From Flavobacteriales bacterium (GTDB lineage: Bacteria > Bacteroidota > Bacteroidia > Flavobacteriales_D > Crocinitomicaceae), in contig CANHHA010000013.1 of assembly GCA_947460825.1 (NCBI GenBank), forward strand, positions 1 through 64,000: a stretch of 64,000 nucleotides of DNA, read 5' to 3'. The number at the start of each line of letters is the position of its first letter. Position 1 is the stretch's first letter. Position numbers and translations under genes: made by a program. Shown piece after piece: positions 1 through 64,000 of this stretch. The notes beneath the pieces were generated by a model. It was not told the DNA's origin. It searched no databases and was given only the letters and a program-made list of their open reading frames with translations.

Positions 1-93
1 ACCAATACATTGTACTTCGGTAAAGTGTGACGGGTCGGTGATGATGTAAAAATTCTTGCCCGACCGGTGTTTTCGGTATTGAGGAAAGCTCAT
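1..93 (-). CDS. hypothetical protein, N-terminal fragment
   Basis: An open frame of 31 codons reads leftwards from an ATG at 93-91 to the window edge without a stop and begins MSFPQYRKHRSGKNFY. The ATG overlaps the TAA of the hydrolase gene to its right (TAATG), the coupling used repeatedly in this window, which supports it as a real translated start. I do not recognise a domain in so short a piece. The gene continues beyond position 1 and would be the downstream partner of the alpha/beta hydrolase. Confidence 0.6.
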   Translation of the reverse strand, partial: MSFPQYRKHRSGKNFYIITDPSHFTEVQCIG

Positions 94-872
94 TATCCCT
101 GTTTATGAATAAACGCAATGGCTAATTTATTAAACGCCTCGGGTTGTTCTACATTCACTACATGTCCGCATTGCTGCACAATTTCAAGGGTTAAGTTTGG
201 ATTGTCTTTAACAATTTCTTTTGCTGTTCCAACAAATAAGTGGTCTTCACTTCCCATGATATATAGTGCTTTTTCATCTTTATTTTCATGATGAAGGTAG
301 GTGAGGTATTTGGTGAGACGACCGGTTAATTTAAACCATCGTTTGAACTCTTTATTCATGAGTTTTTTTGCCTCCCCAATAAAGATAATACGCGATTCTT
401 TATGATTTTTTTTGGGCATCATGATGTTTGCAAACAGCTTATACAAAGCCATATAAGGCAAAACGGGTTGAAGTATTCTTCCGAGTCTTAGAAAAAATCT
501 AGATTTAATATCCATTTGGGTAATCGCTCCAGCAAAAATCATGGATTTCACCATTTTCGGATAGTTAACAGCGATTTGACGGATTATAATACTTCCCATG
601 GAAACACCGATAAAGTGTGCTTTTTGGATGTTGAGAAAATCGATGACTTCCGCCACTTCTTTGGCGATTAGTTCAAAGGAATAGTTGCGGTGTTGCGGGA
701 GACCTTGGGACTTACCATGCCCTCTTAAGTCAATGAGCACGACATTGAAGTGTGCTTGGAAATCCCTAATTTGTTTGAACCAAACGTTAGAACTTCCTCC
801 AAAACCATGAATGAATACGGTCCATTCGGTGCTATTCGGATGAGTAAGTACTTTGTGATGTAGCATGTGCAA
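93..872 (-). CDS. alpha/beta hydrolase
   Basis: This 259-residue protein is a soluble alpha/beta-hydrolase-fold enzyme. The oxyanion-hole strand reads FIHGFGGSSNVW (about 20-31), the nucleophile elbow is GVSMGS with Ser91, and the likely acid and base are Asp210 (MGSEDH) and His237 (CGHVVNVEQP). A helical cap with hydrophobic stretches lies around 110-170. No signal peptide is visible, so it is probably cytoplasmic. The substrate cannot be read from sequence; esterase, lipase or C-C hydrolase are all possible. It lies downstream of dnaK but is separated from it by a strong terminator, so it probably has its own promoter, and it is translationally coupled to the fragment at the window edge. 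Confidence 0.85.
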   Translation of the reverse strand: MHMLHHKVLTHPNSTEWTVFIHGFGGSSNVWFKQIRDFQAHFNVVLIDLRGHGKSQGLPQHRNYSFELIAKEVAEVIDFLNIQKAHFIGVSMGSIIIRQIAVNYPKMVKSMIFAGAITQMDIKSRFFLRLGRILQPVLPYMALYKLFANIMMPKKNHKESRIIFIGEAKKLMNKEFKRWFKLTGRLTKYLTYLHHENKDEKALYIMGSEDHLFVGTAKEIVKDNPNLTLEIVQQCGHVVNVEQPEAFNKLAIAFIHKQG

Positions 873-875
873 AAA

Positions 876-903
876 TAGAAAAAGGGCTCCGAAGAGCCCT
901 TGA
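876..903 (-). terminator. rho-independent terminator of dnaK (UUCG loop)
   Basis: On the minus strand an 8-bp perfect stem AAGGGCTC/GAGCCCTT encloses a TTCG tetraloop and runs straight into TTTTT. It sits between the dnaK stop and the hydrolase start. The plus strand also has a T-run after the stem (904-909), so the hairpin could work in both directions, but only minus-strand genes flank it. Confidence 0.85.
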
Positions 904-922
904 TTTTTTAATTTATGTGCGA

Positions 923-2830
923 TTATTTTTTCTCGCTTACCTCTTCGAAGTCTACATCGGTTACTTCATCATCAGGATTTCCTGCATTCGCTTGTTCTCC
1001 ACCTTCCGCTGATCCACCGCCTTGTGTGTTTGCTGCATTATACATGTCTTGCGATGCTGCTTGGAACACTTGGTTTAGTTTTTCCATGGCAGGCTCAAGG
1101 TTCTCCATGTTTTTTGCTTCGAATTCTTTTTTCAATTCATTCAGCGCATCTTCGATTCCTTGTTTTTTATCCGCTGGAATTTTATCACCGTATTCCTTTA
1201 TTTGACGTTCCGTCTGGAAAATCGTAGAATCCGCTTTGTTGATTAAATCTGCTTCCTCACGTTTTTTCTTGTCAGACTCGGCATTGGCTTGCGCCTCCGC
1301 TTTCATGCGTTCGATTTCTGCGTCGGTCAAGCCAGATTTAGATTCAATTTTTATCGATTGTTCTTTACCTGTTCCTTTGTCTTTGGCAGAGATATTCATG
1401 ATCCCGTTGGCATCTATATCAAAGCTCACCTCAATTTGTGGTACACCTCTAGGCGCCGGTGGAATATCAGACAATTGAAATCTCCCTAAGGTTTTATTGT
1501 CTCCTGCCATAGCGCGTTCACCTTGAAGCACGTGGATGTCTACTGCGGGCTGACTGTCAGATGCAGTAGAGAAAACTTCCGATTTTTTCGTTGGAATGGT
1601 TGTGTTCGCTTCGATGAGCTTCGTGAATACACCACCCATGGTTTCAATCCCTAATGAAAGTGGAATTACATCAAGTAATAATACATCTTTAACCTCACCG
1701 GTAAGCACACCACCTTGTATGGCAGCACCAACGGCTACCACTTCGTCTGGGTTTACTCCTTTCGATGGAGCCTTTCCAAAGAACTTCTCTACGGCATCTT
1801 GAATTATTGGAATACGTGTTGAACCACCCACTAAGATTACTTCGTTAATGTCTTTTGGACTCAATCCCGCATTCTTTAGTGCAGAACGACAAGGCGCGAT
1901 GGTTCGTTCAACGATTTCTGAAATCAATTGCTCGAATTTTGCGCGCTGTAAGGTTCTAACCAAGTGTTTTGGAATCCCATTCACCGGCATGATGTACGGT
2001 AAGTTTATTTCACTTGAAGTGGTTGATGAAAGTTCAATTTTAGCTTTTTCTGCGGCTTCTTTCAATCGTTGAAGGGCCATAGGGTCTTCTCTAAGATCAA
2101 TTCCTTCTTCACTTTTGAATTCGTCTGCCAACCAGTTAATGATTGCGTTATCCACGTCGTCTCCTCCAAGGTGCGTATCTCCGTCGGTAGAAAGTACTTC
2201 AAAAACACCGTCTCCAAGTTCAAGGATGGATACATCATGTGTTCCACCACCGAAATCGAAAACAACGATTTTTTGATCGATTCCTTTTTTGTCTAACCCA
2301 TAAGCAAGCGCCGCTGCGGTAGGCTCGTTAATGATTCTTTTGATGATTAATCCAGCAATTTCACCGGCTTCTTTCGTGGCTTGGCGTTGTGCATCATTAA
2401 AGTATGCAGGTACAGTAACTACTGCTTCCGTTACTTCTGTTCCTAAATAATCTTCTGCGGTTTTTTTCATTTTTTGCAAAATGATGGCAGAAATTTCTTG
2501 TGGAGAATATAAACGGTCATCGATTTTTACCCGCGGCGTATTGTTTTCGCCTTTTACTACCAAATAAGGAACACGCTTTGTTTCTGCGACAGAATCGTCG
2601 TAGCTACTTCCCATGAATCGCTTAATTGAATAGATTGTTTTGGTAGGGTTAGTGATGGCTTGACGTTTGGCTGGATCTCCAACTTTACGCTCGCCTCCAT
2701 CTATAAATGCAACTACCGATGGCGTAGTTCTTTTTCCTTCTGAGTTCGTGATTACCACTGGCTCATTTCCTTCCATGACCGATACGCAAGAGTTGGTGGT
2801 ACCTAAGTCAATTCCAATTATTTTTCCCAT
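923..2830 (-). CDS. dnaK: molecular chaperone DnaK (Hsp70)
   Basis: This 635-residue Hsp70 uses ATP to bind and release unfolded segments, working with DnaJ and GrpE. The nucleotide-binding domain (about 1-380) starts with the phosphate-binding motif [16 protein letters not shown] and has the signatures [15 protein letters not shown] and [13 protein letters not shown]. The [11 protein letters not shown] segment opens the substrate-binding beta domain (about 385-500), followed by the helical lid and an acidic tail ending EEVSEKK. One deviation stands out: many DnaKs have GGGTFDVS where this has GGGTHDVS. Neither dnaJ nor grpE is adjacent. A strong terminator follows. No exact TAnnTTTG box was found in the 145 bases upstream. 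Confidence 0.98.
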
Positions 2831-2975
2831 GTTAACTATTGTTTTTAAATGTTGACATCACCCCATTTTCAATTTATGTGCCATGCCTGTATATCATGAA
2901 ATAATATGACAAAGAGATAAACACGGCAGGTTTTAGGTGACGATTTGGCAGAATTCCTGAATTTTATCGCTTGTA

Positions 2976-3386
2976 TTATGCCGTTTTAGCCAGTTTTGAT
3001 TTTGTAGCTAACCAAGCCATGGGAATATATGCCATGCTTAAATCTAGGATATCAAACCACAACGGGGCATTGATCATGTATACAGCCATGATGCCACCAA
3101 TAAAAAATAGGGAGCCGATGGTATAAACTACATAGGTGGCATATGTTCTAACAAATAAGAGTGCAACCAAACAACCGCTTAGTGTACCCATGGCGTGAGC
3201 GATGAAAGGGAAAATATAATATTTGAGAGGGAGTCCACTAAAGGCTTCCATTCCTTCAGGCGTATCAAAATTCACTCCGTTGGGAAACGAGAATATTTTC
3301 GTTCCCAGTTCAATGAAACTGCCATTTACCATGGCGCCTACAAAAAGACCGAGGAATAATCCGAGAATTATTCGAAGGGTGTTCAT
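2976..3386 (-). CDS. small multi-pass membrane protein
   Basis: The 136-residue product has four hydrophobic segments at about 3-22, 52-82, 84-107 and 109-130, so it is probably an inner-membrane protein. I do not recognise the family. Its ATG overlaps the stop codon of lpd (TAATG), so it is almost certainly co-transcribed and translationally coupled with lpd, but nothing in the sequence shows a link to dihydrolipoyl dehydrogenase activity. The last residues are lysine-rich, which suggests a cytoplasmic C terminus. Confidence 0.75.
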   Translation of the reverse strand: MNTLRIILGLFLGLFVGAMVNGSFIELGTKIFSFPNGVNFDTPEGMEAFSGLPLKYYIFPFIAHAMGTLSGCLVALLFVRTYATYVVYTIGSLFFIGGIMAVYMINAPLWFDILDLSMAYIPMAWLATKSKLAKTA

Positions 3387-4777
3387 TACAAGTGAATTAC
3401 TTCGCCATAAGCTGCCGCTGCCGCTTCCATGATCGCTTCGGACATGGTCGGGTGGGGGTGAACCGTTTTGATGAGGTCCATTCCTGTGGTTTCTAGTTTA
3501 CGAACCGCAACGATTTCAGCAATCATTTCGGTAACGTTCGCTCCAATCATGTGAGCTCCTAGCAATTCGCCGTATTTCGCATCAAAAATTAATTTAACAA
3601 AACCATCCTTAGCGCCAGCTGCACTTGCTTTTCCTGAAGCAGAGAATGGGAATTTACCAATTTTAATTTCTCGTCCAGCGGCTTTAGCCGCCTTTTCTGT
3701 CATTCCAACAGAAGCAACTTCTGGTGAGCAATACGTACATCCTGGGATGTTGCCGTAATCTAAGGGCTCAGGGTGATGTCCGGCCAATTGCTCCACACAA
3801 ATGATTCCTTCGGCTGAAGCAACGTGAGCTAGGGCTGGGCCAGGTACTAAATCGCCAATGGCGTAATACCCCGGAATATTCGTTTGATAGAATTCATTAA
3901 CAGGTATTTTTCCTTTGTCTTGAATAATACCAACATCTTCTAATCCTAAACCTTCTATGTTTGCTTGTATTCCAACAGCAGATAATACGACGTCGCATTC
4001 GATTTTTTCTTCTCCTTTTGCTGTTTTAACCGTAACGATGCAGCCTTTACCTGTGGTATCAACGCTTTCAACTGACGCTTCAGTCATGATTTTAATACCG
4101 GATTTTTTGAATGATTTCTCTAGTTGTTTTGATACTTCTTCATCTTCTACAGGGACAATGTTTGGCATGTATTCTACGATGGTTACTTCTGTACCCATGG
4201 TATTGTAGAAATATGCGAATTCTACTCCAATCGCTCCAGATCCAACCACTACGAGTTTTTTTGGCTGTTTATCTAGGGTCATTGCTTTTCGATACCCAAT
4301 AATCTTTGTTCCGTCTTGTGGAAGATTCGGCAATTCTCTCGAGCGTGCTCCCGTGGCTATTATTACGGCTTTGGTTGCAGAATAGGTGGTGCTTTTTCCG
4401 GATTCGTCTACGACAATCACCTGCTTTCCTGGGGCTATCGTTGCGCTCCCCATGATTACATCGATTTTATTTTTTTTCATTAAAAACTGGATGCCATTAC
4501 TCATACCATGGGCTACGTCACGAGAACGTTTAACTACGGCATTAAAGTCAGCGCTGGCTTCTTTCACATTGATTCCATAATCTGAAGCATGTTGAAGATA
4601 TTCATACACTTGTGCACTTTTTAATAAGGCTTTGGTCGGAATACATCCCCAGTTCAAGCAAATTCCGCCTAACTCTTCACGCTCGATAATCGCTGTTTTC
4701 ATCCCTAATTGGGATGCTCTAATGGCGGTTACATATCCACCTGGTCCACTTCCGATTACTATAATATCGTAATTCAT
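3386..4777 (-). CDS. lpdA: dihydrolipoyl dehydrogenase (E3)
   Basis: This FAD-dependent disulfide oxidoreductase reoxidises the lipoyl group of 2-oxoacid dehydrogenase and glycine cleavage complexes and passes electrons to NAD+. The 463 residues are normal for the family. The N-terminal FAD site is IVIGSGPGGY, the redox-active pair is Cys40/Cys45 in GGICLNWGCIPTKA, the NAD-binding fold starts at VVVGSGAIGVEFA, and the C-terminal base pair is His442/Glu447 in HPHPTMSEA. The fused E1 of a 2-oxoacid dehydrogenase is encoded about 21 kb away at 25617; no E2 gene is in this window. A TAATTTTG box lies 17 bases upstream. Confidence 0.97.
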   Translation of the reverse strand: MNYDIIVIGSGPGGYVTAIRASQLGMKTAIIEREELGGICLNWGCIPTKALLKSAQVYEYLQHASDYGINVKEASADFNAVVKRSRDVAHGMSNGIQFLMKKNKIDVIMGSATIAPGKQVIVVDESGKSTTYSATKAVIIATGARSRELPNLPQDGTKIIGYRKAMTLDKQPKKLVVVGSGAIGVEFAYFYNTMGTEVTIVEYMPNIVPVEDEEVSKQLEKSFKKSGIKIMTEASVESVDTTGKGCIVTVKTAKGEEKIECDVVLSAVGIQANIEGLGLEDVGIIQDKGKIPVNEFYQTNIPGYYAIGDLVPGPALAHVASAEGIICVEQLAGHHPEPLDYGNIPGCTYCSPEVASVGMTEKAAKAAGREIKIGKFPFSASGKASAAGAKDGFVKLIFDAKYGELLGAHMIGANVTEMIAEIVAVRKLETTGMDLIKTVHPHPTMSEAIMEAAAAAYGEVIHL

Positions 4778-4794
4778 ATTCGTTAATTTGAAGA

Positions 4795-4802
4795 CAAAAT
4801 TA
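4795..4802 (-). promoter_or_regulatory. -7 promoter box of lpdA
   Basis: TAATTTTG on the minus strand matches the Bacteroidota -7 consensus TAnnTTTG and ends 17 bases before the lpdA ATG. No convincing -33 TTG was found at the usual spacing. The rest of the 163-base gap between lpdA and the lipoprotein gene shows no further gene or strong hairpin. Confidence 0.5.
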
Positions 4803-4940
4803 AGGAAAATAGCTGAAAGCGCGGTATGGTTTTATCCCTGGTTTTTTTTAACCCAAAGGACAACGCATACTGCCTTACTGCTTACATGGAAAAAACGAGT
4901 GTAATCTATTGATTGAATAATGGTAAGAGCCCTGTGAAAA

Positions 4941-5462
4941 TTAAAATGAGGTATGTCCTTGCCAAGGCCAATAAGGGTTAATCTTGCTTGATTCTTCCGA
5001 CCAAATCGATTTTTCTTTTTTTAATAGTATTTCCTTATATGGCCTATAAGAATTATGGAAAATGGTATCGGAAGGTTTTATGTATTTCTTGCTTAGTATT
5101 AATTCAATGGTATTTTTTTGTTCCTTCATGTGGGATAACCGTATGTTTTTTGACCCATAGGTTAATGCCCATTCCTTCATCGATTGAATATATTTTTCTG
5201 GAGTTTTGCTAAACACGACCACAGATTCAACTCCCAGGGAATCTTCAAAGTCAATAATTGAGGTGTGCGACAATTGGTTCTTCACACAGCCACTTGCCTT
5301 ACTTGGGTTAATATACTCAATCGTATATCCCTTTCTGTGTTGCTTGATGATTTCGTTTTGGTAAACAATGCAATCACATTCATTCATGAACCGATCACTC
5401 AATTCAGTCTGCTGACCGCAGGAAAAAAGCAGTAAGGATAAAACGCATAGCCTATATATCAT
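4941..5462 (-). CDS. hypothetical lipoprotein
   Basis: The 173-residue product starts with a short type II signal peptide (MIYRLCVLSLLLFSC) whose lipobox LFSC puts the lipidated cysteine at about residue 15. The mature part is mixed alpha/beta with cysteines at about 29, 31 and 59. I do not recognise a family. The gene lies 19 bases downstream of the Fur-family regulator stop codon, so the two may share a transcript, which would make it a possible member of the metal regulon; nothing in the protein itself proves that. Confidence 0.7.
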   Translation of the reverse strand: MIYRLCVLSLLLFSCGQQTELSDRFMNECDCIVYQNEIIKQHRKGYTIEYINPSKASGCVKNQLSHTSIIDFEDSLGVESVVVFSKTPEKYIQSMKEWALTYGSKNIRLSHMKEQKNTIELILSKKYIKPSDTIFHNSYRPYKEILLKKEKSIWSEESSKINPYWPWQGHTSF

Positions 5463-5481
5463 GGGGTAAAAATAGCGTTTT

Positions 5482-5871
5482 CTACGTGGCTTGACAACTC
5501 GGACATGTTCCAGAGATAGTCAAGAATAATTCTTTTATTTGGTAGGTGTCTGGCAGCTTAACATGAATCAATTGTTCTTCCAAACATTCGATTTTCTTGC
5601 AAGTAATACAGCTGAAATGTAAATGGTCATGTGCGTGCGTATGAGATTCATCGCAACTGGTGCAGCGCGCGTAATTTATTGTTCCATCGACATTGACTAT
5701 TTTATGAATCTTATTTTCCATTACCAGGCGATCTAATACACGATAAACCGTTACTCGATCGCAGGCGCCTTTAACCCGTTCAAAAATTTCGGGCTGACTT
5801 AACGCGAAGTCCGAGCTTGAAATTTCATGTAACACCGCCTGTTTTGCTTTAGTATTTCGAGGAATAGACAT
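5482..5871 (-). CDS. Fur-family transcriptional regulator, probably zinc-responsive (Zur)
   Basis: This 129-residue protein has the Fur-family winged helix in its N-terminal half (LSQPEIFERVKG..CDRVTVYRVLDRL) followed by the metal-sensing dimerisation domain. That domain carries a His-rich run HTHAHDHLHF and two CxxC pairs (CITC and CPSC) that would form the structural zinc site. It is slightly shorter than typical Fur (about 145-150), as many Zur-like proteins are. Its divergent neighbour is a ZnuD-like TonB receptor, and the 70-base space between them holds two near-identical palindromes. Together these favour a zinc sensor over Fur or PerR, but metal specificity is inferred. The regulator probably controls its own gene too. 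Confidence 0.88.
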   Translation of the reverse strand: MSIPRNTKAKQAVLHEISSSDFALSQPEIFERVKGACDRVTVYRVLDRLVMENKIHKIVNVDGTINYARCTSCDESHTHAHDHLHFSCITCKKIECLEEQLIHVKLPDTYQIKELFLTISGTCPSCQAT

Positions 5872-5884
5872 TTTTTTTACTTAT

Positions 5885-5899
5885 TGCAACAAAATTGCA
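5885..5899. promoter_or_regulatory. Fur/Zur-type operator, box 1
   Basis: The 15-mer TGCAACAAAATTGCA is an inverted repeat with TGCAA/TTGCA arms. It matches box 2 (5923-5937) at 12 of 15 positions. It sits upstream of the TATATTTG promoter box of the receptor gene and about 14 bases from the regulator's own ATG, so a bound repressor could act on both genes. Confidence 0.7.
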
Positions 5900-5909
5900 C
5901 TAAATATTT

Positions 5910-5917
5910 TATATTTG
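5910..5917 (+). promoter_or_regulatory. -7 promoter box of the TonB receptor gene
   Basis: TATATTTG fits TAnnTTTG exactly and lies between the two operator boxes. A TTG at 5884-5886, 23 bases upstream and overlapping box 1, could be the -33 element. Transcription would then begin near 5922, at the left edge of box 2. Confidence 0.65.
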
Positions 5918-5922
5918 CAAAA

Positions 5923-5937
5923 CGCAACAATGTTGCA
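5923..5937. promoter_or_regulatory. Fur/Zur-type operator, box 2
   Basis: CGCAACAATGTTGCA contains the perfect palindrome GCAACA-A-TGTTGC. It covers the predicted transcription start of the receptor gene, four bases before its first ATG, which is the position expected for a repressor that blocks initiation. Confidence 0.75.
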
Positions 5938-5941
5938 TTAA

Positions 5942-8200
5942 ATGATTTTACCAATGAAGCACGTGTTTTTATGTTATGTGTTATTTGTCTTGAACGGTTT
6001 CTTTCAAGGGCAATCACTAACCGTGCAGGTTTTTGATTCGATTCGCAATGTACCACTCGCAGATGCTACAGTGTATTGCGTGGAATACGACCAAACGGTC
6101 ATGACCAACGCCAGTGGAAACAGTGTTTTTCCGCTAAATGTGAACAGTAACCTCACCTTCAAGATCATAGCGCTCGGGTATAGAAGTGCGTTTTTTACCG
6201 TATTACAGGGTCAGAATGTTGTTCAAATACGGGTGTTGCCAGTTCACTTAGACATGCATGAGGTAACAGTTTCCTCCGGGTCGCTCATTCAATCCAATAA
6301 AAATCCCTTTCATATTGAATCTCAAAAGATGTCCTCGCTTGGGATGATTTCCAATCTAACCCTTGGTGAGGCATTGGCTAAAATTCCAGGAGTTTACAAC
6401 GCAGCTTTGGGCAATGGAATTTCAAAACCCGTGATTCGTGGAATGCAGGGCATGCGCGTGGTCACCTTATTGAACGGGTTGCGCTTAGAAGGACAACAAT
6501 GGGGCGGTGATCATGGGATTGGAATTACCAGTCTTGGCGTGTCTGCCGTGGAGGTAATCAAAGGTCCAGCCAGTTTGTTGTATGGTGCTGATGCCTTGGG
6601 TGGTGTTGTCTATTTGGTGGATGCTCCGTTTGCGCCCTCTAATGCACGTGCCTTGGAGTTTCAAACCGAAGGATTTTCTAATACCTTGGGAGGTAGGGCT
6701 CAATTTATTTATAAGGAATCGTACCGTAAATTCAGATGGTTTGTGGCTTCTACCTACTCTAATCATGCTGATTTTCAATTGCCTTCAGGTAAATTCGCGA
6801 AAAATTCACGGTTTAATGATTTTGGTGCCAAACTGAATATGTCTTACACCGGAAAACGGAGTTTATATTCCTTGCGTTACACGGCAAGCCATTCCGTTGC
6901 GGGTATTCCTGGGCATACCCATGATTCCTTGGCTACTCCGTTGACATTTCAAGTGGATGAACGAGAAAGAAGTTATGAACTACCTGCACAGTTTTTTCAG
7001 AATCATTTGCTGCAGGCAACTGCTAATTTTTATAGGGATCGATATGAGGTGATGGCCATGTATGGTGCTACGGTAAACCGTTTGATTGAATTTGATGAGA
7101 AAGTTACCATCCCATCCCTGAGTATGAATTTATCGAATCACTTGGTGCAAGTCAGGTGGCTAGTTAAATGGAATAAGTCGACGCGTCTTATCGCGGGTAT
7201 ACAAGCAATGCTGCAGCAGAATGTCAATGCCTTGAATGCTTCGGACACCTTAATTCCTAATGCGCAATCTGTTGATGTGGGAGGATATGTTAGTGTGAAT
7301 CACGAGCATAAAAAATGGAATCTTCAGGCAGGGATTCGGTATGACCGCAGGGCCATCTATGGCATCGATTTGCCCTTTCAAGAAAAGATGAGTTTTAATG
7401 GGTTAAATGGAAGTATCGGGGCGGTGAGAAGTTCTGAATCCATGGTATTTAGAACTTCTTTGTCCAGTGGATTTAGGGCCCCGCACTTAACCGAGCTATT
7501 TTCGAATGGGTATCATCACGGGGCACTCCGCTATGAGGTTGGGGAGACTTCATTAATTCCTGAAAAAGCAGTACAGTTAGATGTTACCATGGAGTGGAAT
7601 CAGGCACATGGTGCGTTGGTATTTAACCCCTTTGTTAGTTACATCAAAGATTACATTTATTTAGAGCCGATGGGAGTGTTATTCGATGGTATCCCGGGAT
7701 ATCGGTATGTTCAAAATAATGCAGTGTTGTTTTCTGGGTTGGATCTGTCTTATCACGTTCACCCGCATTTTGCGCACGGATTACATTGGGAAATTTCCCT
7801 TTCTTACCTGCATGTGAGTGCGCTGGGCGACAGTGCCGTTTCTATGATTCCTCAGCCGCGAATGCAGCATGTGTTGCGCTATGAATTTGAATCAAAAAAC
7901 TTCTTAAAAATCAAAGAGATAAACGTTCAATCAACCACCATGGGGCCTCAAAATAATGTGGCCTACCTCGAAACCACGTCAAAGGCTTATCATGTATTAG
8001 ATTTTTCCTTGGTTTTTGCTTTTGGTAAGGCAGATCAGTTTACTATTAAAGGAGGTGGGAGAAATGTCCTCAATGCTACGTATATCGATCATCTATCCCG
8101 CTTAAAAAACATTCAAATGCCCTTTCCGGGAAGAAATTTCTTCCTTGGTGTTGGATATAATTTCAATAGTAATTTTAAAAACAAACCATATGAAAACTAA
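5942..8200 (+). CDS. TonB-dependent outer-membrane receptor, ZnuD-like (probable zinc uptake)
   Basis: The protein has 752 residues from the first ATG, or 748 from the ATG at 5954, which gives the cleaner signal peptide MKHVFLCYVLFVL. A carboxypeptidase-regulatory-like beta-sandwich (about 26-105) precedes the plug domain (about 125-228, with IRGMQGMRVVTLLNG and VEVIKGPASLLYG) and a 22-strand-type beta-barrel. Histidine-bearing loop motifs (GQQWGGDHG near 191, GIPGHTHD near 321-328, and SNGYHHGALRYEVG in the barrel) resemble zinc receptors of the ZnuD type. Import would use TonB-ExbBD energy. Two Zur-like boxes flank its promoter. It overlaps the next gene by 11 bases. Zinc is inferred; another metal or a metallophore is possible. 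Confidence 0.9.
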   Translation: MILPMKHVFLCYVLFVLNGFFQGQSLTVQVFDSIRNVPLADATVYCVEYDQTVMTNASGNSVFPLNVNSNLTFKIIALGYRSAFFTVLQGQNVVQIRVLPVHLDMHEVTVSSGSLIQSNKNPFHIESQKMSSLGMISNLTLGEALAKIPGVYNAALGNGISKPVIRGMQGMRVVTLLNGLRLEGQQWGGDHGIGITSLGVSAVEVIKGPASLLYGADALGGVVYLVDAPFAPSNARALEFQTEGFSNTLGGRAQFIYKESYRKFRWFVASTYSNHADFQLPSGKFAKNSRFNDFGAKLNMSYTGKRSLYSLRYTASHSVAGIPGHTHDSLATPLTFQVDERERSYELPAQFFQNHLLQATANFYRDRYEVMAMYGATVNRLIEFDEKVTIPSLSMNLSNHLVQVRWLVKWNKSTRLIAGIQAMLQQNVNALNASDTLIPNAQSVDVGGYVSVNHEHKKWNLQAGIRYDRRAIYGIDLPFQEKMSFNGLNGSIGAVRSSESMVFRTSLSSGFRAPHLTELFSNGYHHGALRYEVGETSLIPEKAVQLDVTMEWNQAHGALVFNPFVSYIKDYIYLEPMGVLFDGIPGYRYVQNNAVLFSGLDLSYHVHPHFAHGLHWEISLSYLHVSALGDSAVSMIPQPRMQHVLRYEFESKNFLKIKEINVQSTTMGPQNNVAYLETTSKAYHVLDFSLVFAFGKADQFTIKGGGRNVLNATYIDHLSRLKNIQMPFPGRNFFLGVGYNFNSNFKNKPYEN

Positions 8201-8399
8201 CATGTTATTTATTGCTTTACTCGGGTTAATGGCGGGGTCATTCTCGGCGTGTAAAAAGAACAAATGTGAAGATTGCCATTACGACAAGGCTGGAGCCGAG
8301 ATTGAGCTTGGTGAAAAATGTGGAGATGAGATGGAGGGGTTAGAAGCGAATGGCTATACAGATACAACGGGTACGTATATTGTCCATTGCGGGCATTGA
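8190..8399 (+). CDS. small Cys/His-rich lipoprotein
   Basis: This 69-residue lipoprotein starts at ATG 8190, inside the 3' end of the receptor gene (11-base overlap, different frame), so the two are translationally coupled. The signal peptide ends in the lipobox FSAC with lipid-bearing Cys21. The 48-residue mature part holds Cys26, Cys29, His30, Cys44, His66, Cys67 and His69 (KCEDCHYD early and HCGH at the very end), a density that suggests metal binding. Its place behind a Zur-controlled receptor suggests periplasmic capture of zinc or a role in receptor function. The function is unknown. A longer frame exists upstream, but the signal peptide fixes the start. Confidence 0.75.
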   Translation: MKTNMLFIALLGLMAGSFSACKKNKCEDCHYDKAGAEIELGEKCGDEMEGLEANGYTDTTGTYIVHCGH

Positions 8400-8421
8400 A
8401 GATTCCTTTTGCATCATTGTT

Positions 8422-8446
8422 AAATCCGGTTTATCCGGATTTTTTT
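8422..8446 (+). terminator. rho-independent terminator of the receptor/lipoprotein operon
   Basis: An 8-bp stem AAATCCGG/CCGGATTT with a TTTAT loop is followed by a run of seven T. It lies 22 bases after the lipoprotein stop and closes the putative zinc operon before purL. Confidence 0.85.
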
Positions 8447-8504
8447 GTTAATAAAGTGGGGGCTGAATCTTTGCCTCAACGGGTATTGACTTAAAGATAT
8501 TCCG

Positions 8505-8512
8505 TACTTTTG
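8505..8512 (+). promoter_or_regulatory. -7 promoter box of purL
   Basis: TACTTTTG fits TAnnTTTG, with a TTG at 8486-8488 sixteen bases upstream. The box lies 15 bases before ATG 8528 and overlaps an in-frame TTG at 8510, which argues that 8510 is not the start of the protein. Confidence 0.65.
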
Positions 8513-8527
8513 TTCCTGAAATTTATC

Positions 8528-10765
8528 ATGGAAAATACCCTACAACAAGAAGCGACCCTGACGCAAGCAAAAGAACTGGGACTGTTATCAGAAGAGTTTG
8601 AGCAAATTCAAGGGATTCTTGGTCGAACCCCTAATTTTACAGAAACCGCAATTTACTCGGTCATGTGGTCCGAGCACTGCTCGTACAAAAATTCAATCCT
8701 TTGGTTGAAAACACTTCCCAAGGATGGTCCACACATGCTGGTTAAAGCCGGAGAGGAAAATGCTGGATTGGTAGACATCGGCGGTGGTCTTGGGTGTGTT
8801 TTTAAAATTGAATCCCACAATCACCCCAGTGCCTTAGAGCCTTATCAAGGCGCCGCAACAGGAGTAGGGGGAATCAATCGTGATATTTTCACCATGGGTG
8901 CACGCCCCATCGCGCAATTGAATTCGCTGCGTTTTGGCAATTTAGACCTGCCACGAACCAAATGGTTGGTAAAGGGTGTGGTTAAAGGAATTGGCGACTA
9001 CGGAAATGCGTTCGGTATTCCAATTGTTGGAGGCGAAGTGTTTTTTGATGAATCGTACAATACAAACCCTTTGGTAAACGCATTTTCAGCGGGAATTATA
9101 GACATAAAAAGAATTATATCTGCCACAGCGAAAGGTCCTGGGAATCCAGTGTTTATTGTGGGTTCTGCCACTGGTAAAGATGGGATAGCGGGAGCAGCTT
9201 TCGCCTCCAAAGACATTACGGAAGATTCAGCCAATGATTTGCCCTCGGTTCAAGTGGGTGACCCTTTCATGGAAAAGTTACTGCTCGAAGCGACCATGGA
9301 ATTGGCTCAAACGGATGCGATTGTAGGCATGCAAGACATGGGAGCGGCCGGGATTACCTGTTCAACCACAGAAATGTCTGCGGCTGGAGGGGTAGGTATG
9401 GAGATTTATTTGGATAAAGTTCCTACTAGACAAGAGAATATGTTACCCTATGAAATTTTGCTTTCCGAATCCCAAGAGCGTATGCTTGTAGTGGTTCATA
9501 AAGGCAAGGAGCATGTGGTTAAATCGATTTTTGATAAATGGGATTTGCATGCAGAGGAAATTGGTCATGTCACGGATACGGGAAGAATTCGCTATCACAT
9601 GAATGGGGAATTGGTGGGGGATGTACCCGCTGAATCCTTGGTGCTTGGAGGTGGTGCACCCCAATACAAGCGTGATTACGCTGAGCCTGCATATTATCAA
9701 GAGGCAAAGAAATTTAACCCCGATTCCATCAAGGTTCCTTCTGACCTCAAAGCGGTAGCGTTTCAACTGTTAGGCTTGCCAAACATTGCCTCTAAGCGCT
9801 GGGTTTATGAGCAATATGACTCCATGGTAGGTACCGTGAATATGTCAACCAATGCACCCTCAGATGCAGGGATTGTTTCCATTAAAGGAACGAGAAAGGC
9901 CCTAGCCATGACCGTTGATTGCAATTCACGCTACGTGAATTCTGATCCTGAAATCGGGACAATGATTGCCGTATCAGAGGCGGCAAGAAACATAACGGTT
10001 TCCGGTGGAATTCCTTCCGCAGTCACCAATTGTTTGAATTTTGGAAATCCCTACAATCCAGAAAGCTACTGGCAATTTGTTGGTGCGATTAAAGGAATGA
10101 GTGCGGCTTGTATAAAATTTTCTACACCAGTTACCGGAGGGAATGTTTCCTTTTATAACCAATCGGTAATTGCCGGAAAAGAAGTTCCAGTATTTCCAAC
10201 TCCAACCATTGGAATGATTGGTATTTTGGAAGATAAGGATAAAAAAATGACCCTTGATTTTAAAGAAAAGGGGGACTTAATTTATTTGGTTGGAAACTAT
10301 TCCGATGATATGGGGTCCTCTGAGTATTTATCGTCTATTCAAGGGGTGAAGCTTTCTCCGGTGCCAAGGTTTGATTTGGATGAAGAATTCAACATGCAAG
10401 AGACGGTTAAAACACTCATCGCACAAGATTTAATCAATGCAGCCCATGATATTTCTGATGGTGGTCTGTTTGTTTCCTTAGTGGAAATGGGCTTTCCAAG
10501 AGGGCTTGGTTTTGATATTGAAACCGACATGGACATTCGTGCCGATGCGTTTTTATTCGGAGAAGGTCAAGGACGAGTAGTGGTTACCTTACCAGAGGAA
10601 AAGCGCAATGCGTTTAGTGAATTTAAAAAATCATGCGATACTCAGATAATTCTCTTGGGGCATGTAACGAAAGGTAAAATGCAAATAGATTTACAGGCAT
10701 TTGGTTTTATCGATGAAGCACGCGATATTTACATGAATGCACTCGGTGCAAAAATTGAATCTTAA
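8528..10765 (+). CDS. purL: phosphoribosylformylglycinamidine synthase subunit PurL (small type)
   Basis: PurL catalyses the fourth step of purine synthesis, turning FGAR into FGAM with ATP and ammonia delivered by PurQ, with PurS as bridge. At 745 residues it is the small PurL type (Bacillus-like), without the fused PurS and glutaminase parts. Recognisable segments are YSVMWSEHCSYKNS near the N terminus, FKIESHNHPSALEPYQGAAT, the repeat-half motif PVTGGNVSFYNQS and HDISDGGLFVSLVEMG. The start at 8528 gives MENTLQQ; the earlier TTG frame overlaps the promoter. purQ and purS are not in this window. DUF4290 and murA follow with tight spacing. Confidence 0.96.
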   Translation: MENTLQQEATLTQAKELGLLSEEFEQIQGILGRTPNFTETAIYSVMWSEHCSYKNSILWLKTLPKDGPHMLVKAGEENAGLVDIGGGLGCVFKIESHNHPSALEPYQGAATGVGGINRDIFTMGARPIAQLNSLRFGNLDLPRTKWLVKGVVKGIGDYGNAFGIPIVGGEVFFDESYNTNPLVNAFSAGIIDIKRIISATAKGPGNPVFIVGSATGKDGIAGAAFASKDITEDSANDLPSVQVGDPFMEKLLLEATMELAQTDAIVGMQDMGAAGITCSTTEMSAAGGVGMEIYLDKVPTRQENMLPYEILLSESQERMLVVVHKGKEHVVKSIFDKWDLHAEEIGHVTDTGRIRYHMNGELVGDVPAESLVLGGGAPQYKRDYAEPAYYQEAKKFNPDSIKVPSDLKAVAFQLLGLPNIASKRWVYEQYDSMVGTVNMSTNAPSDAGIVSIKGTRKALAMTVDCNSRYVNSDPEIGTMIAVSEAARNITVSGGIPSAVTNCLNFGNPYNPESYWQFVGAIKGMSAACIKFSTPVTGGNVSFYNQSVIAGKEVPVFPTPTIGMIGILEDKDKKMTLDFKEKGDLIYLVGNYSDDMGSSEYLSSIQGVKLSPVPRFDLDEEFNMQETVKTLIAQDLINAAHDISDGGLFVSLVEMGFPRGLGFDIETDMDIRADAFLFGEGQGRVVVTLPEEKRNAFSEFKKSCDTQIILLGHVTKGKMQIDLQAFGFIDEARDIYMNALGAKIES

Positions 10766-11404
10766 ATGGAATATAATACAACACGCGGTAAACTTATTTT
10801 ACCAGAATATGGTAGAAATGTGCAAAACATGATTGCACACGCCATGGAAATTTCTGATCGTAAAGAACGTAATCGTGCTGCACAAGCGATCATTGAAGTG
10901 ATGGGACAATTGAATCCGCACCTCCGTGATGTAGATGATTTTCGACATAAATTATGGACACACCTTTTCGTGATGTCGGATTTTAATTTAGAGGTGGATT
11001 CACCGTACGAAATCCCAAAACCTGAGTCCTTGCAAGAGAGACCCCAGATAATGTCCTATCCAAAAAGTAAAATCAGGTATGGTCATTATGGAAAGTACAC
11101 TCAAGAAATTCTAGAGTTAGCGAAAGATGTTACCAAGGATGACGAACGCGATTATTTGAAAAATACGATGGCGAATTTCATGAAAAAACAATTCCTATCG
11201 TATAATAACGATACCGTTGAAAATCAAGTAATTGCAGATCAATTAAAAGAGCTTTCGAAAGGAGAATTGGTATTAGAGAATCCGGATGAATTGATGAATA
11301 CCAATGTGTTATTGAGATCCATGGGGATGGGAAATAACAACAACAACAATAACAAGAAATTCTCCAAGAATTTTAAGCAAAAACAAAAGAAAAAAAATTT
11401 TTAA
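10766..11404 (+). CDS. DUF4290 domain-containing protein
   Basis: This 212-residue soluble protein begins with its ATG directly after the purL stop codon and ends six bases before murA. The residues up to about 180 match my recollection of DUF4290, a Bacteroidota-specific family found next to murA; its function is unknown. The last 30 residues are of low complexity: seven consecutive asparagines (codons AAC/AAT) and then a lysine-rich tail ending KQKQKKKNF, which could bind nucleic acid or be disordered. No signal peptide or membrane segment is seen. Confidence 0.85.
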   Translation: MEYNTTRGKLILPEYGRNVQNMIAHAMEISDRKERNRAAQAIIEVMGQLNPHLRDVDDFRHKLWTHLFVMSDFNLEVDSPYEIPKPESLQERPQIMSYPKSKIRYGHYGKYTQEILELAKDVTKDDERDYLKNTMANFMKKQFLSYNNDTVENQVIADQLKELSKGELVLENPDELMNTNVLLRSMGMGNNNNNNNKKFSKNFKQKQKKKNF

Positions 11405-11410
11405 GAAGTA

Positions 11411-12718
11411 ATGGCATCTTTTGAAATTCATGGCGGAAAGCCATTAAAAGGAGAATTGCATCCACAAGGAGCAAAAAATGAGGCCCTACAGGTGTTATGT
11501 GCTCCGCTGTTGACCGCTGAAAAAGTAACCATCTCCAATGTCCCTGATATTGTTGATGTCAATAAACTGATTGGTCTACTACAAACCATGGGTGTTAAGG
11601 TGGAAAAAGTAGAGAAAGGCACCTATATTTTTCAAGCCAAAGACATTGACTTAGCCTATTTAGAAACAGAGGATTTTAAAATGCGCGCCGCTTCGTTACG
11701 CGGATCGATCATGATTGTAGGACCTCTTCTCGCACGTTTTGGAAAAGGGTTCATCCCTAAACCAGGAGGAGATAAAATTGGTCGTCGAAGATTAGATACC
11801 CACTTTGAAGGATTTACCCTATTAGGTGCCAAGTTTAACTACGACGCGGGGGAGCATTTCTATTCCATTGAAGCAAAAAAATTAAAAGGCACATACATTC
11901 ACCTTGATGAGGCTTCGGTTACAGGGACGGCAAACATTCTTATGGCCGCAGTGTTGGCTGAGGGGAAAACAACCTTTTACAACGCAGCATGTGAACCGTA
12001 CATTCAACAACTGTGTAGGATGCTTAATTCCATGGGAGCGAACATTGAAGGCATTGGTTCAAATTTGTTGCATATTGAAGGCGTAAAAGAATTAAAAGGG
12101 TGTTTTCACCGTATTTTACCCGACATGATTGAAATAGGGAGTTTTATTGGGTTGGCAGCCATGACTCAATCAGAGATTACCATAAAAGACGTAAGCTGGG
12201 ATAATCTGGGAATTATTCCAAATGTTTTTAGAAGGTTGGGAATTAAATTGGAACGTCGCGGCGACGATATTTTTGTGCCTGCACAAGATCATTATGAAAT
12301 AGATACCTTCATTGATGGGTCGATTTTAACGATTTATGACGCTCCATGGCCTGGCTTCACACCTGATCTACTTTCGATTATTTTAGTCGTAGCAACTCAA
12401 GCTAAAGGTTCCGTATTGATTCACCAAAAAATGTTCGAATCTAGGTTGTTCTTCGTGGATAAATTAATCGATATGGGAGCTCAAATCATACTGTGTGATC
12501 CACACCGAGCTACCGTAATTGGACTAAATAGAGAACATCAACTCAAGGGTATTTCAATGACTTCACCGGATATTCGTGCAGGAGTATCTCTACTTATTGC
12601 TGCGCTTTCAGCCAAGGGGAAGAGCGTGATTCACAACATTGATCAGATAGACCGAGGTTATCAAGATATAGAGATTCGTTTGAATAACATTGGTGCGGAT
12701 ATTCGTAGAATTGGATAA
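11411..12718 (+). CDS. murA: UDP-N-acetylglucosamine 1-carboxyvinyltransferase MurA
   Basis: MurA transfers enolpyruvate from PEP to UDP-GlcNAc, the first committed step of peptidoglycan synthesis. The 435 residues form the EPSP-synthase-like inside-out barrel. The active-site loop reads PKPGGDKIGRRRLDTH, so the residue equal to Cys115 of E. coli MurA is Asp121. In other bacteria that replacement keeps activity and gives insensitivity to fosfomycin. The C-terminal part includes SPDIRAGVSLLIAALSAKG, typical of the family. It lies in a run purL-DUF4290-murA-tlpA with gaps of 0 to 6 bases. Confidence 0.96.
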   Translation: MASFEIHGGKPLKGELHPQGAKNEALQVLCAPLLTAEKVTISNVPDIVDVNKLIGLLQTMGVKVEKVEKGTYIFQAKDIDLAYLETEDFKMRAASLRGSIMIVGPLLARFGKGFIPKPGGDKIGRRRLDTHFEGFTLLGAKFNYDAGEHFYSIEAKKLKGTYIHLDEASVTGTANILMAAVLAEGKTTFYNAACEPYIQQLCRMLNSMGANIEGIGSNLLHIEGVKELKGCFHRILPDMIEIGSFIGLAAMTQSEITIKDVSWDNLGIIPNVFRRLGIKLERRGDDIFVPAQDHYEIDTFIDGSILTIYDAPWPGFTPDLLSIILVVATQAKGSVLIHQKMFESRLFFVDKLIDMGAQIILCDPHRATVIGLNREHQLKGISMTSPDIRAGVSLLIAALSAKGKSVIHNIDQIDRGYQDIEIRLNNIGADIRRIG

Positions 12719-13249
12719 ATGAAAACGATACAACGATTTCTTCCATTGGCCTTTATTGTATTCATTTTTTGCGGTGCCTTTTGTTTTAGGAATACCGCTG
12801 AGGTTTCGCATAGCCCCAAAGGTCTAGCTCCCGATATTGAAATGAAGTCTCACAAAGGAAAAAAGATTTCATTGTCTAAATTAAAAGGCAAGTTGGTGTT
12901 GGTAGATTTTTGGGCCTCGTGGTGTGGTCCGTGCAGGAAAGAAATGCCCAATGTCGTGGAGGCCTACCATAAATACCGTAAAAAGAAATTTATTAATGGT
13001 AAAGGCTTTACCATTTTTAGTGTGTCCTTGGATCGTGAGTCTTCTGCTTGGAAAGACGCCATTAAATCCGATGGAATGGTATGGAAATATCACGGCTTAG
13101 ATGAAGGGAACAAGATATCAAACCTCTATGGCGTCTTTTCCATTCCCAGTGCCTTCCTCGTGGATGAAAAGGGCGAAATTATCGCAAAAGGTGCTGAACT
13201 ACGCGGCATAAACCTTCACCTTACCCTGGACAAATACTTGGATAACTAA
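12719..13249 (+). CDS. TlpA-like thioredoxin-fold protein
   Basis: The 176-residue protein has an N-terminal hydrophobic segment (about 7-23) that acts as a signal anchor or signal peptide, then a TlpA/ResA-like thioredoxin domain with the active site WASWCGPCRKEMP and the conserved cis-proline loop FSIPSAFLVDEKG. It would be a periplasmic or membrane-tethered thiol-disulfide oxidoreductase; the partner is unknown. Its ATG immediately follows the murA stop codon, so it is last in that operon, and its 3' end overlaps the convergent nucleoside phosphorylase gene by four bases. Confidence 0.9.
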   Translation: MKTIQRFLPLAFIVFIFCGAFCFRNTAEVSHSPKGLAPDIEMKSHKGKKISLSKLKGKLVLVDFWASWCGPCRKEMPNVVEAYHKYRKKKFINGKGFTIFSVSLDRESSAWKDAIKSDGMVWKYHGLDEGNKISNLYGVFSIPSAFLVDEKGEIIAKGAELRGINLHLTLDKYLDN

Positions 13250-14115
13250 GACACTCGGTCGAGTACGAATTTAATCAGTTGATTCATTTCCGCATTATAC
13301 CCTTCCGAAAAAGTTGTGTTGGGTCGGTTGGCAATTCCCAAACAAATGGTTGCACATCGGTGTCCAAGAGCTCGTCCTAACGAAAAAAGGGCCGAACTTT
13401 CCATTTCAAAGTTAAGTAGCCTTAAATTGTTTTCATTGAAATGCTGCGCCTTCATTTGAATGTCAGCAATCCGAGAATTTAGACGTAATTGCCTTCCTTG
13501 CGGACCATAAAATCCAGAACTTGTAATGGTAATTCCCGGAAAACAAAAATCATCAGTTAATTGAAATGTTAAGTCGGAATCTGCTCCAACAAAATAGGGT
13601 TCAATCCCCTTGGGGAGTTGCATGAATTCTTTAATCCGTTCATTCATGTATCGTTCTGTATCGGTAAATTCGATATCGTAAAAGTGTGCTACATTATCCA
13701 ATCCAAAGGCATGTGTGGAAACAATATAACTGTGCACTGGGATTTGTGGCTGTAAAATCCCACAGGTTCCAATGCGAATTAAATTCAGTGACGTATGGCT
13801 CGGAAGTTCCGTTCTCGTCTTAAGGTCGATGTTAACCAATGCGTCAAGTTCATTTACCGTAATATCGATATTATCTGTGCCTATTCCTGTGGAAAGTGCA
13901 GAGATTCTTTTTCCGCGGTATGTTCCAGTATGGCAGACAAACTCACGATGTTGACTTTTATGCGTTATCTCATCAAAAAAATTTGATATCAATGAAACGC
14001 GGTCTTGATCTCCTACCAAAAGAACAGTGTTAGCAATTTGTGCTGCTGACAACCCTAAATGATATACGTGATTTTGAGCGTTTAACGCGAGCTCAGTTGG
14101 CGGAAAATTTTTCAA
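13246..14115 (-). CDS. nucleoside phosphorylase, uridine-phosphorylase-like
   Basis: This 289-residue protein belongs to the NP-I family, which splits nucleosides with phosphate into base and ribose 1-phosphate. Supporting motifs are VLLVGDQDRV, ALSTGIGTDNIDITVNEL (phosphate binding), LIRIGTCG and the ribose/base motif LNFEMESSALFSLGRALGH, whose FEMES segment favours uridine phosphorylase-like members over purine enzymes. It is soluble and presumably acts in nucleoside salvage. It follows the DUF4197 gene by 10 bases in the same minus-strand run. Confidence 0.88.
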   Translation of the reverse strand: MKNFPPTELALNAQNHVYHLGLSAAQIANTVLLVGDQDRVSLISNFFDEITHKSQHREFVCHTGTYRGKRISALSTGIGTDNIDITVNELDALVNIDLKTRTELPSHTSLNLIRIGTCGILQPQIPVHSYIVSTHAFGLDNVAHFYDIEFTDTERYMNERIKEFMQLPKGIEPYFVGADSDLTFQLTDDFCFPGITITSSGFYGPQGRQLRLNSRIADIQMKAQHFNENNLRLLNFEMESSALFSLGRALGHRCATICLGIANRPNTTFSEGYNAEMNQLIKFVLDRVS

Positions 14116-14125
14116 TGGATTAAGG

Positions 14126-14848
14126 TTATATATTACTAAATACCTTCATCAATAAATCGGTGACTCGAGCACCTGGATCTTTCCTGATTTTATTTTCTTC
14201 TTTTTCTACGAGTTTAAACAACCCTTGAATTGCTAACTGAGTAACATAGGCATCTAAATCTGGATTTATTTTTTCTCCACCCGTAAGTGTAACAGCCGCG
14301 TTATATTTGTTGATAATTGGATTCCAATAGGAAGTTAATTGTACGTTGCTTGTAGCATTCTTCACCTTGGGCAAAAACGCAACAGCAAGGCTGTCAGATG
14401 TTTTATCTTTCAAGAATTTTGTTGCTGCACCATTTCCGCCCTTCAAAATGGCAAATCCATCTTGAATAGACATGTTTAATATAGCATTTTTAAAGATGGG
14501 TAGCGCTTCTTTCACTGCTTCTTCTGCGGCACGATTCAAAGTGGTTTCAAATTTATCCACTTGCCCTTGCATTCCTAATTTTAAAGCCTTTTCTTTAACC
14601 TTCATCGCATCCGGAGGAAACGGTAAACGAATTTCAGGGTTCCTTAAGAAACCGTCAAGCACTGCACTGGAGTCTACCGCGTTTTTTATTCCAACAGTAA
14701 GCGCCTCCTTTAATCCCTTAATTACTTCATCATTTGTGAGTTGAGGTTTGACAGGAGTTGTTGTTGCTATGGGCAGTGAGGAGAGATCCACCACGCCACA
14801 TCCAATTAAAAAACCACCTATAATCAGAATAGCATAAAACTTTTTCAT
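14126..14848 (-). CDS. DUF4197 domain-containing lipoprotein
   Basis: The 240-residue protein has a type II signal peptide with lipobox LIGC (Cys at about 17), then a helical domain I assign to DUF4197 from the pattern LTNDEVIKGLKEALTVGIKNAV and PFPPDAMKVKEKALKLGMQ. The family is widespread and uncharacterised. It would be a periplasmic lipid-anchored protein. It starts two bases after the end of the T9SS cargo gene upstream and is probably co-transcribed with it. Confidence 0.88.
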   Translation of the reverse strand: MKKFYAILIIGGFLIGCGVVDLSSLPIATTTPVKPQLTNDEVIKGLKEALTVGIKNAVDSSAVLDGFLRNPEIRLPFPPDAMKVKEKALKLGMQGQVDKFETTLNRAAEEAVKEALPIFKNAILNMSIQDGFAILKGGNGAATKFLKDKTSDSLAVAFLPKVKNATSNVQLTSYWNPIINKYNAAVTLTGGEKINPDLDAYVTQLAIQGLFKLVEKEENKIRKDPGARVTDLLMKVFSNI

Positions 14849-14850
14849 AG

Positions 14851-17547
14851 TTACCTTAATACATTTACAAATCCTTGTCTAATTTTCTTTCCATCACTGT
14901 CACGCTCCTTGTACCATGCGGTCCATGTATAAACCCCGGGCTGTACTAAGGTTCCTCCGTACATTCCGTCCCATTCTCCAGAAGGATCATACGTTTCCCA
15001 TACAGTTTCTCCCCAACGGTTATAGACGGTTAAATGAAAGCCCATTTCATCAATGCCTTCTACATAAAATCGCCACGTTTGGTTATGTTCATCATCATCT
15101 GGTGTGAATGTATTTGGAACATAAAATACAATGTCAGGAATGATCTCCAAGGGTAAAGATACCGAATCTGAACATCCTTGAGCAGTAGTTACTGTTAAGT
15201 TTAGGTAATATGTTCCCACAACTCCCTGCGGGAATGTAAACATGGCGTTAACTCCATTGCTCGTAATACTTTCCGCTTGATCACAAGTCCATTGCCAATC
15301 CACGATATTTCCCTGGGAGTTGTCATTAGCCTGAACTGAGGTTTCAAACCAGGTTACAGGGTTTCGTGAAAGTACAAAGTCTGCGGTAGGTAAAGGGGTA
15401 ACTTCAACGATGTCCTGGGTACTGTTAGAATAAACACAGCCATAAATGGAAGTCGTTATCATGTTAACACTGTAAAATCCTGGATAAGGGAAGGTATTTG
15501 AAAAATTCTGCATGCCAGGAACCGTGTATGTATCTCCATTAGAAAAGGTATAAACGGTAGATGCAATTTCCGCAGCATTGGCGGATGTGTTTGAGAAATT
15601 GAATGATCCTGGCATACAAAGTATTGGATAATTTGGAGCAATACTTGGGATGATCGGAGTAGGAAAGGTTATTATCATGCAATCTTGCGTGGTTGGTGAT
15701 CCACATTGCTCAGATAGTGTAACACAATACTCAGTTGGAGTTCCCGTTGGGTCAACCGTGATAGAGCTTGCAGGCCCGAAAGAATTCCCATTATTATCGA
15801 CCCAACTGAAAATGTAAGGGCTTGAACCACCAACACCCTGTGCACTTAATGTAATGCTTGCCTCAGGACAAATCATGGTGTCTTGGGTAAGAAACGAAAT
15901 AGCCAAGGCAGGAGGTTCAGTGATATTAAAGATGGTATCCTGAACACATCCATTAGCATCCGTTACAGTTACCGTATGTGAGCCAGCGCCTAAATCGATA
16001 GCAATATTAGATACAGAAGCAGAACCGGTCCAGCTGTATGTATAACCTGGCGTACCTTGTGAAACATTGATAGTTGCGCTACCGTTATTAATGCTATTGC
16101 AATTTGCGTTAACAACATTGGTTAAATTCAAAATCATCGCTGGGATTTCAGTAACCGTTATTGAAACACTTCCTGAACATCCACTGGGTGTTGCAACGTT
16201 ACAGGTATATGTCCCAGCACTTAAACCAGTAGCCGTTTGAGTAGTCTGGCCATTACTCCAAGTATATGTGGCGCCTGGGGTAGCAGGTATTATGTTCGCG
16301 GTAGCCGTACCATCATTACCACCCGGACAACTCACTTGGGTCATGGTGGCGGTATATTGCGCTGGGGTATCCCCAATGATTCCACTGCCGGTGGCAGGAC
16401 AACCACTCGCGTCTTGAACGCTTACGGAATAAGTTCCCGCAGGAAGGTTGTTTATAGTTTGAGTATTTCCAATATTTGGTGTCCAGGTATATGTAAATGG
16501 TGGCGTACCTGCTGTCGGATTGGCAGTTACCGACCCAATGGATTGAGAACAGATATCATTTATTGTCGTAACATTTACCGCCGCTCCACCAATCGATATC
16601 CATGTGGTGTCATTGGTGATTGAACCGATACTTGCATTACAAGCAGACCCTGAAAGAAAATAACCTGTTGGCCCAGGTAGAGGTACTGGGTTAACAACCA
16701 AGGTTCCGTTATTGTATGGAAAGGTTTGACCTAATGTATTTTGCCAGATAAAATTTGTGCCTGGACTAGAAACCAATATATATGGAATTTGAGCCATAGT
16801 GTATTGATTTGTGTTATTGGGAGCTGTTGGAGTAAATCTACGACCATCTTGATTCGCACCCCAAACTTGGTTGTTTCTTCCAGGGGTGATGTGTGCCACC
16901 GTCATGGGATTATTCTCAGATCCTTGAATGGCTAAGCCACTATTCCAACCGGTACAAATGGGTTTATTTCCAATGTGTAATTCAAATACATTGGTAGTTT
17001 CATACATAATGATTGCCATGTAGTTACATTGTTGGGTACAGCTAAACATCAAAATGTTTTTATAGAGCACTACAAATCTCCGATTTGGTGCAGTACCGAT
17101 CATTTGATATTGAATTTGACCACCTAACGAAGGGTTAATATCTTGATAGGTTAGCATGATTGAATTCCGAGCAGCGGTTAATTGCATATTCGGAAGTGGA
17201 GGAATACCCCCCAACGACCATGGACAATATCCATTCGCGTTTGCTAGGTTAAATGACACTAATCCATTGGAACCTATTACACACTGGTTATAATTTTGAC
17301 CATAAAAATTGAATGGGAATCCGATATTAACTACTCCTGACCAAGAGTCATCAGATAAATTAACTTGGCTTGGCGCGTTCAAGTAAACACCTGCAACGTT
17401 ATTGGCACCACCACCTTGATTGCAATTGTTTATGGTAACAGTTTGACCTGGGCACACCGATAAATCTTGGCCAAGACAAACGGTATATTGACTGTGAGCG
17501 AAATAAGTAGTGAAAAATATAATTACACTGAGTATAAATCGTGTCAT
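14851..17547 (-). CDS. secreted SprB/PKD-repeat protein with T9SS type B sorting domain
   Basis: This 898-residue cell-surface or secreted protein has a Sec signal peptide (ending near YFAHS-Q20), an N-terminal beta-rich domain (about 50-300, with WSGVVNIGFPFNFYG), three SprB-like repeats (about 324-393, 398-468 and 471-546, each with the GTYSVSVQDASGC-type ending), an Ig-like unit (about 549-630), PKD-like units to about 800 and a C-terminal domain of about 90 residues starting FYVPNTFTPDDDEHNQTW and ending GFVNVLR. That last domain is the gliding-motility-associated (CHU_C, type B) signal recognised by the type IX system. Its role may be adhesion. Its promoter box lies at 17615-17622. Confidence 0.92.
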   Translation of the reverse strand: MTRFILSVIIFFTTYFAHSQYTVCLGQDLSVCPGQTVTINNCNQGGGANNVAGVYLNAPSQVNLSDDSWSGVVNIGFPFNFYGQNYNQCVIGSNGLVSFNLANANGYCPWSLGGIPPLPNMQLTAARNSIMLTYQDINPSLGGQIQYQMIGTAPNRRFVVLYKNILMFSCTQQCNYMAIIMYETTNVFELHIGNKPICTGWNSGLAIQGSENNPMTVAHITPGRNNQVWGANQDGRRFTPTAPNNTNQYTMAQIPYILVSSPGTNFIWQNTLGQTFPYNNGTLVVNPVPLPGPTGYFLSGSACNASIGSITNDTTWISIGGAAVNVTTINDICSQSIGSVTANPTAGTPPFTYTWTPNIGNTQTINNLPAGTYSVSVQDASGCPATGSGIIGDTPAQYTATMTQVSCPGGNDGTATANIIPATPGATYTWSNGQTTQTATGLSAGTYTCNVATPSGCSGSVSITVTEIPAMILNLTNVVNANCNSINNGSATINVSQGTPGYTYSWTGSASVSNIAIDLGAGSHTVTVTDANGCVQDTIFNITEPPALAISFLTQDTMICPEASITLSAQGVGGSSPYIFSWVDNNGNSFGPASSITVDPTGTPTEYCVTLSEQCGSPTTQDCMIITFPTPIIPSIAPNYPILCMPGSFNFSNTSANAAEIASTVYTFSNGDTYTVPGMQNFSNTFPYPGFYSVNMITTSIYGCVYSNSTQDIVEVTPLPTADFVLSRNPVTWFETSVQANDNSQGNIVDWQWTCDQAESITSNGVNAMFTFPQGVVGTYYLNLTVTTAQGCSDSVSLPLEIIPDIVFYVPNTFTPDDDEHNQTWRFYVEGIDEMGFHLTVYNRWGETVWETYDPSGEWDGMYGGTLVQPGVYTWTAWYKERDSDGKKIRQGFVNVLR

Positions 17548-17614
17548 AAAAAAAAGTTAATGTTTGGGTCACATTGCTTACGAGAATATTAACCATTCGT
17601 TGCCATGCTCACCT

Positions 17615-17622
17615 TCAAATTT
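17615..17622 (-). promoter_or_regulatory. -7 promoter box of the 898-residue T9SS cargo gene
   Basis: TAAATTTG on the minus strand fits TAnnTTTG. It lies in the 97-base gap downstream of the 1153-residue cargo gene and would give a leader of about 60 bases. It suggests that the 898-residue gene can be transcribed separately from its upstream neighbours. Confidence 0.5.
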
Positions 17623-17644
17623 ATGAATTAAATGCCAAACTACA

Positions 17645-20600
17645 TTACCTCAATAAATTCACATGCCCAATGTATGCTTTTCTATTGTCCGAGTATGGAG
17701 ACTTTAAGATTATTTTCCAAGTATATGTTCCTTGGGTGATGTCGAATCCATTGGCATCTTTTCCGTCCCAACCGATTTCGTGGTTATGATTTTCCCAAAT
17801 AATTGCACCCCATCGATTGTAAATGAAACAGCTGTATTCATACGGGTCAAAATCCGCTGTGATTATTGGCAACCAAGTTTGGTTATATTCATTGCCATCG
17901 GGTGTAAATGTATTTGGAACAAAAATAAGTTGTGATTCTTGTACTATTACTGTTTGTGTGGCGGTATCTGTACATCCAAAAGTTGTCGAAGCAATCAAAG
18001 TGATTAGGTAATTACCGGAGGATGACGTTGGGAAAGAATGTATTGGTTCAAATTCATTTGAATTCGAACTACCATCTCCAAAATCCCAGTTGTAATAATC
18101 TGCCCCTGAACTATAATTTTCGAAAGTTCCCGTGGTATTCAATACAGTCATTGATTGTGGCGTTACATTGAAATCGGCAATTGGAACAGAATAGGCACAT
18201 AAATAATCAGTAAACGTGGTATCCCAAACACACCCTAGTGCAGTTGTCAATGTCAAGCTTACATCATAGCATCCAGCAGCGTTATAGGTAACTGAAGTGG
18301 TGTTCATACCGGTTGAGGTAATTCCATTTCCAAAATCCCAAAGAGCTGATAAATAAGGAGTACCTGAGGAGGTATTGGTAAGGTTGGCTGTGAACGGAAT
18401 ACAGTTTTCTGTTATTGCAGCGTTGAAGTTAGGTATTGAAGCCGATTCAATGGTGATATTCATATTGTCCGTTCCAATACAGCCATTTTGGTCTGTTCCG
18501 ATAACTGTGTAGGTTGATGTGGTGCTTGGTGTAAAGTTAACTTGATTTACTATCCCATTATTCCATTGATAACTTATCGCGCCTGATCCACTTACTAGGG
18601 TACTTGCTCCTTCGCAAATGCTTTGATCAACTCCTGCGTTCACTGTTGGATTCGCCCAAACGGTTAGAACCATGTTACTGGTGTCTATACATCCATTCGC
18701 ATCCGTTCCTGTTACAAGGTAGGTGACAATTCCCACGGGTGGGGTCCATGTATTTCCGTTAAGTAGTCCATTGTCCCAAACATAGCTAACAGCACCAGAT
18801 CCTGAAATTGTAACAGATGCTCCCGAACATACTTGAATATCGGGTCCAGCATCAACCACTGGAGCTGGAAAAACAGTTACAATTAACGTGTCATATGCAG
18901 GGCAAAGATTGGTGTCCAATCCTATTACAGAAATAATCTCACTGCTTAGCGTTGTATAATTATTGCCATTCAAGGTTCCTGTGCTCCACGTATATGTCGC
19001 TGTTCCAACTGCATTAAGCGGAATATTAAATCCAGGACAAATACTGGTGTCATTACCAGCAAAAACCACAGGTTGTGGCACAATTATTTGCATCGTATCA
19101 TAACCTATACATCCATTAGCATCCAACCCTGTGACACTCCAAAGGCCTGTAGACAAGGGGGTAAAGTAGGACCCGTTGGACACGCCTCCACTCCATTGAT
19201 AACTTACTGCACCTTGTCCCAACAATTGTGTAGAATCCCCGGTACATACAATTTGATCAGGGCCTGCACTTATCCCTGGATTGGAAAATACAGTTAACAC
19301 CATGGAATCTACATTCGTGCAACCATTCAACGAGGTACCAATAACCGTATATGTAATAGAGCCAAGCGGTGGGGTAAACGTTTGACCATTGGTGATTCCA
19401 TTATTCCACTGATACGTATTGGAACCTGTAGCCGTAATAGTAACGGAAGACCCTAAACACACGTTGATATCAGGACCTGCATTTACAAGTGCTCCCGGAT
19501 AAATCGTAATATCCATCGAGTCTTGATTCACACAGCCGTTGTTATCTATACCAACTACAGTCAGTGTAATATTGTTTACAGGTAAATAGGTTCCTCCGTT
19601 GACGGTGCCTGTTTCCCATGTTAATGTTGGTGCACCTGTCGCGGATAAGGTTACTGGCGTACCTGGACAAACAGCGACATTACTTCCGGCATTGACTGGA
19701 GGAAGTGGATAGACGGTAACCGCTTGTGTAAGGGTGTCTGTGCACCCACCCGCATTCGAGGCGATAAGTGAAACATTATATGTTCCTGCATTGGGATAGA
19801 TTTGAATTGGATTCGTTTGCGTAGAATTTGGGCTTCCGTTTCCAAATAACCACGTGTAGCTTACTTGGGCGAGGTTCGGGTCTTGGGTTTGGTTTGTAAA
19901 ACTTACTGTATCATTCATACAGCTGTTATTGAAATTGAAATTAATCACAGGGGGTGGGAGTACAGTAATGGTTTGAGTAATGGTATCTGAACACCCTGCT
20001 TGCGTGGTCACAATGTGTGTTACATTGTATGTGCCTGGATTTTGATAGGTATGCGTTGGATTCATATGAACCGCAGGGTTATTGCCGTTTAATGTAGATC
20101 CATCCCCAAAATTCCATGACCACGAGGATGCCCCCCCATTCGCGAGGAGTACACCGTTTATCGTATTTGGAAGGATGGTAGGAGTACTGTTAAACTGCAT
20201 TGGGGTCCATGGACATGCTGCCGTGTAGGTAAAATTACTTTGAACGGTGGTCGGTATTGCCGAAGCGGTTAATGCGACGGTGCAATTTCCTTGGTTCGAG
20301 AATGATTGCATCGTAACCGTATAACTCGGTGCTGCTGTAGCTGCTAGAACACTTATACTTTGCGTGTTGGCTCCATTGCTCCAATTATAACTTTGGAATC
20401 CTGCAGGCCCTGAAATGTTTATGTTAGGCGAGCCAAAACAATAATCTAAGTCTAAGGTTAAGGGCATACAATCGGCCACCACATAAGCGTATCCATAATG
20501 GCCACTCTGTGCACAATCCTTAGTTGTAAATTCAACAGTGATGTTTTGCCCTATATATGCTTGAAGATTAACCCCAACAATGGTCCATGGAAGCCATTTG

Positions 20601-21106
20601 ACACCCCCACACGTTTGAAAATTTTGACCTGGTTGGCCAGCATACACATTATAAATCCCACAATTACCATTAATTTGATTTCCTGCTTGATTTAATAACC
20701 TCATTTGAAATACCGGTTGCTGAGCAGGCGTATGACCAGGGTCTTGAAGCACACATGCATATTTATAGATGAAAAGAGAGTTTTGAGCAGTAACATTCAT
20801 GGTGTAACGCAATTGTTCGCCTTGAGCACCAGTACTTTGATTGCCTAATCTTGCAGAGCTTGTACTTCCGGGAGGAATCATTTGAAGTCCTCCACACGTA
20901 TTTGGATCAATTCCTTGTGTTGAAATGATGGTATGTCTGCCGTTTACAATCCCAAAAGTGGCTGCAGGACTTGCATATGAACCAGTGTAGCCTTGCCAAT
21001 TCGTAAAATTCCCGCTACTAAAATTAGCATTGGGGCAACCCGCGTTGTTTTGAGCAAAAATCTGAGATATTCCGAAAAGCAGTACAAAGGAAAAATAATA
21101 CTTCAT
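17645..21106 (-). CDS. secreted PKD/Ig-repeat protein with T9SS type B sorting domain (paralogue A)
   Basis: The 1153-residue protein begins with a Sec signal peptide (MKYYFSFVLLFGISQIFAQ). A jelly-roll-like domain (about 20-225, NNAGCPNANFSSGNF, with several cysteines) is followed by PKD-like domains (about 285-385 and 387-468, with WNFGDGS), six tandem 70-residue Ig-like repeats (471-891, each starting V-AG-D--IC and containing GTD-NGC), two more PKD units (about 892-1057) and a type B T9SS sorting domain from IFVPNTFTPDGNEYNQTW to GHVNLLR. It should be exported and attached to the cell surface. It is a close paralogue of the next gene upstream, 31 bases away, and has its own promoter. Confidence 0.93.
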   Translation of the reverse strand: MKYYFSFVLLFGISQIFAQNNAGCPNANFSSGNFTNWQGYTGSYASPAATFGIVNGRHTIISTQGIDPNTCGGLQMIPPGSTSSARLGNQSTGAQGEQLRYTMNVTAQNSLFIYKYACVLQDPGHTPAQQPVFQMRLLNQAGNQINGNCGIYNVYAGQPGQNFQTCGGVKWLPWTIVGVNLQAYIGQNITVEFTTKDCAQSGHYGYAYVVADCMPLTLDLDYCFGSPNINISGPAGFQSYNWSNGANTQSISVLAATAAPSYTVTMQSFSNQGNCTVALTASAIPTTVQSNFTYTAACPWTPMQFNSTPTILPNTINGVLLANGGASSWSWNFGDGSTLNGNNPAVHMNPTHTYQNPGTYNVTHIVTTQAGCSDTITQTITVLPPPVINFNFNNSCMNDTVSFTNQTQDPNLAQVSYTWLFGNGSPNSTQTNPIQIYPNAGTYNVSLIASNAGGCTDTLTQAVTVYPLPPVNAGSNVAVCPGTPVTLSATGAPTLTWETGTVNGGTYLPVNNITLTVVGIDNNGCVNQDSMDITIYPGALVNAGPDINVCLGSSVTITATGSNTYQWNNGITNGQTFTPPLGSITYTVIGTSLNGCTNVDSMVLTVFSNPGISAGPDQIVCTGDSTQLLGQGAVSYQWSGGVSNGSYFTPLSTGLWSVTGLDANGCIGYDTMQIIVPQPVVFAGNDTSICPGFNIPLNAVGTATYTWSTGTLNGNNYTTLSSEIISVIGLDTNLCPAYDTLIVTVFPAPVVDAGPDIQVCSGASVTISGSGAVSYVWDNGLLNGNTWTPPVGIVTYLVTGTDANGCIDTSNMVLTVWANPTVNAGVDQSICEGASTLVSGSGAISYQWNNGIVNQVNFTPSTTSTYTVIGTDQNGCIGTDNMNITIESASIPNFNAAITENCIPFTANLTNTSSGTPYLSALWDFGNGITSTGMNTTSVTYNAAGCYDVSLTLTTALGCVWDTTFTDYLCAYSVPIADFNVTPQSMTVLNTTGTFENYSSGADYYNWDFGDGSSNSNEFEPIHSFPTSSSGNYLITLIASTTFGCTDTATQTVIVQESQLIFVPNTFTPDGNEYNQTWLPIITADFDPYEYSCFIYNRWGAIIWENHNHEIGWDGKDANGFDITQGTYTWKIILKSPYSDNRKAYIGHVNLLR
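18434..19696 (-). repeat. six tandem 70-residue Ig-like repeats (paralogue A)
   Basis: Six in-frame units of about 210 bases begin at residues 471, 541, 612, 681, 751 and 822 of paralogue A. Each has an AG-D/N opening, a cysteine about 8 residues in, a central W followed by G and a NGC near the end, so each probably forms one disulfide-linked beta-sandwich. Units 4-6 resemble units 1-3 of paralogue B in order. Confidence 0.85.
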
Positions 21107-21113
21107 GTGAGCA

Positions 21114-21121
21114 CAAATTTA
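21114..21121 (-). promoter_or_regulatory. promoter of T9SS cargo paralogue A
   Basis: TAAATTTG (-7) is preceded on the minus strand by TTG at 21146-21144 with a 22-base spacer, matching the Bacteroidota promoter layout. Only seven bases separate the box from the ATG at 21106, so the mRNA should have almost no leader. Confidence 0.65.
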
Positions 21122-21137
21122 GCACAATTATGCGGAA

Positions 21138-23981
21138 TTACCTCAATAAGGTTACATGTCCTGTGAAAGCCTTACGTTCATCTCGATAGGGTGACTTAAT
21201 CAAGATTTTCCATGTATACACACCTTCTTGCATCGGCTTTCCATTCAACCTTTTTCCATCCCATCCCACCAAATGGTTATGGTTTTCCCAAATTAATTCG
21301 CCCCATCGGTCGTAAATTAAACAGGTGAACTCGTAGGGATCAAAGTCGGCGGTAATCACAGGAAACCATGTTTGATTGTACTCATTTCCATCTGGAGTAA
21401 AGGTGTTCGGAACGTATAAAAGTTGTGTTTCTGTTAATGTAACTACACGATTGGTGGTATCCGTACAACCATTATCCGTGTATACAATTAATGTAACCAG
21501 ATAATTAGCAGTGGTTGTATTGGGGAAGAAATGAACCGGTTCAAACTCTGTTGATGTAGTTCCATCGCCAAAATCCCATGCGTAAGAACTACCACCAGCG
21601 CTTTGGTTGATCATGGAGCTCGTGTTTTCCAAATCAGTAATATTCATTGGGCTGGGCTCAAAATCCGCTATCGGTAACACATAACTGCACAAGTAGTCTG
21701 TAATTAAGATATCCCATTCACAGCCCAAGGCTGTCGTTAATGTTAAGCCTACGTCATAGCAGCCCGGACTATTGTACGTATAAGAAATTGGTCCCGCTCC
21801 GGTTGCAGTAGCTCCGTTTCCAAAAGTCCAAACTGCCTGGGTAAAAGGAGTTCCTGTAGATGTGTTATTCAGCGTGAATGAAAATGGCGTACAATCCGCT
21901 AATACGGGCGCATTAAACGAAGGATAGGCTGCAGGTTCAATGGTAATATTCATGTCATCCGTTCCGGTACAGCCGTTATTGTCCGTTCCAATTACGGTGT
22001 AGGTGGTATTGATTGTAGGGATAAAATAGTCGTTGTTTAGAATGCCATTATCCCAAACATAGGTACTTGCTCCTGAACCGGATAGTAGTGTTGAATCACC
22101 TTCGCAAATTGATTGATCATTTCCTGCAGTTACCACTGGGTTTGCCCATGTGGTTAATATCATTTGGTCGGAATCAATACATCCGTTAGCATCTGTTCCT
22201 GTTACGGTATACGTTACCACACCAACGGGTGGAGTGAAGGTTTGACCGTCAATTAATCCATTATTCCATGAGTAGTTAGCGACTCCAGATCCCGTAATAG
22301 TAACGCTTGTTCCCGAACACTCACTGATGTCAGGCCCTGCATCTACGACCGCTGCAGGGAAAAGAGTAATGTTTAACGAATCTGAATTAATGCATCCATT
22401 GGCATCTGTACCAACTACCGTTAGCATTTCACTTGCTTGTGGAACATAAGGTGATCCATTGGCTGTTCCCGTTTCCCAACTATAGGTTACTGCGCCCGTT
22501 GCGTTGAGTGGAATGCTAAAACCAGGGCAGATTGTTGTGTCATTACCCGCAAATACAGGAGGAAGCGGATGAATTGTTACGGATTGATATAAGGTGTCTG
22601 TGCACCCCCCCACGTTGGTGGCGGCCAATCCCAGTTGAAACGTTCCAGCTTGCTGATAAGTGTGCGATGCATTTGTCGTTATGTCATTTGCACTCCCGTC
22701 ACCCCATAGCCACTCATAAGTAACCTGAGCAAGATTTGGGTCTTGGGTGTTATTTGTTGTGTTAACAACATTAAAAACACAGGCGTTGTTGAACGTGAAG
22801 TTGATCGTAGGTGGAGGCAGTACATTGATGGTTTGTGAAATTGTATCGCTACATCCCGCTTGAGTGAATACAATATGTGTAACGGTGTATGTTCCTGGAT
22901 TAGCATAAACGTGCGTTGGGTTTTGATGCACCGCGGGGTTGCTTCCTGATAGGGTAGAAAGATCCCCAAAGTCCCAAAACCATGAGGCTGCGCCGCCGTT
23001 AGCAAGGACTACTCCATTTATGGAGGTTGGCAAGATGGTTGGGGTACTGTTAAATTGGGTAGGAGACCACGGGCAAGCTTGTGTAACAGTGAAGTTGTTA
23101 TTTACCGTTGTTGGAATGGCTTGCGCTGTAAGCGAAACCGTACAATTACCTTGATTAGAAAAGGATTGCATGGTTACAGTATAAGTAGGCAAGGCTGTGG
23201 CAACAGGTACCGAAATAGACTGCGTGTTTTGTCCCGAACTCCAGTTATAGCTTTGAAATCCTGCAGGACCAGAAATATTGATTGTGTTGGCTCCAAAACA
23301 ATAATCTAAATCCAGAATTAATGGCATACAATCGGCTACTACGTAGGCATAGCCAAAATGACCTGAATAATCGCAATCTTTTGTGGTGAATTCTATCGTG
23401 ACTTGCTGTCCAGTGTAAGCCGTTAGATTAACGCCAACAATAGTCCATGGCAACCACTTTACGCCACCACATGTTTGAAAATTTTGGCCCGGTTGCCCGC
23501 CATATACCGTATATTGTCCACAGTTACCACCAATTTGGGTGCCGTTTTGGTCCAACAAACGCATTTGAAATACGGGCTGCGCATTTGGTGGGTGTCCCGG
23601 ATCTTCTAAAACGGCAGCATATTTGTAAATAAATAATGCATTTTGAGGGGTTACCATCATGGTGTATTTTAACTGTTCGCCTTCTGCCCCGGTATTCGAA
23701 TTTCCTAGCCGCGCAGAGGAGGTGCTTCCTGGTGGCACAAGTGGTAAGCCCCCGCAAGAAAACGGATCGGTTCCTGCGCCCGTCATAATGGTATGTCTGC
23801 CGGCAACAATACCCATACTCGCTGCTGGATTTGAGTAATTCCCTGTAAATCCTTGCCAATTGGTAAAATTACCCATGCTTAGATTAGCATTTGGACATCC
23901 AGCATTGTTCTGTGCAATTGCATTGAAGTGCGCAAAAACTAGAATAACAAACGAATAAAATAAAGGGCGCAATGAAAGCAT
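21138..23981 (-). CDS. secreted PKD/Ig-repeat protein with T9SS type B sorting domain (paralogue B)
   Basis: This 947-residue protein has the same plan as paralogue A: signal peptide (ending near AIAQ), jelly-roll-like domain (about 25-230), PKD domains (about 290-475), Ig-like repeats (476-686, three units instead of six), further PKD units (about 687-852) and a type B T9SS sorting domain from LYVPNTFTPDGNEYNQTW to GHVTLLR. Flanking domains align with A almost without gaps, so the length difference of 206 residues is accounted for by the missing three repeats. It is the first gene of the minus-strand cargo run and has a good promoter at 23996-24003. Confidence 0.93.
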   Translation of the reverse strand: MLSLRPLFYSFVILVFAHFNAIAQNNAGCPNANLSMGNFTNWQGFTGNYSNPAASMGIVAGRHTIMTGAGTDPFSCGGLPLVPPGSTSSARLGNSNTGAEGEQLKYTMMVTPQNALFIYKYAAVLEDPGHPPNAQPVFQMRLLDQNGTQIGGNCGQYTVYGGQPGQNFQTCGGVKWLPWTIVGVNLTAYTGQQVTIEFTTKDCDYSGHFGYAYVVADCMPLILDLDYCFGANTINISGPAGFQSYNWSSGQNTQSISVPVATALPTYTVTMQSFSNQGNCTVSLTAQAIPTTVNNNFTVTQACPWSPTQFNSTPTILPTSINGVVLANGGAASWFWDFGDLSTLSGSNPAVHQNPTHVYANPGTYTVTHIVFTQAGCSDTISQTINVLPPPTINFTFNNACVFNVVNTTNNTQDPNLAQVTYEWLWGDGSANDITTNASHTYQQAGTFQLGLAATNVGGCTDTLYQSVTIHPLPPVFAGNDTTICPGFSIPLNATGAVTYSWETGTANGSPYVPQASEMLTVVGTDANGCINSDSLNITLFPAAVVDAGPDISECSGTSVTITGSGVANYSWNNGLIDGQTFTPPVGVVTYTVTGTDANGCIDSDQMILTTWANPVVTAGNDQSICEGDSTLLSGSGASTYVWDNGILNNDYFIPTINTTYTVIGTDNNGCTGTDDMNITIEPAAYPSFNAPVLADCTPFSFTLNNTSTGTPFTQAVWTFGNGATATGAGPISYTYNSPGCYDVGLTLTTALGCEWDILITDYLCSYVLPIADFEPSPMNITDLENTSSMINQSAGGSSYAWDFGDGTTSTEFEPVHFFPNTTTANYLVTLIVYTDNGCTDTTNRVVTLTETQLLYVPNTFTPDGNEYNQTWFPVITADFDPYEFTCLIYDRWGELIWENHNHLVGWDGKRLNGKPMQEGVYTWKILIKSPYRDERKAFTGHVTLLR
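21924..22556 (-). repeat. three tandem 70-residue Ig-like repeats (paralogue B)
   Basis: Units begin at residues 476 (VFAGNDTTICPGF), 546 (VDAGPDISECSG) and 617 (VTAGNDQSICEG). They correspond by sequence to units 4, 5 and 6 of paralogue A (VFAGNDTSICPGF, VDAGPDIQVCSG, VNAGVDQSICEG). Confidence 0.85.
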
Positions 23982-23995
23982 AGTAATTAGGTATT

Positions 23996-24028
23996 CAAAT
24001 ATATGTATATTTTTTTAGCTTAACCAAA
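23996..24028 (-). promoter_or_regulatory. promoter of T9SS cargo paralogue B
   Basis: On the minus strand TTTG (24028-24025) is followed by 21 bases and then TATATTTG (24003-23996), a full match to the Bacteroidota -33/-7 layout. The ATG is 14 bases beyond the -7 box. The remaining part of the AT-rich 215-base gap up to gdhA shows only the gdhA promoter box. Confidence 0.75.
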
Positions 24029-24164
24029 CGAATTAACGTACGATATGATTAAATTAAAGTTGCTTGATCATACATTAATTACAAGTAAAATAACCATTAA
24101 TTTAGTGTCACTTTAACACTTAGTCTTTGTTGAAAAATATTAACTAGGCAACTTAAAAACTTGT

Positions 24165-24172
24165 TACATTTG
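24165..24172 (+). promoter_or_regulatory. -7 promoter box of gdhA
   Basis: TACATTTG fits TAnnTTTG and would start transcription about 20 bases before ATG 24197. No -33 TTG at normal spacing was found. Confidence 0.55.
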
Positions 24173-24175
24173 TAA

Positions 24176-25552
<1,377 letters not shown>

Positions 25553-25575
25553 AATCATTTATTCAAAACTCTTAC

Positions 25576-25598
25576 AACCCACCTCGGTGGGTTTTTTT
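25576..25598 (+). terminator. rho-independent terminator of gdhA
   Basis: ACCCAC and GTGGGT pair around a CTCG loop and are followed by a run of T. It lies 23 bases after the gdhA stop and just before the promoter box of the E1 gene. Confidence 0.85.
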
Positions 25599-25604
25599 AT
25601 TTGT

Positions 25605-25612
25605 TAAATTTG
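25605..25612 (+). promoter_or_regulatory. -7 promoter box of the E1 gene
   Basis: TAAATTTG fits TAnnTTTG and is only four bases from the GTG start at 25617, so transcription should begin at or next to the start codon (leaderless mRNA). Confidence 0.55.
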
Positions 25613-25616
25613 CAGC

Positions 25617-27617
25617 GTGGATAATATACTAGACCAATTACATATAACGTACGATCGAACTGGCTTCGACAACGAAGAATTAATAAATATTTACAAAGCG
25701 ATTCTACTTCCGCGACTGATTGAAGAAAAGATGCTCATCTTGCTTCGTCAAGGGAAAATCACCAAGTGGTTCTCAGGCTGGGGGCAGGAAGGTATCTCTG
25801 TAGGCTGTGCTTATGCATTGCAATCGGATGAATATATTTTACCGATGCACCGAAATTTAGGAGTGTTTACTACAAGAGAAATTCCGTTAAATCGCCTGTT
25901 TGCTCAATTTCAGGGTAAAATGTCAGGATTTACGAAAGGACGAGACCGTTCCTTTCATTTTGGTTCCAACGAGCACCATTTGGTAGGAATGATTTCTCAC
26001 CTAGGACCTCAATTGGGCATTGCAGACGGGATTGCCCTAGCGCATAAACTCAAGAAAAGCAACAAGGCTACCTTGGTTTTTTCAGGTGATGGTGGCGCTT
26101 CAGAAGGAGATTTTCATGAGGCCTTAAATGTTGCCGCGGTTTGGGACTTGCCCGTAATTTTTTGTATCGAAAATAATGCATGGGGCCTTTCAACCCCATC
26201 AAACGAGCAATTTAAGTGTAAACAATTTATTGATAAAGGGATTGGTTATGGAATGAATGCAATCCAAGTGGATGGCAATAATATTCTAGCAGTGATTCGG
26301 GCTATTCGAACGATTGCCGAAGAAATACGCATGAATCCAAAGCCGTATTTGGTAGAATTGATGTCTTTTAGAATGCGGGGTCATGAAGAAGCGTCAGGAA
26401 CAAAATATTATCCAGAAGGTATTCAAGATAAATGGGCGCTTAAAGATCCTGTATCAAATTTTGAGTTTTTTCTACTTCAAGAAAAGCTCTTAAATGAAGA
26501 TGATATCACAAAAATCAAAGATGGGTTTAAAGCGGATATTCAACGCTCATTTGATGAGGCAAATGCTGAATCGGCTATTGTCCCTTCTTTAACACAAGAA
26601 CTTTCTGATTTGTATGCTGCTAACTCGGCACAAGTCATTCCTCCAAATGGAGAGTCTAAGGAAATTCGGTTCATTGATGCCATACAAGAAGGCTTGAGTC
26701 AAAGCATGGAAAGACATCCGAATCTTGTACTTATGGGACAAGACATAGCGGAGTATGGTGGGGCCTTTAAAGTGACTGAAGGATTTGTGGATAAATTCGG
26801 GAAAGACCGGGTGAGAAACACTCCACTGTGCGAGTCGGCAATCGTTGGGGCAGGATTAGGGCTGTCAATTTCCGGAATGAAAGCGATGGTGGAGATGCAG
26901 TTTGCGGATTTCGTTACCTGCGGATTTAACCAAATCATAAATAACTTAGCCAAAATTCATTGGCGGTGGGGACAACATGCCGACGTAGTAGTTAGGATGC
27001 CAACCGGAGCAGGTGCTGCGGCAGGTCCATTTCACTCTCAAAGCAATGAAGCTTGGTTTACACATACTCCGGGGTTAAAAGTAGTTTATCCTTCCAATCC
27101 GTTTGATGCCAAAGGCTTATTGAATGCTTCCATCGAAGATCCAAATCCCGTACTTTTCTTCGAACATAAGGCCCTCTATCGAAGCGCCAAAGGAATGGTT
27201 CCCAGTGCGTACTATCAATTGGAAATCGGTAAGGCAGCTGTCGCGAGCGAAGGAATGCTAGTCAGTATCATTACTTATGGTTTTGGCGTACATTGGGCTT
27301 TGGAGTTAAAAGAGGAACGTGGTTTAGATATTGAAATCATTGACTTGAGAACCCTTTTGCCTTTAGATACTGAATGTATCTATAACTCGGTGAGAAAAAC
27401 TGGAAAAGCACTGATTCTTCACGAGGATTCCTTATTTGGTGGAATTGGAGGTGAGATTTCAGCATTGATTAATGAACATTGCTTTGAATCCTTAGATGCG
27501 CCCGTTAGAAGAGTTGGATCCCTAGATACCCCAATACCTTTTGCCGTAGCCTTGGAAGAGCAGTTCCTTCCTAAAAAACGCTTCGAAGAGACCTTATTGG
27601 AGTTAATGGCCTATTGA
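25617..27617 (+). CDS. 2-oxoacid dehydrogenase E1, fused alpha and beta subunits
   Basis: The 666-residue protein joins E1-alpha (about 1-325) and E1-beta (about 345-666), the thiamine-diphosphate component that decarboxylates a 2-oxoacid and loads the lipoyl arm of E2. In the alpha half the ThDP/Mg motif runs from GDG at 157-159 to N186-N187 (FCIENNAWGLSTP). The beta half carries MGQDIAEYGGAFKVTEGF and the metal/ThDP-contact region LCESAIVGAGLGLSISG. The fused form is usual for Bacteroidota branched-chain-type enzymes, so a branched-chain 2-oxoacid is the likely substrate; pyruvate cannot be excluded. The start is a GTG: the next in-frame ATG is about 110 bases downstream and would remove conserved sequence. 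E3 is lpdA at 3386. Confidence 0.92.
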   Translation: MDNILDQLHITYDRTGFDNEELINIYKAILLPRLIEEKMLILLRQGKITKWFSGWGQEGISVGCAYALQSDEYILPMHRNLGVFTTREIPLNRLFAQFQGKMSGFTKGRDRSFHFGSNEHHLVGMISHLGPQLGIADGIALAHKLKKSNKATLVFSGDGGASEGDFHEALNVAAVWDLPVIFCIENNAWGLSTPSNEQFKCKQFIDKGIGYGMNAIQVDGNNILAVIRAIRTIAEEIRMNPKPYLVELMSFRMRGHEEASGTKYYPEGIQDKWALKDPVSNFEFFLLQEKLLNEDDITKIKDGFKADIQRSFDEANAESAIVPSLTQELSDLYAANSAQVIPPNGESKEIRFIDAIQEGLSQSMERHPNLVLMGQDIAEYGGAFKVTEGFVDKFGKDRVRNTPLCESAIVGAGLGLSISGMKAMVEMQFADFVTCGFNQIINNLAKIHWRWGQHADVVVRMPTGAGAAAGPFHSQSNEAWFTHTPGLKVVYPSNPFDAKGLLNASIEDPNPVLFFEHKALYRSAKGMVPSAYYQLEIGKAAVASEGMLVSIITYGFGVHWALELKEERGLDIEIIDLRTLLPLDTECIYNSVRKTGKALILHEDSLFGGIGGEISALINEHCFESLDAPVRRVGSLDTPIPFAVALEEQFLPKKRFEETLLELMAY

Positions 27618-28510
27618 TGATTTCTGGGGTGAAAGGTTAAAATAGCCTCTCGCAAAAATCGTTGGTCCATATGGGTGTATATCTCGGTGGTCGTGATTGA
27701 TTCATGTCCCAACATTTCTTGAATCGCCCGTAAATTCGCCCCGCCTTCTAACAAATGCGTAGCAAAGGAATGCCTAAACGTGTGTGGAGATATATTCTTT
27801 TGTAATCCAATGGATTCCGCCAATTGTTTGATGATCGTAAAAATCATTACTCGTGTTAGACGTTTACCCCTTCGATTTAAAAACACAATCTGTTCATCAC
27901 CTTTGTATATATCTAGTTTTTTACGCTGATGATCTACATACCAAGTAATCTCTTTTTCTACCGATTTACTTATTGGAACCAAACGCTCCTTGTTGCCTTT
28001 TCCAATGACTCGCATATATCCTTCGTCGTAAAACAAATCCGATTGTTTCAGATTTACCAATTCACTGACACGAATGCCACAACTGTATAAGGTTTCTAAG
28101 ATTGCGCGGTTTCGATGCCCCTCGGGTTTTGAAACGTCAATGGCCGCGATTAATGCGTCAATCTCCTCCATATCGAGCACTTCGGGGAGTTTACGCCCGA
28201 TTTTTGGTTGTTCCAACAGCTCACTCGGGTCGTTTTGAATGAGTTGCTCAAGGAGTAAAAAACCGAAAAATTGCTTGATCCCCGAGATAATTCTAGCCTG
28301 GGTTCTTGCGCTTAACCCCAAATCATATAGCAGCGAAACAAATTGTTTTAAGTCCTGATAGGAAATGCTTGTCGGGGAGACTTTATTCGAAATACAAAAA
28401 TCACGTAATTTCATTAAGTCCTGTTGGTAGGCCAGACACGAATTCTCTGAGAGCCCTTTTTCAATTCTCAGATAGGAAATAAATTGCTTTGATAATTGAT
28501 CCCAGGTCAC
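27611..28510 (-). CDS. xerD: site-specific tyrosine recombinase, XerD-like
   Basis: The 299-residue recombinase resolves chromosome dimers at dif with FtsK and a XerC partner. It has the SAM-like N-terminal core-binding domain (about 1-90) and the catalytic domain with the full set of residues: Arg147 (SCGIRVSEL), Lys171 (GKGNKERLVP), His243 and Arg246 (HTFRHSFATHLLEGG), His269 (LGHESITTT) and nucleophile Tyr278 (IYTH). Length and motif spacing are those of housekeeping XerC/D rather than a phage integrase, and no att-like repeats or mobile genes surround it. Its 3' end overlaps the E1 gene by seven bases. Confidence 0.92.
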   Translation of the reverse strand: MTWDQLSKQFISYLRIEKGLSENSCLAYQQDLMKLRDFCISNKVSPTSISYQDLKQFVSLLYDLGLSARTQARIISGIKQFFGFLLLEQLIQNDPSELLEQPKIGRKLPEVLDMEEIDALIAAIDVSKPEGHRNRAILETLYSCGIRVSELVNLKQSDLFYDEGYMRVIGKGNKERLVPISKSVEKEITWYVDHQRKKLDIYKGDEQIVFLNRRGKRLTRVMIFTIIKQLAESIGLQKNISPHTFRHSFATHLLEGGANLRAIQEMLGHESITTTEIYTHMDQRFLREAILTFHPRNHQ

Positions 28511-28549
28511 GGTTTAGATTAATTTACACCTACATGTATTGCTGTATTT

Positions 28550-28557
28550 CAAAGTTA
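28550..28557 (-). promoter_or_regulatory. -7 promoter box of xerD
   Basis: TAACTTTG on the minus strand fits TAnnTTTG and would give a leader of about 35 bases before the xerD ATG at 28510. Confidence 0.45.
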
Positions 28558-28601
28558 CTAGAATAAGTGCATGAATGGTAAAATTCCCTTATTTTTACTG
28601 C

Positions 28602-29012
28602 ATGAAAATTGCGATTGTTAACGGCCCAAATTTGAATCTTCTCGGTACTCGAGAACCTGAGGTTTATGGCAACCAATCCTTTGAAGAGTATTTCTCTGAA
28701 TTGACCCATGGATTTAATAGAGAACTGTGTTATTTTCAATCCAATATTGAAGGGGAATTAATTGATTTCTTGCAACAATTTAAGGGCGATGGAATTCTGC
28801 TTAATGCTGGAGGATATACACATACCAGCGTGGCGATTCGGGATTGTATCGCTGCCATTCAAACACCTGTGATCGAAGTGCACATTTCGAATGTAGCGTC
28901 TAGAGAATCGTTCCGTCATGAATCCTTATTAACTCCAGTTTGTATTGGTTTGGTGATGGGATTTGGCCTAGAAAGTTATCGCATGGCGCTTAGTTTTTTT
29001 ACCACGGATTGA
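28602..29012 (+). CDS. aroQ: 3-dehydroquinate dehydratase, type II
   Basis: The 136-residue type II enzyme dehydrates 3-dehydroquinate to 3-dehydroshikimate in aromatic amino acid synthesis and acts as a dodecamer. It begins MKIAIVNGPNLNLLGTREP, the family signature, with catalytic Tyr22 in EVYG, the substrate-binding NAGGYTHTSVAIRD and the catalytic His in VIEVHISN. The ATG at 28602 gives the canonical N terminus; an in-frame ATG at 28575 would add nine residues not seen in the family. No other shikimate gene is nearby. Confidence 0.95.
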   Translation: MKIAIVNGPNLNLLGTREPEVYGNQSFEEYFSELTHGFNRELCYFQSNIEGELIDFLQQFKGDGILLNAGGYTHTSVAIRDCIAAIQTPVIEVHISNVASRESFRHESLLTPVCIGLVMGFGLESYRMALSFFTTD

Positions 29013-29056
29013 ACCGATTCAAACATGGGGTGTACCCGATGGCAAATTAAATAGCC

Positions 29057-30175
29057 ATGAAGTACATTTTCTTATCCATGTTCAGTTTATATCTAGTATT
29101 TAGCTCCATTGCGCAAACCGGAAAACGCAAAGTTCAACTCGTAATACTGTTCGATACGTCGAATAGTATGGATGGTCTACTTAACCAAGCGAAAGCCAAG
29201 ATTTGGGCGATTGTCAATGAAGTTGCTGCGTTGACCTATCAAGGTAAATCCCCAGAGTTAGAAATTGCCATGTACGATTATGGGAATCAATCCCTGAACA
29301 CAAAGGATAATTACATTCGACAACAATTGAATTTCACTAAAGATCTTGATTTGGTTTCTGAAAAACTGTTTGGATTAACAACCAATGGAGGAGATGAGTT
29401 TTGCGGTGCAGTAATTCAAAAATCATTAACTGATTTAAGTTGGTCAACAGAAAATGGCGATTTAAAATTGATTTACATCGCAGGGAATGAACCCTTTAAT
29501 CAAGGTCCTATTTCCTATAAGGAGTCTTGTGTTTTGGCAAAAAAGAAAGGTGTATTGGTTAGTACCATCTTTTGTGGTCCATACGATGAAGGCGTACGTA
29601 CGTTTTGGCAAGATGGCGCTACGTGTTCTGGTGGGGATTTTTTTAATATCAATAGCGATCAAGCAATAACCTACATTGCCACACCCTACGATTCCCTAAT
29701 TCAAACGAATAATATAAAATTAAACGGTACTTATGTGTCTTATGGCTTTTCCGGTGCCGATAAAAAAATGAAACAATCGAAGCAGGACGATAATGCAAAG
29801 GACTTAAACGAAGCCGTAATGGTGGAACGCGCAGTAGCTAAAGGAAGTACATATTATTGGAATGGAGATTGGGATTTAGTGGATGCTGTTGCCGCCGATT
29901 CTACGGTATTAACCAAGTTGAAAGCGGAAGATAGAACGGATGAATTAAATGGTAAAACAGATGAGGAAATAAAGGTGCTGGTTACTGAAAAAAGTAAGGA
30001 AAGAGAGCGCGTACAAAAAGAAATTTCCGCGTTGAATCAAAAGAGACTCACATACATTGAAGAACAATCAAAAAATAACAACACCAAACCAGATGATTTT
30101 GGAACCGCGGTTGCAAAAAGCATTCGAAAAAATGCAGTTCAACTTGGGTTTGATGAAGGACGAAAAAATGAATGA
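29057..30175 (+). CDS. secreted von Willebrand factor A domain protein
   Basis: This 372-residue protein has a Sec signal peptide (about 1-19, ending SSIAQ) and a VWA domain whose MIDAS metal site reads DTSNSMDG near residue 35, with further conserved segments LFGLTTNGGDEFCG and IYIAGNEPFNQG. A C-terminal helical region (about 285-340, EVTEKSKERERVQKEI-type) looks coiled-coil. I recall a similar arrangement in VWA proteins of several other phyla, but no function is known to me. It should lie in the periplasm or on the surface. Its stop overlaps the next gene's start (ATGA), so the membrane protein that follows is probably its partner. Confidence 0.85.
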   Translation: MKYIFLSMFSLYLVFSSIAQTGKRKVQLVILFDTSNSMDGLLNQAKAKIWAIVNEVAALTYQGKSPELEIAMYDYGNQSLNTKDNYIRQQLNFTKDLDLVSEKLFGLTTNGGDEFCGAVIQKSLTDLSWSTENGDLKLIYIAGNEPFNQGPISYKESCVLAKKKGVLVSTIFCGPYDEGVRTFWQDGATCSGGDFFNINSDQAITYIATPYDSLIQTNNIKLNGTYVSYGFSGADKKMKQSKQDDNAKDLNEAVMVERAVAKGSTYYWNGDWDLVDAVAADSTVLTKLKAEDRTDELNGKTDEEIKVLVTEKSKERERVQKEISALNQKRLTYIEEQSKNNNTKPDDFGTAVAKSIRKNAVQLGFDEGRKNE

Positions 30176-31473
30176 TATTCGGTATATTTGAAAAAAATCT
30201 GTATAGAATGGCGTGGCTAAAGGAAGATAAAATCAATTATGTAAACATTGGTCTTATGGGAATTACTGCGATACTATCCTTTTTATTCCCTTTTGAAACC
30301 TTCTTATTTGCCTATGCATTCTTGGGCCCCTTGCATTACCTCACCGAAATTAGTTGGTTGCATGATCGCCAATATTTTGCAAAGGGAAAATATGATTTTT
30401 TAATACTTTTTATTATTGGAGTTTTTTTATCCATTGCCGCTTTTGCCAGTGATTTCAATTATGATTGGCAAATCTACACCGCATTTGTAGAATTGAACTT
30501 ATTCGACAAGTTGTTGGTTTTTGCATTGTTCGCATCTATCTTATTTGCCTTAGTTAAGCACATCGTCGTTAAATTAGTTGCTATTGCGTTTTTATTTGTT
30601 TTTGTTTCTGGTTGGTTGAGTCCTGAAAATGCGGTCGAAAATGAACAAAGTACTATGGTTTTTGCACTTACTTCTTTAGTACCAACACTCATTCATGTCT
30701 ATTTATTTACCGGTTTGTTTATGCTTTATGGAGCGTTGAAAGCACGCAGTAAATCAGGCCTATGGCAAATGGTTGGATTCGTTATTATTCCATTGTTATT
30801 AGTGTTCGTAGCTCCCGTTAACCCATCAAATCAAACCATAACGCCCTACGGTAAAAACGCGTACTATGCCAATGGGAATGGTTTTTTTATGACCAACGTA
30901 TCAATAATGAATCATTTTGAGCTCATCGATGAGCAATACATGACCAATAAGCAATACATAGATTCTTTCGTGAATAAATCAGCGTCAGGATTTCCGGTGG
31001 TAGAGCAAAAACGAATTAATGATTCCCTAAAACAATCCTTGGATAAACCTTATATTGTTGAGAACACCTCCAATTCCTACTACCAACAAGCCATTCCTCT
31101 TCGCTTTGCCCTACCAAACGGCACGAAAGATTATTTATGGAATTCTGTATTCTTTTCTACGGTTGGCTTAATGCTCATGCGTTTTATTGCCTTTGCATAC
31201 CTCTATCATTATTTAAACTGGTTCAGTAAAACCGAGGTCATTCGTTGGCACAAGGTACCAAAATTGCGTTTTATTGCCGTGATTGTTTTGTGGTTAGCCG
31301 CGGGCGGATTTTATCTCTATGATTATGGCCTAGGGTTGAGTGTCCTCTTTTTCTTAAGCTTCACCCATGTACTGCTGGAGTTTCCATTAAATATCGTATC
31401 TGTCGTAGGTATTGGAAAGGAAGCTACTCAAATTTTCAAGCACGGGTTTAAACCTGTAAAGTCGGATTCTTAG
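30172..31473 (+). CDS. multi-pass membrane protein of unknown function
   Basis: The 433-residue product has about nine hydrophobic segments: a cluster in the first 220 residues (around 24-45, 70-88, 108-125, 127-147, 157-182 and 190-213), a long hydrophilic stretch (about 215-310) and three more near 318-340, 360-378 and 383-410. Its start at 30172 overlaps the TGA of the VWA gene; a second possible start is ATG 30208 (MAWLKEDKINY). A conserved-looking motif FLGPLHYLTEISWLHDRQYF lies near 45-65. I do not recognise the family with certainty. It probably forms a unit with the VWA protein. Its 3' end overlaps the convergent gene by 26 bases. Confidence 0.78.
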   Translation: MIFGIFEKNLYRMAWLKEDKINYVNIGLMGITAILSFLFPFETFLFAYAFLGPLHYLTEISWLHDRQYFAKGKYDFLILFIIGVFLSIAAFASDFNYDWQIYTAFVELNLFDKLLVFALFASILFALVKHIVVKLVAIAFLFVFVSGWLSPENAVENEQSTMVFALTSLVPTLIHVYLFTGLFMLYGALKARSKSGLWQMVGFVIIPLLLVFVAPVNPSNQTITPYGKNAYYANGNGFFMTNVSIMNHFELIDEQYMTNKQYIDSFVNKSASGFPVVEQKRINDSLKQSLDKPYIVENTSNSYYQQAIPLRFALPNGTKDYLWNSVFFSTVGLMLMRFIAFAYLYHYLNWFSKTEVIRWHKVPKLRFIAVIVLWLAAGGFYLYDYGLGLSVLFFLSFTHVLLEFPLNIVSVVGIGKEATQIFKHGFKPVKSDS

Positions 31474-31876
31474 TTTTTAGTGCTTCTATAAATTGTTGTT
31501 CCTGCGCAGGGGAAATGAGTATTTCATCCCATTTGCCGTAGGTAACCACCATTCCCTTCCATGCCGTATTAATTTTTAAGCCGGCATAAAACCCGTTTTG
31601 TGGTTTGATTCGACGTATTTCAGATACACGTATCCTTTTTTTAAATCCAAAAATATGACACACTAAATGTTCTCCATCAATCGTGTAAAATGTCGTTTTT
31701 AGGAATAAGTAAAAGAATGTAGTCTGTAATGCCCAAGCAACAGCCAGGAAAGTAAGTTCTGAATAATTACCGCCATTAGAGATGATTACAATTCCTACAA
31801 TGGAATAAATTATTGATAAGAATCCCCATACAAAGGGAATGATCCAGTCTTTTTTCGATTCAAATCGAATCACCAC
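31448..31876 (-). CDS. bacterial PH-like domain membrane protein
   Basis: The 142-residue protein has two hydrophobic segments (about 12-32 and 40-60) followed by a bacterial pleckstrin-homology-like domain (about 62-138), recognisable by the strand pattern [27 protein letters not shown] and the ending [23 protein letters not shown], similar to YyaB-type domains. Its role is unknown. Its ATG overlaps the 3' end of glyA by seven bases, suggesting co-expression, and it converges on and overlaps the membrane-protein gene at 30172-31473. Confidence 0.75.
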
Positions 31877-33138
31877 GCAAAGAGCGGTTTGTTGCCCATG
31901 AGTTGTTCAACCTTCGCTTTAATTTCCGCCATCATATGATCATCTGAATGATGTTGTAATGCGGCATCGATTAATGTGACAATTTGATTGATTTCAAGGC
32001 CATTAATACCACGTGATGTTATTGCAGGAGTTCCAATGCGAATCCCAGAAGTTACAAACGGAGATTCCGTATCAAAAGGGACCATGTTCTTGTTTACGGT
32101 TATGTGTGCCTTTCCAAGCGCGATTTCAGCGTCTTTTCCCGTGATTCCCTTATTCCGAAGATCAATAAGCATGCTGTGATTGTTTGTGCCACCAGATACT
32201 ATATGATACCCAAGTTTCATGAGTTCACCAGCCATAATGGAGGCATTTGCCTGAACTTGAGTCATATATGTAGTAAAAGAGGGATCAAGCGCTTCACCAA
32301 AGGCCACTGCTTTTGCTGCAATCACATGCTCTAAGGGCCCACCTTGAATTCCTGGAAAGACGGCGGCATCAAGTAGGGCAGCCATGGATTTCGGATTTCC
32401 GTTATTCCATTTTAAACCGAACGGGTTATCGAAATTATGTCGCAACATAATGATACCACCGCGTGGGCCACGAAGGGTTTTATGGGTAGTTGACGTAACG
32501 ATATGACAATATTCCAAGGGGTCGTTCAATAACTTAGTCGCGATTAAACCCGCTGGGTGAGAAATATCCGCAAGAACAAGGGCGCCTATGGTATCTGCTA
32601 CCTCACGAATGCGTTTGTAATCCCAATCTCTGGTATAGGCAGAGGCTCCGCAGATGATCATTTTTGGTCGTTCCCGCATGGCGGTTTCCTCCAACGATTG
32701 GTAATCAATTAACCCTGTCTCCCTGGATACCCCGTAGAAAAAGGGCTGATAAAGTTTCCCGGAAAAATTCACCGGAGAACCGTGTGTTAGATGTCCCCCA
32801 TGCGCTAAGTCGAAACCTAGGATTTTGTCCCCGGGTGATAAACAAGCCAAAAATACCGCTGCGTTCGCTTGTGCACCCGAATGAGGTTGTACGTTCGCCC
32901 ATGTGGCGCCAAATAGTTGACATAAGCGATCGATGGCTAATTGCTCTACTTGATCTACAATTTCACATCCTCCATAGTAGCGCTTTCCGGGTAGCCCTTC
33001 CGCATACTTATTCGTGAGGACACTTCCCATGGCTTGCATTACTTGGTCGCTTACATAGTTTTCACTCGCAATTAATTCAATTCCAATAGTTTGGCGAACT
33101 CGTTCCGCTTCAATTAAGTTAAATACTGTTGTGTCCAT
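31870..33138 (-). CDS. glyA: serine hydroxymethyltransferase
   Basis: This PLP enzyme interconverts serine and glycine with tetrahydrofolate, supplying one-carbon units. From ATG 33138 it has 422 residues and begins [16 protein letters not shown]; an upstream in-frame ATG at 33156 would add six. Motifs are [11 protein letters not shown], the PLP-lysine site [26 protein letters not shown] and the substrate region [16 protein letters not shown]. The start lies inside the 3' end of the epimerase gene, whose stop is at 33119-33121, so the genes are coupled (20 or 38 bases of overlap). Confidence 0.96.
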
Positions 33139-34066
33139 CTGTTGAATATTCTTCATGTGCTATGATGCTTTTAATGCCTTGTATAAGCGAGGTGCTTGGT
33201 TTGAATCCTATAAGACTAAACAATTTATCTGAACTTCCAATGCGTCTTTCTACTTCGTAATCGTAGCGTTTTTTGGGAGCGTCTACATACGTGATGTTGG
33301 AGGAAGAAGCAGTTTGATTGATGATAATTTCAGCAAGGCGACTAATGGTCCATTCTTCTTCATTCGCAATATTCACGATGTGAAACCCTGAGGTTTGCAG
33401 CAAGCGAATACAGGACTCAATTACGTCCTCAATGTATGTAAAGTCGCGGGTTTGTCGGCCATCGCCAAATACAGTCAGTGGAAGATTCACCCCTGCTTGT
33501 TCCAAAAACCTGGGAATTACCATTCTGTTGTCTTGACGTTCTCCGTAGACATTAAAAAATCGGAGTGCTACGGTATTAACTCCTTTTTCCTCAAAATGGC
33601 TTGCTAAATAGATTTCATTGTATCGTTTTGCCATGGCATAAGAAGTTCTTGGGTCCACCAATACTTCTTCACTCAACGATGTTTTTTCTATGGCAGAATG
33701 GCTATAAATACCACTGGTAGATGCATACAAAAGTTGTTTAACCTTGTGTTTATGAACCCCTTCTATCACATTACGTGTACCAATCACCTCAACATCCATG
33801 GTTTCCACTGGATAGTCGGCTACAACGTCTACTCCTAATACTGCGGCAAAATGATACACCACATCGATGCCTTGCATCGCATGAATAACCAGCTCTTTGT
33901 CGCGAACATCTCCTTCAATAAAGGTGATTTGTGGTTGAATATAGTCGGGAATTTTATTTCCGCGCAACAGGTTGTCGATTACCGTAACGGAATGCTTATC
34001 TTTTACTAATCGTTCCACCAAGTGGCTGCCAATAAATCCCGCTCCTCCGGTAACTAACACATTCAT
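33119..34066 (-). CDS. NAD-dependent epimerase/dehydratase (sugar nucleotide)
   Basis: The 315-residue short-chain dehydrogenase-type protein has an N-terminal Rossmann motif [10 protein letters not shown] and the catalytic Tyr-x-x-x-Lys in [12 protein letters not shown], with the Ser/Thr of [24 protein letters not shown] is the C-terminal substrate-domain motif of UDP-glucose 4-epimerase and UDP-glucuronate decarboxylase relatives. The exact sugar is not certain. It probably supplies a precursor for surface polysaccharide or LPS, but no glycosyltransferases are adjacent. It overlaps the glyA start and lies 42 bases downstream of the C40 peptidase gene. Confidence 0.85.
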
Positions 34067-34108
34067 ATCAGCACATTTTTAACAAATATCTAAAATTTAT
34101 CTCGATTA

Positions 34109-34870
34109 TTAAAGGTATCGCTTAATCGAATGAAATTGGTGTGTTATTTCTCCCAATTCTTCATTCCAGATGTTTCCGTTTTTAAGGGAGTCCAAGCGCA
34201 CCCTTCCTGAGGCGTGGTAGATTTGTTCCTCTGCCACATACAATCCCACGTGAGTTACTTTTCCGGAAGTATTTTGGTAAAAAAATAAATCGGATTTTTG
34301 CGCCTCATCCAATTCAATTTGAAGCCCTTCTTGCTGTTGTTGTGCTGCATCCCTAGGAAGGTTTATTCCCAGAATTCGATAATATAGTTGTGTCAATCCC
34401 GAGCAATCAATGCCAAAAGATGTTTTTCCTCCCCACAGATAAGGAACATTTAAAAAGGACGAGCTAAAGGATTCAGCATTCAATTCGCCTTCACGGTTTT
34501 CTCGTTGAAAACCGTATTTTCCTATGTTGAAATCGGTATGATCCCCAATAAAACTTCCAGCCGGAGTCATTTGTAACCCCCAAGGTGTTTCTATTGTGCC
34601 AGACAATCCTGTTTGTATGTGGCGTTCATCGTGCCATTTTCTTAGTTCTTTCTCGGAGATTCCAATCAGGTGGCGACGATCTACATACCCCGTGTATCCG
34701 TCAGTAAGGGTAGTGATTTCAATCCAATGTGCTTTTTGATTACGAACCTCAACGGTTTCACCAAAGGTTAATTGAGTTACCATTTCAGTGCAATCCGAGG
34801 GTTCTTTTCTCACGGCACATACCGGAGCATGACAAAAGCCGTATTGTTGTTGTGGCAAAAGTAACTGCAT
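34109..34870 (-). CDS. C40 family peptidase (NlpC/P60) with SH3 domain
   Basis: From ATG 34870 this is a 253-residue cell-wall hydrolase. A bacterial SH3-like region (about 10-75, with LTDGYTGYVDRRHL) precedes an NlpC/P60 domain. The catalytic cysteine is in FGIDCSGLTQLYY, the catalytic histidine in KVTHVGLYV and the third polar residue in YHASG. Such enzymes cut D-Glu/diamino acid links in peptidoglycan peptides. No clear signal peptide is visible, so recycling of muropeptides in the cytoplasm is as likely as wall remodelling. The longer frame from a TTG at 34900 is rejected because the promoter box lies inside it. Confidence 0.88.
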   Translation of the reverse strand: MQLLLPQQQYGFCHAPVCAVRKEPSDCTEMVTQLTFGETVEVRNQKAHWIEITTLTDGYTGYVDRRHLIGISEKELRKWHDERHIQTGLSGTIETPWGLQMTPAGSFIGDHTDFNIGKYGFQRENREGELNAESFSSSFLNVPYLWGGKTSFGIDCSGLTQLYYRILGINLPRDAAQQQQEGLQIELDEAQKSDLFFYQNTSGKVTHVGLYVAEEQIYHASGRVRLDSLKNGNIWNEELGEITHQFHSIKRYL

Positions 34871-34887
34871 TTTGTATAATTCTGACA

Positions 34888-34895
34888 CAAAGTTA
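34888..34895 (-). promoter_or_regulatory. -7 promoter box of the C40 peptidase gene
   Basis: TAACTTTG on the minus strand fits TAnnTTTG and ends 17 bases before ATG 34870. It decides the start: the TTG at 34900 lies upstream of it. Confidence 0.55.
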
Positions 34896-34916
34896 ACCAA
34901 GGGCTTGAATTATCGT

Positions 34917-34924
34917 TAATTTTG
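34917..34924 (+). promoter_or_regulatory. -7 promoter box of surE
   Basis: TAATTTTG fits TAnnTTTG and is five bases from ATG 34930 and 14 from ATG 34939. It is divergent from the C40 peptidase promoter, 21 bases away. Confidence 0.55.
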
Positions 34925-34929
34925 TTTGA

Positions 34930-35700
34930 ATGAAAAACATGGAAAAGTTAATTCTGGTAACGAACGATGACAGTGTCAATGCAAAAGGAATTCAGTCTTT
35001 GGTTAAGATTGCCTCAACATTGGGTCGGGTAGTAGTGGTTGCCCCAGACAAACCTCAATCCGGGATGGGACATGCCATTACCTTAAGTGATCCTATTCGA
35101 TTAAATCGGGTATGGATGTTTGGAGATGTTGAAGCCTATTCTTCGTCCGGAACCCCTGTAGATTGTGTTAAATTAGCGATTTACGAAGTGTTGGAGCGGA
35201 AGCCAGACTTAGTGCTTTCGGGGATTAATCACGGGGAGAATTCCTCAACCAACGTCCTGTATTCAGGTACCATGTCTGCAGCCATAGAGGGCGCCATGGA
35301 AGGCCTACCATCCATCGGATTTTCACTTTCTGATTTTAGTTCGGAGGCGGATTTCATGCAATATGAAGCTTATGTGAGCAGAATTATCAGCAAAGCCTTG
35401 GAAGAGGATTTTCCAAAATTCACGTGTTTAAACGTAAATATCCCAAATTTGCCTTCTTCTGATATAGCGGGGATAAAAGTATGCACGCAAGCACATGCGT
35501 TTTGGGCGGATCGTTTTGACAAACGAGAGGATCAGTTTGGTCGGCCATACTATTGGCTAACGGGTGAATTTGGTGAGGTTAATCCACGGGAAGATTCTGA
35601 TTTACATGCCTTAAACAGCGGCTATATTTCTATTGTACCTACGCAATTTGACCTTACAAACTATAAAATATTGGATGAAATAAAAAATTGGTACACATGA
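34930..35700 (+). CDS. surE: 5'/3'-nucleotidase SurE
   Basis: SurE is a metal-dependent phosphatase that acts on nucleoside monophosphates. The 256-residue protein has the metal site LVTNDDSVNAKGIQSL near the N terminus, SGMGHAITLSDPI, the substrate motif LSGINHGENSSTNVLYSGT and the family's beta-hairpin dimerisation region. If transcription begins just after the promoter box, the start may be ATG 34939 (MEKLILVTNDD) instead of 34930. The stop overlaps the start of the next gene (ATGA), forming an operon with lpxB. Confidence 0.94.
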   Translation: MKNMEKLILVTNDDSVNAKGIQSLVKIASTLGRVVVVAPDKPQSGMGHAITLSDPIRLNRVWMFGDVEAYSSSGTPVDCVKLAIYEVLERKPDLVLSGINHGENSSTNVLYSGTMSAAIEGAMEGLPSIGFSLSDFSSEADFMQYEAYVSRIISKALEEDFPKFTCLNVNIPNLPSSDIAGIKVCTQAHAFWADRFDKREDQFGRPYYWLTGEFGEVNPREDSDLHALNSGYISIVPTQFDLTNYKILDEIKNWYT

Positions 35701-35993
35701 AAATAAATCGAGCGTTACTTTCTGGATATGGAATCGGGGTTCTTTCTCCGTTAATTATGATACCCTTGGTACTTTTCATTCTTTCCTTGGTATATTCCTA
35801 CGACTTTAGGTTCTTTTGGAATCAGTTTACCGGGAATACACTGTATACAAGTAAGTATCTTTCTTTGGCTTGTATACCGAATTTAATTTGGTTTTATCTC
35901 TTTCTAAATCGAGAACATTATTCAATCGCTCGAGGGATTATTCTTGCTACGCTCACCTTAGTTCCATTTGCTATTTATGCCAACTTCTTTTAA
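35697..35993 (+). CDS. small membrane protein between surE and lpxB
   Basis: A 98-residue protein starts at ATG 35697, overlapping the surE stop (ATGA), and its own stop overlaps the lpxB start (TAATG). It has three hydrophobic segments (about 7-35, 49-69 and 76-96), so it is an integral inner-membrane protein. I do not recognise a family. Coupling on both sides means its translation is tied to surE and lpxB; a role in lipid A or envelope assembly is possible but only inferred from position. An in-frame TTG at 35688 is the less likely start. Confidence 0.75.
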   Translation: MKINRALLSGYGIGVLSPLIMIPLVLFILSLVYSYDFRFFWNQFTGNTLYTSKYLSLACIPNLIWFYLFLNREHYSIARGIILATLTLVPFAIYANFF

Positions 35994-37108
35994 TGTCGGA
36001 TAAAAAGATTTTTATCATTTGTGGGGAAGCCTCTGGCGATTTACATGCGGCAAATCTGGTTCGATCCCTCAAGGCGATATCGCCAAATCTTCAGGTGAGA
36101 GGTTGGGGAGGGGATCGTTTGATTGCTGAGAATATTCAAGTATTAAAGCACATTCGAGAACTTTCATTTATGGGCTTTCTAGAGGTGTTATTAAATATAG
36201 TGACCATCTTAAAAAACTTCAGAACCTGTAAAGCACATATTTCGTCATTTAATCCAGAGGTGCTTATTCTAGTGGATTTCCCTGGGTTTAATTTACGCAT
36301 GGCTGAATGGGCTAAAAAGAAAGGAATTAAAGTGATTTATTATATTTCACCCCAACTGTGGGCATGGAAGCAAGGACGAATCAAGAAAATTCAGGCGTAT
36401 GTGGATGAACTATACTGTATTCTACCATTCGAGAAAGCGTTTTATGAAAAATTTAATGTTTCGGTGAAGTATTACGGTCATCCATTGTTAGATGAAATTT
36501 TAAATTTTAAAACCCTGCGCAAGGAACCATTACTTCATGAAAAACCTGTTCTCGCCTTGTTGCCAGGTAGTCGTATGCAGGAGGTGAAACGAAAATTACC
36601 CATCATGCTGGAGGCGGCCAAATCCTTCCCAGAATACGAAGTTATTGTGGCCTGTTCCTCTCAGATTCCAGAGGCATTTTATCATTCTTTTAATGCATCC
36701 AATGTTCGCTTTCTATTCGGTAAAACTTATGATATTTTGAATGTAGCGTCAATTGCTTATGTTACCTCAGGAACAGCTACCTTAGAAACGGCTCTTTTTA
36801 ATGTGCCACAAGTGGTTTGCTATAAAAGCAGCGGTCTATCTTTTTGGATTGCAAAACGCGTCGTAAAGATCAATTATATTTCGTTGGTTAATTTAATGTT
36901 AGACCGTAAATTGGTGGAGGAGTTAATTCAAGGAGATTGCACTTCTGAAAAACTAGTATCATCCATGAAAAAACTTGTGGTTAATAGCGAAACTCGAAAT
37001 CAAATCATTGCCGGCTACGGAGAGCTTTTGAATTTACTGGGTGGGGAGGGTGCGAGTGATCGGATAGCAGAATCTATGCATGAAACATTTTTGAAGGAAA
37101 TCAAGTAA
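35993..37108 (+). CDS. lpxB: lipid-A-disaccharide synthase
   Basis: LpxB joins UDP-2,3-diacylglucosamine and lipid X to form the lipid A disaccharide at the inner membrane. From ATG 35993 it has 371 residues and starts MSDKKIFIICGEASGDLHAANLV, the family signature. Further motifs are VLILVDFPGFNLRMAEWAKK, YYISPQLWAWKQGRIKKI, LLPGSRMQEVKRKLP and YVTSGTATLETALFNVPQVV, which mark a GT-B fold glycosyltransferase. The upstream in-frame extension to 35870 overlaps the small membrane gene and is rejected. The SpoIID-like gene follows after eight bases. Confidence 0.95.
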   Translation: MSDKKIFIICGEASGDLHAANLVRSLKAISPNLQVRGWGGDRLIAENIQVLKHIRELSFMGFLEVLLNIVTILKNFRTCKAHISSFNPEVLILVDFPGFNLRMAEWAKKKGIKVIYYISPQLWAWKQGRIKKIQAYVDELYCILPFEKAFYEKFNVSVKYYGHPLLDEILNFKTLRKEPLLHEKPVLALLPGSRMQEVKRKLPIMLEAAKSFPEYEVIVACSSQIPEAFYHSFNASNVRFLFGKTYDILNVASIAYVTSGTATLETALFNVPQVVCYKSSGLSFWIAKRVVKINYISLVNLMLDRKLVEELIQGDCTSEKLVSSMKKLVVNSETRNQIIAGYGELLNLLGGEGASDRIAESMHETFLKEIK

Positions 37109-37116
37109 GACAATTC

Positions 37117-38277
37117 ATGTTACTTAAATTTCTAATGGCACTCTTAGTTGGGTTAGGTGTATTTTTTGCCCAAGCACAATCCATGCGCATTGGACTTTTT
37201 CCAAACCAAAAATTCACAAAAATCAAATTCGCCAATGCACTAGACTCCTATTTCATCCTTGCGGATACTACCTTTATCGGTGTAATGGATCATTTTTCAT
37301 TCTGTGAGATTTCGAAAGGCACGAACGGTACGATGGATGTGGTATTCCAAGGAACAAAAACAATCGGTGTAAAAGAGGTGAAGATCATCGCTTCACAACG
37401 TGAAAAATCCTTGGAGATTTCCGGACTCTCACCGGGGATGAAAGCGCGAGCCTTTGAAGGAGATTTCCTTGTTCGTTCGGTTAATGGCGTCTTGTTAATG
37501 GTAAATCTAGTGGATTTAGAGACCTATTTAGAGGGGGTTGTGGAATCCGAGGCAGGTACGGGTCAAAAACTTGAATACTACAAAGTACAGGCGATTATTT
37601 CGAGAACCTTTGCTATGAAATCCAAACAGAAACATGTAAAGGAAGGCTTTGATTTGTGCAATCAGGTGCATTGTCAAGCATATTTACACAAACGAAATGG
37701 CGCCCCCATCATTGATTCTGCCATTAAAGCGACTCGAGGTCAGATCATGATACAACAAGATTCTTCATTCGCTCCAACTTTTTTTAGTGCAAATTGCGGA
37801 GGTCAAACATGCGAACCAAGTCATGTTTGGAATGCTTCTATCAGCGGGCTTTCTTCCTTTTGTGATACCTTTTGTATCTATACAAAGCAGGCCGCTTGGA
37901 CCAAACAGCTTCCGCTTTCACAATGGAAAAGTTATTTGGTAGAAAAGTATCATTATCCAATAGACGATTCGATCAGTGCTGCACTGATGGTAAACTGGAC
38001 GAGCAATACCCGGCCAGCATTCTTGTTTCATCCGGGTTATGGTATCCCAATGAGGGATATACGGGAACACTTTAATCTGAAGTCAGCATTTTTTTCCGTA
38101 AGTTCAGATGGAACGATGGTCACCTTGTCTGGAAAGGGTTACGGTCATGGAGTGGGCTTATGCCAAGAAGGGGCTATGAAAATGGCGAGGTTATCCTATT
38201 CGTATAACCAAATTTTGGGATTTTACTTCCCGTCTTATCATTTGTCGCTTATTGCTTCGGATTACCTTTTGGAATAA
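37117..38277 (+). CDS. SpoIID/LytB domain-containing exported protein
   Basis: The 386-residue protein has a Sec signal peptide (about 1-21, ending FAQAQ) and a SpoIID/LytB-type domain recognised by VDLETYLEGVVESEAG, YYKVQAIISRTFAMKS, ATRGQIMI, FFSANCGGQT and the late GKGYGHGVGLCQEGAM. SpoIID proteins cut or enhance cutting of peptidoglycan glycan strands; outside sporeformers the role is less clear. It is encoded last in the surE-lpxB run, fitting an envelope function. Its 3' end overlaps the convergent DivIC gene by 29 bases. Confidence 0.87.
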   Translation: MLLKFLMALLVGLGVFFAQAQSMRIGLFPNQKFTKIKFANALDSYFILADTTFIGVMDHFSFCEISKGTNGTMDVVFQGTKTIGVKEVKIIASQREKSLEISGLSPGMKARAFEGDFLVRSVNGVLLMVNLVDLETYLEGVVESEAGTGQKLEYYKVQAIISRTFAMKSKQKHVKEGFDLCNQVHCQAYLHKRNGAPIIDSAIKATRGQIMIQQDSSFAPTFFSANCGGQTCEPSHVWNASISGLSSFCDTFCIYTKQAAWTKQLPLSQWKSYLVEKYHYPIDDSISAALMVNWTSNTRPAFLFHPGYGIPMRDIREHFNLKSAFFSVSSDGTMVTLSGKGYGHGVGLCQEGAMKMARLSYSYNQILGFYFPSYHLSLIASDYLLE

Positions 38278-38566
38278 TAACAAAAATCTCCTCGTCTTTT
38301 TGCTTAAAGTACTTGGTCGATCGCGCATAGTGCTCGAGATACTGAGTTTTTTTTAAACGTTTCAAGGTGGCTCTACTTTCAATGACTTTTTGATGCATGA
38401 GCATGTTTTGTTCGGTTAATGCACTTCTTTTTCTTAAGTTGCTAATCATCGAAAAGACATCCATGTCATCTAAAAACAAGAGATAACTCACAAATAGGAA
38501 TGAGGTAATGATGTACTTGTTTTTTAGGTATTTAGGTATTTTCACCTCATAAAAATACACAATCAT
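38249..38566 (-). CDS. septum formation initiator, DivIC/FtsB-like
   Basis: This 105-residue cell-division protein has a short cytoplasmic N terminus, one membrane segment (about 16-34, YIITSFLFVSYLLFL), a coiled coil (about 45-80) and the ending YYARSTKYF-like/DEEIFVIIP, matching Bacteroidota DivIC/FtsB homologues that bridge FtsQ and FtsL in the divisome. The ATG at 38566 sits two bases from the upstream terminator hairpin; a GTG at 38545 gives VKIPKYLKNKYII, which matches the usual family N terminus better and may be the true start. It overlaps the SpoIID-like gene tail to tail. Confidence 0.8.
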   Translation of the reverse strand: MIVYFYEVKIPKYLKNKYIITSFLFVSYLLFLDDMDVFSMISNLRKRSALTEQNMLMHQKVIESRATLKRLKKTQYLEHYARSTKYFKQKDEEIFVIIPKGNPKQ

Positions 38567-38567
38567 T

Positions 38568-38598
38568 AAAAATGCCACTCGTTGGAATGGCATTTTTT
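38568..38598 (-). terminator. rho-independent terminator before DivIC
   Basis: Inverted arms AAAAATGCCA and TGGCATTTTT enclose a 10-base loop and give a T-run on both strands. It lies 29 bases after the stop of the 379-residue exported protein gene and directly abuts the first possible DivIC start, so it separates the two genes or attenuates read-through. Confidence 0.75.
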
Positions 38599-38626
38599 AT
38601 TAATGTGACAATGTTAACAGCAATCC

Positions 38627-39766
38627 TTATTCTTGACAACTATTAAATGACTTCCTGTAAAATGTTGCAAATTCAGTGTCATCAATCAAAAACGGTTCAA
38701 CAATGGAAAGCAACTTACAAGCTTCTTTCGGATTTTGATTGTCCCTGGTTTTCATGAGTTCAGCCACTTTCATCGCGCCTAATTTCAATACTTTAAGATC
38801 TACGTTAGAAAGGATGATTTCATTCCCTTGATCATCTTTATATTTAGAACCATATGCTGTTTTCTCATCTAGGTTGACAAATTTTTTCAATTTTTGAATT
38901 TCTGTTGTCCAAAGTAGGGTAGACCCTTTGGTATCTTTTTTTTGATATTTGAAACAACCTTGAAACAAGCTTGCACACACTGGTGCTGCACTCGCTTGTG
39001 TATAAAAGTCAATGTACTCTACCAATTGATCATAACTGTCTGGGTTAGCTTTTGGGTCAGCATCATAATGAACCGCAATGTTTTCGTTAAACAAGTATTG
39101 TTGGAGTTCATCCAAAAAACGCTGGTGTTCGTCATCCCCAATTACTCCGTTTTTATCAAGTTCCTTTGCGGCAGCAAATGCAGAAATACAATCTTCCATG
39201 GCGGTTTCAAATCGTGATTCAGGATTACCTGTTTTAATTACCCCTAAATATCCTTTGGCAAGAAATAGGTTTGGTGTTGGATCATTGACGTACTTTGATT
39301 TAACCACATATTCGGATGATTTTTCAACAAGTTTAACATAATTTGGTGTCGGTTTTTGTGCATAAAGTGCTGCGAGTTCGGGAAAAAGACTTCGTACCGA
39401 TATAAAATCCTCAATTTCACCACTTACTTCATTTTCATCTTCACCGGAAATTGCAACAACCGTTAATGCGATGCTGTAATTACCTAATTTACTAAATGAA
39501 ATTTTGATTTTTTCTCCAGTTAATGTTGTACCTTTTACTACGTCCCATCCTTTTCCGGGCTCAGACATTCCGTTTATGGTCCAAGTGTATGTTTTTTTGC
39601 CCTCTAGCGCTGTTTTAAGAGTGCTCTTAATTTCAACCGTATTTTCTGGTTTGATTTCACCGTTCAAGGCTGGCTCTACCAATCTTTTGTTGGCTGAAAA
39701 TGTAATGTCTTGTGCCAGAAAGAGTTTAGAGGCAACAAGTAGCGTGAATATAAGTGGATATTTCAT
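38627..39766 (-). CDS. exported protein of unknown function
   Basis: From ATG 39766 the protein has 379 residues with a Sec signal peptide (MKYPLIFTLLVASKLFLAQ). Residues about 20-130 are beta-rich and look like a PKD/Ig-like unit (YTWTING...NYSIALTVVAISG). Residues about 140-379 are helical and repeat-like, resembling a TPR-type scaffold. I do not recognise a named family. It should be periplasmic or secreted; there is no T9SS sorting domain at the C terminus. A longer frame up to 39814 would start upstream of the signal peptide and is rejected. Confidence 0.75.
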   Translation of the reverse strand: MKYPLIFTLLVASKLFLAQDITFSANKRLVEPALNGEIKPENTVEIKSTLKTALEGKKTYTWTINGMSEPGKGWDVVKGTTLTGEKIKISFSKLGNYSIALTVVAISGEDENEVSGEIEDFISVRSLFPELAALYAQKPTPNYVKLVEKSSEYVVKSKYVNDPTPNLFLAKGYLGVIKTGNPESRFETAMEDCISAFAAAKELDKNGVIGDDEHQRFLDELQQYLFNENIAVHYDADPKANPDSYDQLVEYIDFYTQASAAPVCASLFQGCFKYQKKDTKGSTLLWTTEIQKLKKFVNLDEKTAYGSKYKDDQGNEIILSNVDLKVLKLGAMKVAELMKTRDNQNPKEACKLLSIVEPFLIDDTEFATFYRKSFNSCQE

Positions 39767-39815
39767 ACAATAATAGTTTCTAAGATGTTCCCAAATTTTA
39801 TGCCGAAAATACAAT

Positions 39816-41906
39816 TTAATTGTGACTTTTCATGAGTAGATTTAAGATTTCAATAGCAGCCTCGGAAAGTTTGGTGCCGGGACCATAGATTCCAAAGACC
39901 CCTGCATCGAATAAGTAGTCGTAGTCATTTTTAGGAATTACCCCACCAACCACAACTATGATGTCTTTTCTCCCTTGTTCCGCTAATGAATTAATTAATG
40001 AGGGTACAAGTGTTTTATGACCTGCCGCCAACGAGGAAACACCTACGACATGAACATCATTTTCAATGGCTTGTTTAGCAACCTCCTGAGGTGTTTGAAA
40101 AAGTGGACCCATATCCACATCAAAGCCAATATCTGCAAAGGCTGTGGCTATGATTTTAGCACCTCGGTCATGACCGTCTTGCCCCATCTTAGCAACGAGT
40201 ATTCTAGGGCGCCTGCCTTCTAAGGTTGAAAAAGACTCACAACGTATTTGTGCATCTTTAAATGTGGGATCGTTCATAGCAATGGATTTATATACGCCGG
40301 ATATTGTTTTTATGTGCGCTTCGTATCTTCCGAAAACACGCTCAAGAGCCAGTGATATTTCTCCCAAGGTACATCGAGCAATGGCGCATTCAACAGCGAT
40401 TTCCAACAGATTCTCAGATGTCACAGCCGCAGCTTCTAATTGTTTTAACAGCGCGGAAGCCCGGGTATTGTCACGGCTGATTTTTAATTGGTGTAGTTGT
40501 TCGATTTGTTGCAAGCGTACTTTACTATTATCGACTTCTAATAGATCAATTTCCGTTTCTTCCGAGGATTGAAAGCGGTTTACTCCAACGATAATTTCTT
40601 GTTCGGCATCAATTTTCGCTTGTTTTAGCGCTGCCGCTTCTTCTATTTTTAGTTTAGGATTGCCCTTGGAAATAGCCATAGACATACCGCCAATTTCCTC
40701 AATTTCCCCCATCAATGAACGCGCCTCGGCAATAAGCTGATCCGTTAGGTATTCAATGTATTGACTCCCTCCAAAGGGATCTATGAACTGTGTTACTCCG
40801 GATTCTAAAGCGATAAACAATTGGGTATTCCGTGCAATGCGCGCTGAAAAATCGGTAGGCAGCGCAATGGCTTCATCCAATGAATTAGTATGCAGGGATT
40901 GAGTTCCTCCAAATACAGCTGCATATGCTTCAATCGTAGTACGAGTGACGTTATTAAAGGGGTCTTGCTCGGTTAAGGACCACCCTGAAGTTTGACAATG
41001 TGCTCTAAGAATCTTAGACTTTTCGTTCTTAGGTTTAAACTCCGAAACGATTTCTGCCCAAAGTTCTCTTCCAGCGCGCAGCTTAGCCACTTCAATCGGA
41101 AAATTCATACCAATCGCCCAGAAAAAACTCAGTCTTGGGGCAAATTCGTCAATGGTTAACCCCGCTTTAATTCCCGTTCGTATATATTCTAAGCCGTCTG
41201 CTAAGGTAAAGGCTAATTCTTGCGCTGCGGTTGCGCCCGCCTCGTGCATGTGATACCCAGAGATTGAAATGCTATTGAACTTAGGCATGTTCGTGGAGGT
41301 ATACTTGAATATATCCGCAATAATGCGCATGGAGGGTTCGGGTGGGTAGATATAGGTATTTCTAACCATAAATTCTTTGAGAATATCGTTTTGGATTGTC
41401 CCCGAAAGTTCGGATATCGCTACGCCTTGTTCTATGGCTGCTCCAATGTAAAATGCAAGAATCGGAATTACAGCCCCGTTCATGGTCATAGACACAGACA
41501 TTTCGTGCAGTGGGATACCATCGAATAGCCGTTTCATGTCCTCGATCGAATCAATAGCAACCCCCGCTTTACCCACGTCGCCAGTTACCCTTGGGTGATC
41601 GGAATCATACCCCCGGTGAGTGGGTAGATCAAAGGCGACAGACAATCCCTTTTGCCCCGCTGCAAGATTTTTTCTGTAGAAAGCATTGGATTCTTCAGCC
41701 GTCGAAAATCCTGCGTACTGACGTATCGTCCAAGGTCGGATCGTATACATGGAAGCGTAAGGACCTCGTCTAAAGGGTGCAAGACCTGCCTGTTGATGTT
41801 GAATTTCTATGGCAGGTGGAAGATCTGGGATCTCAATTCCATCAATGAGGTTAGCCGCGGTGCCGCTTGCTGCTGAATTCGTTAAATAGTGTATCCAATT
41901 CGACAT
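39816..41906 (-). CDS. scpA: methylmalonyl-CoA mutase, large (B12-binding) subunit
   Basis: The enzyme interconverts succinyl-CoA and (R)-methylmalonyl-CoA with adenosylcobalamin. From ATG 41906 it has 696 residues: a catalytic TIM barrel (about 30-560, with [18 protein letters not shown] and [12 protein letters not shown]) and a C-terminal B12 domain with the base-off DxHxxG motif in [13 protein letters not shown]. The small subunit gene ends one base before this ATG (TAACATG), so they form a two-gene operon. The in-frame extension to 41999 runs inside the small-subunit gene and is rejected. It links to propionate or branched-chain/odd-chain catabolism. Confidence 0.96.
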
Positions 41907-41907
41907 G

Positions 41908-43068
41908 TTAGTTCGTTTCAAAAAATAAATAAGGAAGTCCAAATGCACCAATCTGCGGAGTCTTACTCTTGCGGTTCTCACCTGTGGTATACAGATCATT
42001 TATTCCAATGAATCGGTCGCTTTGATCATTTATTCTTTGGATTCTGCAGGCGATGGTTGCCTCTACGGATTCTTTTAAACGGTCTTCAAACGCATCCGGC
42101 CATGCCAGTGCATCCCAAACCTTGTTGCATAGTTGATGTACCAAGTGCGTTGCGATATGGCTGCCCTTGATCAGCCCATGAAACCAATCTAAATGAGCTT
42201 CTTCCTTTAATAGGTGACCAATATTTACGGCCATTCTACGTGACAGTGCTGTGGAATTTGCTGTGAACATGGCATCATATGGGGGAATGCAGAGTTGATT
42301 TACTCCGGCCACTAGCGCGCAAAGGGCTTCTGAAGATTGCCGTATCTGATTCGTGTGTAATTCTTCATGGGATTTATTTCTCCAACCAAGCCTCGCTCTG
42401 AGGGTGATGTTTAAATCCATTCGATTGTGCTTCGTTAACAATGCTTCACACAGCCAGTGGAAAGCAGTAATTTTTGCCGCCTCAATCATAAAATTCTCCC
42501 CAACCCCCAATTCAATCACAAGGGGCGCGTTTTTCGGAAGAACGCTTAATTGCTGTACGAGTTGTTGGCAAACAAATGAAAGTTCTTGCCATGCATTTGA
42601 ACCGATCGCATTCATTGAAAAGCCATCAATACGTTGCACAGTATCGGTCCCATGGCCCATAAACTCTACCGTGAAATTCTTAGGATTGTTTTCGCCGATC
42701 CAATGATTGATTATTAAGAGTTCCTCCGGATTTGAAATGATTATACGGGTTTGTATGTATTCAAACATCACCCCCTTGAAAAGTTCATGGAGGTCTGGAA
42801 GGATATCCCAACACAGGATTAATCCTTGAGTCCCTTGATTCAAATCTTGTAAGATTTCTCGGTTGCTTTCTATAGAATCGATGACCTTATAAAAACTAAA
42901 AAACGTCAAATCAGCATGATACTTCAATGAAAAATCAAAGGAGGGTAGGAGCGTGTTGTTATCGGTGAACTCCCAGCGCAAATCTTCAATTTCTGAGTGA
43001 AACGTACGTAATTCGCTTGATTTAAGTTCCTTTTTCAGTTGATTAACCCATTCTTCTTGTAGTGACAT
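41908..43068 (-). CDS. mutA: methylmalonyl-CoA mutase, small subunit (short form)
   Basis: This 386-residue protein matches the barrel part of the small subunit, which has lost catalytic residues and supports the large subunit in the heterodimer. Recognisable parts are [15 protein letters not shown] at the N terminus, [21 protein letters not shown] and [16 protein letters not shown]. It is much shorter than classic small subunits of about 600 residues and lacks the C-terminal B12-like domain. No frameshift or broken end is visible, so the shortness looks native. A -7 box TATCTTTG lies 16 bases before the ATG. Confidence 0.88.
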
Positions 43069-43084
43069 AGTTGAAATCTTGACC

Positions 43085-43092
43085 CAAAGATA
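43085..43092 (-). promoter_or_regulatory. -7 promoter box of the methylmalonyl-CoA mutase operon
   Basis: TATCTTTG on the minus strand fits TAnnTTTG, 16 bases upstream of the mutA ATG. A TTTTG lies 25 bases further upstream (43122-43118), slightly beyond usual spacing. Confidence 0.55.
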
Positions 43093-43138
43093 CCATTCTT
43101 AGACATTTTATTGAAAACAAAAGATGGAAAGAAATCCC

Positions 43139-43146
43139 TATCTTTG
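43139..43146 (+). promoter_or_regulatory. -7 promoter box of the lipoprotein/PorV-like/HHH operon
   Basis: TATCTTTG on the plus strand is the same octamer as the divergent mutA box and ends nine bases before ATG 43156. It supports that start over the TTG at 43111. Confidence 0.6.
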
Positions 43147-43155
43147 TTATCCCTA

Positions 43156-43587
43156 ATGAGATCTTACCTACTAATTGGTTCCGTAATTTGGTGCTTTACC
43201 GCATGTTCGTTATCGGCTAAACAGGAGAAATCCTTAAACCGAGCAATCATTCAATATCAAAATGCATACAATAAGGAATTAACAATTCTTGAGGTATCGC
43301 AAACGCATCCGTGTATTATTGACGCCCATTTATCGGATACAGCAGGCTTAAAAAAGTTGTTTATTCACCATGAGCAAACCATTAATAATTTCTCGATTAT
43401 AAGCATTGTGAAGCGAGGGGAGCAGATGAAGGTTAAGTTATCATTTGATTATCTATCTTCTAATACCCAAACGAATTCCTCAAAGAAAATAATTTATGCG
43501 TTATCTTCGAATCTCGGGGAATCCTGGTTTTTTTTGGAGGCAAAGTATCTTAAATATGTGGATTGTAGTCGTTTTAAAAACAATTAA
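43156..43587 (+). CDS. hypothetical lipoprotein heading the PorV-like/HHH operon
   Basis: From ATG 43156 the protein has 143 residues. The signal peptide MRSYLLIGSVIWCFTAC ends in a lipobox with the lipidated Cys at about 17. The mature part is mixed alpha/beta and has no family I recognise. The earlier TTG at 43111 lies upstream of the promoter box. The next gene's ATG follows its stop codon without any gap, so it is the first gene of a three-gene operon with two outer-membrane-type proteins. Confidence 0.72.
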   Translation: MRSYLLIGSVIWCFTACSLSAKQEKSLNRAIIQYQNAYNKELTILEVSQTHPCIIDAHLSDTAGLKKLFIHHEQTINNFSIISIVKRGEQMKVKLSFDYLSSNTQTNSSKKIIYALSSNLGESWFFLEAKYLKYVDCSRFKNN

Positions 43588-44397
43588 ATGGTGCGAATAA
43601 TTTTAATAGGGCTGCTAATTTCCGGATATGCGATGGGGCAAGGTTGGGCTCCCGCCGGTGGTCGTTCACGCGCCATGGGCGATGCCTCGGTAACGCTTCA
43701 GGATGTGTGGGCATACCATCACAATCCGGCTGCATTGGTTGGTGTTACTAAATTTGGTATTGGTATTTCTTATGAGAATAGGTTTTTGCTGAAGGAATTA
43801 CAAACACAATCAGTTGCTCTTGCTGTGCCATTAAAAAAAGGCGTAATCTCTGGAGGTGCACAAAGTTTTGGGTACGCTCAATTCAGAACCATTAAAGCCG
43901 GTTTGGGGTATAGTCTTAAGTTGTCTGAGATTTTTGGATTAGGGGTTCAAATGAATCTGCATCAGTTTCGCATTGGCCAAGGATATGGGAATGCCGTAAG
44001 GGCCACAGGTGAGGCGGGCGTTTTAGCTCACATAAATCCAAAATGGCTCCTGGGGTTTTCCATAGTGAATTTTTCTCGGGTTCAATTGAGCGAGTACCAA
44101 GAAGATCGGCTTACCACGGTCATGCGCTTAGGGTCTTCTTATAGATTTTCAAATAAACTTTTGGTGTGTGTGGAAGGCGAGAAACATGTCGATTTTCCCC
44201 TTCGAGGTAAAGCAGGATTGGAATATGCGCCCATGGATAACCTATGCTTTCGCTCTGGATTTTCCACCCAACCCATTGAAATTAATGCAGGCTGTGGTTA
44301 TGCGTTTAAAGGGGTTTATTTCTTGGATTTCGGATCCGCGTATACGCAGCAGCTCGGCTGGTCGCCCAATGTTTCATTTACTTATCGCTTGAAATGA
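43588..44397 (+). CDS. PorV/PorQ-like outer-membrane beta-barrel protein
   Basis: The 269-residue protein has a signal peptide (about 1-17, ending YAMGQ) and the N-terminal pattern GRSRAMGDASVTLQDVWAYHHNPAALVG seen in PorV/PorQ-type proteins (here only part: GRSRAMGDAS then HHNPAAL), followed by alternating strands to an aromatic end typical of outer-membrane barrels. PorV shuttles cargo in the T9SS, but this protein is smaller than PorV (about 380-400 residues), so a distinct role is likely. It overlaps the next gene by four bases (ATGA), implying a physical partnership with the HHH-barrel protein. Confidence 0.78.
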   Translation: MVRIILIGLLISGYAMGQGWAPAGGRSRAMGDASVTLQDVWAYHHNPAALVGVTKFGIGISYENRFLLKELQTQSVALAVPLKKGVISGGAQSFGYAQFRTIKAGLGYSLKLSEIFGLGVQMNLHQFRIGQGYGNAVRATGEAGVLAHINPKWLLGFSIVNFSRVQLSEYQEDRLTTVMRLGSSYRFSNKLLVCVEGEKHVDFPLRGKAGLEYAPMDNLCFRSGFSTQPIEINAGCGYAFKGVYFLDFGSAYTQQLGWSPNVSFTYRLK

Positions 44398-46484
44398 AGT
44401 ACTTCCTAGTAGTCCTTGGATGTATTTTGTTTTCGTTGAGTGGCTTGTTGGCACAGGATAAATCTGAAATCATACAACAGCGCATCGAATTTATTTCTGA
44501 ACGGTTTCAATCTGAAAATATAGACCTAACCAATATCATTGAGCAATTAGATTTTTATTTTGAGCATCCCATCAATTTGAATTTCACCGATGGCCTTGAA
44601 TTGGAAGAGCTTGGCTTACTTACTTCGGTTCAAATTAGTGATTTGGTACTACATCGCAAGTTATTCGGCAAGTTCATTTCCATTTATGAACTGCAAACTT
44701 TAAGCTATTGGGATTTGGAGACCATACAGTTAGTTAGGCCTTTTATTCGAGTAGATGACAAATTAGATAATATACACATTACATTAAAGGAGGCTCTTGA
44801 ACAGGGAAAATATGAAGTGTTTTTACGCTATCAACCAACGGTTGAGCGAAAACAAGGGTATGACAAGGTTCCAGATTCAATCCTTCAAACTAGTAATAAT
44901 TATTACTACGGGAGTAGCGATCGACTTTACACCCGCTGGCGGTATACTTACAAAACAAATATCAGCATTGGTGTAACTGCGGAAAAGGACGCCGGAGAAC
45001 AATTTTTTAGGGGTGCTCAAAAAAATGGGTTTGATTTTTATTCGGCCCATGTCTTTTTCAAGGGAGGAAAATATGTACGAGGGGTAGCGTTGGGTGATTA
45101 TCAGGTTCAAATCGGTCAAGGTGTTGGATTTTGGTCAAGTTATGCTTTTGGTAAAACGGCGGATATTGCAACGGCCAAACGAACGGCTATTCCGCTGCGG
45201 GCCTATACCTCGGTAGATGAAAGTAGATTCATGCGTGGAGCAGCCATAGAGTTGGGGTATAAGAATTTAGGATTACTCTTATTCTCTTCCAGTAAGAAAG
45301 TAGATGCCAATTCGATTGCTGATTCTACGGTGGATGATTTGGAGTTTATTTCAACACTCGATTTATCAGGATTGCACCGCACTAATCGCGAAATATCCAA
45401 AATGAATGGACTTCGAGAAAATATTCTTGGGGCCAACCTTAGCCTTAAAAAAGGACTTTTTAAGGTAGGTTTATCTGGTGTGTATCAAGGATATGATAAG
45501 CCTTACATAAAAGACGTTAAAGTGTACAATCAGTTTGATTTTCGGGGTCAGCATCATGTAAATACAGGACTAGATTACTCCTACAACTACAAGAATATCG
45601 CCCTGTTTGGTGAAGTATCTAAAGCCTTTAACGAGCAATTAACATCATGGAATTCGGGGTGGGCAATGATGCATGGCGCCTTGATCTCATTAGATTCTAA
45701 GGTGAGCATGGGGTTGATTTACCGGGATTATCAACGGGATTTTTATTCGTTTTATAACGCGGGGTTTTCAGAGGGGAGCAATACCCAAAACGAAAAAGGA
45801 TTGTATGCCGGATTGAAAATGAAGTTTAATCCAGCATGGAGCTTGAATGCATACATGGATGTTTTTAAGTTTCCTTGGATGAAATTTGGGGTGGACGCCC
45901 CGAGTCAAGGGCATGAGTTTTTAATTCAGCCGGTCTATAAACCAAATAAAATATTTGAGATTTATTTCAGATTCAGACAGCAATTACGAGAGAGAAATAG
46001 TTCTGTGTATGCGGGAGCCGTAACGCCAATTGAAGCATTTGTACAGCGTAATTATCGATTAAATCTCTCCTATGTGATCAGTGAGGCGTTCACCTTTAAG
46101 AGTAGGATAGAATTTCTTACCATTAACAGCCAGAGTAAAGGGTTTCAACACGGAATGCTCATTACGCAAGATTTACTATGGAAACCGAAAAGTTCACCAA
46201 TAGACCTAGCAATTCGATATGCCTTATTTGATACGGATGGGTACGATACCCGTATTTATTCTTTTGAGAACAATGCCTTGTATGTATTTGCCGTTCCTGC
46301 ATATTACAATCAGGGCAGTAGGGCATATGTGTTGTTAAGATATTCGTTTTTAAGGCATTGTGATCTTTGGATTCGATATGGGGTGTTTTTGTATAACAAT
46401 AGATTTGTTACTAGTTCAGGGGCTGAACAGATTAATGGGAGTCGGAAATCCGACCTTGTAATTCAATTGAGAATTTCTTTGTAA
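44394..46484 (+). CDS. helix-hairpin-helix protein with predicted outer-membrane barrel
   Basis: This 696-residue exported protein has a signal peptide (about 1-20, ending GLLAQ), an N-terminal region (about 45-125) that looks like a ComEA-type helix-hairpin-helix pair (LEELGLLTSVQISDLVL, then SIYELQTLSYWDLETIQL and RPFI), and about 550 residues of beta-strand-rich sequence ending in an aromatic/hydrophobic terminal strand (LVIQLRISL), as in outer-membrane barrels. HHH pairs usually contact DNA backbone. Here the hairpin glycines are partly replaced, so DNA binding is not assured. It is co-translated with the PorV-like gene. The function is unknown. Confidence 0.75.
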   Translation: MKYFLVVLGCILFSLSGLLAQDKSEIIQQRIEFISERFQSENIDLTNIIEQLDFYFEHPINLNFTDGLELEELGLLTSVQISDLVLHRKLFGKFISIYELQTLSYWDLETIQLVRPFIRVDDKLDNIHITLKEALEQGKYEVFLRYQPTVERKQGYDKVPDSILQTSNNYYYGSSDRLYTRWRYTYKTNISIGVTAEKDAGEQFFRGAQKNGFDFYSAHVFFKGGKYVRGVALGDYQVQIGQGVGFWSSYAFGKTADIATAKRTAIPLRAYTSVDESRFMRGAAIELGYKNLGLLLFSSSKKVDANSIADSTVDDLEFISTLDLSGLHRTNREISKMNGLRENILGANLSLKKGLFKVGLSGVYQGYDKPYIKDVKVYNQFDFRGQHHVNTGLDYSYNYKNIALFGEVSKAFNEQLTSWNSGWAMMHGALISLDSKVSMGLIYRDYQRDFYSFYNAGFSEGSNTQNEKGLYAGLKMKFNPAWSLNAYMDVFKFPWMKFGVDAPSQGHEFLIQPVYKPNKIFEIYFRFRQQLRERNSSVYAGAVTPIEAFVQRNYRLNLSYVISEAFTFKSRIEFLTINSQSKGFQHGMLITQDLLWKPKSSPIDLAIRYALFDTDGYDTRIYSFENNALYVFAVPAYYNQGSRAYVLLRYSFLRHCDLWIRYGVFLYNNRFVTSSGAEQINGSRKSDLVIQLRISL

Positions 46485-46572
46485 TTTTTTTTGTTACGAA
46501 TTTAGAGGATGTGCGTTATTCAAAATAACAGGACTGCAAGCCTGTATTGTTTAACCCTAAATCTAAGTAATT

Positions 46573-47157
46573 ATGTCAGCCTCTCTCCTTTATTTCGACA
46601 GGTTTGGAAAACCAGAAGATGAATTAGCAATCATTGAACGTGCAAAACTAAATCCTGAGTATTTTGCACCCTTGTATAGAAAATATCACGAAGCAATTTT
46701 TAGATACGTAATCAAGCGCGTCGATGAAGAAGAATCGGCTTATGATATTACGTCTTGTGTCTTTATCAAGGCACTAACCAATTTACCAAAGTATGAGTAT
46801 CGAGGAATTCCATTTTCTTCTTGGTTGTTCCGAATCGCAAAGAGCGAACTGTATCAATCGTTTCGAGATAAAAAAGCACGACGTACCATAAGTATCGATT
46901 CCATGCAAATCGGAAAGGTTATGGAGGAGTTTCAAATCGATGAATCTGAGCATAAGCGTGAAGTGCTACTTAAGGTATTGCCACTGCTAAAAGAAAGTCA
47001 GTTACAACTCATCGAAATGCGCTTTTTCGAAAAACGATCTTTTAGAGAAATGGGTGAAATTTTGGACTTAACCGAAAATAATGCAAAAGTTAAAACCTTT
47101 CGAGCCTTGATAAAACTCAAGGAACTATATTCAAAAACTAATAATATCAAAAATTAA
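46573..47157 (+). CDS. ECF-type sigma-70 family RNA polymerase sigma factor
   Basis: The 194-residue sigma factor has region 2 (about 30-100, YRKYHEAIFRYVIKRV, then SSWLFRIAKSELYQSFRDKKA) for -10 recognition and core binding, and region 4 (about 135-188, MRFFEKRSFREMGEILDLT and NAKVKTFRALIKL) for -35 recognition; no region 1 or 3 is present. Directly downstream are a 59-residue membrane protein (4-base gap) and a PorG-like gene, so it may control outer-membrane or T9SS genes. In other Bacteroidota an ECF factor (SigP) is tied to T9SS expression; whether this is that factor is inference. Confidence 0.88.
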   Translation: MSASLLYFDRFGKPEDELAIIERAKLNPEYFAPLYRKYHEAIFRYVIKRVDEEESAYDITSCVFIKALTNLPKYEYRGIPFSSWLFRIAKSELYQSFRDKKARRTISIDSMQIGKVMEEFQIDESEHKREVLLKVLPLLKESQLQLIEMRFFEKRSFREMGEILDLTENNAKVKTFRALIKLKELYSKTNNIKN

Positions 47158-47161
47158 CGGT

Positions 47162-47341
47162 ATGATTAAACTTCTAATTGACAGACAGTTGCCATCAAGC
47201 GATGCCATTGCTGCGCGAAGAAATTTCAGTGAAATCCTCCATGGATTACCGAAGAAAAAAACAATAAATAGCCCCTGGTTTTATGGGGCTATTGGCTTTT
47301 CTTCGGTTATATTTTTAATTCTTTTAAACTTTTTTGTATAG
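47162..47341 (+). CDS. 59-residue tail-anchored membrane protein, candidate anti-sigma factor
   Basis: The frame from ATG 47162 to TAG 47341 encodes 59 residues starting MIKLLIDRQLPSSDAIAARR. About 38 mostly polar residues, with a KKK at 31-33, are followed by one hydrophobic segment (about 41-59) that ends the protein, so it should be tail-anchored in the inner membrane with the N-terminal part in the cytoplasm. It starts four bases after the sigma factor stop. Short single-span proteins in this place are often anti-sigma factors, but no zinc-binding HxxxCxxC motif is present. The sequence does not prove the role. Confidence 0.65.
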   Translation: MIKLLIDRQLPSSDAIAARRNFSEILHGLPKKKTINSPWFYGAIGFSSVIFLILLNFFV

Positions 47342-47370
47342 AAAACACTTACTTTTAGTAACTTAGCATC

Positions 47371-48348
47371 ATGAATAGATGTTACATGAAATTCATAGCC
47401 ATTATTTTGGTGTCTTACAGTGTTGTTGCTTCTGCACAACGAATCAATTTCAATACGCAAAAAAATTGGTCGCTGAATAAAAAAGAGCTGTTAATCAGCT
47501 TTGGTCCAACCCAGTTTTTGGGAGATCTTGGAGGAGCAAACTCGGCTAATTATGACTATTCATTGAAGGATTGGGATTGGCAAGCGCTTGGCGGAAATGC
47601 TGGAATCGGATACCGATTTCGTTTTCACCCGAAGTTCGCAACAACCAGCAACTTGAGTTACCTCATGTTGCGTGGGGATGACAAATACTCTGAAGAGCAT
47701 GTTAGGTTTCACAGAAACTTACATTTCCGAACCCACATGGTTGAATTTCAACAGCGTTTTGAATTTATTTTATTTTCGGTTGAAAAATTCTCCCCAGCAT
47801 ACAATCTCCCCGGTGCGCGCGGTGGTAAACGAAGGAATCAACAATATTATGTGTTTGGTGGTTTAGGGGCTGCCTTTTTCATTCCCCAAGCGAAATATCA
47901 AGACAGTTGGGTTGCCTTGCGTCCATTGAAAACCGAAGGGCAGGCAAAACCATATTCACCAATCGCTTTCACGGTGCCTGCAGGCTTTGGATTTAGAGTA
48001 GGATTAGGCGCTCAATGGAGAATCGGCCTGGAAGCTACATACAACATGGTTTTTTCAGATTATGTGGATGATGTTTCTACGGTTTATGCTGATCCAAGCA
48101 GTTTTTCGGATCCTGCTGGAGCGTACTTATCAAATCCTTCTGATCCTTCTGTAACCATAGGAGTGCCTAACGGTTCTGTAGGTGGGTTCAATTGGTTTGG
48201 AGCGGGCTATCAACGTGGTGACAACAAACAACGAGATTCTTATTACCGATTAAACATTGTGTTAGCTAAGAACTTAACCTATAAAGACTACGGGCGTCAG
48301 CGCATTAAAACATCAGGCGTGAAGCCATCAGGTAAGAAAATTCAATAA
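47371..48348 (+). CDS. PorG-like outer-membrane protein (DUF6089)
   Basis: The 325-residue protein has a signal peptide that is best read from the inner ATG at 47386 ([18 protein letters not shown]) or from 47371, then an outer-membrane beta-barrel with the N-terminal pattern [17 protein letters not shown] and [15 protein letters not shown] of DUF6089/PorG-like proteins, a long glycine/proline-rich loop (about 225-265) and a basic C-terminal tail. PorG is a T9SS-associated outer-membrane protein in relatives. Placement 29 bases after the sigma/mini-membrane pair suggests a shared transcript. Orthology to PorG proper is not certain because DUF6089 has several members per genome. Confidence 0.8.
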
Positions 48349-48353
48349 AACGA

Positions 48354-49385
48354 ATGTATCGTTTTTTCCGTTCTATTTTATTTCTTCTACCTCCAGAACG
48401 CGCACACTACCTATCAGTAGCCTTAATTAAAGGAGTTCAGCGTATTCCATTTGTAAATAAACTCATCAATTCCAAACCTGATGATGCGATTTTAAGAACG
48501 AAATTGTTTGGTTTAGATTTTTCAAATCCCATCGGTTTAGCCGCTGGTTTTGATAAAGACGCACAGTGCTTTCAATCCATGGGGAAATTAGGTTTTGGAT
48601 TTGTGGAAATAGGTACCGTGACACCGATAGCACAGGATGGTAATCCCAAACCTAGATTATTTCGTTTAAAATCAGATCATGCCATCATTAATCGGATGGG
48701 GTTTAATAACGACGGAGTAATCAATGTGGCAGCTAGGCTAGCACTTAGGGATACGTCATCGAATTTAATAATCGGGGGAAATATTGGCAAGAACAAATGG
48801 ACCGCAAATGAAAAAGCTACCGACGATTATTTGAAGGTGTTCAACGAATTATATGAGCATGTGGATTATTTTGCGGTAAATGTTTCCTCGCCCAACACTG
48901 AAAATTTAAGGTCACTGCAGGATAAAGAACCTTTATTGAAGTTGTTAAGTGCACTCAAAACTCGTAATATGGAGCTGGGTTCTCCAAAACCAATCTTACT
49001 TAAGATTGCTCCGGATTTATCCAATGAACAATTGGATGATATCGTAGAAATAGCACGATCCTTACCTTTAGATGGTATTATTGCAACAAATACAACGATT
49101 AGTAGAAATGGGCTAAAAGCTTCACCGGAAATAATTTCAAGCATTGGGGCCGGTGGACTTTCCGGTAAACCACTCACTGCGCGTTCAACAGAGGTTATTC
49201 GCTACCTGCATGATCGATTGGGAGAGGCTATCCCCATCATAGGAGTAGGTGGCATTCACACGAAAGAAGATGCATTGGAGAAATTAGACGCGGGTGCATC
49301 CTTGATTCAACTGTATACCGGGTTTATTTATGAAGGGCCTGCATTAATTGAAGACATTAAACAAGCGTTAATTGACCGTGGATAG
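48354..49385 (+). CDS. pyrD: dihydroorotate dehydrogenase (quinone), class 2
   Basis: PyrD oxidises dihydroorotate to orotate and passes electrons to the quinone pool at the membrane. The 343 residues include the N-terminal membrane-associating helices ([20 protein letters not shown]), which define class 2, the FMN-site motifs [14 protein letters not shown] and NRMGFNNDG, the catalytic-serine region [15 protein letters not shown] and the C-terminal [27 protein letters not shown] motif (here in two parts). The HMG-CoA-lyase-like gene overlaps its end. Confidence 0.95.
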
Positions 49386-50244
49386 TGAGCGAGTTCATAT
49401 TACTGAATGCCCGCGTGATGCCATGCAAGGAATTCAAAAGTTCATCCCTACTGATTTGAAAGTAGCGTATTTAAATACACTACTGAGCTGTGGGTTTGAC
49501 CGCCTAGATTTCGGAAGCTTTGTTTCCCCTAAAGCCATTCCTCAACTCGTGGATACCTCAGAAGTTGTTGGACAATTGATAGATTCCGATACGCAGTTGT
49601 TAGCAATTATTGCGAACGAAAAAGGAATGGATCAGGCACTTAGTTTTGAACGGATTTCATTGCTCGGATTTCCGTTTTCCATTTCAGAACAGTTTCAGTT
49701 GCGAAATACGAATTCAAGCATTCAAGCCTCGAAAGTTCGCTTAAAGCGAATGGTAACAGAAATTCACTCGGCAAAGCGTGAGCTCATGCTTTATCTTTCC
49801 ATGGGTTTTGGCAACCCATACGGTGATCCTTGGTCGGTTCAGTTGATTTTAGATTACGCGAGGGAATTGCATGAAGAATTAGGGGTTTCCCACATCGCCA
49901 TTTCTGATACCATTGGTGCCGCTACACCCGAGGTATTAAAGGAGGTTTTTGAGGCGGTATCCATGAACTTACCCACTATAGAAATCGGGGTTCATTTACA
50001 TACCTTACCCAATAATGCATCCAAACTAATTCAGTCAGCTATGAGCGCGGGATGCCAGCATTTCGATAGTGCCATGATGGGAATAGGGGGGTGTCCAATG
50101 GCTACTGATGTTTTGACAGGGAATTTAGCAACTGAAACCTTGATTGATTATTGCGTTAAACATCAGATCAACACAGGAATCAATATGGAGGCAATATCAA
50201 ATGCCCAAGAAAAAGCAGCATCAATTTTTAATTTTTATCATTAA
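49378..50244 (+). CDS. hydroxymethylglutaryl-CoA lyase-like protein
   Basis: This TIM-barrel protein of 288 residues belongs to the HMGL-like (DRE-TIM) family that cleaves HMG-CoA to acetyl-CoA and acetoacetate. The first strand [12 protein letters not shown] carries the metal-binding Asp, [10 protein letters not shown] the two metal histidines, and [17 protein letters not shown] the catalytic cysteine loop typical of HMG-CoA lyase. No ATG precedes the conserved TECPRD segment, so the start is GTG 49378 or TTG 49372, overlapping pyrD. HMG-CoA lyase would fit leucine catabolism alongside the branched-chain E1 and methylmalonyl-CoA mutase in this window. Confidence 0.85.
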
Positions 50245-50958
50245 ATGGAACCAAAAAAGCAGGATGTCCCAAAGGGTGGATTTAAGGCAAAAAGAACCTT
50301 GATTTTTGGAATAGGAACGTTGATTTTATTGGCTTCGCTATTAGTTCTTTGGTTTTGTAAATCAAACAATCCTCCGAAATCAACCGCTAAAAAAATGAAT
50401 AGGCAGGAGATTTTCACGGATTTTTCTTTAAATACGTTTAGCAGTGATATAGAATTAAAGCTCTTGGAAGAATTGCGAATTTGTGATACCACTCGTGTGG
50501 GAGATGAATTTGGAGCTTGTTCACCAAAGTTTTTTAAGTTTTTTAAATTGAGTAAGAACAAACCCCTTCGTGATGGGTTCATGCTCTTAATTAATGGAAT
50601 TGCTTTTCAAGACCCTGAAGCTAAGTTTCCCATACGTAGGTTGTTGATTTTTGAACGTGAAGGAGGCAAGCTTGTCGCGGTGAATAAGTTTAAAGGGAAT
50701 TTAATTGAAACGCGAGAAGTTAAAGATTCTCCTTATCAAGACATTTTGATTCGATTTAAACTGGATCAATATAATGAAAAGTATCATGTGCTTTATACTT
50801 GGAATAATAACCGGTATCAATTAAAGCAATGTGAAAAATTGGTCTATTGGGATGAGGCCCAAATGAAGTTTGAAGGGGGGACAGTATTAGCCTCTAAAAT
50901 AGATTCTGTTTCTCGAGAGGTAGAGAAAATCCTCGTTGATGAAAATCTGGTATTTTAG
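50245..50958 (+). CDS. single-span membrane-anchored protein of unknown function
   Basis: The ATG follows the HMGL stop directly. The 237-residue protein has a basic N terminus (MEPKKQDVPKGGFKAKR), one membrane segment (about 19-42) and an extracytoplasmic domain (about 60-237) of mixed alpha/beta content. I do not recognise it. The orientation suggested by the positive N terminus places the main domain in the periplasm. Its 3' end overlaps the convergent TIGR02757 gene by four bases. Confidence 0.72.
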   Translation: MEPKKQDVPKGGFKAKRTLIFGIGTLILLASLLVLWFCKSNNPPKSTAKKMNRQEIFTDFSLNTFSSDIELKLLEELRICDTTRVGDEFGACSPKFFKFFKLSKNKPLRDGFMLLINGIAFQDPEAKFPIRRLLIFEREGGKLVAVNKFKGNLIETREVKDSPYQDILIRFKLDQYNEKYHVLYTWNNNRYQLKQCEKLVYWDEAQMKFEGGTVLASKIDSVSREVEKILVDENLVF

Positions 50959-51704
50959 AAATGTTCGATGGCTCCCAAGCCAAATAGCGCAAAGTCTAAT
51001 TTACTAGGATCTTCTGGAATCAGTTCTTTAGCAAATTCATGTAACAATTGACTACTTTTCCAATCGTTTTGCGTGCGTTCTAAAATACCCAGCTTTCTGG
51101 CAATATTTCCTGTATGTACGTCCAGTGGAATGTGTAGATCCTTCGGAGAAAGGGTTTTCCAAATACCAAAATCTACTCCTTTGGAATTTGAACGCACCAT
51201 CCACCGCAAATACATGTTAAGACGTTTGCATGCGCTATTGATCATTGGATTTGAAAGATGCTTTGTGCTTCTTGAACGATGTGGGGTTTGAAGCATAGCG
51301 TCTCGAAAGTTACTTATGGCCACATGAATTCCTTCGGAGGCTGTTTTTTTGAAGGAAGCTTCTAATCCAATGGTTTCATAGATGGTTCTTAACGCCTGAA
51401 TGAAAAACACCAAATCCTCTCCTGAAAAGGTTCGGTGAACGAATTTTAAGGTTCGATGCGCCTCAAAGTTCATTACATAATCATATGGAGATTCACCCAA
51501 TATTGTCACGAGTTGGTTTCCACTCTTAATAATGGATTTTCGATTTCCCCACGCAATTGTCGCTACTAAAAGGCCAATGATTTCAATGTCCTCTTTGCGT
51601 TTGAATTGATGAGGAATAGATATCGGGTCATCCGCAATGAAATTTAGGCTTTCAAATTGTTCTGCCTTAACAAGAAGGAATTCGTTGAGTTCGTGTGGGG
51701 TCAT
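50955..51704 (-). CDS. TIGR02757 family protein (DUF2400)
   Basis: This 249-residue soluble protein matches my memory of the TIGR02757/DUF2400 family, with LVATIAWGNRKSIIKSG near residue 45 and SKGVDFGIWKTLSPKDLHIPLDVHTG near 190 as signatures (quoted here in parts: AWGNRKSI and IPLDVHTG). The HVHTGN-like ending resembles DNA-glycosylase-fold proteins, but no activity is established. Its ATG overlaps the stop of the lolD-like gene (ATGA), so it is downstream in the ribBA-lolD operon. Confidence 0.85.
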   Translation of the reverse strand: MTPHELNEFLLVKAEQFESLNFIADDPISIPHQFKRKEDIEIIGLLVATIAWGNRKSIIKSGNQLVTILGESPYDYVMNFEAHRTLKFVHRTFSGEDLVFFIQALRTIYETIGLEASFKKTASEGIHVAISNFRDAMLQTPHRSRSTKHLSNPMINSACKRLNMYLRWMVRSNSKGVDFGIWKTLSPKDLHIPLDVHTGNIARKLGILERTQNDWKSSQLLHEFAKELIPEDPSKLDFALFGLGAIEHF

Positions 51705-52348
51705 ACCATCCGTCCATCCTGCATGTGAAGCATCCGGTCCGCTTGTTGAGCAAGTTCTTGGTTATGGGTAACAATAACAAAACTTTGGTTTAATTCCTCG
51801 CGAAGTTTAAAGAATAGCTCATGTAATTCATTGGCATTTTTAGAATCTAGATTTCCCGAAGGTTCATCAGCAAATACGATATTAGGTTGATTTACTAAGG
51901 CTCTACAAACGGCAATTCGCTGTTGCTCACCCCCTGAAATTTCATTCGGTCTATGATTCGCGCGATCTTGAAGTCCTACTTTTTCAAGGAGTGAGAACGC
52001 TTTTTCACGCGCATCCTTTTTAGATATCCCCTGAATCATTGCCGGAATCATGATGTTCTCTATGGCATCAAATTCCGGAAGGAGTTGATGAAATTGAAAT
52101 ACAAATCCAATTTTTTTGTTTCTAAATTTTGCAAGTTCCCGTTGCGATAAGCTAAATGGGTTAACCCCATCAATGGTGAAGGTGCCTTCGTCTGGCCGGT
52201 CAAGGGTGCCCAATATTTGAAGCAAGGTTGTTTTACCTGCACCTGATGAACCAACAATTGAAACAATCTCACCGGCATTCACTTCCAGCGAAATGCCTTT
52301 TAGTATTTCGAGATCACCGTATTTTTTTGTAAGATTTACCGCTTTAAG
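51701..52348 (-). CDS. lolD: ABC transporter ATP-binding protein, LolD-like
   Basis: The 215-residue ATPase starts at ATG 52348 ([12 protein letters not shown]), inside the last codons of ribBA. It has Walker [10 protein letters not shown], the Q-loop at [10 protein letters not shown], the ABC signature [12 protein letters not shown], Walker [11 protein letters not shown] and the H-loop VTHNQEL. The [16 protein letters not shown] segment is characteristic of LolD/MacB-type ATPases, which power lipoprotein release from the inner membrane. No LolC/E permease is adjacent, so the LolD name rests on sequence alone. Confidence 0.85.
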
Positions 52349-53564
52349 CATTGTTGTCCAGATGTAAGTCATGACCCATTCGATCACGTTTAGTTTTTAA
52401 ATAGGCATGATTATGCAAATTTCCTGGTACTTCTAATGCCACATTTTCAACAATTTCGAGTCCATACCCAATTAAGCCGGTGCGTTTTTTGGGATTATTT
52501 GACATCAATCGCATCTTTGAAATGCCCAATTCTCGTAACATTTGGGCGCCAACTCCATAATCTCGTTCATCGGCCTTAAAGCCAAGTTCGATGTTAGCTT
52601 CTATGGTATCCATGCCTTGTTCTTGTAGTTTGTATGCTTTTAACTTGTTAGAAAGACCAATTCCACGTCCTTCCTGATTCATGTACACAATCACGCCTTT
52701 TCCTTCTGTTTCTATCATCTCCATCGCTTTGTGTAATTGAGGTCCGCAATCACAGCGACAAGATCCAAAAATATCACCGGTTAAACACGAAGAATGAACG
52801 CGTACTAAAATCGGTTCATCTTTTTCCCAGGTTCCTTTTACCAGTACCAAGTGATCTTGATCAGTGTTTTTATCTTTAAAGGCATGCAATTGAAAATCGC
52901 CGTAGGTTGTCGGAAGATTGACATCTACGATGGGTTCAACATGTGTTTCATGTGCAATGCGATACTTGATTAGTTCTTCGATGCTGATGATTTTTAAGTC
53001 AAATCGCTTGGCGATTTCAACCAATTGAGGGAGCCTTGCCATCGTACCGTCCTCATTCAAAATTTCTACAATAACACCAGCTTCTTCAAATCCTGCCAAT
53101 CTGGAGAGATCAACTGCCGCTTCCGTATGGCCAGCACGTCTTAATACACCACCTTTTTTTGCACGTAAGGGGAAAATATGTCCAGGTTTACCCAATTCTT
53201 CTGGGCGGATATTTTCATCGATTAAGGCTAAAATTGTTTTCGAACGATCACTTGCTGATATTCCAGTGGTGCACCCATGACCAATTAAGTCGATGCTTAC
53301 CGTAAATGGAGTTTCATAGGCCGCGGAGTTATTTCGCACCATCATTTCTAAGCCCAACTCATCGCAGCGATCTTCACTCAACGGTGCGCAAATTAATCCT
53401 CTTCCGTGGGTTGCCATAAAATTTACAACTTCCGTGGATGCATTTCTAGCCGCTGTTAAAAAGTCTCCTTCATTTTCTCGATCTTCGTCGTCAACGACAA
53501 TGATTACTTTACCATTACGAATTTCTTCAATGGCCTCCTCAATGCTATTTAATTGATATGACAT
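52344..53564 (-). CDS. ribBA: bifunctional 3,4-DHBP synthase / GTP cyclohydrolase II
   Basis: The 406-residue fusion catalyses both entry steps to riboflavin. The N-terminal RibB half (about 1-200) contains [16 protein letters not shown] and the metal/substrate residues of [22 protein letters not shown] (parts: DRENEGD and RRAGHTEA). The C-terminal RibA half (about 205-406) has the zinc-binding [15 protein letters not shown] and the catalytic [14 protein letters not shown] segment. Its ATG overlaps the stop of pepD (TAATG) and its end overlaps lolD. Other rib genes are absent, and no FMN riboswitch is visible in front because the gene is internal to an operon. Confidence 0.96.
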
Positions 53565-55015
53565 TATGCGTTTTGGGGTATGTGTTTAAGGGTTTCAAGC
53601 AGATAAGACCAGAATTTTTGCACGGAAGTTATTTGTACTTTTTCATCAGGAGAGTGCGCCGCTCTGATGTTCGGTCCGAACGAGATCATTTCAACTCCCG
53701 GAAGATGTTTTCCAAGAATGCCACATTCTAATCCAGCATGACAAGCTTTTACCTGTGGTGCTTCATTAAACAGTTGCTTGTAAAGACTCTCCATCAGGGT
53801 AAGAATGCTAGAATTCCGATTTGGTTCCCAACCCGGATAATCACCGCCTTGTTCTACGGTAGCACCCATATTTTCGAATGCCGAACGAATGGCCATGCTC
53901 ACTTCTGATTTTGTGCTTTCTACCGAACTGCGTTGGAGGGATTGTGTTGTAAATGTTCCTTCATGGATTGTAACGCGCGCTAAACTGGAAGAAGCCTCTA
54001 CAAGATCCTTTATTTGAGGGCTCATACGGAATACCCCGTTATGAACTGCGCAAAGCGTGTTTAATATTTTTGTGCAATCTGAATCATTCATTGCATCACC
54101 ACTACTTACCACAGATTCAATTTCGAAGGTATGTTCCGATTCAATGCTCTGGTATTCTTGTTTAATGTGTGCGATGGATTGCAGTAGTTTCGCCTTGGCT
54201 TCCTCGCTGTTTGCAACGGCAATTCTACATGTGGCTTCTCGTGGAATCGCATTTCGTAGACTTCCTCCATCAAAGGAAATCAATTGAATAGGATTTGTTA
54301 GTTTCAATTCCCAAAGCAATCTGGCCATCCATTTATTGGCATTTCCACGCCCTTTATCGATGTCCATACCCGAATGTCCTCCAAGTAATCCGCGGAGTTT
54401 GATTTTAAGAACTTCCCAACCCTGATGGATGGATGTTTCTTGGTATTCGTAGGAGGTGTTGGTATCAATACCCCCCGCGCAACCAATAGAAAGTTCATCG
54501 TCATCCTCGGTATCTAAATTGAGTAATATTTTGCCGTTTAGTAAGGTTCCATCGAGTTCTTTGGCGCCGGTCATTCCAGTTTCTTCATCGATGGTGAACA
54601 GGGCTTCTAGTGCAGGGTGGGGAATATCATCTGATTGAAGTAAGGCCATGATTGCCGCAACACCAATGCCGTTATCGGCACCTAAGGTGGTTCCTTCGGC
54701 CAATACCCAATCCCCATCAATGCGCATTTTTATGCCTTCCCGATCAAAATCAAATACCGTAGTTTCATTTTTCTGATGCACCATATCCAAATGGGATTGA
54801 AGGATAACGGTAACTCTATTTTCCATGCCAGTCGTTGCTGGTTTCTTAATGATCACATTCCCAATCGCGTCTTCGAGTGTTTCCAAACCAAGACCTTGTC
54901 CAAAATCAAGCATGAATTTACGAATACGCTCTTCTTTTTTTGATGGTCGAGGAACTGCGTTTAAGTCAGCAAACGAACACCAAAGTGCGCTAGGTTCTAA
55001 GAGATGAATAGCCAT
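53564..55015 (-). CDS. pepD: aminoacyl-histidine dipeptidase (M20)
   Basis: PepD is a zinc dipeptidase that cleaves Xaa-His and similar dipeptides in the cytoplasm. The 483 residues show the M20 layout: SHLDMVHQK with the first metal histidine and Asp, [14 protein letters not shown] with the bridging Asp, the catalytic Glu pair in [14 protein letters not shown], a lid/dimerisation domain (about 205-380) with [17 protein letters not shown], and the late HAGLECGI and [16 protein letters not shown] metal region. It is coupled to ribBA by TAATG and follows menB by two bases. Confidence 0.94.
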
Positions 55016-55017
55016 GG

Positions 55018-55833
55018 TTATGGAAATTTAGGGAATTGTTGAAAATCAGGATCTCGTTTTTCTAGGAACGCATGCTTTCCTTCTTGCGCTTCGTTTGTTA
55101 GATAGTAAAGCAAGGTCGCGTCGCCGGCTAACTCCATTAACCCGTGTTGACCGTCTAATTCCGCATTCATAGCGCGTTTAATCATTCGGATGGCTAATGG
55201 ACTTCGTTTCATGATGGTTTTACACCATTCTACAGTAGTGTTCTCGAGTTCGGCCAAGGGTACCACTTTATTTACCATGCCCATTTTTTCTGCTTCTTCG
55301 GCAGTATATTGGTTACACAAGAACCAAATCTCACGCGCTTTTTTCTGCCCTACGTGTCGCGCAAGGTATGAAGAACCAAACCCGCCATCAAAGCTTCCTA
55401 CCTTCGGACCTGTTTGTCCAAATCGAGCGTTTTCAGAGGCAATGGTTAAGTCACATACTACGTGAAGAACGTGACCACCGCCAATTGCATAGCCATTCAC
55501 CATGGCGATTACAGGCTTAGGTAACGAGCGAATGGCTTTGTGGATATCAAGCACATTCAATCGAGGCACGCCGTTTTCGGAGATATATCCTCCAATTCCT
55601 TTAACGTTTTGATCGCCTCCTGAACAAAAGGCTTTATCGCCAGCACCAGTGAGGACCACTACGCTGATATCATTGCGTTCCCTACACATGTGTAAGGCAT
55701 CAAGAATCTCCATATTCGTTTCTGGGCGAAACGCATTGTATACTTCAGGTCTGTTGATGGTGATTTTAGCAATCCCTTCAAAAAACTCAAATTTAATGTC
55801 TGTATATGTTTTTAGTGAAACCCAAGATCTCAT
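55018..55833 (-). CDS. menB: 1,4-dihydroxy-2-naphthoyl-CoA synthase (naphthoate synthase)
   Basis: MenB closes the second ring in menaquinone synthesis. From ATG 55833 the protein has 271 residues of the crotonase fold. Signatures are [27 protein letters not shown] (the mobile loop), the oxyanion-hole strand [17 protein letters not shown] and [15 protein letters not shown], which is characteristic of MenB rather than other crotonases. The in-frame extension up to 55965 overlaps the hexosaminidase gene and lies upstream of the promoter box, so it is rejected. It shows that menaquinone is the likely respiratory quinone. Confidence 0.95.
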
Positions 55834-55847
55834 GGCTTTAATTTTTA

Positions 55848-55855
55848 CAAAGGTA
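55848..55855 (-). promoter_or_regulatory. -7 promoter box of menB
   Basis: TACCTTTG on the minus strand fits TAnnTTTG, with 14 bases to the ATG at 55833. It lies in the 82-base gap after the hexosaminidase stop. Confidence 0.55.
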
Positions 55856-55915
55856 ATAACAAAGTACGAAGGGTAGGGTTTAGATTTTTCGAAATTATAG
55901 GTGCAATCGAGCCTT

Positions 55916-58150
55916 TTATCGAATAATAATCTCATCCATGAATATCCATGGAGCACTTCCTTCACCTGGGAATCCTATGGGTATCGTTTTTGGTCCGATG
56001 ATTTGTAGCCGAATGGATTGTGTTTTATTTCCAAATCGAATGACTGTTCGTTCAGATGTTATTTTCACGGGTTTAGTTTTACCGCTATCCGTTGTTATTT
56101 TTACCTCGCTCGGAAGATGAATCCATGAAGAAGGTTCATATAAAAAACCAAGTTCCAGCCCTTTTATTTTTCGTTTTTCTTCCAAATCCACCTTAATTTC
56201 AATGGTATTCGTATCAAAACCAACCCATTGATAGCCTCTCCAAGGACGTGCTCCAAATTGACCGTCTACGAGGGTTAAATCACCCGAATCATAGCGACTG
56301 TTAGGCGGCGTAATGTACGTAACCTGTGCGCCCAACCCTTGGTGAGAAATAATCTTCAGCGAATCCGCGCAACAGGGAGAGAAAAACGTCAAATTATGCT
56401 CTGATGTGTTTTTTGTAGTACGTTCAAAAGCAATCGTTTTATTATGGTCCAACCACACGCCATCATGACCGTCATTAGCACTGACTACCACGGATTCATT
56501 GGTGTCTTTAAATTCAAATCCAAGGGATATTCCATCAGCTGTTCGATTGAATTTGAAGCTTGGTTTCATAAAGCTCAGTGAAACATTCGTGTTCAAGATT
56601 GGACCCATTAGCCTTGGGATGTGATATGTTTTAAGTACACCCTCAAAGTCTTTATAAGGTGCTTTAGTTCCGCCCCAAAGTGCTTGACTTAAGGCAATGG
56701 CTCGTGGATAGGTCATGTAGGTAAGTTGATCAAAGGTTGGAATATACTCGGTCCAAAGGTTTGCTTGGCCGCCCAGGATGAACCGCGCTTCATTGTCTTT
56801 CAGTCCCTCAGGGATAGGGTTAAAGTCATATACTTTTTCGAGTGGCGTGTAGCCTCCGATGGCCAGGGGTTCAGAAACTGATTTCCCTTGATAATGATCG
56901 AAATAACAATGTGACCCTGGACTCATCACCACAAAATGGCCTTGTTTTGCGGCAGCGATACCGCCTTCTGTTCCACGCCATGACATCACTGCTGCACCCG
57001 AAGTTAAACCACCTTCAAGAATTTCATCCCAACCAATTAATTTGCGGTTGTGGGCTTGCAGGTATTGATCCATTTGACCGATAAAATAACTTTGAAGTTC
57101 GTGTTCTTCGGCTAAGGCAAGGGTTTTTATGGTAGCTTGGCACCTTGGGCATTGTTTCCATCGGGTCTTCGGTACTTCGTCTCCTCCAACATGAATGTAT
57201 GGACTCGGAAATAGCTCCATGACTTCATCTAAGATGTTTTGTAGGAACAAGATGGTGCTATCCTTGGTGCAGAACACATCGTCGAATACGCCCCAAAGGC
57301 CCGGAACGGATTGTTTATTTCCGTTGCATGAATATTCTGGATAAGCAGCTAGTGCAGCGCGAGCATGCCCAGGCATTTCGATTTCAGGTACCACGGTAAT
57401 TTGCCTTGCCGCGGCGTATGCAACTACCTCTTTAATTTGTTCTTGAGTGTAGAATCCTCCATAATGTGCAGTGTTCCAGGTGCGAGGGAACGTGGAATAG
57501 TGGTTTTCAATGGTGCTGTCACGCCATGCCCCAATACTCGTTAATTTCGGATATCGTTTAATTTCGATGCGCCACCCTTGGTCATCGGTTAAGTGCCAAT
57601 GAAACACATTGAATTTATACATCGACATGAGATCGAGGTATTGCTTAACTTCTTCCACACTGAAAAAATGACGAGAAACATCCAAGTGTAATCCTCTCCA
57701 ACTAAAGGATGGGTAATCTTTTGTAAATGAGACCGGGATACTAAAACGGTTGTTATCACCCACTACGGTAATTAATTGAAAGAGGGATTGAAGGGCGTTG
57801 AAGCAAGAGGATTCGCTGGTGTATGTAATTCTGATTTGATCCGTATTTACATTAATGGAATAGGACTCCGGATAGCCTCCCGTGAGTTGTTGAAATGTGA
57901 TAAACCCTTTATTGGGCAACAATTTAACGAGGGAAGTGTTGGGTAGATATAATGTAGCGATTTCGGGAAGAATCTCTGAAATGTTTTTCGGAAGATTGCG
58001 CGCATTAAAATGCAAGGTATCACAGAGAAGCGTTGATTTATTGACTCCGCCATCAATATACGTTACTGGTTTGGGAAGGATCGGACAAAGCGCTTGAGCG
58101 TAAAGGTTAAGGGCAGAAAAAAGTATCCCAAGGAAGATTATAATTCGCAT
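55916..58150 (-). CDS. beta-N-acetylhexosaminidase, glycoside hydrolase family 20
   Basis: From ATG 58150 the protein has 744 residues with a Sec signal peptide ([19 protein letters not shown]). A GH20b-like domain (about 20-140) precedes the catalytic TIM barrel (about 145-495), marked by [46 protein letters not shown] and the catalytic Asp-Glu pair in [11 protein letters not shown]. The C-terminal part (about 500-744) holds a chitobiase-like and a galactose-binding-like beta-sandwich. It cleaves terminal GlcNAc/GalNAc from chitin-type or glycan substrates in the periplasm or outside. No chitinase or SusCD pair is nearby. Confidence 0.94.
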
Positions 58151-58178
58151 GCGATAAAAATACAGCAAATTATCAAAG

Positions 58179-58201
58179 AAAAAGGCCGGTTGCCCGGCCT
58201 T
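58179..58201 (-). terminator. rho-independent terminator after the 50-residue gene
   Basis: On the minus strand an 8-bp perfect stem AAGGCCGG/CCGGCCTT with a GCAA loop is followed by TTTTT. It starts four bases after the stop of the small gene and isolates it from the hexosaminidase gene. Confidence 0.88.
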
Positions 58202-58204
58202 AAC

Positions 58205-58357
58205 TTAGTTTTTGTGAATCAAAGGAAACTTAAGTTTCGTTTTATTTTGCTCCAAGGATTTACTGTAGTTTAGCAAGAAAGTGATCACGCTTTCGGGTGC
58301 TTGTACTAAGCGATTGGAATTGATTACACGCTTTACGTTTTTGTACTTTTGAGTCAT
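58205..58357 (-). CDS. 50-residue hypothetical protein
   Basis: The frame from ATG 58357 to TAA 58205 encodes 50 residues starting MTQKYKNVKRVINSNRLVQA and ending LKFPLIHKN. It is rich in lysine and asparagine and probably a short helical protein. A strong terminator begins four bases after its stop and no other gene occupies this space, which supports a real transcript. I do not recognise a function. The promoter is not clear: no exact TAnnTTTG lies before it, and the fbaA promoter is divergent. Confidence 0.62.
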   Translation of the reverse strand: MTQKYKNVKRVINSNRLVQAPESVITFLLNYSKSLEQNKTKLKFPLIHKN

Positions 58358-58401
58358 ACGCTAATTTTTACCCAAAACGAAGCTTCGTACATATTATTGC
58401 G

Positions 58402-58434
58402 TTGCGTGTTATTTTCACAATATTTTTACCTTTG
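58402..58434 (+). promoter_or_regulatory. promoter of fbaA
   Basis: TTG at 58402-58404, a 22-base spacer and TACCTTTG at 58427-58434 match the Bacteroidota promoter layout. It leaves a leader of about 22 bases before ATG 58462 and shows that the in-frame upstream start at 58402 is not used. Confidence 0.7.
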
Positions 58435-58461
58435 CACACCATATACAACCTAAAGATTATC

Positions 58462-59532
58462 ATGAATGCACGAATCAAACCTGGGGTAGCAACCGGCGAC
58501 CAAGTTCAAGCCATTTTCGCATTAGCGAAAGAGAAAGGGTTTGCGCTACCCGCTGTTAATGTAACCAGCTCATCTACTGTCAATGCTGTTATTGAAGCTG
58601 CTGCGAAATTAAATGCGCCAGCAATCCTTCAGTTTTCTAATGGGGGCGCACAATATTTTGCCGGAAAAGGTTTGTCGAATGCAAATGAGAAAGCTGCTAT
58701 TTTGGGCGGAATTTCAGGAGCAAAGCACATTCATGAAGTAACTGAGGCCTATGGCGCAACTGTTATCTTGCATACAGACCACTGCGCTAAAAACCTGTTG
58801 CCTTGGATTGATGGCTTATTAGATGCGGGTGAAGAATTTTTTGCTCAAACGGGTAAGTCCTTATTCAGTTCCCACATGATCGATCTTTCTGAAGAACCCA
58901 TTCATGAAAACATCGAATTGTGTAAAAAATATCTTGCACGGATGTCAAAAATGGGTATGACCCTGGAAATCGAGTTGGGGATAACCGGAGGGGAAGAAGA
59001 CGGGGTAGATAACTCGGGGGTGGATAGTTCAAAATTGTATACGCAACCCGAAGAAGTTGCTTTTGCTTACGAAGAGCTAATGAAAGTTTCGCCACGTTTC
59101 ACAATCGCTGCTGCTTTTGGGAACGTACACGGGGTGTATAAACCAGGGAATGTGGTATTGAGACCTATCATTTTAAAGAATTCACAAGACTATATTCAGT
59201 CTAAATTTCATACTGGGGTTAATCCCGTTGATTTTGTATTTCACGGTGGATCAGGTTCAACCTTGGCAGAAATACGTGAGGCCATTGGTTATGGTGTTGT
59301 AAAAATGAATATTGACACCGATTTACAATTTGCTTTTACCGAAGGGGTAAGGGATTATGTGGTGAAAAACGTAGCGTACTTAAAAACCCAAATCGGGAAT
59401 CCAGAGGGTGATGATAAGCCAAATAAAAAATACTACGATCCAAGAAAATGGATGCGGGATGGTGAATTAACGTTCATCAAACGCCTTGAGCAATCATTTT
59501 CAGATCTAAATAACTTGAATACCTTAATATGA
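58462..59532 (+). CDS. fbaA: class II fructose-bisphosphate aldolase
   Basis: This zinc aldolase splits fructose 1,6-bisphosphate in glycolysis and gluconeogenesis. From ATG 58462 it has 356 residues, the length of the class IIA (E. coli FbaA-type) form. Metal and active-site segments are VILHTDHCAKNLLPW (catalytic Asp and metal His), the class IIA signature ELGITGGEEDGVDNSG, AAFGNVHGVYKPGNV (metal His) and VFHGGSGSTLAEI (metal His and phosphate loop). Its TGA overlaps the accD ATG (ATGA). Confidence 0.96.
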   Translation: MNARIKPGVATGDQVQAIFALAKEKGFALPAVNVTSSSTVNAVIEAAAKLNAPAILQFSNGGAQYFAGKGLSNANEKAAILGGISGAKHIHEVTEAYGATVILHTDHCAKNLLPWIDGLLDAGEEFFAQTGKSLFSSHMIDLSEEPIHENIELCKKYLARMSKMGMTLEIELGITGGEEDGVDNSGVDSSKLYTQPEEVAFAYEELMKVSPRFTIAAAFGNVHGVYKPGNVVLRPIILKNSQDYIQSKFHTGVNPVDFVFHGGSGSTLAEIREAIGYGVVKMNIDTDLQFAFTEGVRDYVVKNVAYLKTQIGNPEGDDKPNKKYYDPRKWMRDGELTFIKRLEQSFSDLNNLNTLI

Positions 59533-60374
59533 GTTGGTTTAAAAGAAAAAAAGAAGGGATTACTACGAAAACGGAGGAGAAAAAAGAAACTCCGGATGGC
59601 TATTGGACAAAATGTTCTAATTGTAAAACCCTATACATTACTGGTGACCTCGCAAAAAACAACTTTGTGTGTGAACGTTGTTCTCATCATGAACGCATTG
59701 ATTCAGAATCTTATTTTCACTTGATATTTGATGATGGAAAATACACGGAATTAGATCAGGATATGATTTCGGGGGACCCGCTAGAATTTCAAGATACGAA
59801 GAAATACACCGATCGTGTTAAAAGCACCCAAAAGGCAACTGGATTAAAAGATGCTTTAAGGTCCGCGTATGGAACCCTTGATGGACAAAATTTGGTAATT
59901 GCTGCCATGGATTTTGGATTTATTGGCGGTTCGATGGGTAGTGTGATGGGCGAGAAGATATCTCGGGCAATCATGAAAGCGATTGAATTAAAAGCTCCAT
60001 TTATGATCATCTCTAAATCGGGTGGTGCACGGATGATGGAAGCAGGGTATTCATTAATGCAAATGGCCAAAGTATCCGGAAATCTCGGATTGCTATCGGA
60101 AGAAAAATTACCCTATATCTCCTATTTAACAGATCCAACTACGGGCGGTGTTACTGCTTCTTTTGCTATGCTTGGGGATATTAACATTGCAGAGCCCGGT
60201 GCATTAATTGCCTTTGCTGGTCCTCGCGTAGTGAGAGAAACAATCGGCCGAGATCTACCCGACGGATTCCAAACTTCTGAGTTCCTCTTAGAGCATGGAT
60301 TCTTGGATTTCATTATTGACAGAACTGAAATTAGAGCAAAATTAGGTCAAGCCATTAGGCTGTTTATGAATTGA
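59529..60374 (+). CDS. accD: acetyl-CoA carboxylase carboxyltransferase subunit beta
   Basis: AccD with AccA transfers the carboxyl group from biotin to acetyl-CoA, making malonyl-CoA for fatty acid synthesis. The 281 residues start with a four-cysteine zinc ribbon (Cys29, Cys32, Cys48, Cys51), followed by the crotonase-type carboxyltransferase domain (GLKDALRSAYG, ISKSGGARMMEAGYSLMQM, GGVTASFAMLGDINIAEPGA, FAGPRVVRETIG). It is coupled to fbaA by a four-base overlap; accA is elsewhere. Confidence 0.96.
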   Translation: MSWFKRKKEGITTKTEEKKETPDGYWTKCSNCKTLYITGDLAKNNFVCERCSHHERIDSESYFHLIFDDGKYTELDQDMISGDPLEFQDTKKYTDRVKSTQKATGLKDALRSAYGTLDGQNLVIAAMDFGFIGGSMGSVMGEKISRAIMKAIELKAPFMIISKSGGARMMEAGYSLMQMAKVSGNLGLLSEEKLPYISYLTDPTTGGVTASFAMLGDINIAEPGALIAFAGPRVVRETIGRDLPDGFQTSEFLLEHGFLDFIIDRTEIRAKLGQAIRLFMN

Positions 60375-60416
60375 TTTTATCGCTATTAATAAAAGCAAAT
60401 TTCATCACCCCTCTTT

Positions 60417-60436
60417 CTCTCCCCTCACGGGGAGAG
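60417..60436. repeat. perfect inverted repeat in the accD 3' region
   Basis: CTCTCCCC and GGGGAGAG enclose a TCAC loop (8-bp GC-rich stem). It is not followed by T residues, so it is not a classical terminator. It lies in a 215-base gap (60375-60589) with no supported gene. Confidence 0.6.
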
Positions 60437-60514
60437 AATATAACATAGTTGCAATGAAAGTTGAAACAGCCATAGCAACGGGAGAAATCAAAGGAATATA
60501 AATTAGTTTTCGCT

Positions 60515-60549
60515 GAAAGGGAGGAAAAGCCTCGGTGTCGCCCTTTTTT
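60515..60549 (+). terminator. possible terminator after accD
   Basis: AAAGGG (60516-60521) can pair with CCCTTT (60541-60546) around an inner GAGG/CCTC hairpin, followed by T residues. The stem is interrupted, so this is weaker than the other terminators in the window. Confidence 0.45.
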
Positions 60550-60550
60550 A

Positions 60551-60558
60551 TACATTTG
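60551..60558 (+). promoter_or_regulatory. -7 promoter box of the MBL protein gene
   Basis: TACATTTG fits TAnnTTTG directly after the T-run of the possible accD terminator, 31 bases before ATG 60590. Confidence 0.5.
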
Positions 60559-60589
60559 AAGTTATACACGCCAAAAAACAAAATTAAGA

Positions 60590-61300
60590 ATGCAACTAAC
60601 CAAACTTACCGATGACAGTTCGTGGTTGATAGAGACGGCGGATTTTTCCTTGGTGATTGATCCCTGGTTTACTGCCCAACAAGTGGATGGGCATCCCTGG
60701 TTTTCCTTGCAAAAACGTTCTCAAACCTACGGTCCCTTTGAGTTTTCTAAGGACAAACCCTTGTTTATTTTTGTTTCTCATCCATTCTCCGATCACTGCC
60801 ACAAAGAATCGTTACTTACTTTTCCAAAAGAAACTGTGGTTATAGCAGAATACAGGGCACTAAAAAAAATTCGTGCGTGGAACTATTTTGCAGCGCTGAA
60901 GCCCATAGCTAATGCCCCGTTTTTATTGGAACAACTAACCAAAGTAAGCCTCCTGAATCAAACACACCATGCCTTCATGTTACATATGGAAGGGAAAACC
61001 TTGATGTATGCACCCCATGGGGTTAAATCAAGCCAAGATCTTCCGATGGTGGATGTGTTAATTACCACTACAACAACCTATAAATTACCCTTTTTTCTTG
61101 GTGGAACGGTGAATCTTGGACTTAAGCAAGCTAAGGCGATATTAGCTAAAACAGGTGCTAAATTGGTGCTTACTACCCATGATCAACAGAAAGAAAGTAG
61201 GGGGTTAGTGGGCTTGTTTGCCCGACCTGTTTATGAATATGAGGATTCATTTAAATCCTTGAACACAGGCGATTCCTTAGCGTTTACTGAGTTTATTTGA
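60590..61300 (+). CDS. MBL-fold metal-dependent hydrolase-like protein
   Basis: The 236-residue soluble protein looks like a UlaG-type beta-lactamase-fold protein: LIETADFSLVIDPWF near the N terminus, then VSHPFSDHCHKESL at the place of the HxHxDH metal motif (only partly kept: H, D and H remain), LMYAPHGV and VLTTHDQQ. The reduced metal motif makes catalysis uncertain. The function is unknown. Its 3' end overlaps the convergent TIGR03643 gene by 24 bases. Confidence 0.75.
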   Translation: MQLTKLTDDSSWLIETADFSLVIDPWFTAQQVDGHPWFSLQKRSQTYGPFEFSKDKPLFIFVSHPFSDHCHKESLLTFPKETVVIAEYRALKKIRAWNYFAALKPIANAPFLLEQLTKVSLLNQTHHAFMLHMEGKTLMYAPHGVKSSQDLPMVDVLITTTTTYKLPFFLGGTVNLGLKQAKAILAKTGAKLVLTTHDQQKESRGLVGLFARPVYEYEDSFKSLNTGDSLAFTEFI

Positions 61301-61543
61301 GGTGATTTGTCGTTGAGCGTTGGCTTTGAATGTAGTTACTCCATCAATTCGCTTTTTTAGGTGCTTTAACGAGGAATCTTCGACACGCTTACGCCACAGG
61401 ATGTAACTGCTTCGTTTTAATTCCTTGCGCATCAGTGCTCGTACTTCACTTTCCGTTAAATTAAACTGGATTTTGATTGCATCGAACGGCGTTCGGTCTT
61501 CCCATGCCATTTCTATGATTCGATCTATTTCTTCCGGATTCAT
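61277..61543 (-). CDS. TIGR03643 family protein
   Basis: This 88-residue basic protein opens MNPEEIDRIIEMAWEDRTPF and continues with LTESEVRALMRKELKRSSY, the pattern I associate with TIGR03643. It looks like a small helix-turn-helix-type protein; its role is unknown. Its ATG overlaps the stop codon of the flavin reductase gene (ATGA), so the two are co-translated, and its 3' end overlaps the MBL gene tail to tail. Confidence 0.83.
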   Translation of the reverse strand: MNPEEIDRIIEMAWEDRTPFDAIKIQFNLTESEVRALMRKELKRSSYILWRKRVEDSSLKHLKKRIDGVTTFKANAQRQITSNKLSKR

Positions 61544-62175
61544 TCTTTAATTCGAGGGGCTTTGTCGGGCTTGGCATATTCAAACCGCTGAATTATTCGT
61601 ACTTCGGTGTAAGCATCCAAACCAATGCACCCCACAATATTTGCCTTCGTTAGATCAGCAAATCCATCGCTACCCACAATATCTTCAGGGTAGTTTATCC
61701 ATTGCATTTCACCAATCACGAGGTTCGTTCCATTCAACGGAATTGGGATGTTTTCTCTGAATACTAATCCAAAGGAAATTGGGGAAGAGGCTACGCTTGG
61801 TGCATTAAATCCATCAACATAGTATAGTTCTAATCCCGTTGCATCAAATTCAGATTCCTGCTTTGGATACCGCGCGGAAGTCTGGTGTGCTGCCGCAATG
61901 TCGTTGGTCGAAATCAAGTTAATGGTATATTCTTTCGTCTCAAGAATGTTCTCGTAGGTGTGACGCTCCACACTGTCCGGCCTAAAGATAATCCCTAATA
62001 AAGGCGGATTGGAACCAATGTGAACTAATGAATTGAAAATGGCAAGGTTACTTTGATTGGCGGAATCTTTTGTCCCGATTAAACAAACGTTTTTATGTCC
62101 TACGATACTATTGAAATACTGTGCTTTAACTCGTTGTTCTAGCGTTTCGTATTCAGATCGGTTCATTAGCTTCAT
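61540..62175 (-). CDS. flavin reductase family protein (FMN-binding split barrel)
   Basis: From ATG 62175 the protein has 211 residues (a further ATG lies at 62166). VCLIGTKDSANQSNLAIFNS, PPLLGIIFRP and TKEYTINLIS mark the FMN-binding split-barrel fold of flavin reductase-like proteins, which supply reduced flavin or bind FMN. The substrate or partner oxygenase is unknown. It is divergent from the TauE gene, with about 90 bases between starts, and coupled to TIGR03643. Confidence 0.85.
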   Translation of the reverse strand: MKLMNRSEYETLEQRVKAQYFNSIVGHKNVCLIGTKDSANQSNLAIFNSLVHIGSNPPLLGIIFRPDSVERHTYENILETKEYTINLISTNDIAAAHQTSARYPKQESEFDATGLELYYVDGFNAPSVASSPISFGLVFRENIPIPLNGTNLVIGEMQWINYPEDIVGSDGFADLTKANIVGCIGLDAYTEVRIIQRFEYAKPDKAPRIKE

Positions 62176-62252
62176 AAGTGAATAACTATTCAAAAGGCCT
62201 TTTGTTTACTTCTTGTGTGACTTTTGCGACAATCTTATTCAATTGCAATCCC

Positions 62253-62260
62253 TACCTTTG
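62253..62260 (+). promoter_or_regulatory. -7 promoter box of the TauE-family gene
   Basis: TACCTTTG fits TAnnTTTG and ends four bases before ATG 62265, so transcription should start at or next to the start codon. It also argues against the in-frame start at 62178. Confidence 0.55.
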
Positions 62261-62264
62261 TTTC

Positions 62265-63074
62265 ATGGAGATTTTCGGATATTTGGCATCCTTAGTTATT
62301 GGGGTTTCTCTTGGGTTGATTGGTGGTGGAGGTTCTATTTTAACCGTCCCTGTGCTGGTTTACCTGTTTCATGTTGACCCCGTAATTGCGACGGCTTATT
62401 CCTTATTTATTGTTGGTGTAACAAGTCTTGTGGGCGTATTTCCTAAGTATCGCTTAGGGGAAGTTAATTTCAAAACGGCCTTAATTTTTGGTGCGCCCTC
62501 CATTGCTTCGGTGTTTTTAACACGTTCTTTTCTTGTGCCCTTGATTCCTAAGGTCTTGTTTTCAGTGGGTGAATTTCAACTCACGAAGCCCCTCATGATG
62601 ATGTTGCTTTTTGCCGTTCTTATGGTCTTTGCATCCGTATCCATGATTCGAAAACCTGCAACAGTCACCGCAAATCAAGGTCCTCAAGTATTTAATTATC
62701 CAATGATTATTGCAGAAGGGACAATCGTTGGATTACTTACTGGATTAGTTGGTGCGGGGGGAGGCTTTTTAATTATACCGGCACTGGTGATTTTGAGTAA
62801 ACTACCGATGAAACAAGCAGTTGGAACGTCTTTGTTAATTATCGCTGCAAAATCGTTGATTGGGTTTACCGGAGATTTAGGTAAAACAACTATGGATTGG
62901 CCTTTACTGTTAATGATTTCAGGATTAGCCATCGTGGGTATTTTTATCGGTTCCTTTCTTGCTAAACGCATCGATGCTGATCGTTTGAAGAAGGGATTTG
63001 GGTGGTTTGTATTGGTGATGGGGATTTATATCATTGTAAAAGAACTGTTCTTTGCTTCCCCTTCGTCACATTAG
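62265..63074 (+). CDS. TauE/SafE-family membrane transporter (TSUP)
   Basis: From ATG 62265 the protein has 269 residues and about eight membrane segments arranged as two halves, each beginning with a glycine-rich signature: GVSLGLIGGGGSILTVPVL and GLLTGLVGAGGGFLIIPAL. These are typical of TSUP proteins, which move sulfite, sulfonates, thiosulfate or related anions. The MBL-rhodanese gene starts 21 bases downstream, which points to sulfane sulfur or sulfite handling. The substrate is inferred from context. Confidence 0.9.
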   Translation: MEIFGYLASLVIGVSLGLIGGGGSILTVPVLVYLFHVDPVIATAYSLFIVGVTSLVGVFPKYRLGEVNFKTALIFGAPSIASVFLTRSFLVPLIPKVLFSVGEFQLTKPLMMMLLFAVLMVFASVSMIRKPATVTANQGPQVFNYPMIIAEGTIVGLLTGLVGAGGGFLIIPALVILSKLPMKQAVGTSLLIIAAKSLIGFTGDLGKTTMDWPLLLMISGLAIVGIFIGSFLAKRIDADRLKKGFGWFVLVMGIYIIVKELFFASPSSH

Positions 63075-63095
63075 TTTTAAATTTAACGTTACATT

Positions 63096-64000
63096 ATGAA
63101 TATTGAACAAATTTATACCGGTTGCCTAGCGCAAGGCGCATATTATATCGTTTCCGGAAATGAGGCTATCATTATTGATCCGCTGCGCGAAACAGCCCCT
63201 TATTTGAATCGCCTATCCAAAGACGGAGTCACCTTAAAATTCATTTTGGAAACGCATTTCCATGCAGACTTTGTTTCGGGTCACTTGGACTTATCGAAAG
63301 CGACGGGTGCTCCAATTGTTTACGGACCCAATGCAGCTCCAAGCTTTGATTTTTATTCAGCAAAAGACGGCGAATTATTAACCTTTGGTTCATGTGCGAT
63401 CAAGGTACTTCATACCCCAGGGCATACCATGGAATCTACGTGTTATTTATTGATCGACAAGGAAGGAAAAGAAACCGCCTTGTTTTCTGGAGATACCTTG
63501 TTTATAGGAGATGTGGGCCGTCCAGACTTAGCGCAGAAAGCAGCATCTATGACGCAAGAAGAGTTAGCAGGCACCTTATTTGAATCCTTACGTAATCAAC
63601 TCATGCCCTTGGCGGATGACATAACCGTTTACCCAGCCCACGGCGCAGGCAGTGCCTGTGGTAAAAATATGTCAAAGGAAACGTTTGATTCTCTGGGGAA
63701 CCAAAAACGAACGAATTACGCCTTACGGGCAGACATGACCAAAGAGGAATTTGTCAAGGAAGTTACCGATGGCTTATTACCTCCACCGGCGTATTTTGGA
63801 CAAAATGTTGCGATGAATAAATTGGGGTATCAGCCGTATGAAGAAGTACTGTCCAAAGGCTTAACCCCCTTGAGTTCGGAGATGCTTCGGGCAATGGACG
63901 ACGATGTATTATTCTTGGATACGCGTCCTGCAGCGGAGTTTGCACATGGATTTGTTCCGGGAAGCATTTTTATTGGATTGGAAGGACAATTTGCTCCATG
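63096..64000 (+). CDS. MBL-fold protein with C-terminal rhodanese domain, persulfide-dioxygenase-like (partial at window end)
   Basis: An open frame starts at ATG 63096 and runs off the window after about 301 codons. The N-terminal MBL domain has the metal motif His54-x-His56-x-Asp58 ... His63 (THFHADFVSGH), PGHTMES, GDTLFIGDVGRPDL and YPAHGAGSACG, the pattern of glyoxalase II-like persulfide dioxygenases. A rhodanese-like domain begins about residue 260 with LFLDTRPAAEFAHGFVPGS. Such fusions oxidise or transfer sulfane sulfur. With TauE upstream, export of sulfite made by this enzyme is a reasonable model. Its 3' end and the rhodanese cysteine lie outside. Confidence 0.88.
   Translation, partial: MNIEQIYTGCLAQGAYYIVSGNEAIIIDPLRETAPYLNRLSKDGVTLKFILETHFHADFVSGHLDLSKATGAPIVYGPNAAPSFDFYSAKDGELLTFGSCAIKVLHTPGHTMESTCYLLIDKEGKETALFSGDTLFIGDVGRPDLAQKAASMTQEELAGTLFESLRNQLMPLADDITVYPAHGAGSACGKNMSKETFDSLGNQKRTNYALRADMTKEEFVKEVTDGLLPPPAYFGQNVAMNKLGYQPYEEVLSKGLTPLSSEMLRAMDDDVLFLDTRPAAEFAHGFVPGSIFIGLEGQFAP

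Follow-up and report, generated by a model that had tools for sequence, protein, structure and literature searches.

Twin palindromes between a zur-like gene and a ZnuD-like receptor gene are predicted Zur-type operators in a Flavobacteriales bacterium

Two palindromes lie in the spacer between a Fur-family gene and a divergent gene for a ZnuD-like TonB-dependent receptor in a 64,000-nucleotide stretch of DNA from a Flavobacteriales bacterium (the whole stretch is referred to as the window), and they are very probably the switch through which the divergent repressor controls both itself and the receptor. Comparison with relatives makes the palindromes predicted Zur-type operators. There is good reason for confidence that they are operators of the adjacent Fur-family regulator, likely a Zur, which would bind them, repress transcription from them and respond to zinc, with zinc as the presumed cargo of the receptor. 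The comparison provides a testable zinc-box consensus for Flavobacteriia and their relatives, and through it MerC and a small Cys/His lipoprotein, the genes of which are seldom tied to zinc, become candidates for zinc uptake. For the organism itself the picture is that of an ordinary, one-locus metal switch. The coordinates of the features are collected in Table 1.

Table 1. Predicted features of the zur-receptor locus in the window
Feature	Position	Strand	Basis or remark
zur-like regulator, divergent Fur-family protein, 129 aa	5482-5871	-	Pfam, best solved relative, predicted fold, conserved residues
Candidate operator 1 (zur-proximal), TGCAACAAAATTGCA	5885-5899	none	Position; kept in close relatives
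Predicted -7 promoter element of the receptor operon, TATATTTG	5910-5917	+	TAnnTTTG match; recurs between boxes in relatives
Candidate operator 2 (receptor side), CGCAACAATGTTGCA	5923-5937	none	Over the expected receptor transcription start, itself a predicted point
ZnuD-like TonB-dependent receptor	5954-8200 (ORF from 5942)	+	ZnuD 4rdr is best solved relative
Cys/His-rich lipoprotein-like protein, 69 aa, probably in the same operon as the receptor	8190-8399	+	Homologues adjoin receptor genes

Twin boxes in the divergent spacer

Between the minus-strand ORF 5482-5871 and its plus-strand neighbour 5942-8200 lie TGCAACAAAATTGCA, TATATTTG and CGCAACAATGTTGCA, in that order. Positions and identity were recomputed, and the description in the earlier note of two 15-bp inverted repeats that share 12 positions and flank TATATTTG was confirmed. 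The palindromes are identical at 12 of 15 positions and are separated by 38 bp from centre to centre; the first has 5-bp arms (TGCAA/TTGCA), and the second contains the perfect GCAACA-A-TGTTGC. The regulator-side box also overlaps, as had been proposed, a possible -33 TTG (5884-5886, 23 bp from TATATTTG), the overlap being two bases. The length of 70 bases originally given for the spacer holds between the ORFs as called, and the actual length is probably about 82 bp given a receptor start at ATG 5954; this start is probably to be preferred to 5942 because M5 was aligned in 15 of 15 compared sequences.

The consensus TGCAACAnnnTTGCA, which had been suggested for the box, was not the best description of it. 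The sites in relatives give TGCAACnnnGTTGCA instead, in which position 1 is often C and positions 3 and 6 are often T (128 sites, selected within 2 mismatches and many of them from one genus). Each box of the window has 1 mismatch among the 12 specified bases of the TGCAACnnnGTTGCA core and thereby conforms to the Desulfovibrio-type Zur box, and the two are the only sites within 1 mismatch of TGCAACnnnGTTGCA in the 64-kb window.

Sites within 2 mismatches of TGCAACnnnGTTGCA are near chance level in the organism's genome and barely exceed the control (91 versus 80), which would fit a reading of the palindromes as chance similarity in an AT-rich spacer. The probability of that reading is next to nil, as it is already refuted by conservation of the sites in close relatives; when ten close spacers were aligned, 25 of the 34 invariant columns fell in the boxes or in TTTTGCAAAnnTA. 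When the 70-bp spacer was shuffled base by base 200,000 times, at least one site (within 1 mismatch of TGCAACnnnGTTGCA) arose 3 times and two sites never.

Assignment of the regulator and the receptor

The regulator scored 22.0 bits against the Pfam FUR family, slightly under the cut-off of 23.1, and among the NCBIfam models those for the Fur and PerR equivalogs ranked above Zur, all far under their cut-offs. Its best solved relative is E. coli Zur (4mtd). An AlphaFold2 model computed from 31 sequences (pLDDT 83.5, pTM 0.75) has a predicted Fur-family fold: the 50 Foldseek matches listed included structures of Zur, Fur, PerR, Mur and Nur, with a best E-value of 7.8e-08, and the highest TMq among them, 0.74, belonged to DNA-bound E. 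coli Zur (4mtd_B). The zinc ligands of E. coli Zur are the structural residues C103, C106, C143 and C146 and the sensor residues H77, C88, H96 and E111, according to the available text of PMC4219657. The structural cysteines align with C88, C91, C123 and C126 of the regulator, which are invariant in the 31 sequences, as are H56 and C70, the equivalents of the sensor residues H77 and C88. H79, a near-invariant counterpart of H96, is present in at least 90% of the 31 sequences, and a clear counterpart of E111 was not found in the regulator alignments. A second Fur-family gene elsewhere in the genome, with 88.9 bits, scores more strongly than the regulator of the window. The window regulator is most likely the organism's Zur.

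The resemblance of the receptor to ZnuD, which had been recognised earlier, is supported by the search of solved structures, in which ZnuD 4rdr was the best relative (E 7.7e-13). TonB plug and barrel are present (PF07715 and PF00593, both above cut-off). The protein reached 105 bits against the NCBIfam ZnuD model, the cut-off of which is 950, and scored higher, with 130 bits, against its top NCBIfam model, a TonB haem/haemoglobin subfamily with a cut-off of 317; since both scores are under their cut-offs, the protein is named ZnuD-like and not ZnuD. The high-affinity zinc ligands of Neisseria meningitidis ZnuD are D99, H100, E340 and H499, as given in the available part of PMC4557270. Receptor residues D190 and H191 (numbered from 5942) align with D99 and H100, and H525 aligns with H499 in a stretch scoring merely 3.3 bits, while E340 falls outside the alignment and has no placement. 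This mapping assumes that the numbering of the 4rdr chain runs 14 ahead of that of the paper, an offset that all three positions fit. A difference from the meningococcal system is that the receptor of the window is followed by a small Cys/His protein.

These family scores, with the haem/haemoglobin subfamily above ZnuD for the receptor and Fur and PerR at the top for the regulator, would fit a reading in which iron, manganese, peroxide or haem is what the regulator senses and the receptor carries haem or iron, the boxes still being operators of the regulator. This alternative is improbable, and an iron or haem reading is ranked below the zinc reading. Among solved structures, E. coli Zur and ZnuD ranked first for the regulator and the receptor, and the second, stronger Fur-family gene is a better candidate for the response to iron or peroxide. 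The genes linked to the box elsewhere are COG0523, MerC and FolE, and of these COG0523 is placed in known zinc regulons in the available texts of PMC2770081 and PMC6103462, the link of FolE being looser.

Conservation of the boxes with the regulator

The proposal that the boxes are candidate operators of the adjacent Fur-family regulator gained its support from other genomes, where they recur with the regulator before zinc-linked genes in Flavobacteriia and their relatives. Named loci for the comparison were collected by the similarity of their proteins to the regulator, the best 80 of 96 being kept; the set is uneven, with 41 of the 80 loci from Chryseobacterium. A twin was defined as two boxes lying 34-42 bp apart, with no more than 2 mismatches in each. 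Upstream of the regulator, a twin was present in 61 loci, a single box in 6 and none in 13, and the spacing of the boxes in the 61 twin loci was 36-40 bp. Elsewhere in the 80 loci, 765,110 bp in all, there were only 2 such box pairs, and 200 shuffles of each of the 80 loci yielded no locus with a twin. By group, twins were found in 40 of 41 Chryseobacterium loci, in 1 of 9 Pedobacter/Nubsella loci (8 with none) and in 20 of 30 others (5 single, 5 none). One locus without a box before zur (L123) has two boxes 40 bp apart at a distance of 2.3 kb, between a COG0523 gene and a gene for a 773-aa protein, and this pair may be one of the 2 off-site pairs.

In further homologue loci, from which that of the window was excluded, a box with up to 2 mismatches was present within 350 bp in 16 of 29 and absent in 13 of 29, several of the genomes appearing to be the same as those of the named set. 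L008 and L009, both boxless, are fairly close homologues (46-47% identical to the window regulator), and most other boxless ones are more distant. The boxless regulator homologues of Pedobacter/Nubsella are L104, L105, L107, L108, L112-L114 and L122, and the gene ahead of the homologue in those loci presumably encodes a MoxR-type ATPase. In L010 (G039:C1) the regulator homologue is preceded by the related but differing palindromes TGCGAATATGTCGCG and TGCGACATATTCGCA, which may represent a variant box.

Regulator and box are thus not always adjacent, given the 8 of 9 Pedobacter/Nubsella homologues without an upstream box, and this would suit a reading in which the palindromes are operators of another DNA-binding protein and the Fur-family gene is merely one of its targets. 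Such a reading is very improbable, since the boxes recur beside the regulator across several families whatever the divergent gene may be, and the Zur box predicted in Desulfovibrio has an identical consensus (PMC545781, available text). Three genus-mates in which the receptor has no neighbouring zur, two of them with no regulator homologue found, also have no box near the receptor.

The exact motif was searched in 60 relatives' genomes, the organism's own included, and was found at 22 sites in 19 genomes, against 4 sites for a reversed control; there was none in the organism's own genome in this count. In 395 genomes of the phylum there were 148 sites in 101 genomes, against 30 sites in 29 genomes for the control, the number 101 being a program tally and the numbers 148, 30 and 29 tallied by hand. 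Exact-motif loci were opened in 49 cases (19 + 30, one per genome). A zur, MerC, COG0523 or TonB-receptor gene was present at 22 of these, 12 fell within unrelated ORFs, away from any gene start, and 15 were unclassified; the gene naming is partly circular, as the profiles were built from zur-adjacent genes, and three kinds were checked with Pfam.

Divergent partner genes and the receptor-lipoprotein module

Among the 61 twin loci, the divergent gene encodes MerC in 42, a TonB receptor in 6, COG0523 in 4, FolE in 1 and other proteins in 8, one of the last (L101) being receptor-sized. For MerC, CobW and GTP cyclohydrolase I, one or two genes apiece were verified with Pfam. MerC-family neighbours occur in L061, L064, L066, L069, L076, L183, L184, L186, L196 and L206. 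MerC is known as a mercury-resistance membrane protein, and its place as the commonest divergent partner in the named loci suggests a role in zinc uptake rather than in mercury resistance. In L061, L064 and L069 a gene for FolE stands behind the boxed MerC gene (Pfam check: L061). Besides COG0523, the alternative GTP cyclohydrolase FolE2 belongs to known zinc regulons in the available texts of PMC2770081 and PMC6103462; the box-linked cyclohydrolase is of the FolE type (PF01227) and not of the FolE2 type, and its zinc link is therefore looser. Predicted operators before zinc-acquisition genes, and often before the regulator's own gene, were found in relatives, and in the organism's own genome at this locus alone.

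The small lipoprotein-like protein has the motif CxxCHYD ... VHCxH, and the ORF 8145-8399, in which it is contained, matched neither a Pfam nor an NCBIfam family. When 295 genomes of the class were searched, the lipoprotein was present in 17, the organism's own included. Each of the five best homologues outside the own genome (L226-L230; E no higher than 1.6e-14) adjoins the 3' end of a receptor gene, and the receptors have the motif PGH(T/S)H in common with that of the window; none of the 13 weaker matches that were opened adjoins such a receptor. In two other genomes the receptor-lipoprotein module has a zur-like gene beside it, with two box sites 30 bp apart in one (L247) and one exact box site in the other (L248). 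The module occurs without a zur-like gene in the genus-mates G022, G660 and G020 (L244-L246, 7.5 kb each), and no box within 2 mismatches was found there; the protein search gave no regulator homologue for G020 or G022. A suggestion that these three genus-mates had kept the box in the absence of zur was rejected, as there was no box near the module. In L244-L246 the module is preceded instead by a His/Cys-rich protein of approximately 100 aa.

Promoter geometry and proposed mechanism

The element TAnnTTTG is the flavobacterial sigma-A -7 box, as described in the available text of PMC9723704. Its reverse complement CAAAnnTA, which would be the -7 box of the divergent gene, was present between the boxes in 57 of 61 twin loci, compared with a mean of 2.3 and a maximum of 6 in a shuffled control that is lenient, the box itself supplying the CA in most loci. 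The element takes in the final two bases of the distal box in 50 loci and starts six bases past that box in 7, as it does in the window. With its places fixed in this way, a dimer on the distal box would come to lie over the start region of the divergent gene. For zur itself no -7 box (TAnnTTTG) was recognised, the count of 6 in 61 twin loci being inside the shuffled range.

If the regulator works as a Zur, a zinc-loaded dimer would occupy each palindrome when zinc is ample. The dimer on 5923-5937 would cover the start region just past TATATTTG and block transcription of the receptor and lipoprotein genes, and the dimer on 5885-5899, beside the start codon of the regulator and at the -33 region of the receptor, would bring about autorepression and repress the receptor more tightly. 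Under zinc shortage the regulator would be released and the outer-membrane zinc receptor produced.

Extent of the regulon in the organism's own genome

The expectation that the box would define a wider regulon was not borne out, as a scan of the organism's own genome gave no further clear sites before metal genes. Because the own-genome check thus failed on the test set out in the earlier note itself, the support for the operators comes from relatives. Five sites in the genome are within 1 mismatch of TGCAACnnnGTTGCA, three of them inside ORFs and two being the boxes of the window. Fifteen of the 91 sites with up to 2 mismatches were opened, and all 13 of these outside the window were inside ORFs. 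The core of the consensus first suggested, GCAACAnnnTTGC, occurs without mismatch at nine places, and the seven outside the window are all in ORFs, one of them at the very start of its ORF. With 1 mismatch allowed, exact matches included, the pattern first suggested gave 94 and 89 matches by strand, against 69 and 89 for the control; 18 of the one-mismatch loci were opened, of which 17 were inside ORFs and one (L050; G000:C1, near 107000) was intergenic. The last contains the weak, half-matching GTAAATTTGTTGC directly before the second Fur-family gene, and it was not counted as a member of the regulon, having more than 2 mismatches from TGCAACnnnGTTGCA.

The relaxed consensus GCAAYnnnRTTGC was found at 20 places, against 12 for the control. 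All 18 of these outside the window are inside ORFs, and the visible regulon is therefore limited to zur, the receptor and the lipoprotein, so that in the own genome it is a single predicted intergenic region. The assembly consists of 73 contigs and is 98.2% complete, so a site may have been missed. Searches of the own genome with the ZnuA and MerC families gave no match, and the two genes for ZIP transporters in it are both without boxes. No COG0523 protein was recognised in the own genome; three CobW-family matches above the cut-off were rejected as COG0523 because they look like other protein types, and we take them to be a mutase-type protein, a MeaB/ArgK-type GTPase and an SRP-type GTPase.

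Relation to known systems

A Zur box, ATGCAACnnnGTTGCAT, was predicted in 2004 in two Desulfovibrio genomes (zur_D; PMC545781, available text). As here, the consensus is a TGCAACnnnGTTGCA-type palindrome, and it is linked to a Fur-family gene and to zinc uptake genes. In the Desulfovibrio case, according to the same text, the box precedes znuABC-zur, a single operon, and one site is given for each genome, whereas the window has two sites between divergent zur and outer-membrane receptor genes, and znuA was not found. E. coli Zur has, like the regulator of the window, a Fur-family fold, the structural Cys4 and the sensor H and C; it is a zinc-sensing repressor of uptake genes (PMC4219657, available text), a function in which the window regulator would by analogy resemble it. 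Two adjacent dimers of the E. coli protein bind one operator cooperatively, as reported in the same source, while the window has two separate 15-bp palindromes 38 bp apart and E111 is not clearly conserved. GTPases of the COG0523 family are described as being under Zur in the available text of PMC2770081, and here, similarly, the box precedes COG0523 genes in relatives; the window differs from that system in that no such gene was recognised in the own genome.

No report of a TGCAACnnnGTTGCA-type Zur box in Bacteroidota, and none of MerC under Zur, was found among the literature matches listed. The main text of PMC2770081, as available, contains no words beginning with Bacteroidetes or Flavobacter, and that of a 2018 review of Zur regulons (PMC6103462) no word beginning with Bacteroid or Flavobacter. 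A Bacteroidota Zur box was likewise not found in the available texts on R. anatipestifer (PMC11960050), B. thetaiotaomicron (PMC12596196), F. psychrophilum (PMC9723704), F. johnsoniae (PMC9976891), Chryseobacterium siderophores (PMC9989332), ZepA (PMC10957091) and ribosomal S4 (PMC3087516). The predicted Zur box consensus is already known from Desulfovibrio, and here it comes with a well-kept twin arrangement and an unusual neighbour, MerC.

A phylum-wide Zur system of Bacteroidota can be put forward only tentatively and is rather doubtful. It would comprise a twin-operator divergent promoter (36-40 bp, with a fixed -7 box) and a non-proteobacterial import kit, in which MerC would be the inner-membrane zinc importer and the lipoprotein would pass on the zinc of the ZnuD-like receptor.

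An ORF behind zur on the same strand (4941-5462 of the window) is without a Pfam or NCBIfam family; a similar ORF, absent in L098 and L101, is present beside zur in L094-L097, L099 and L100.
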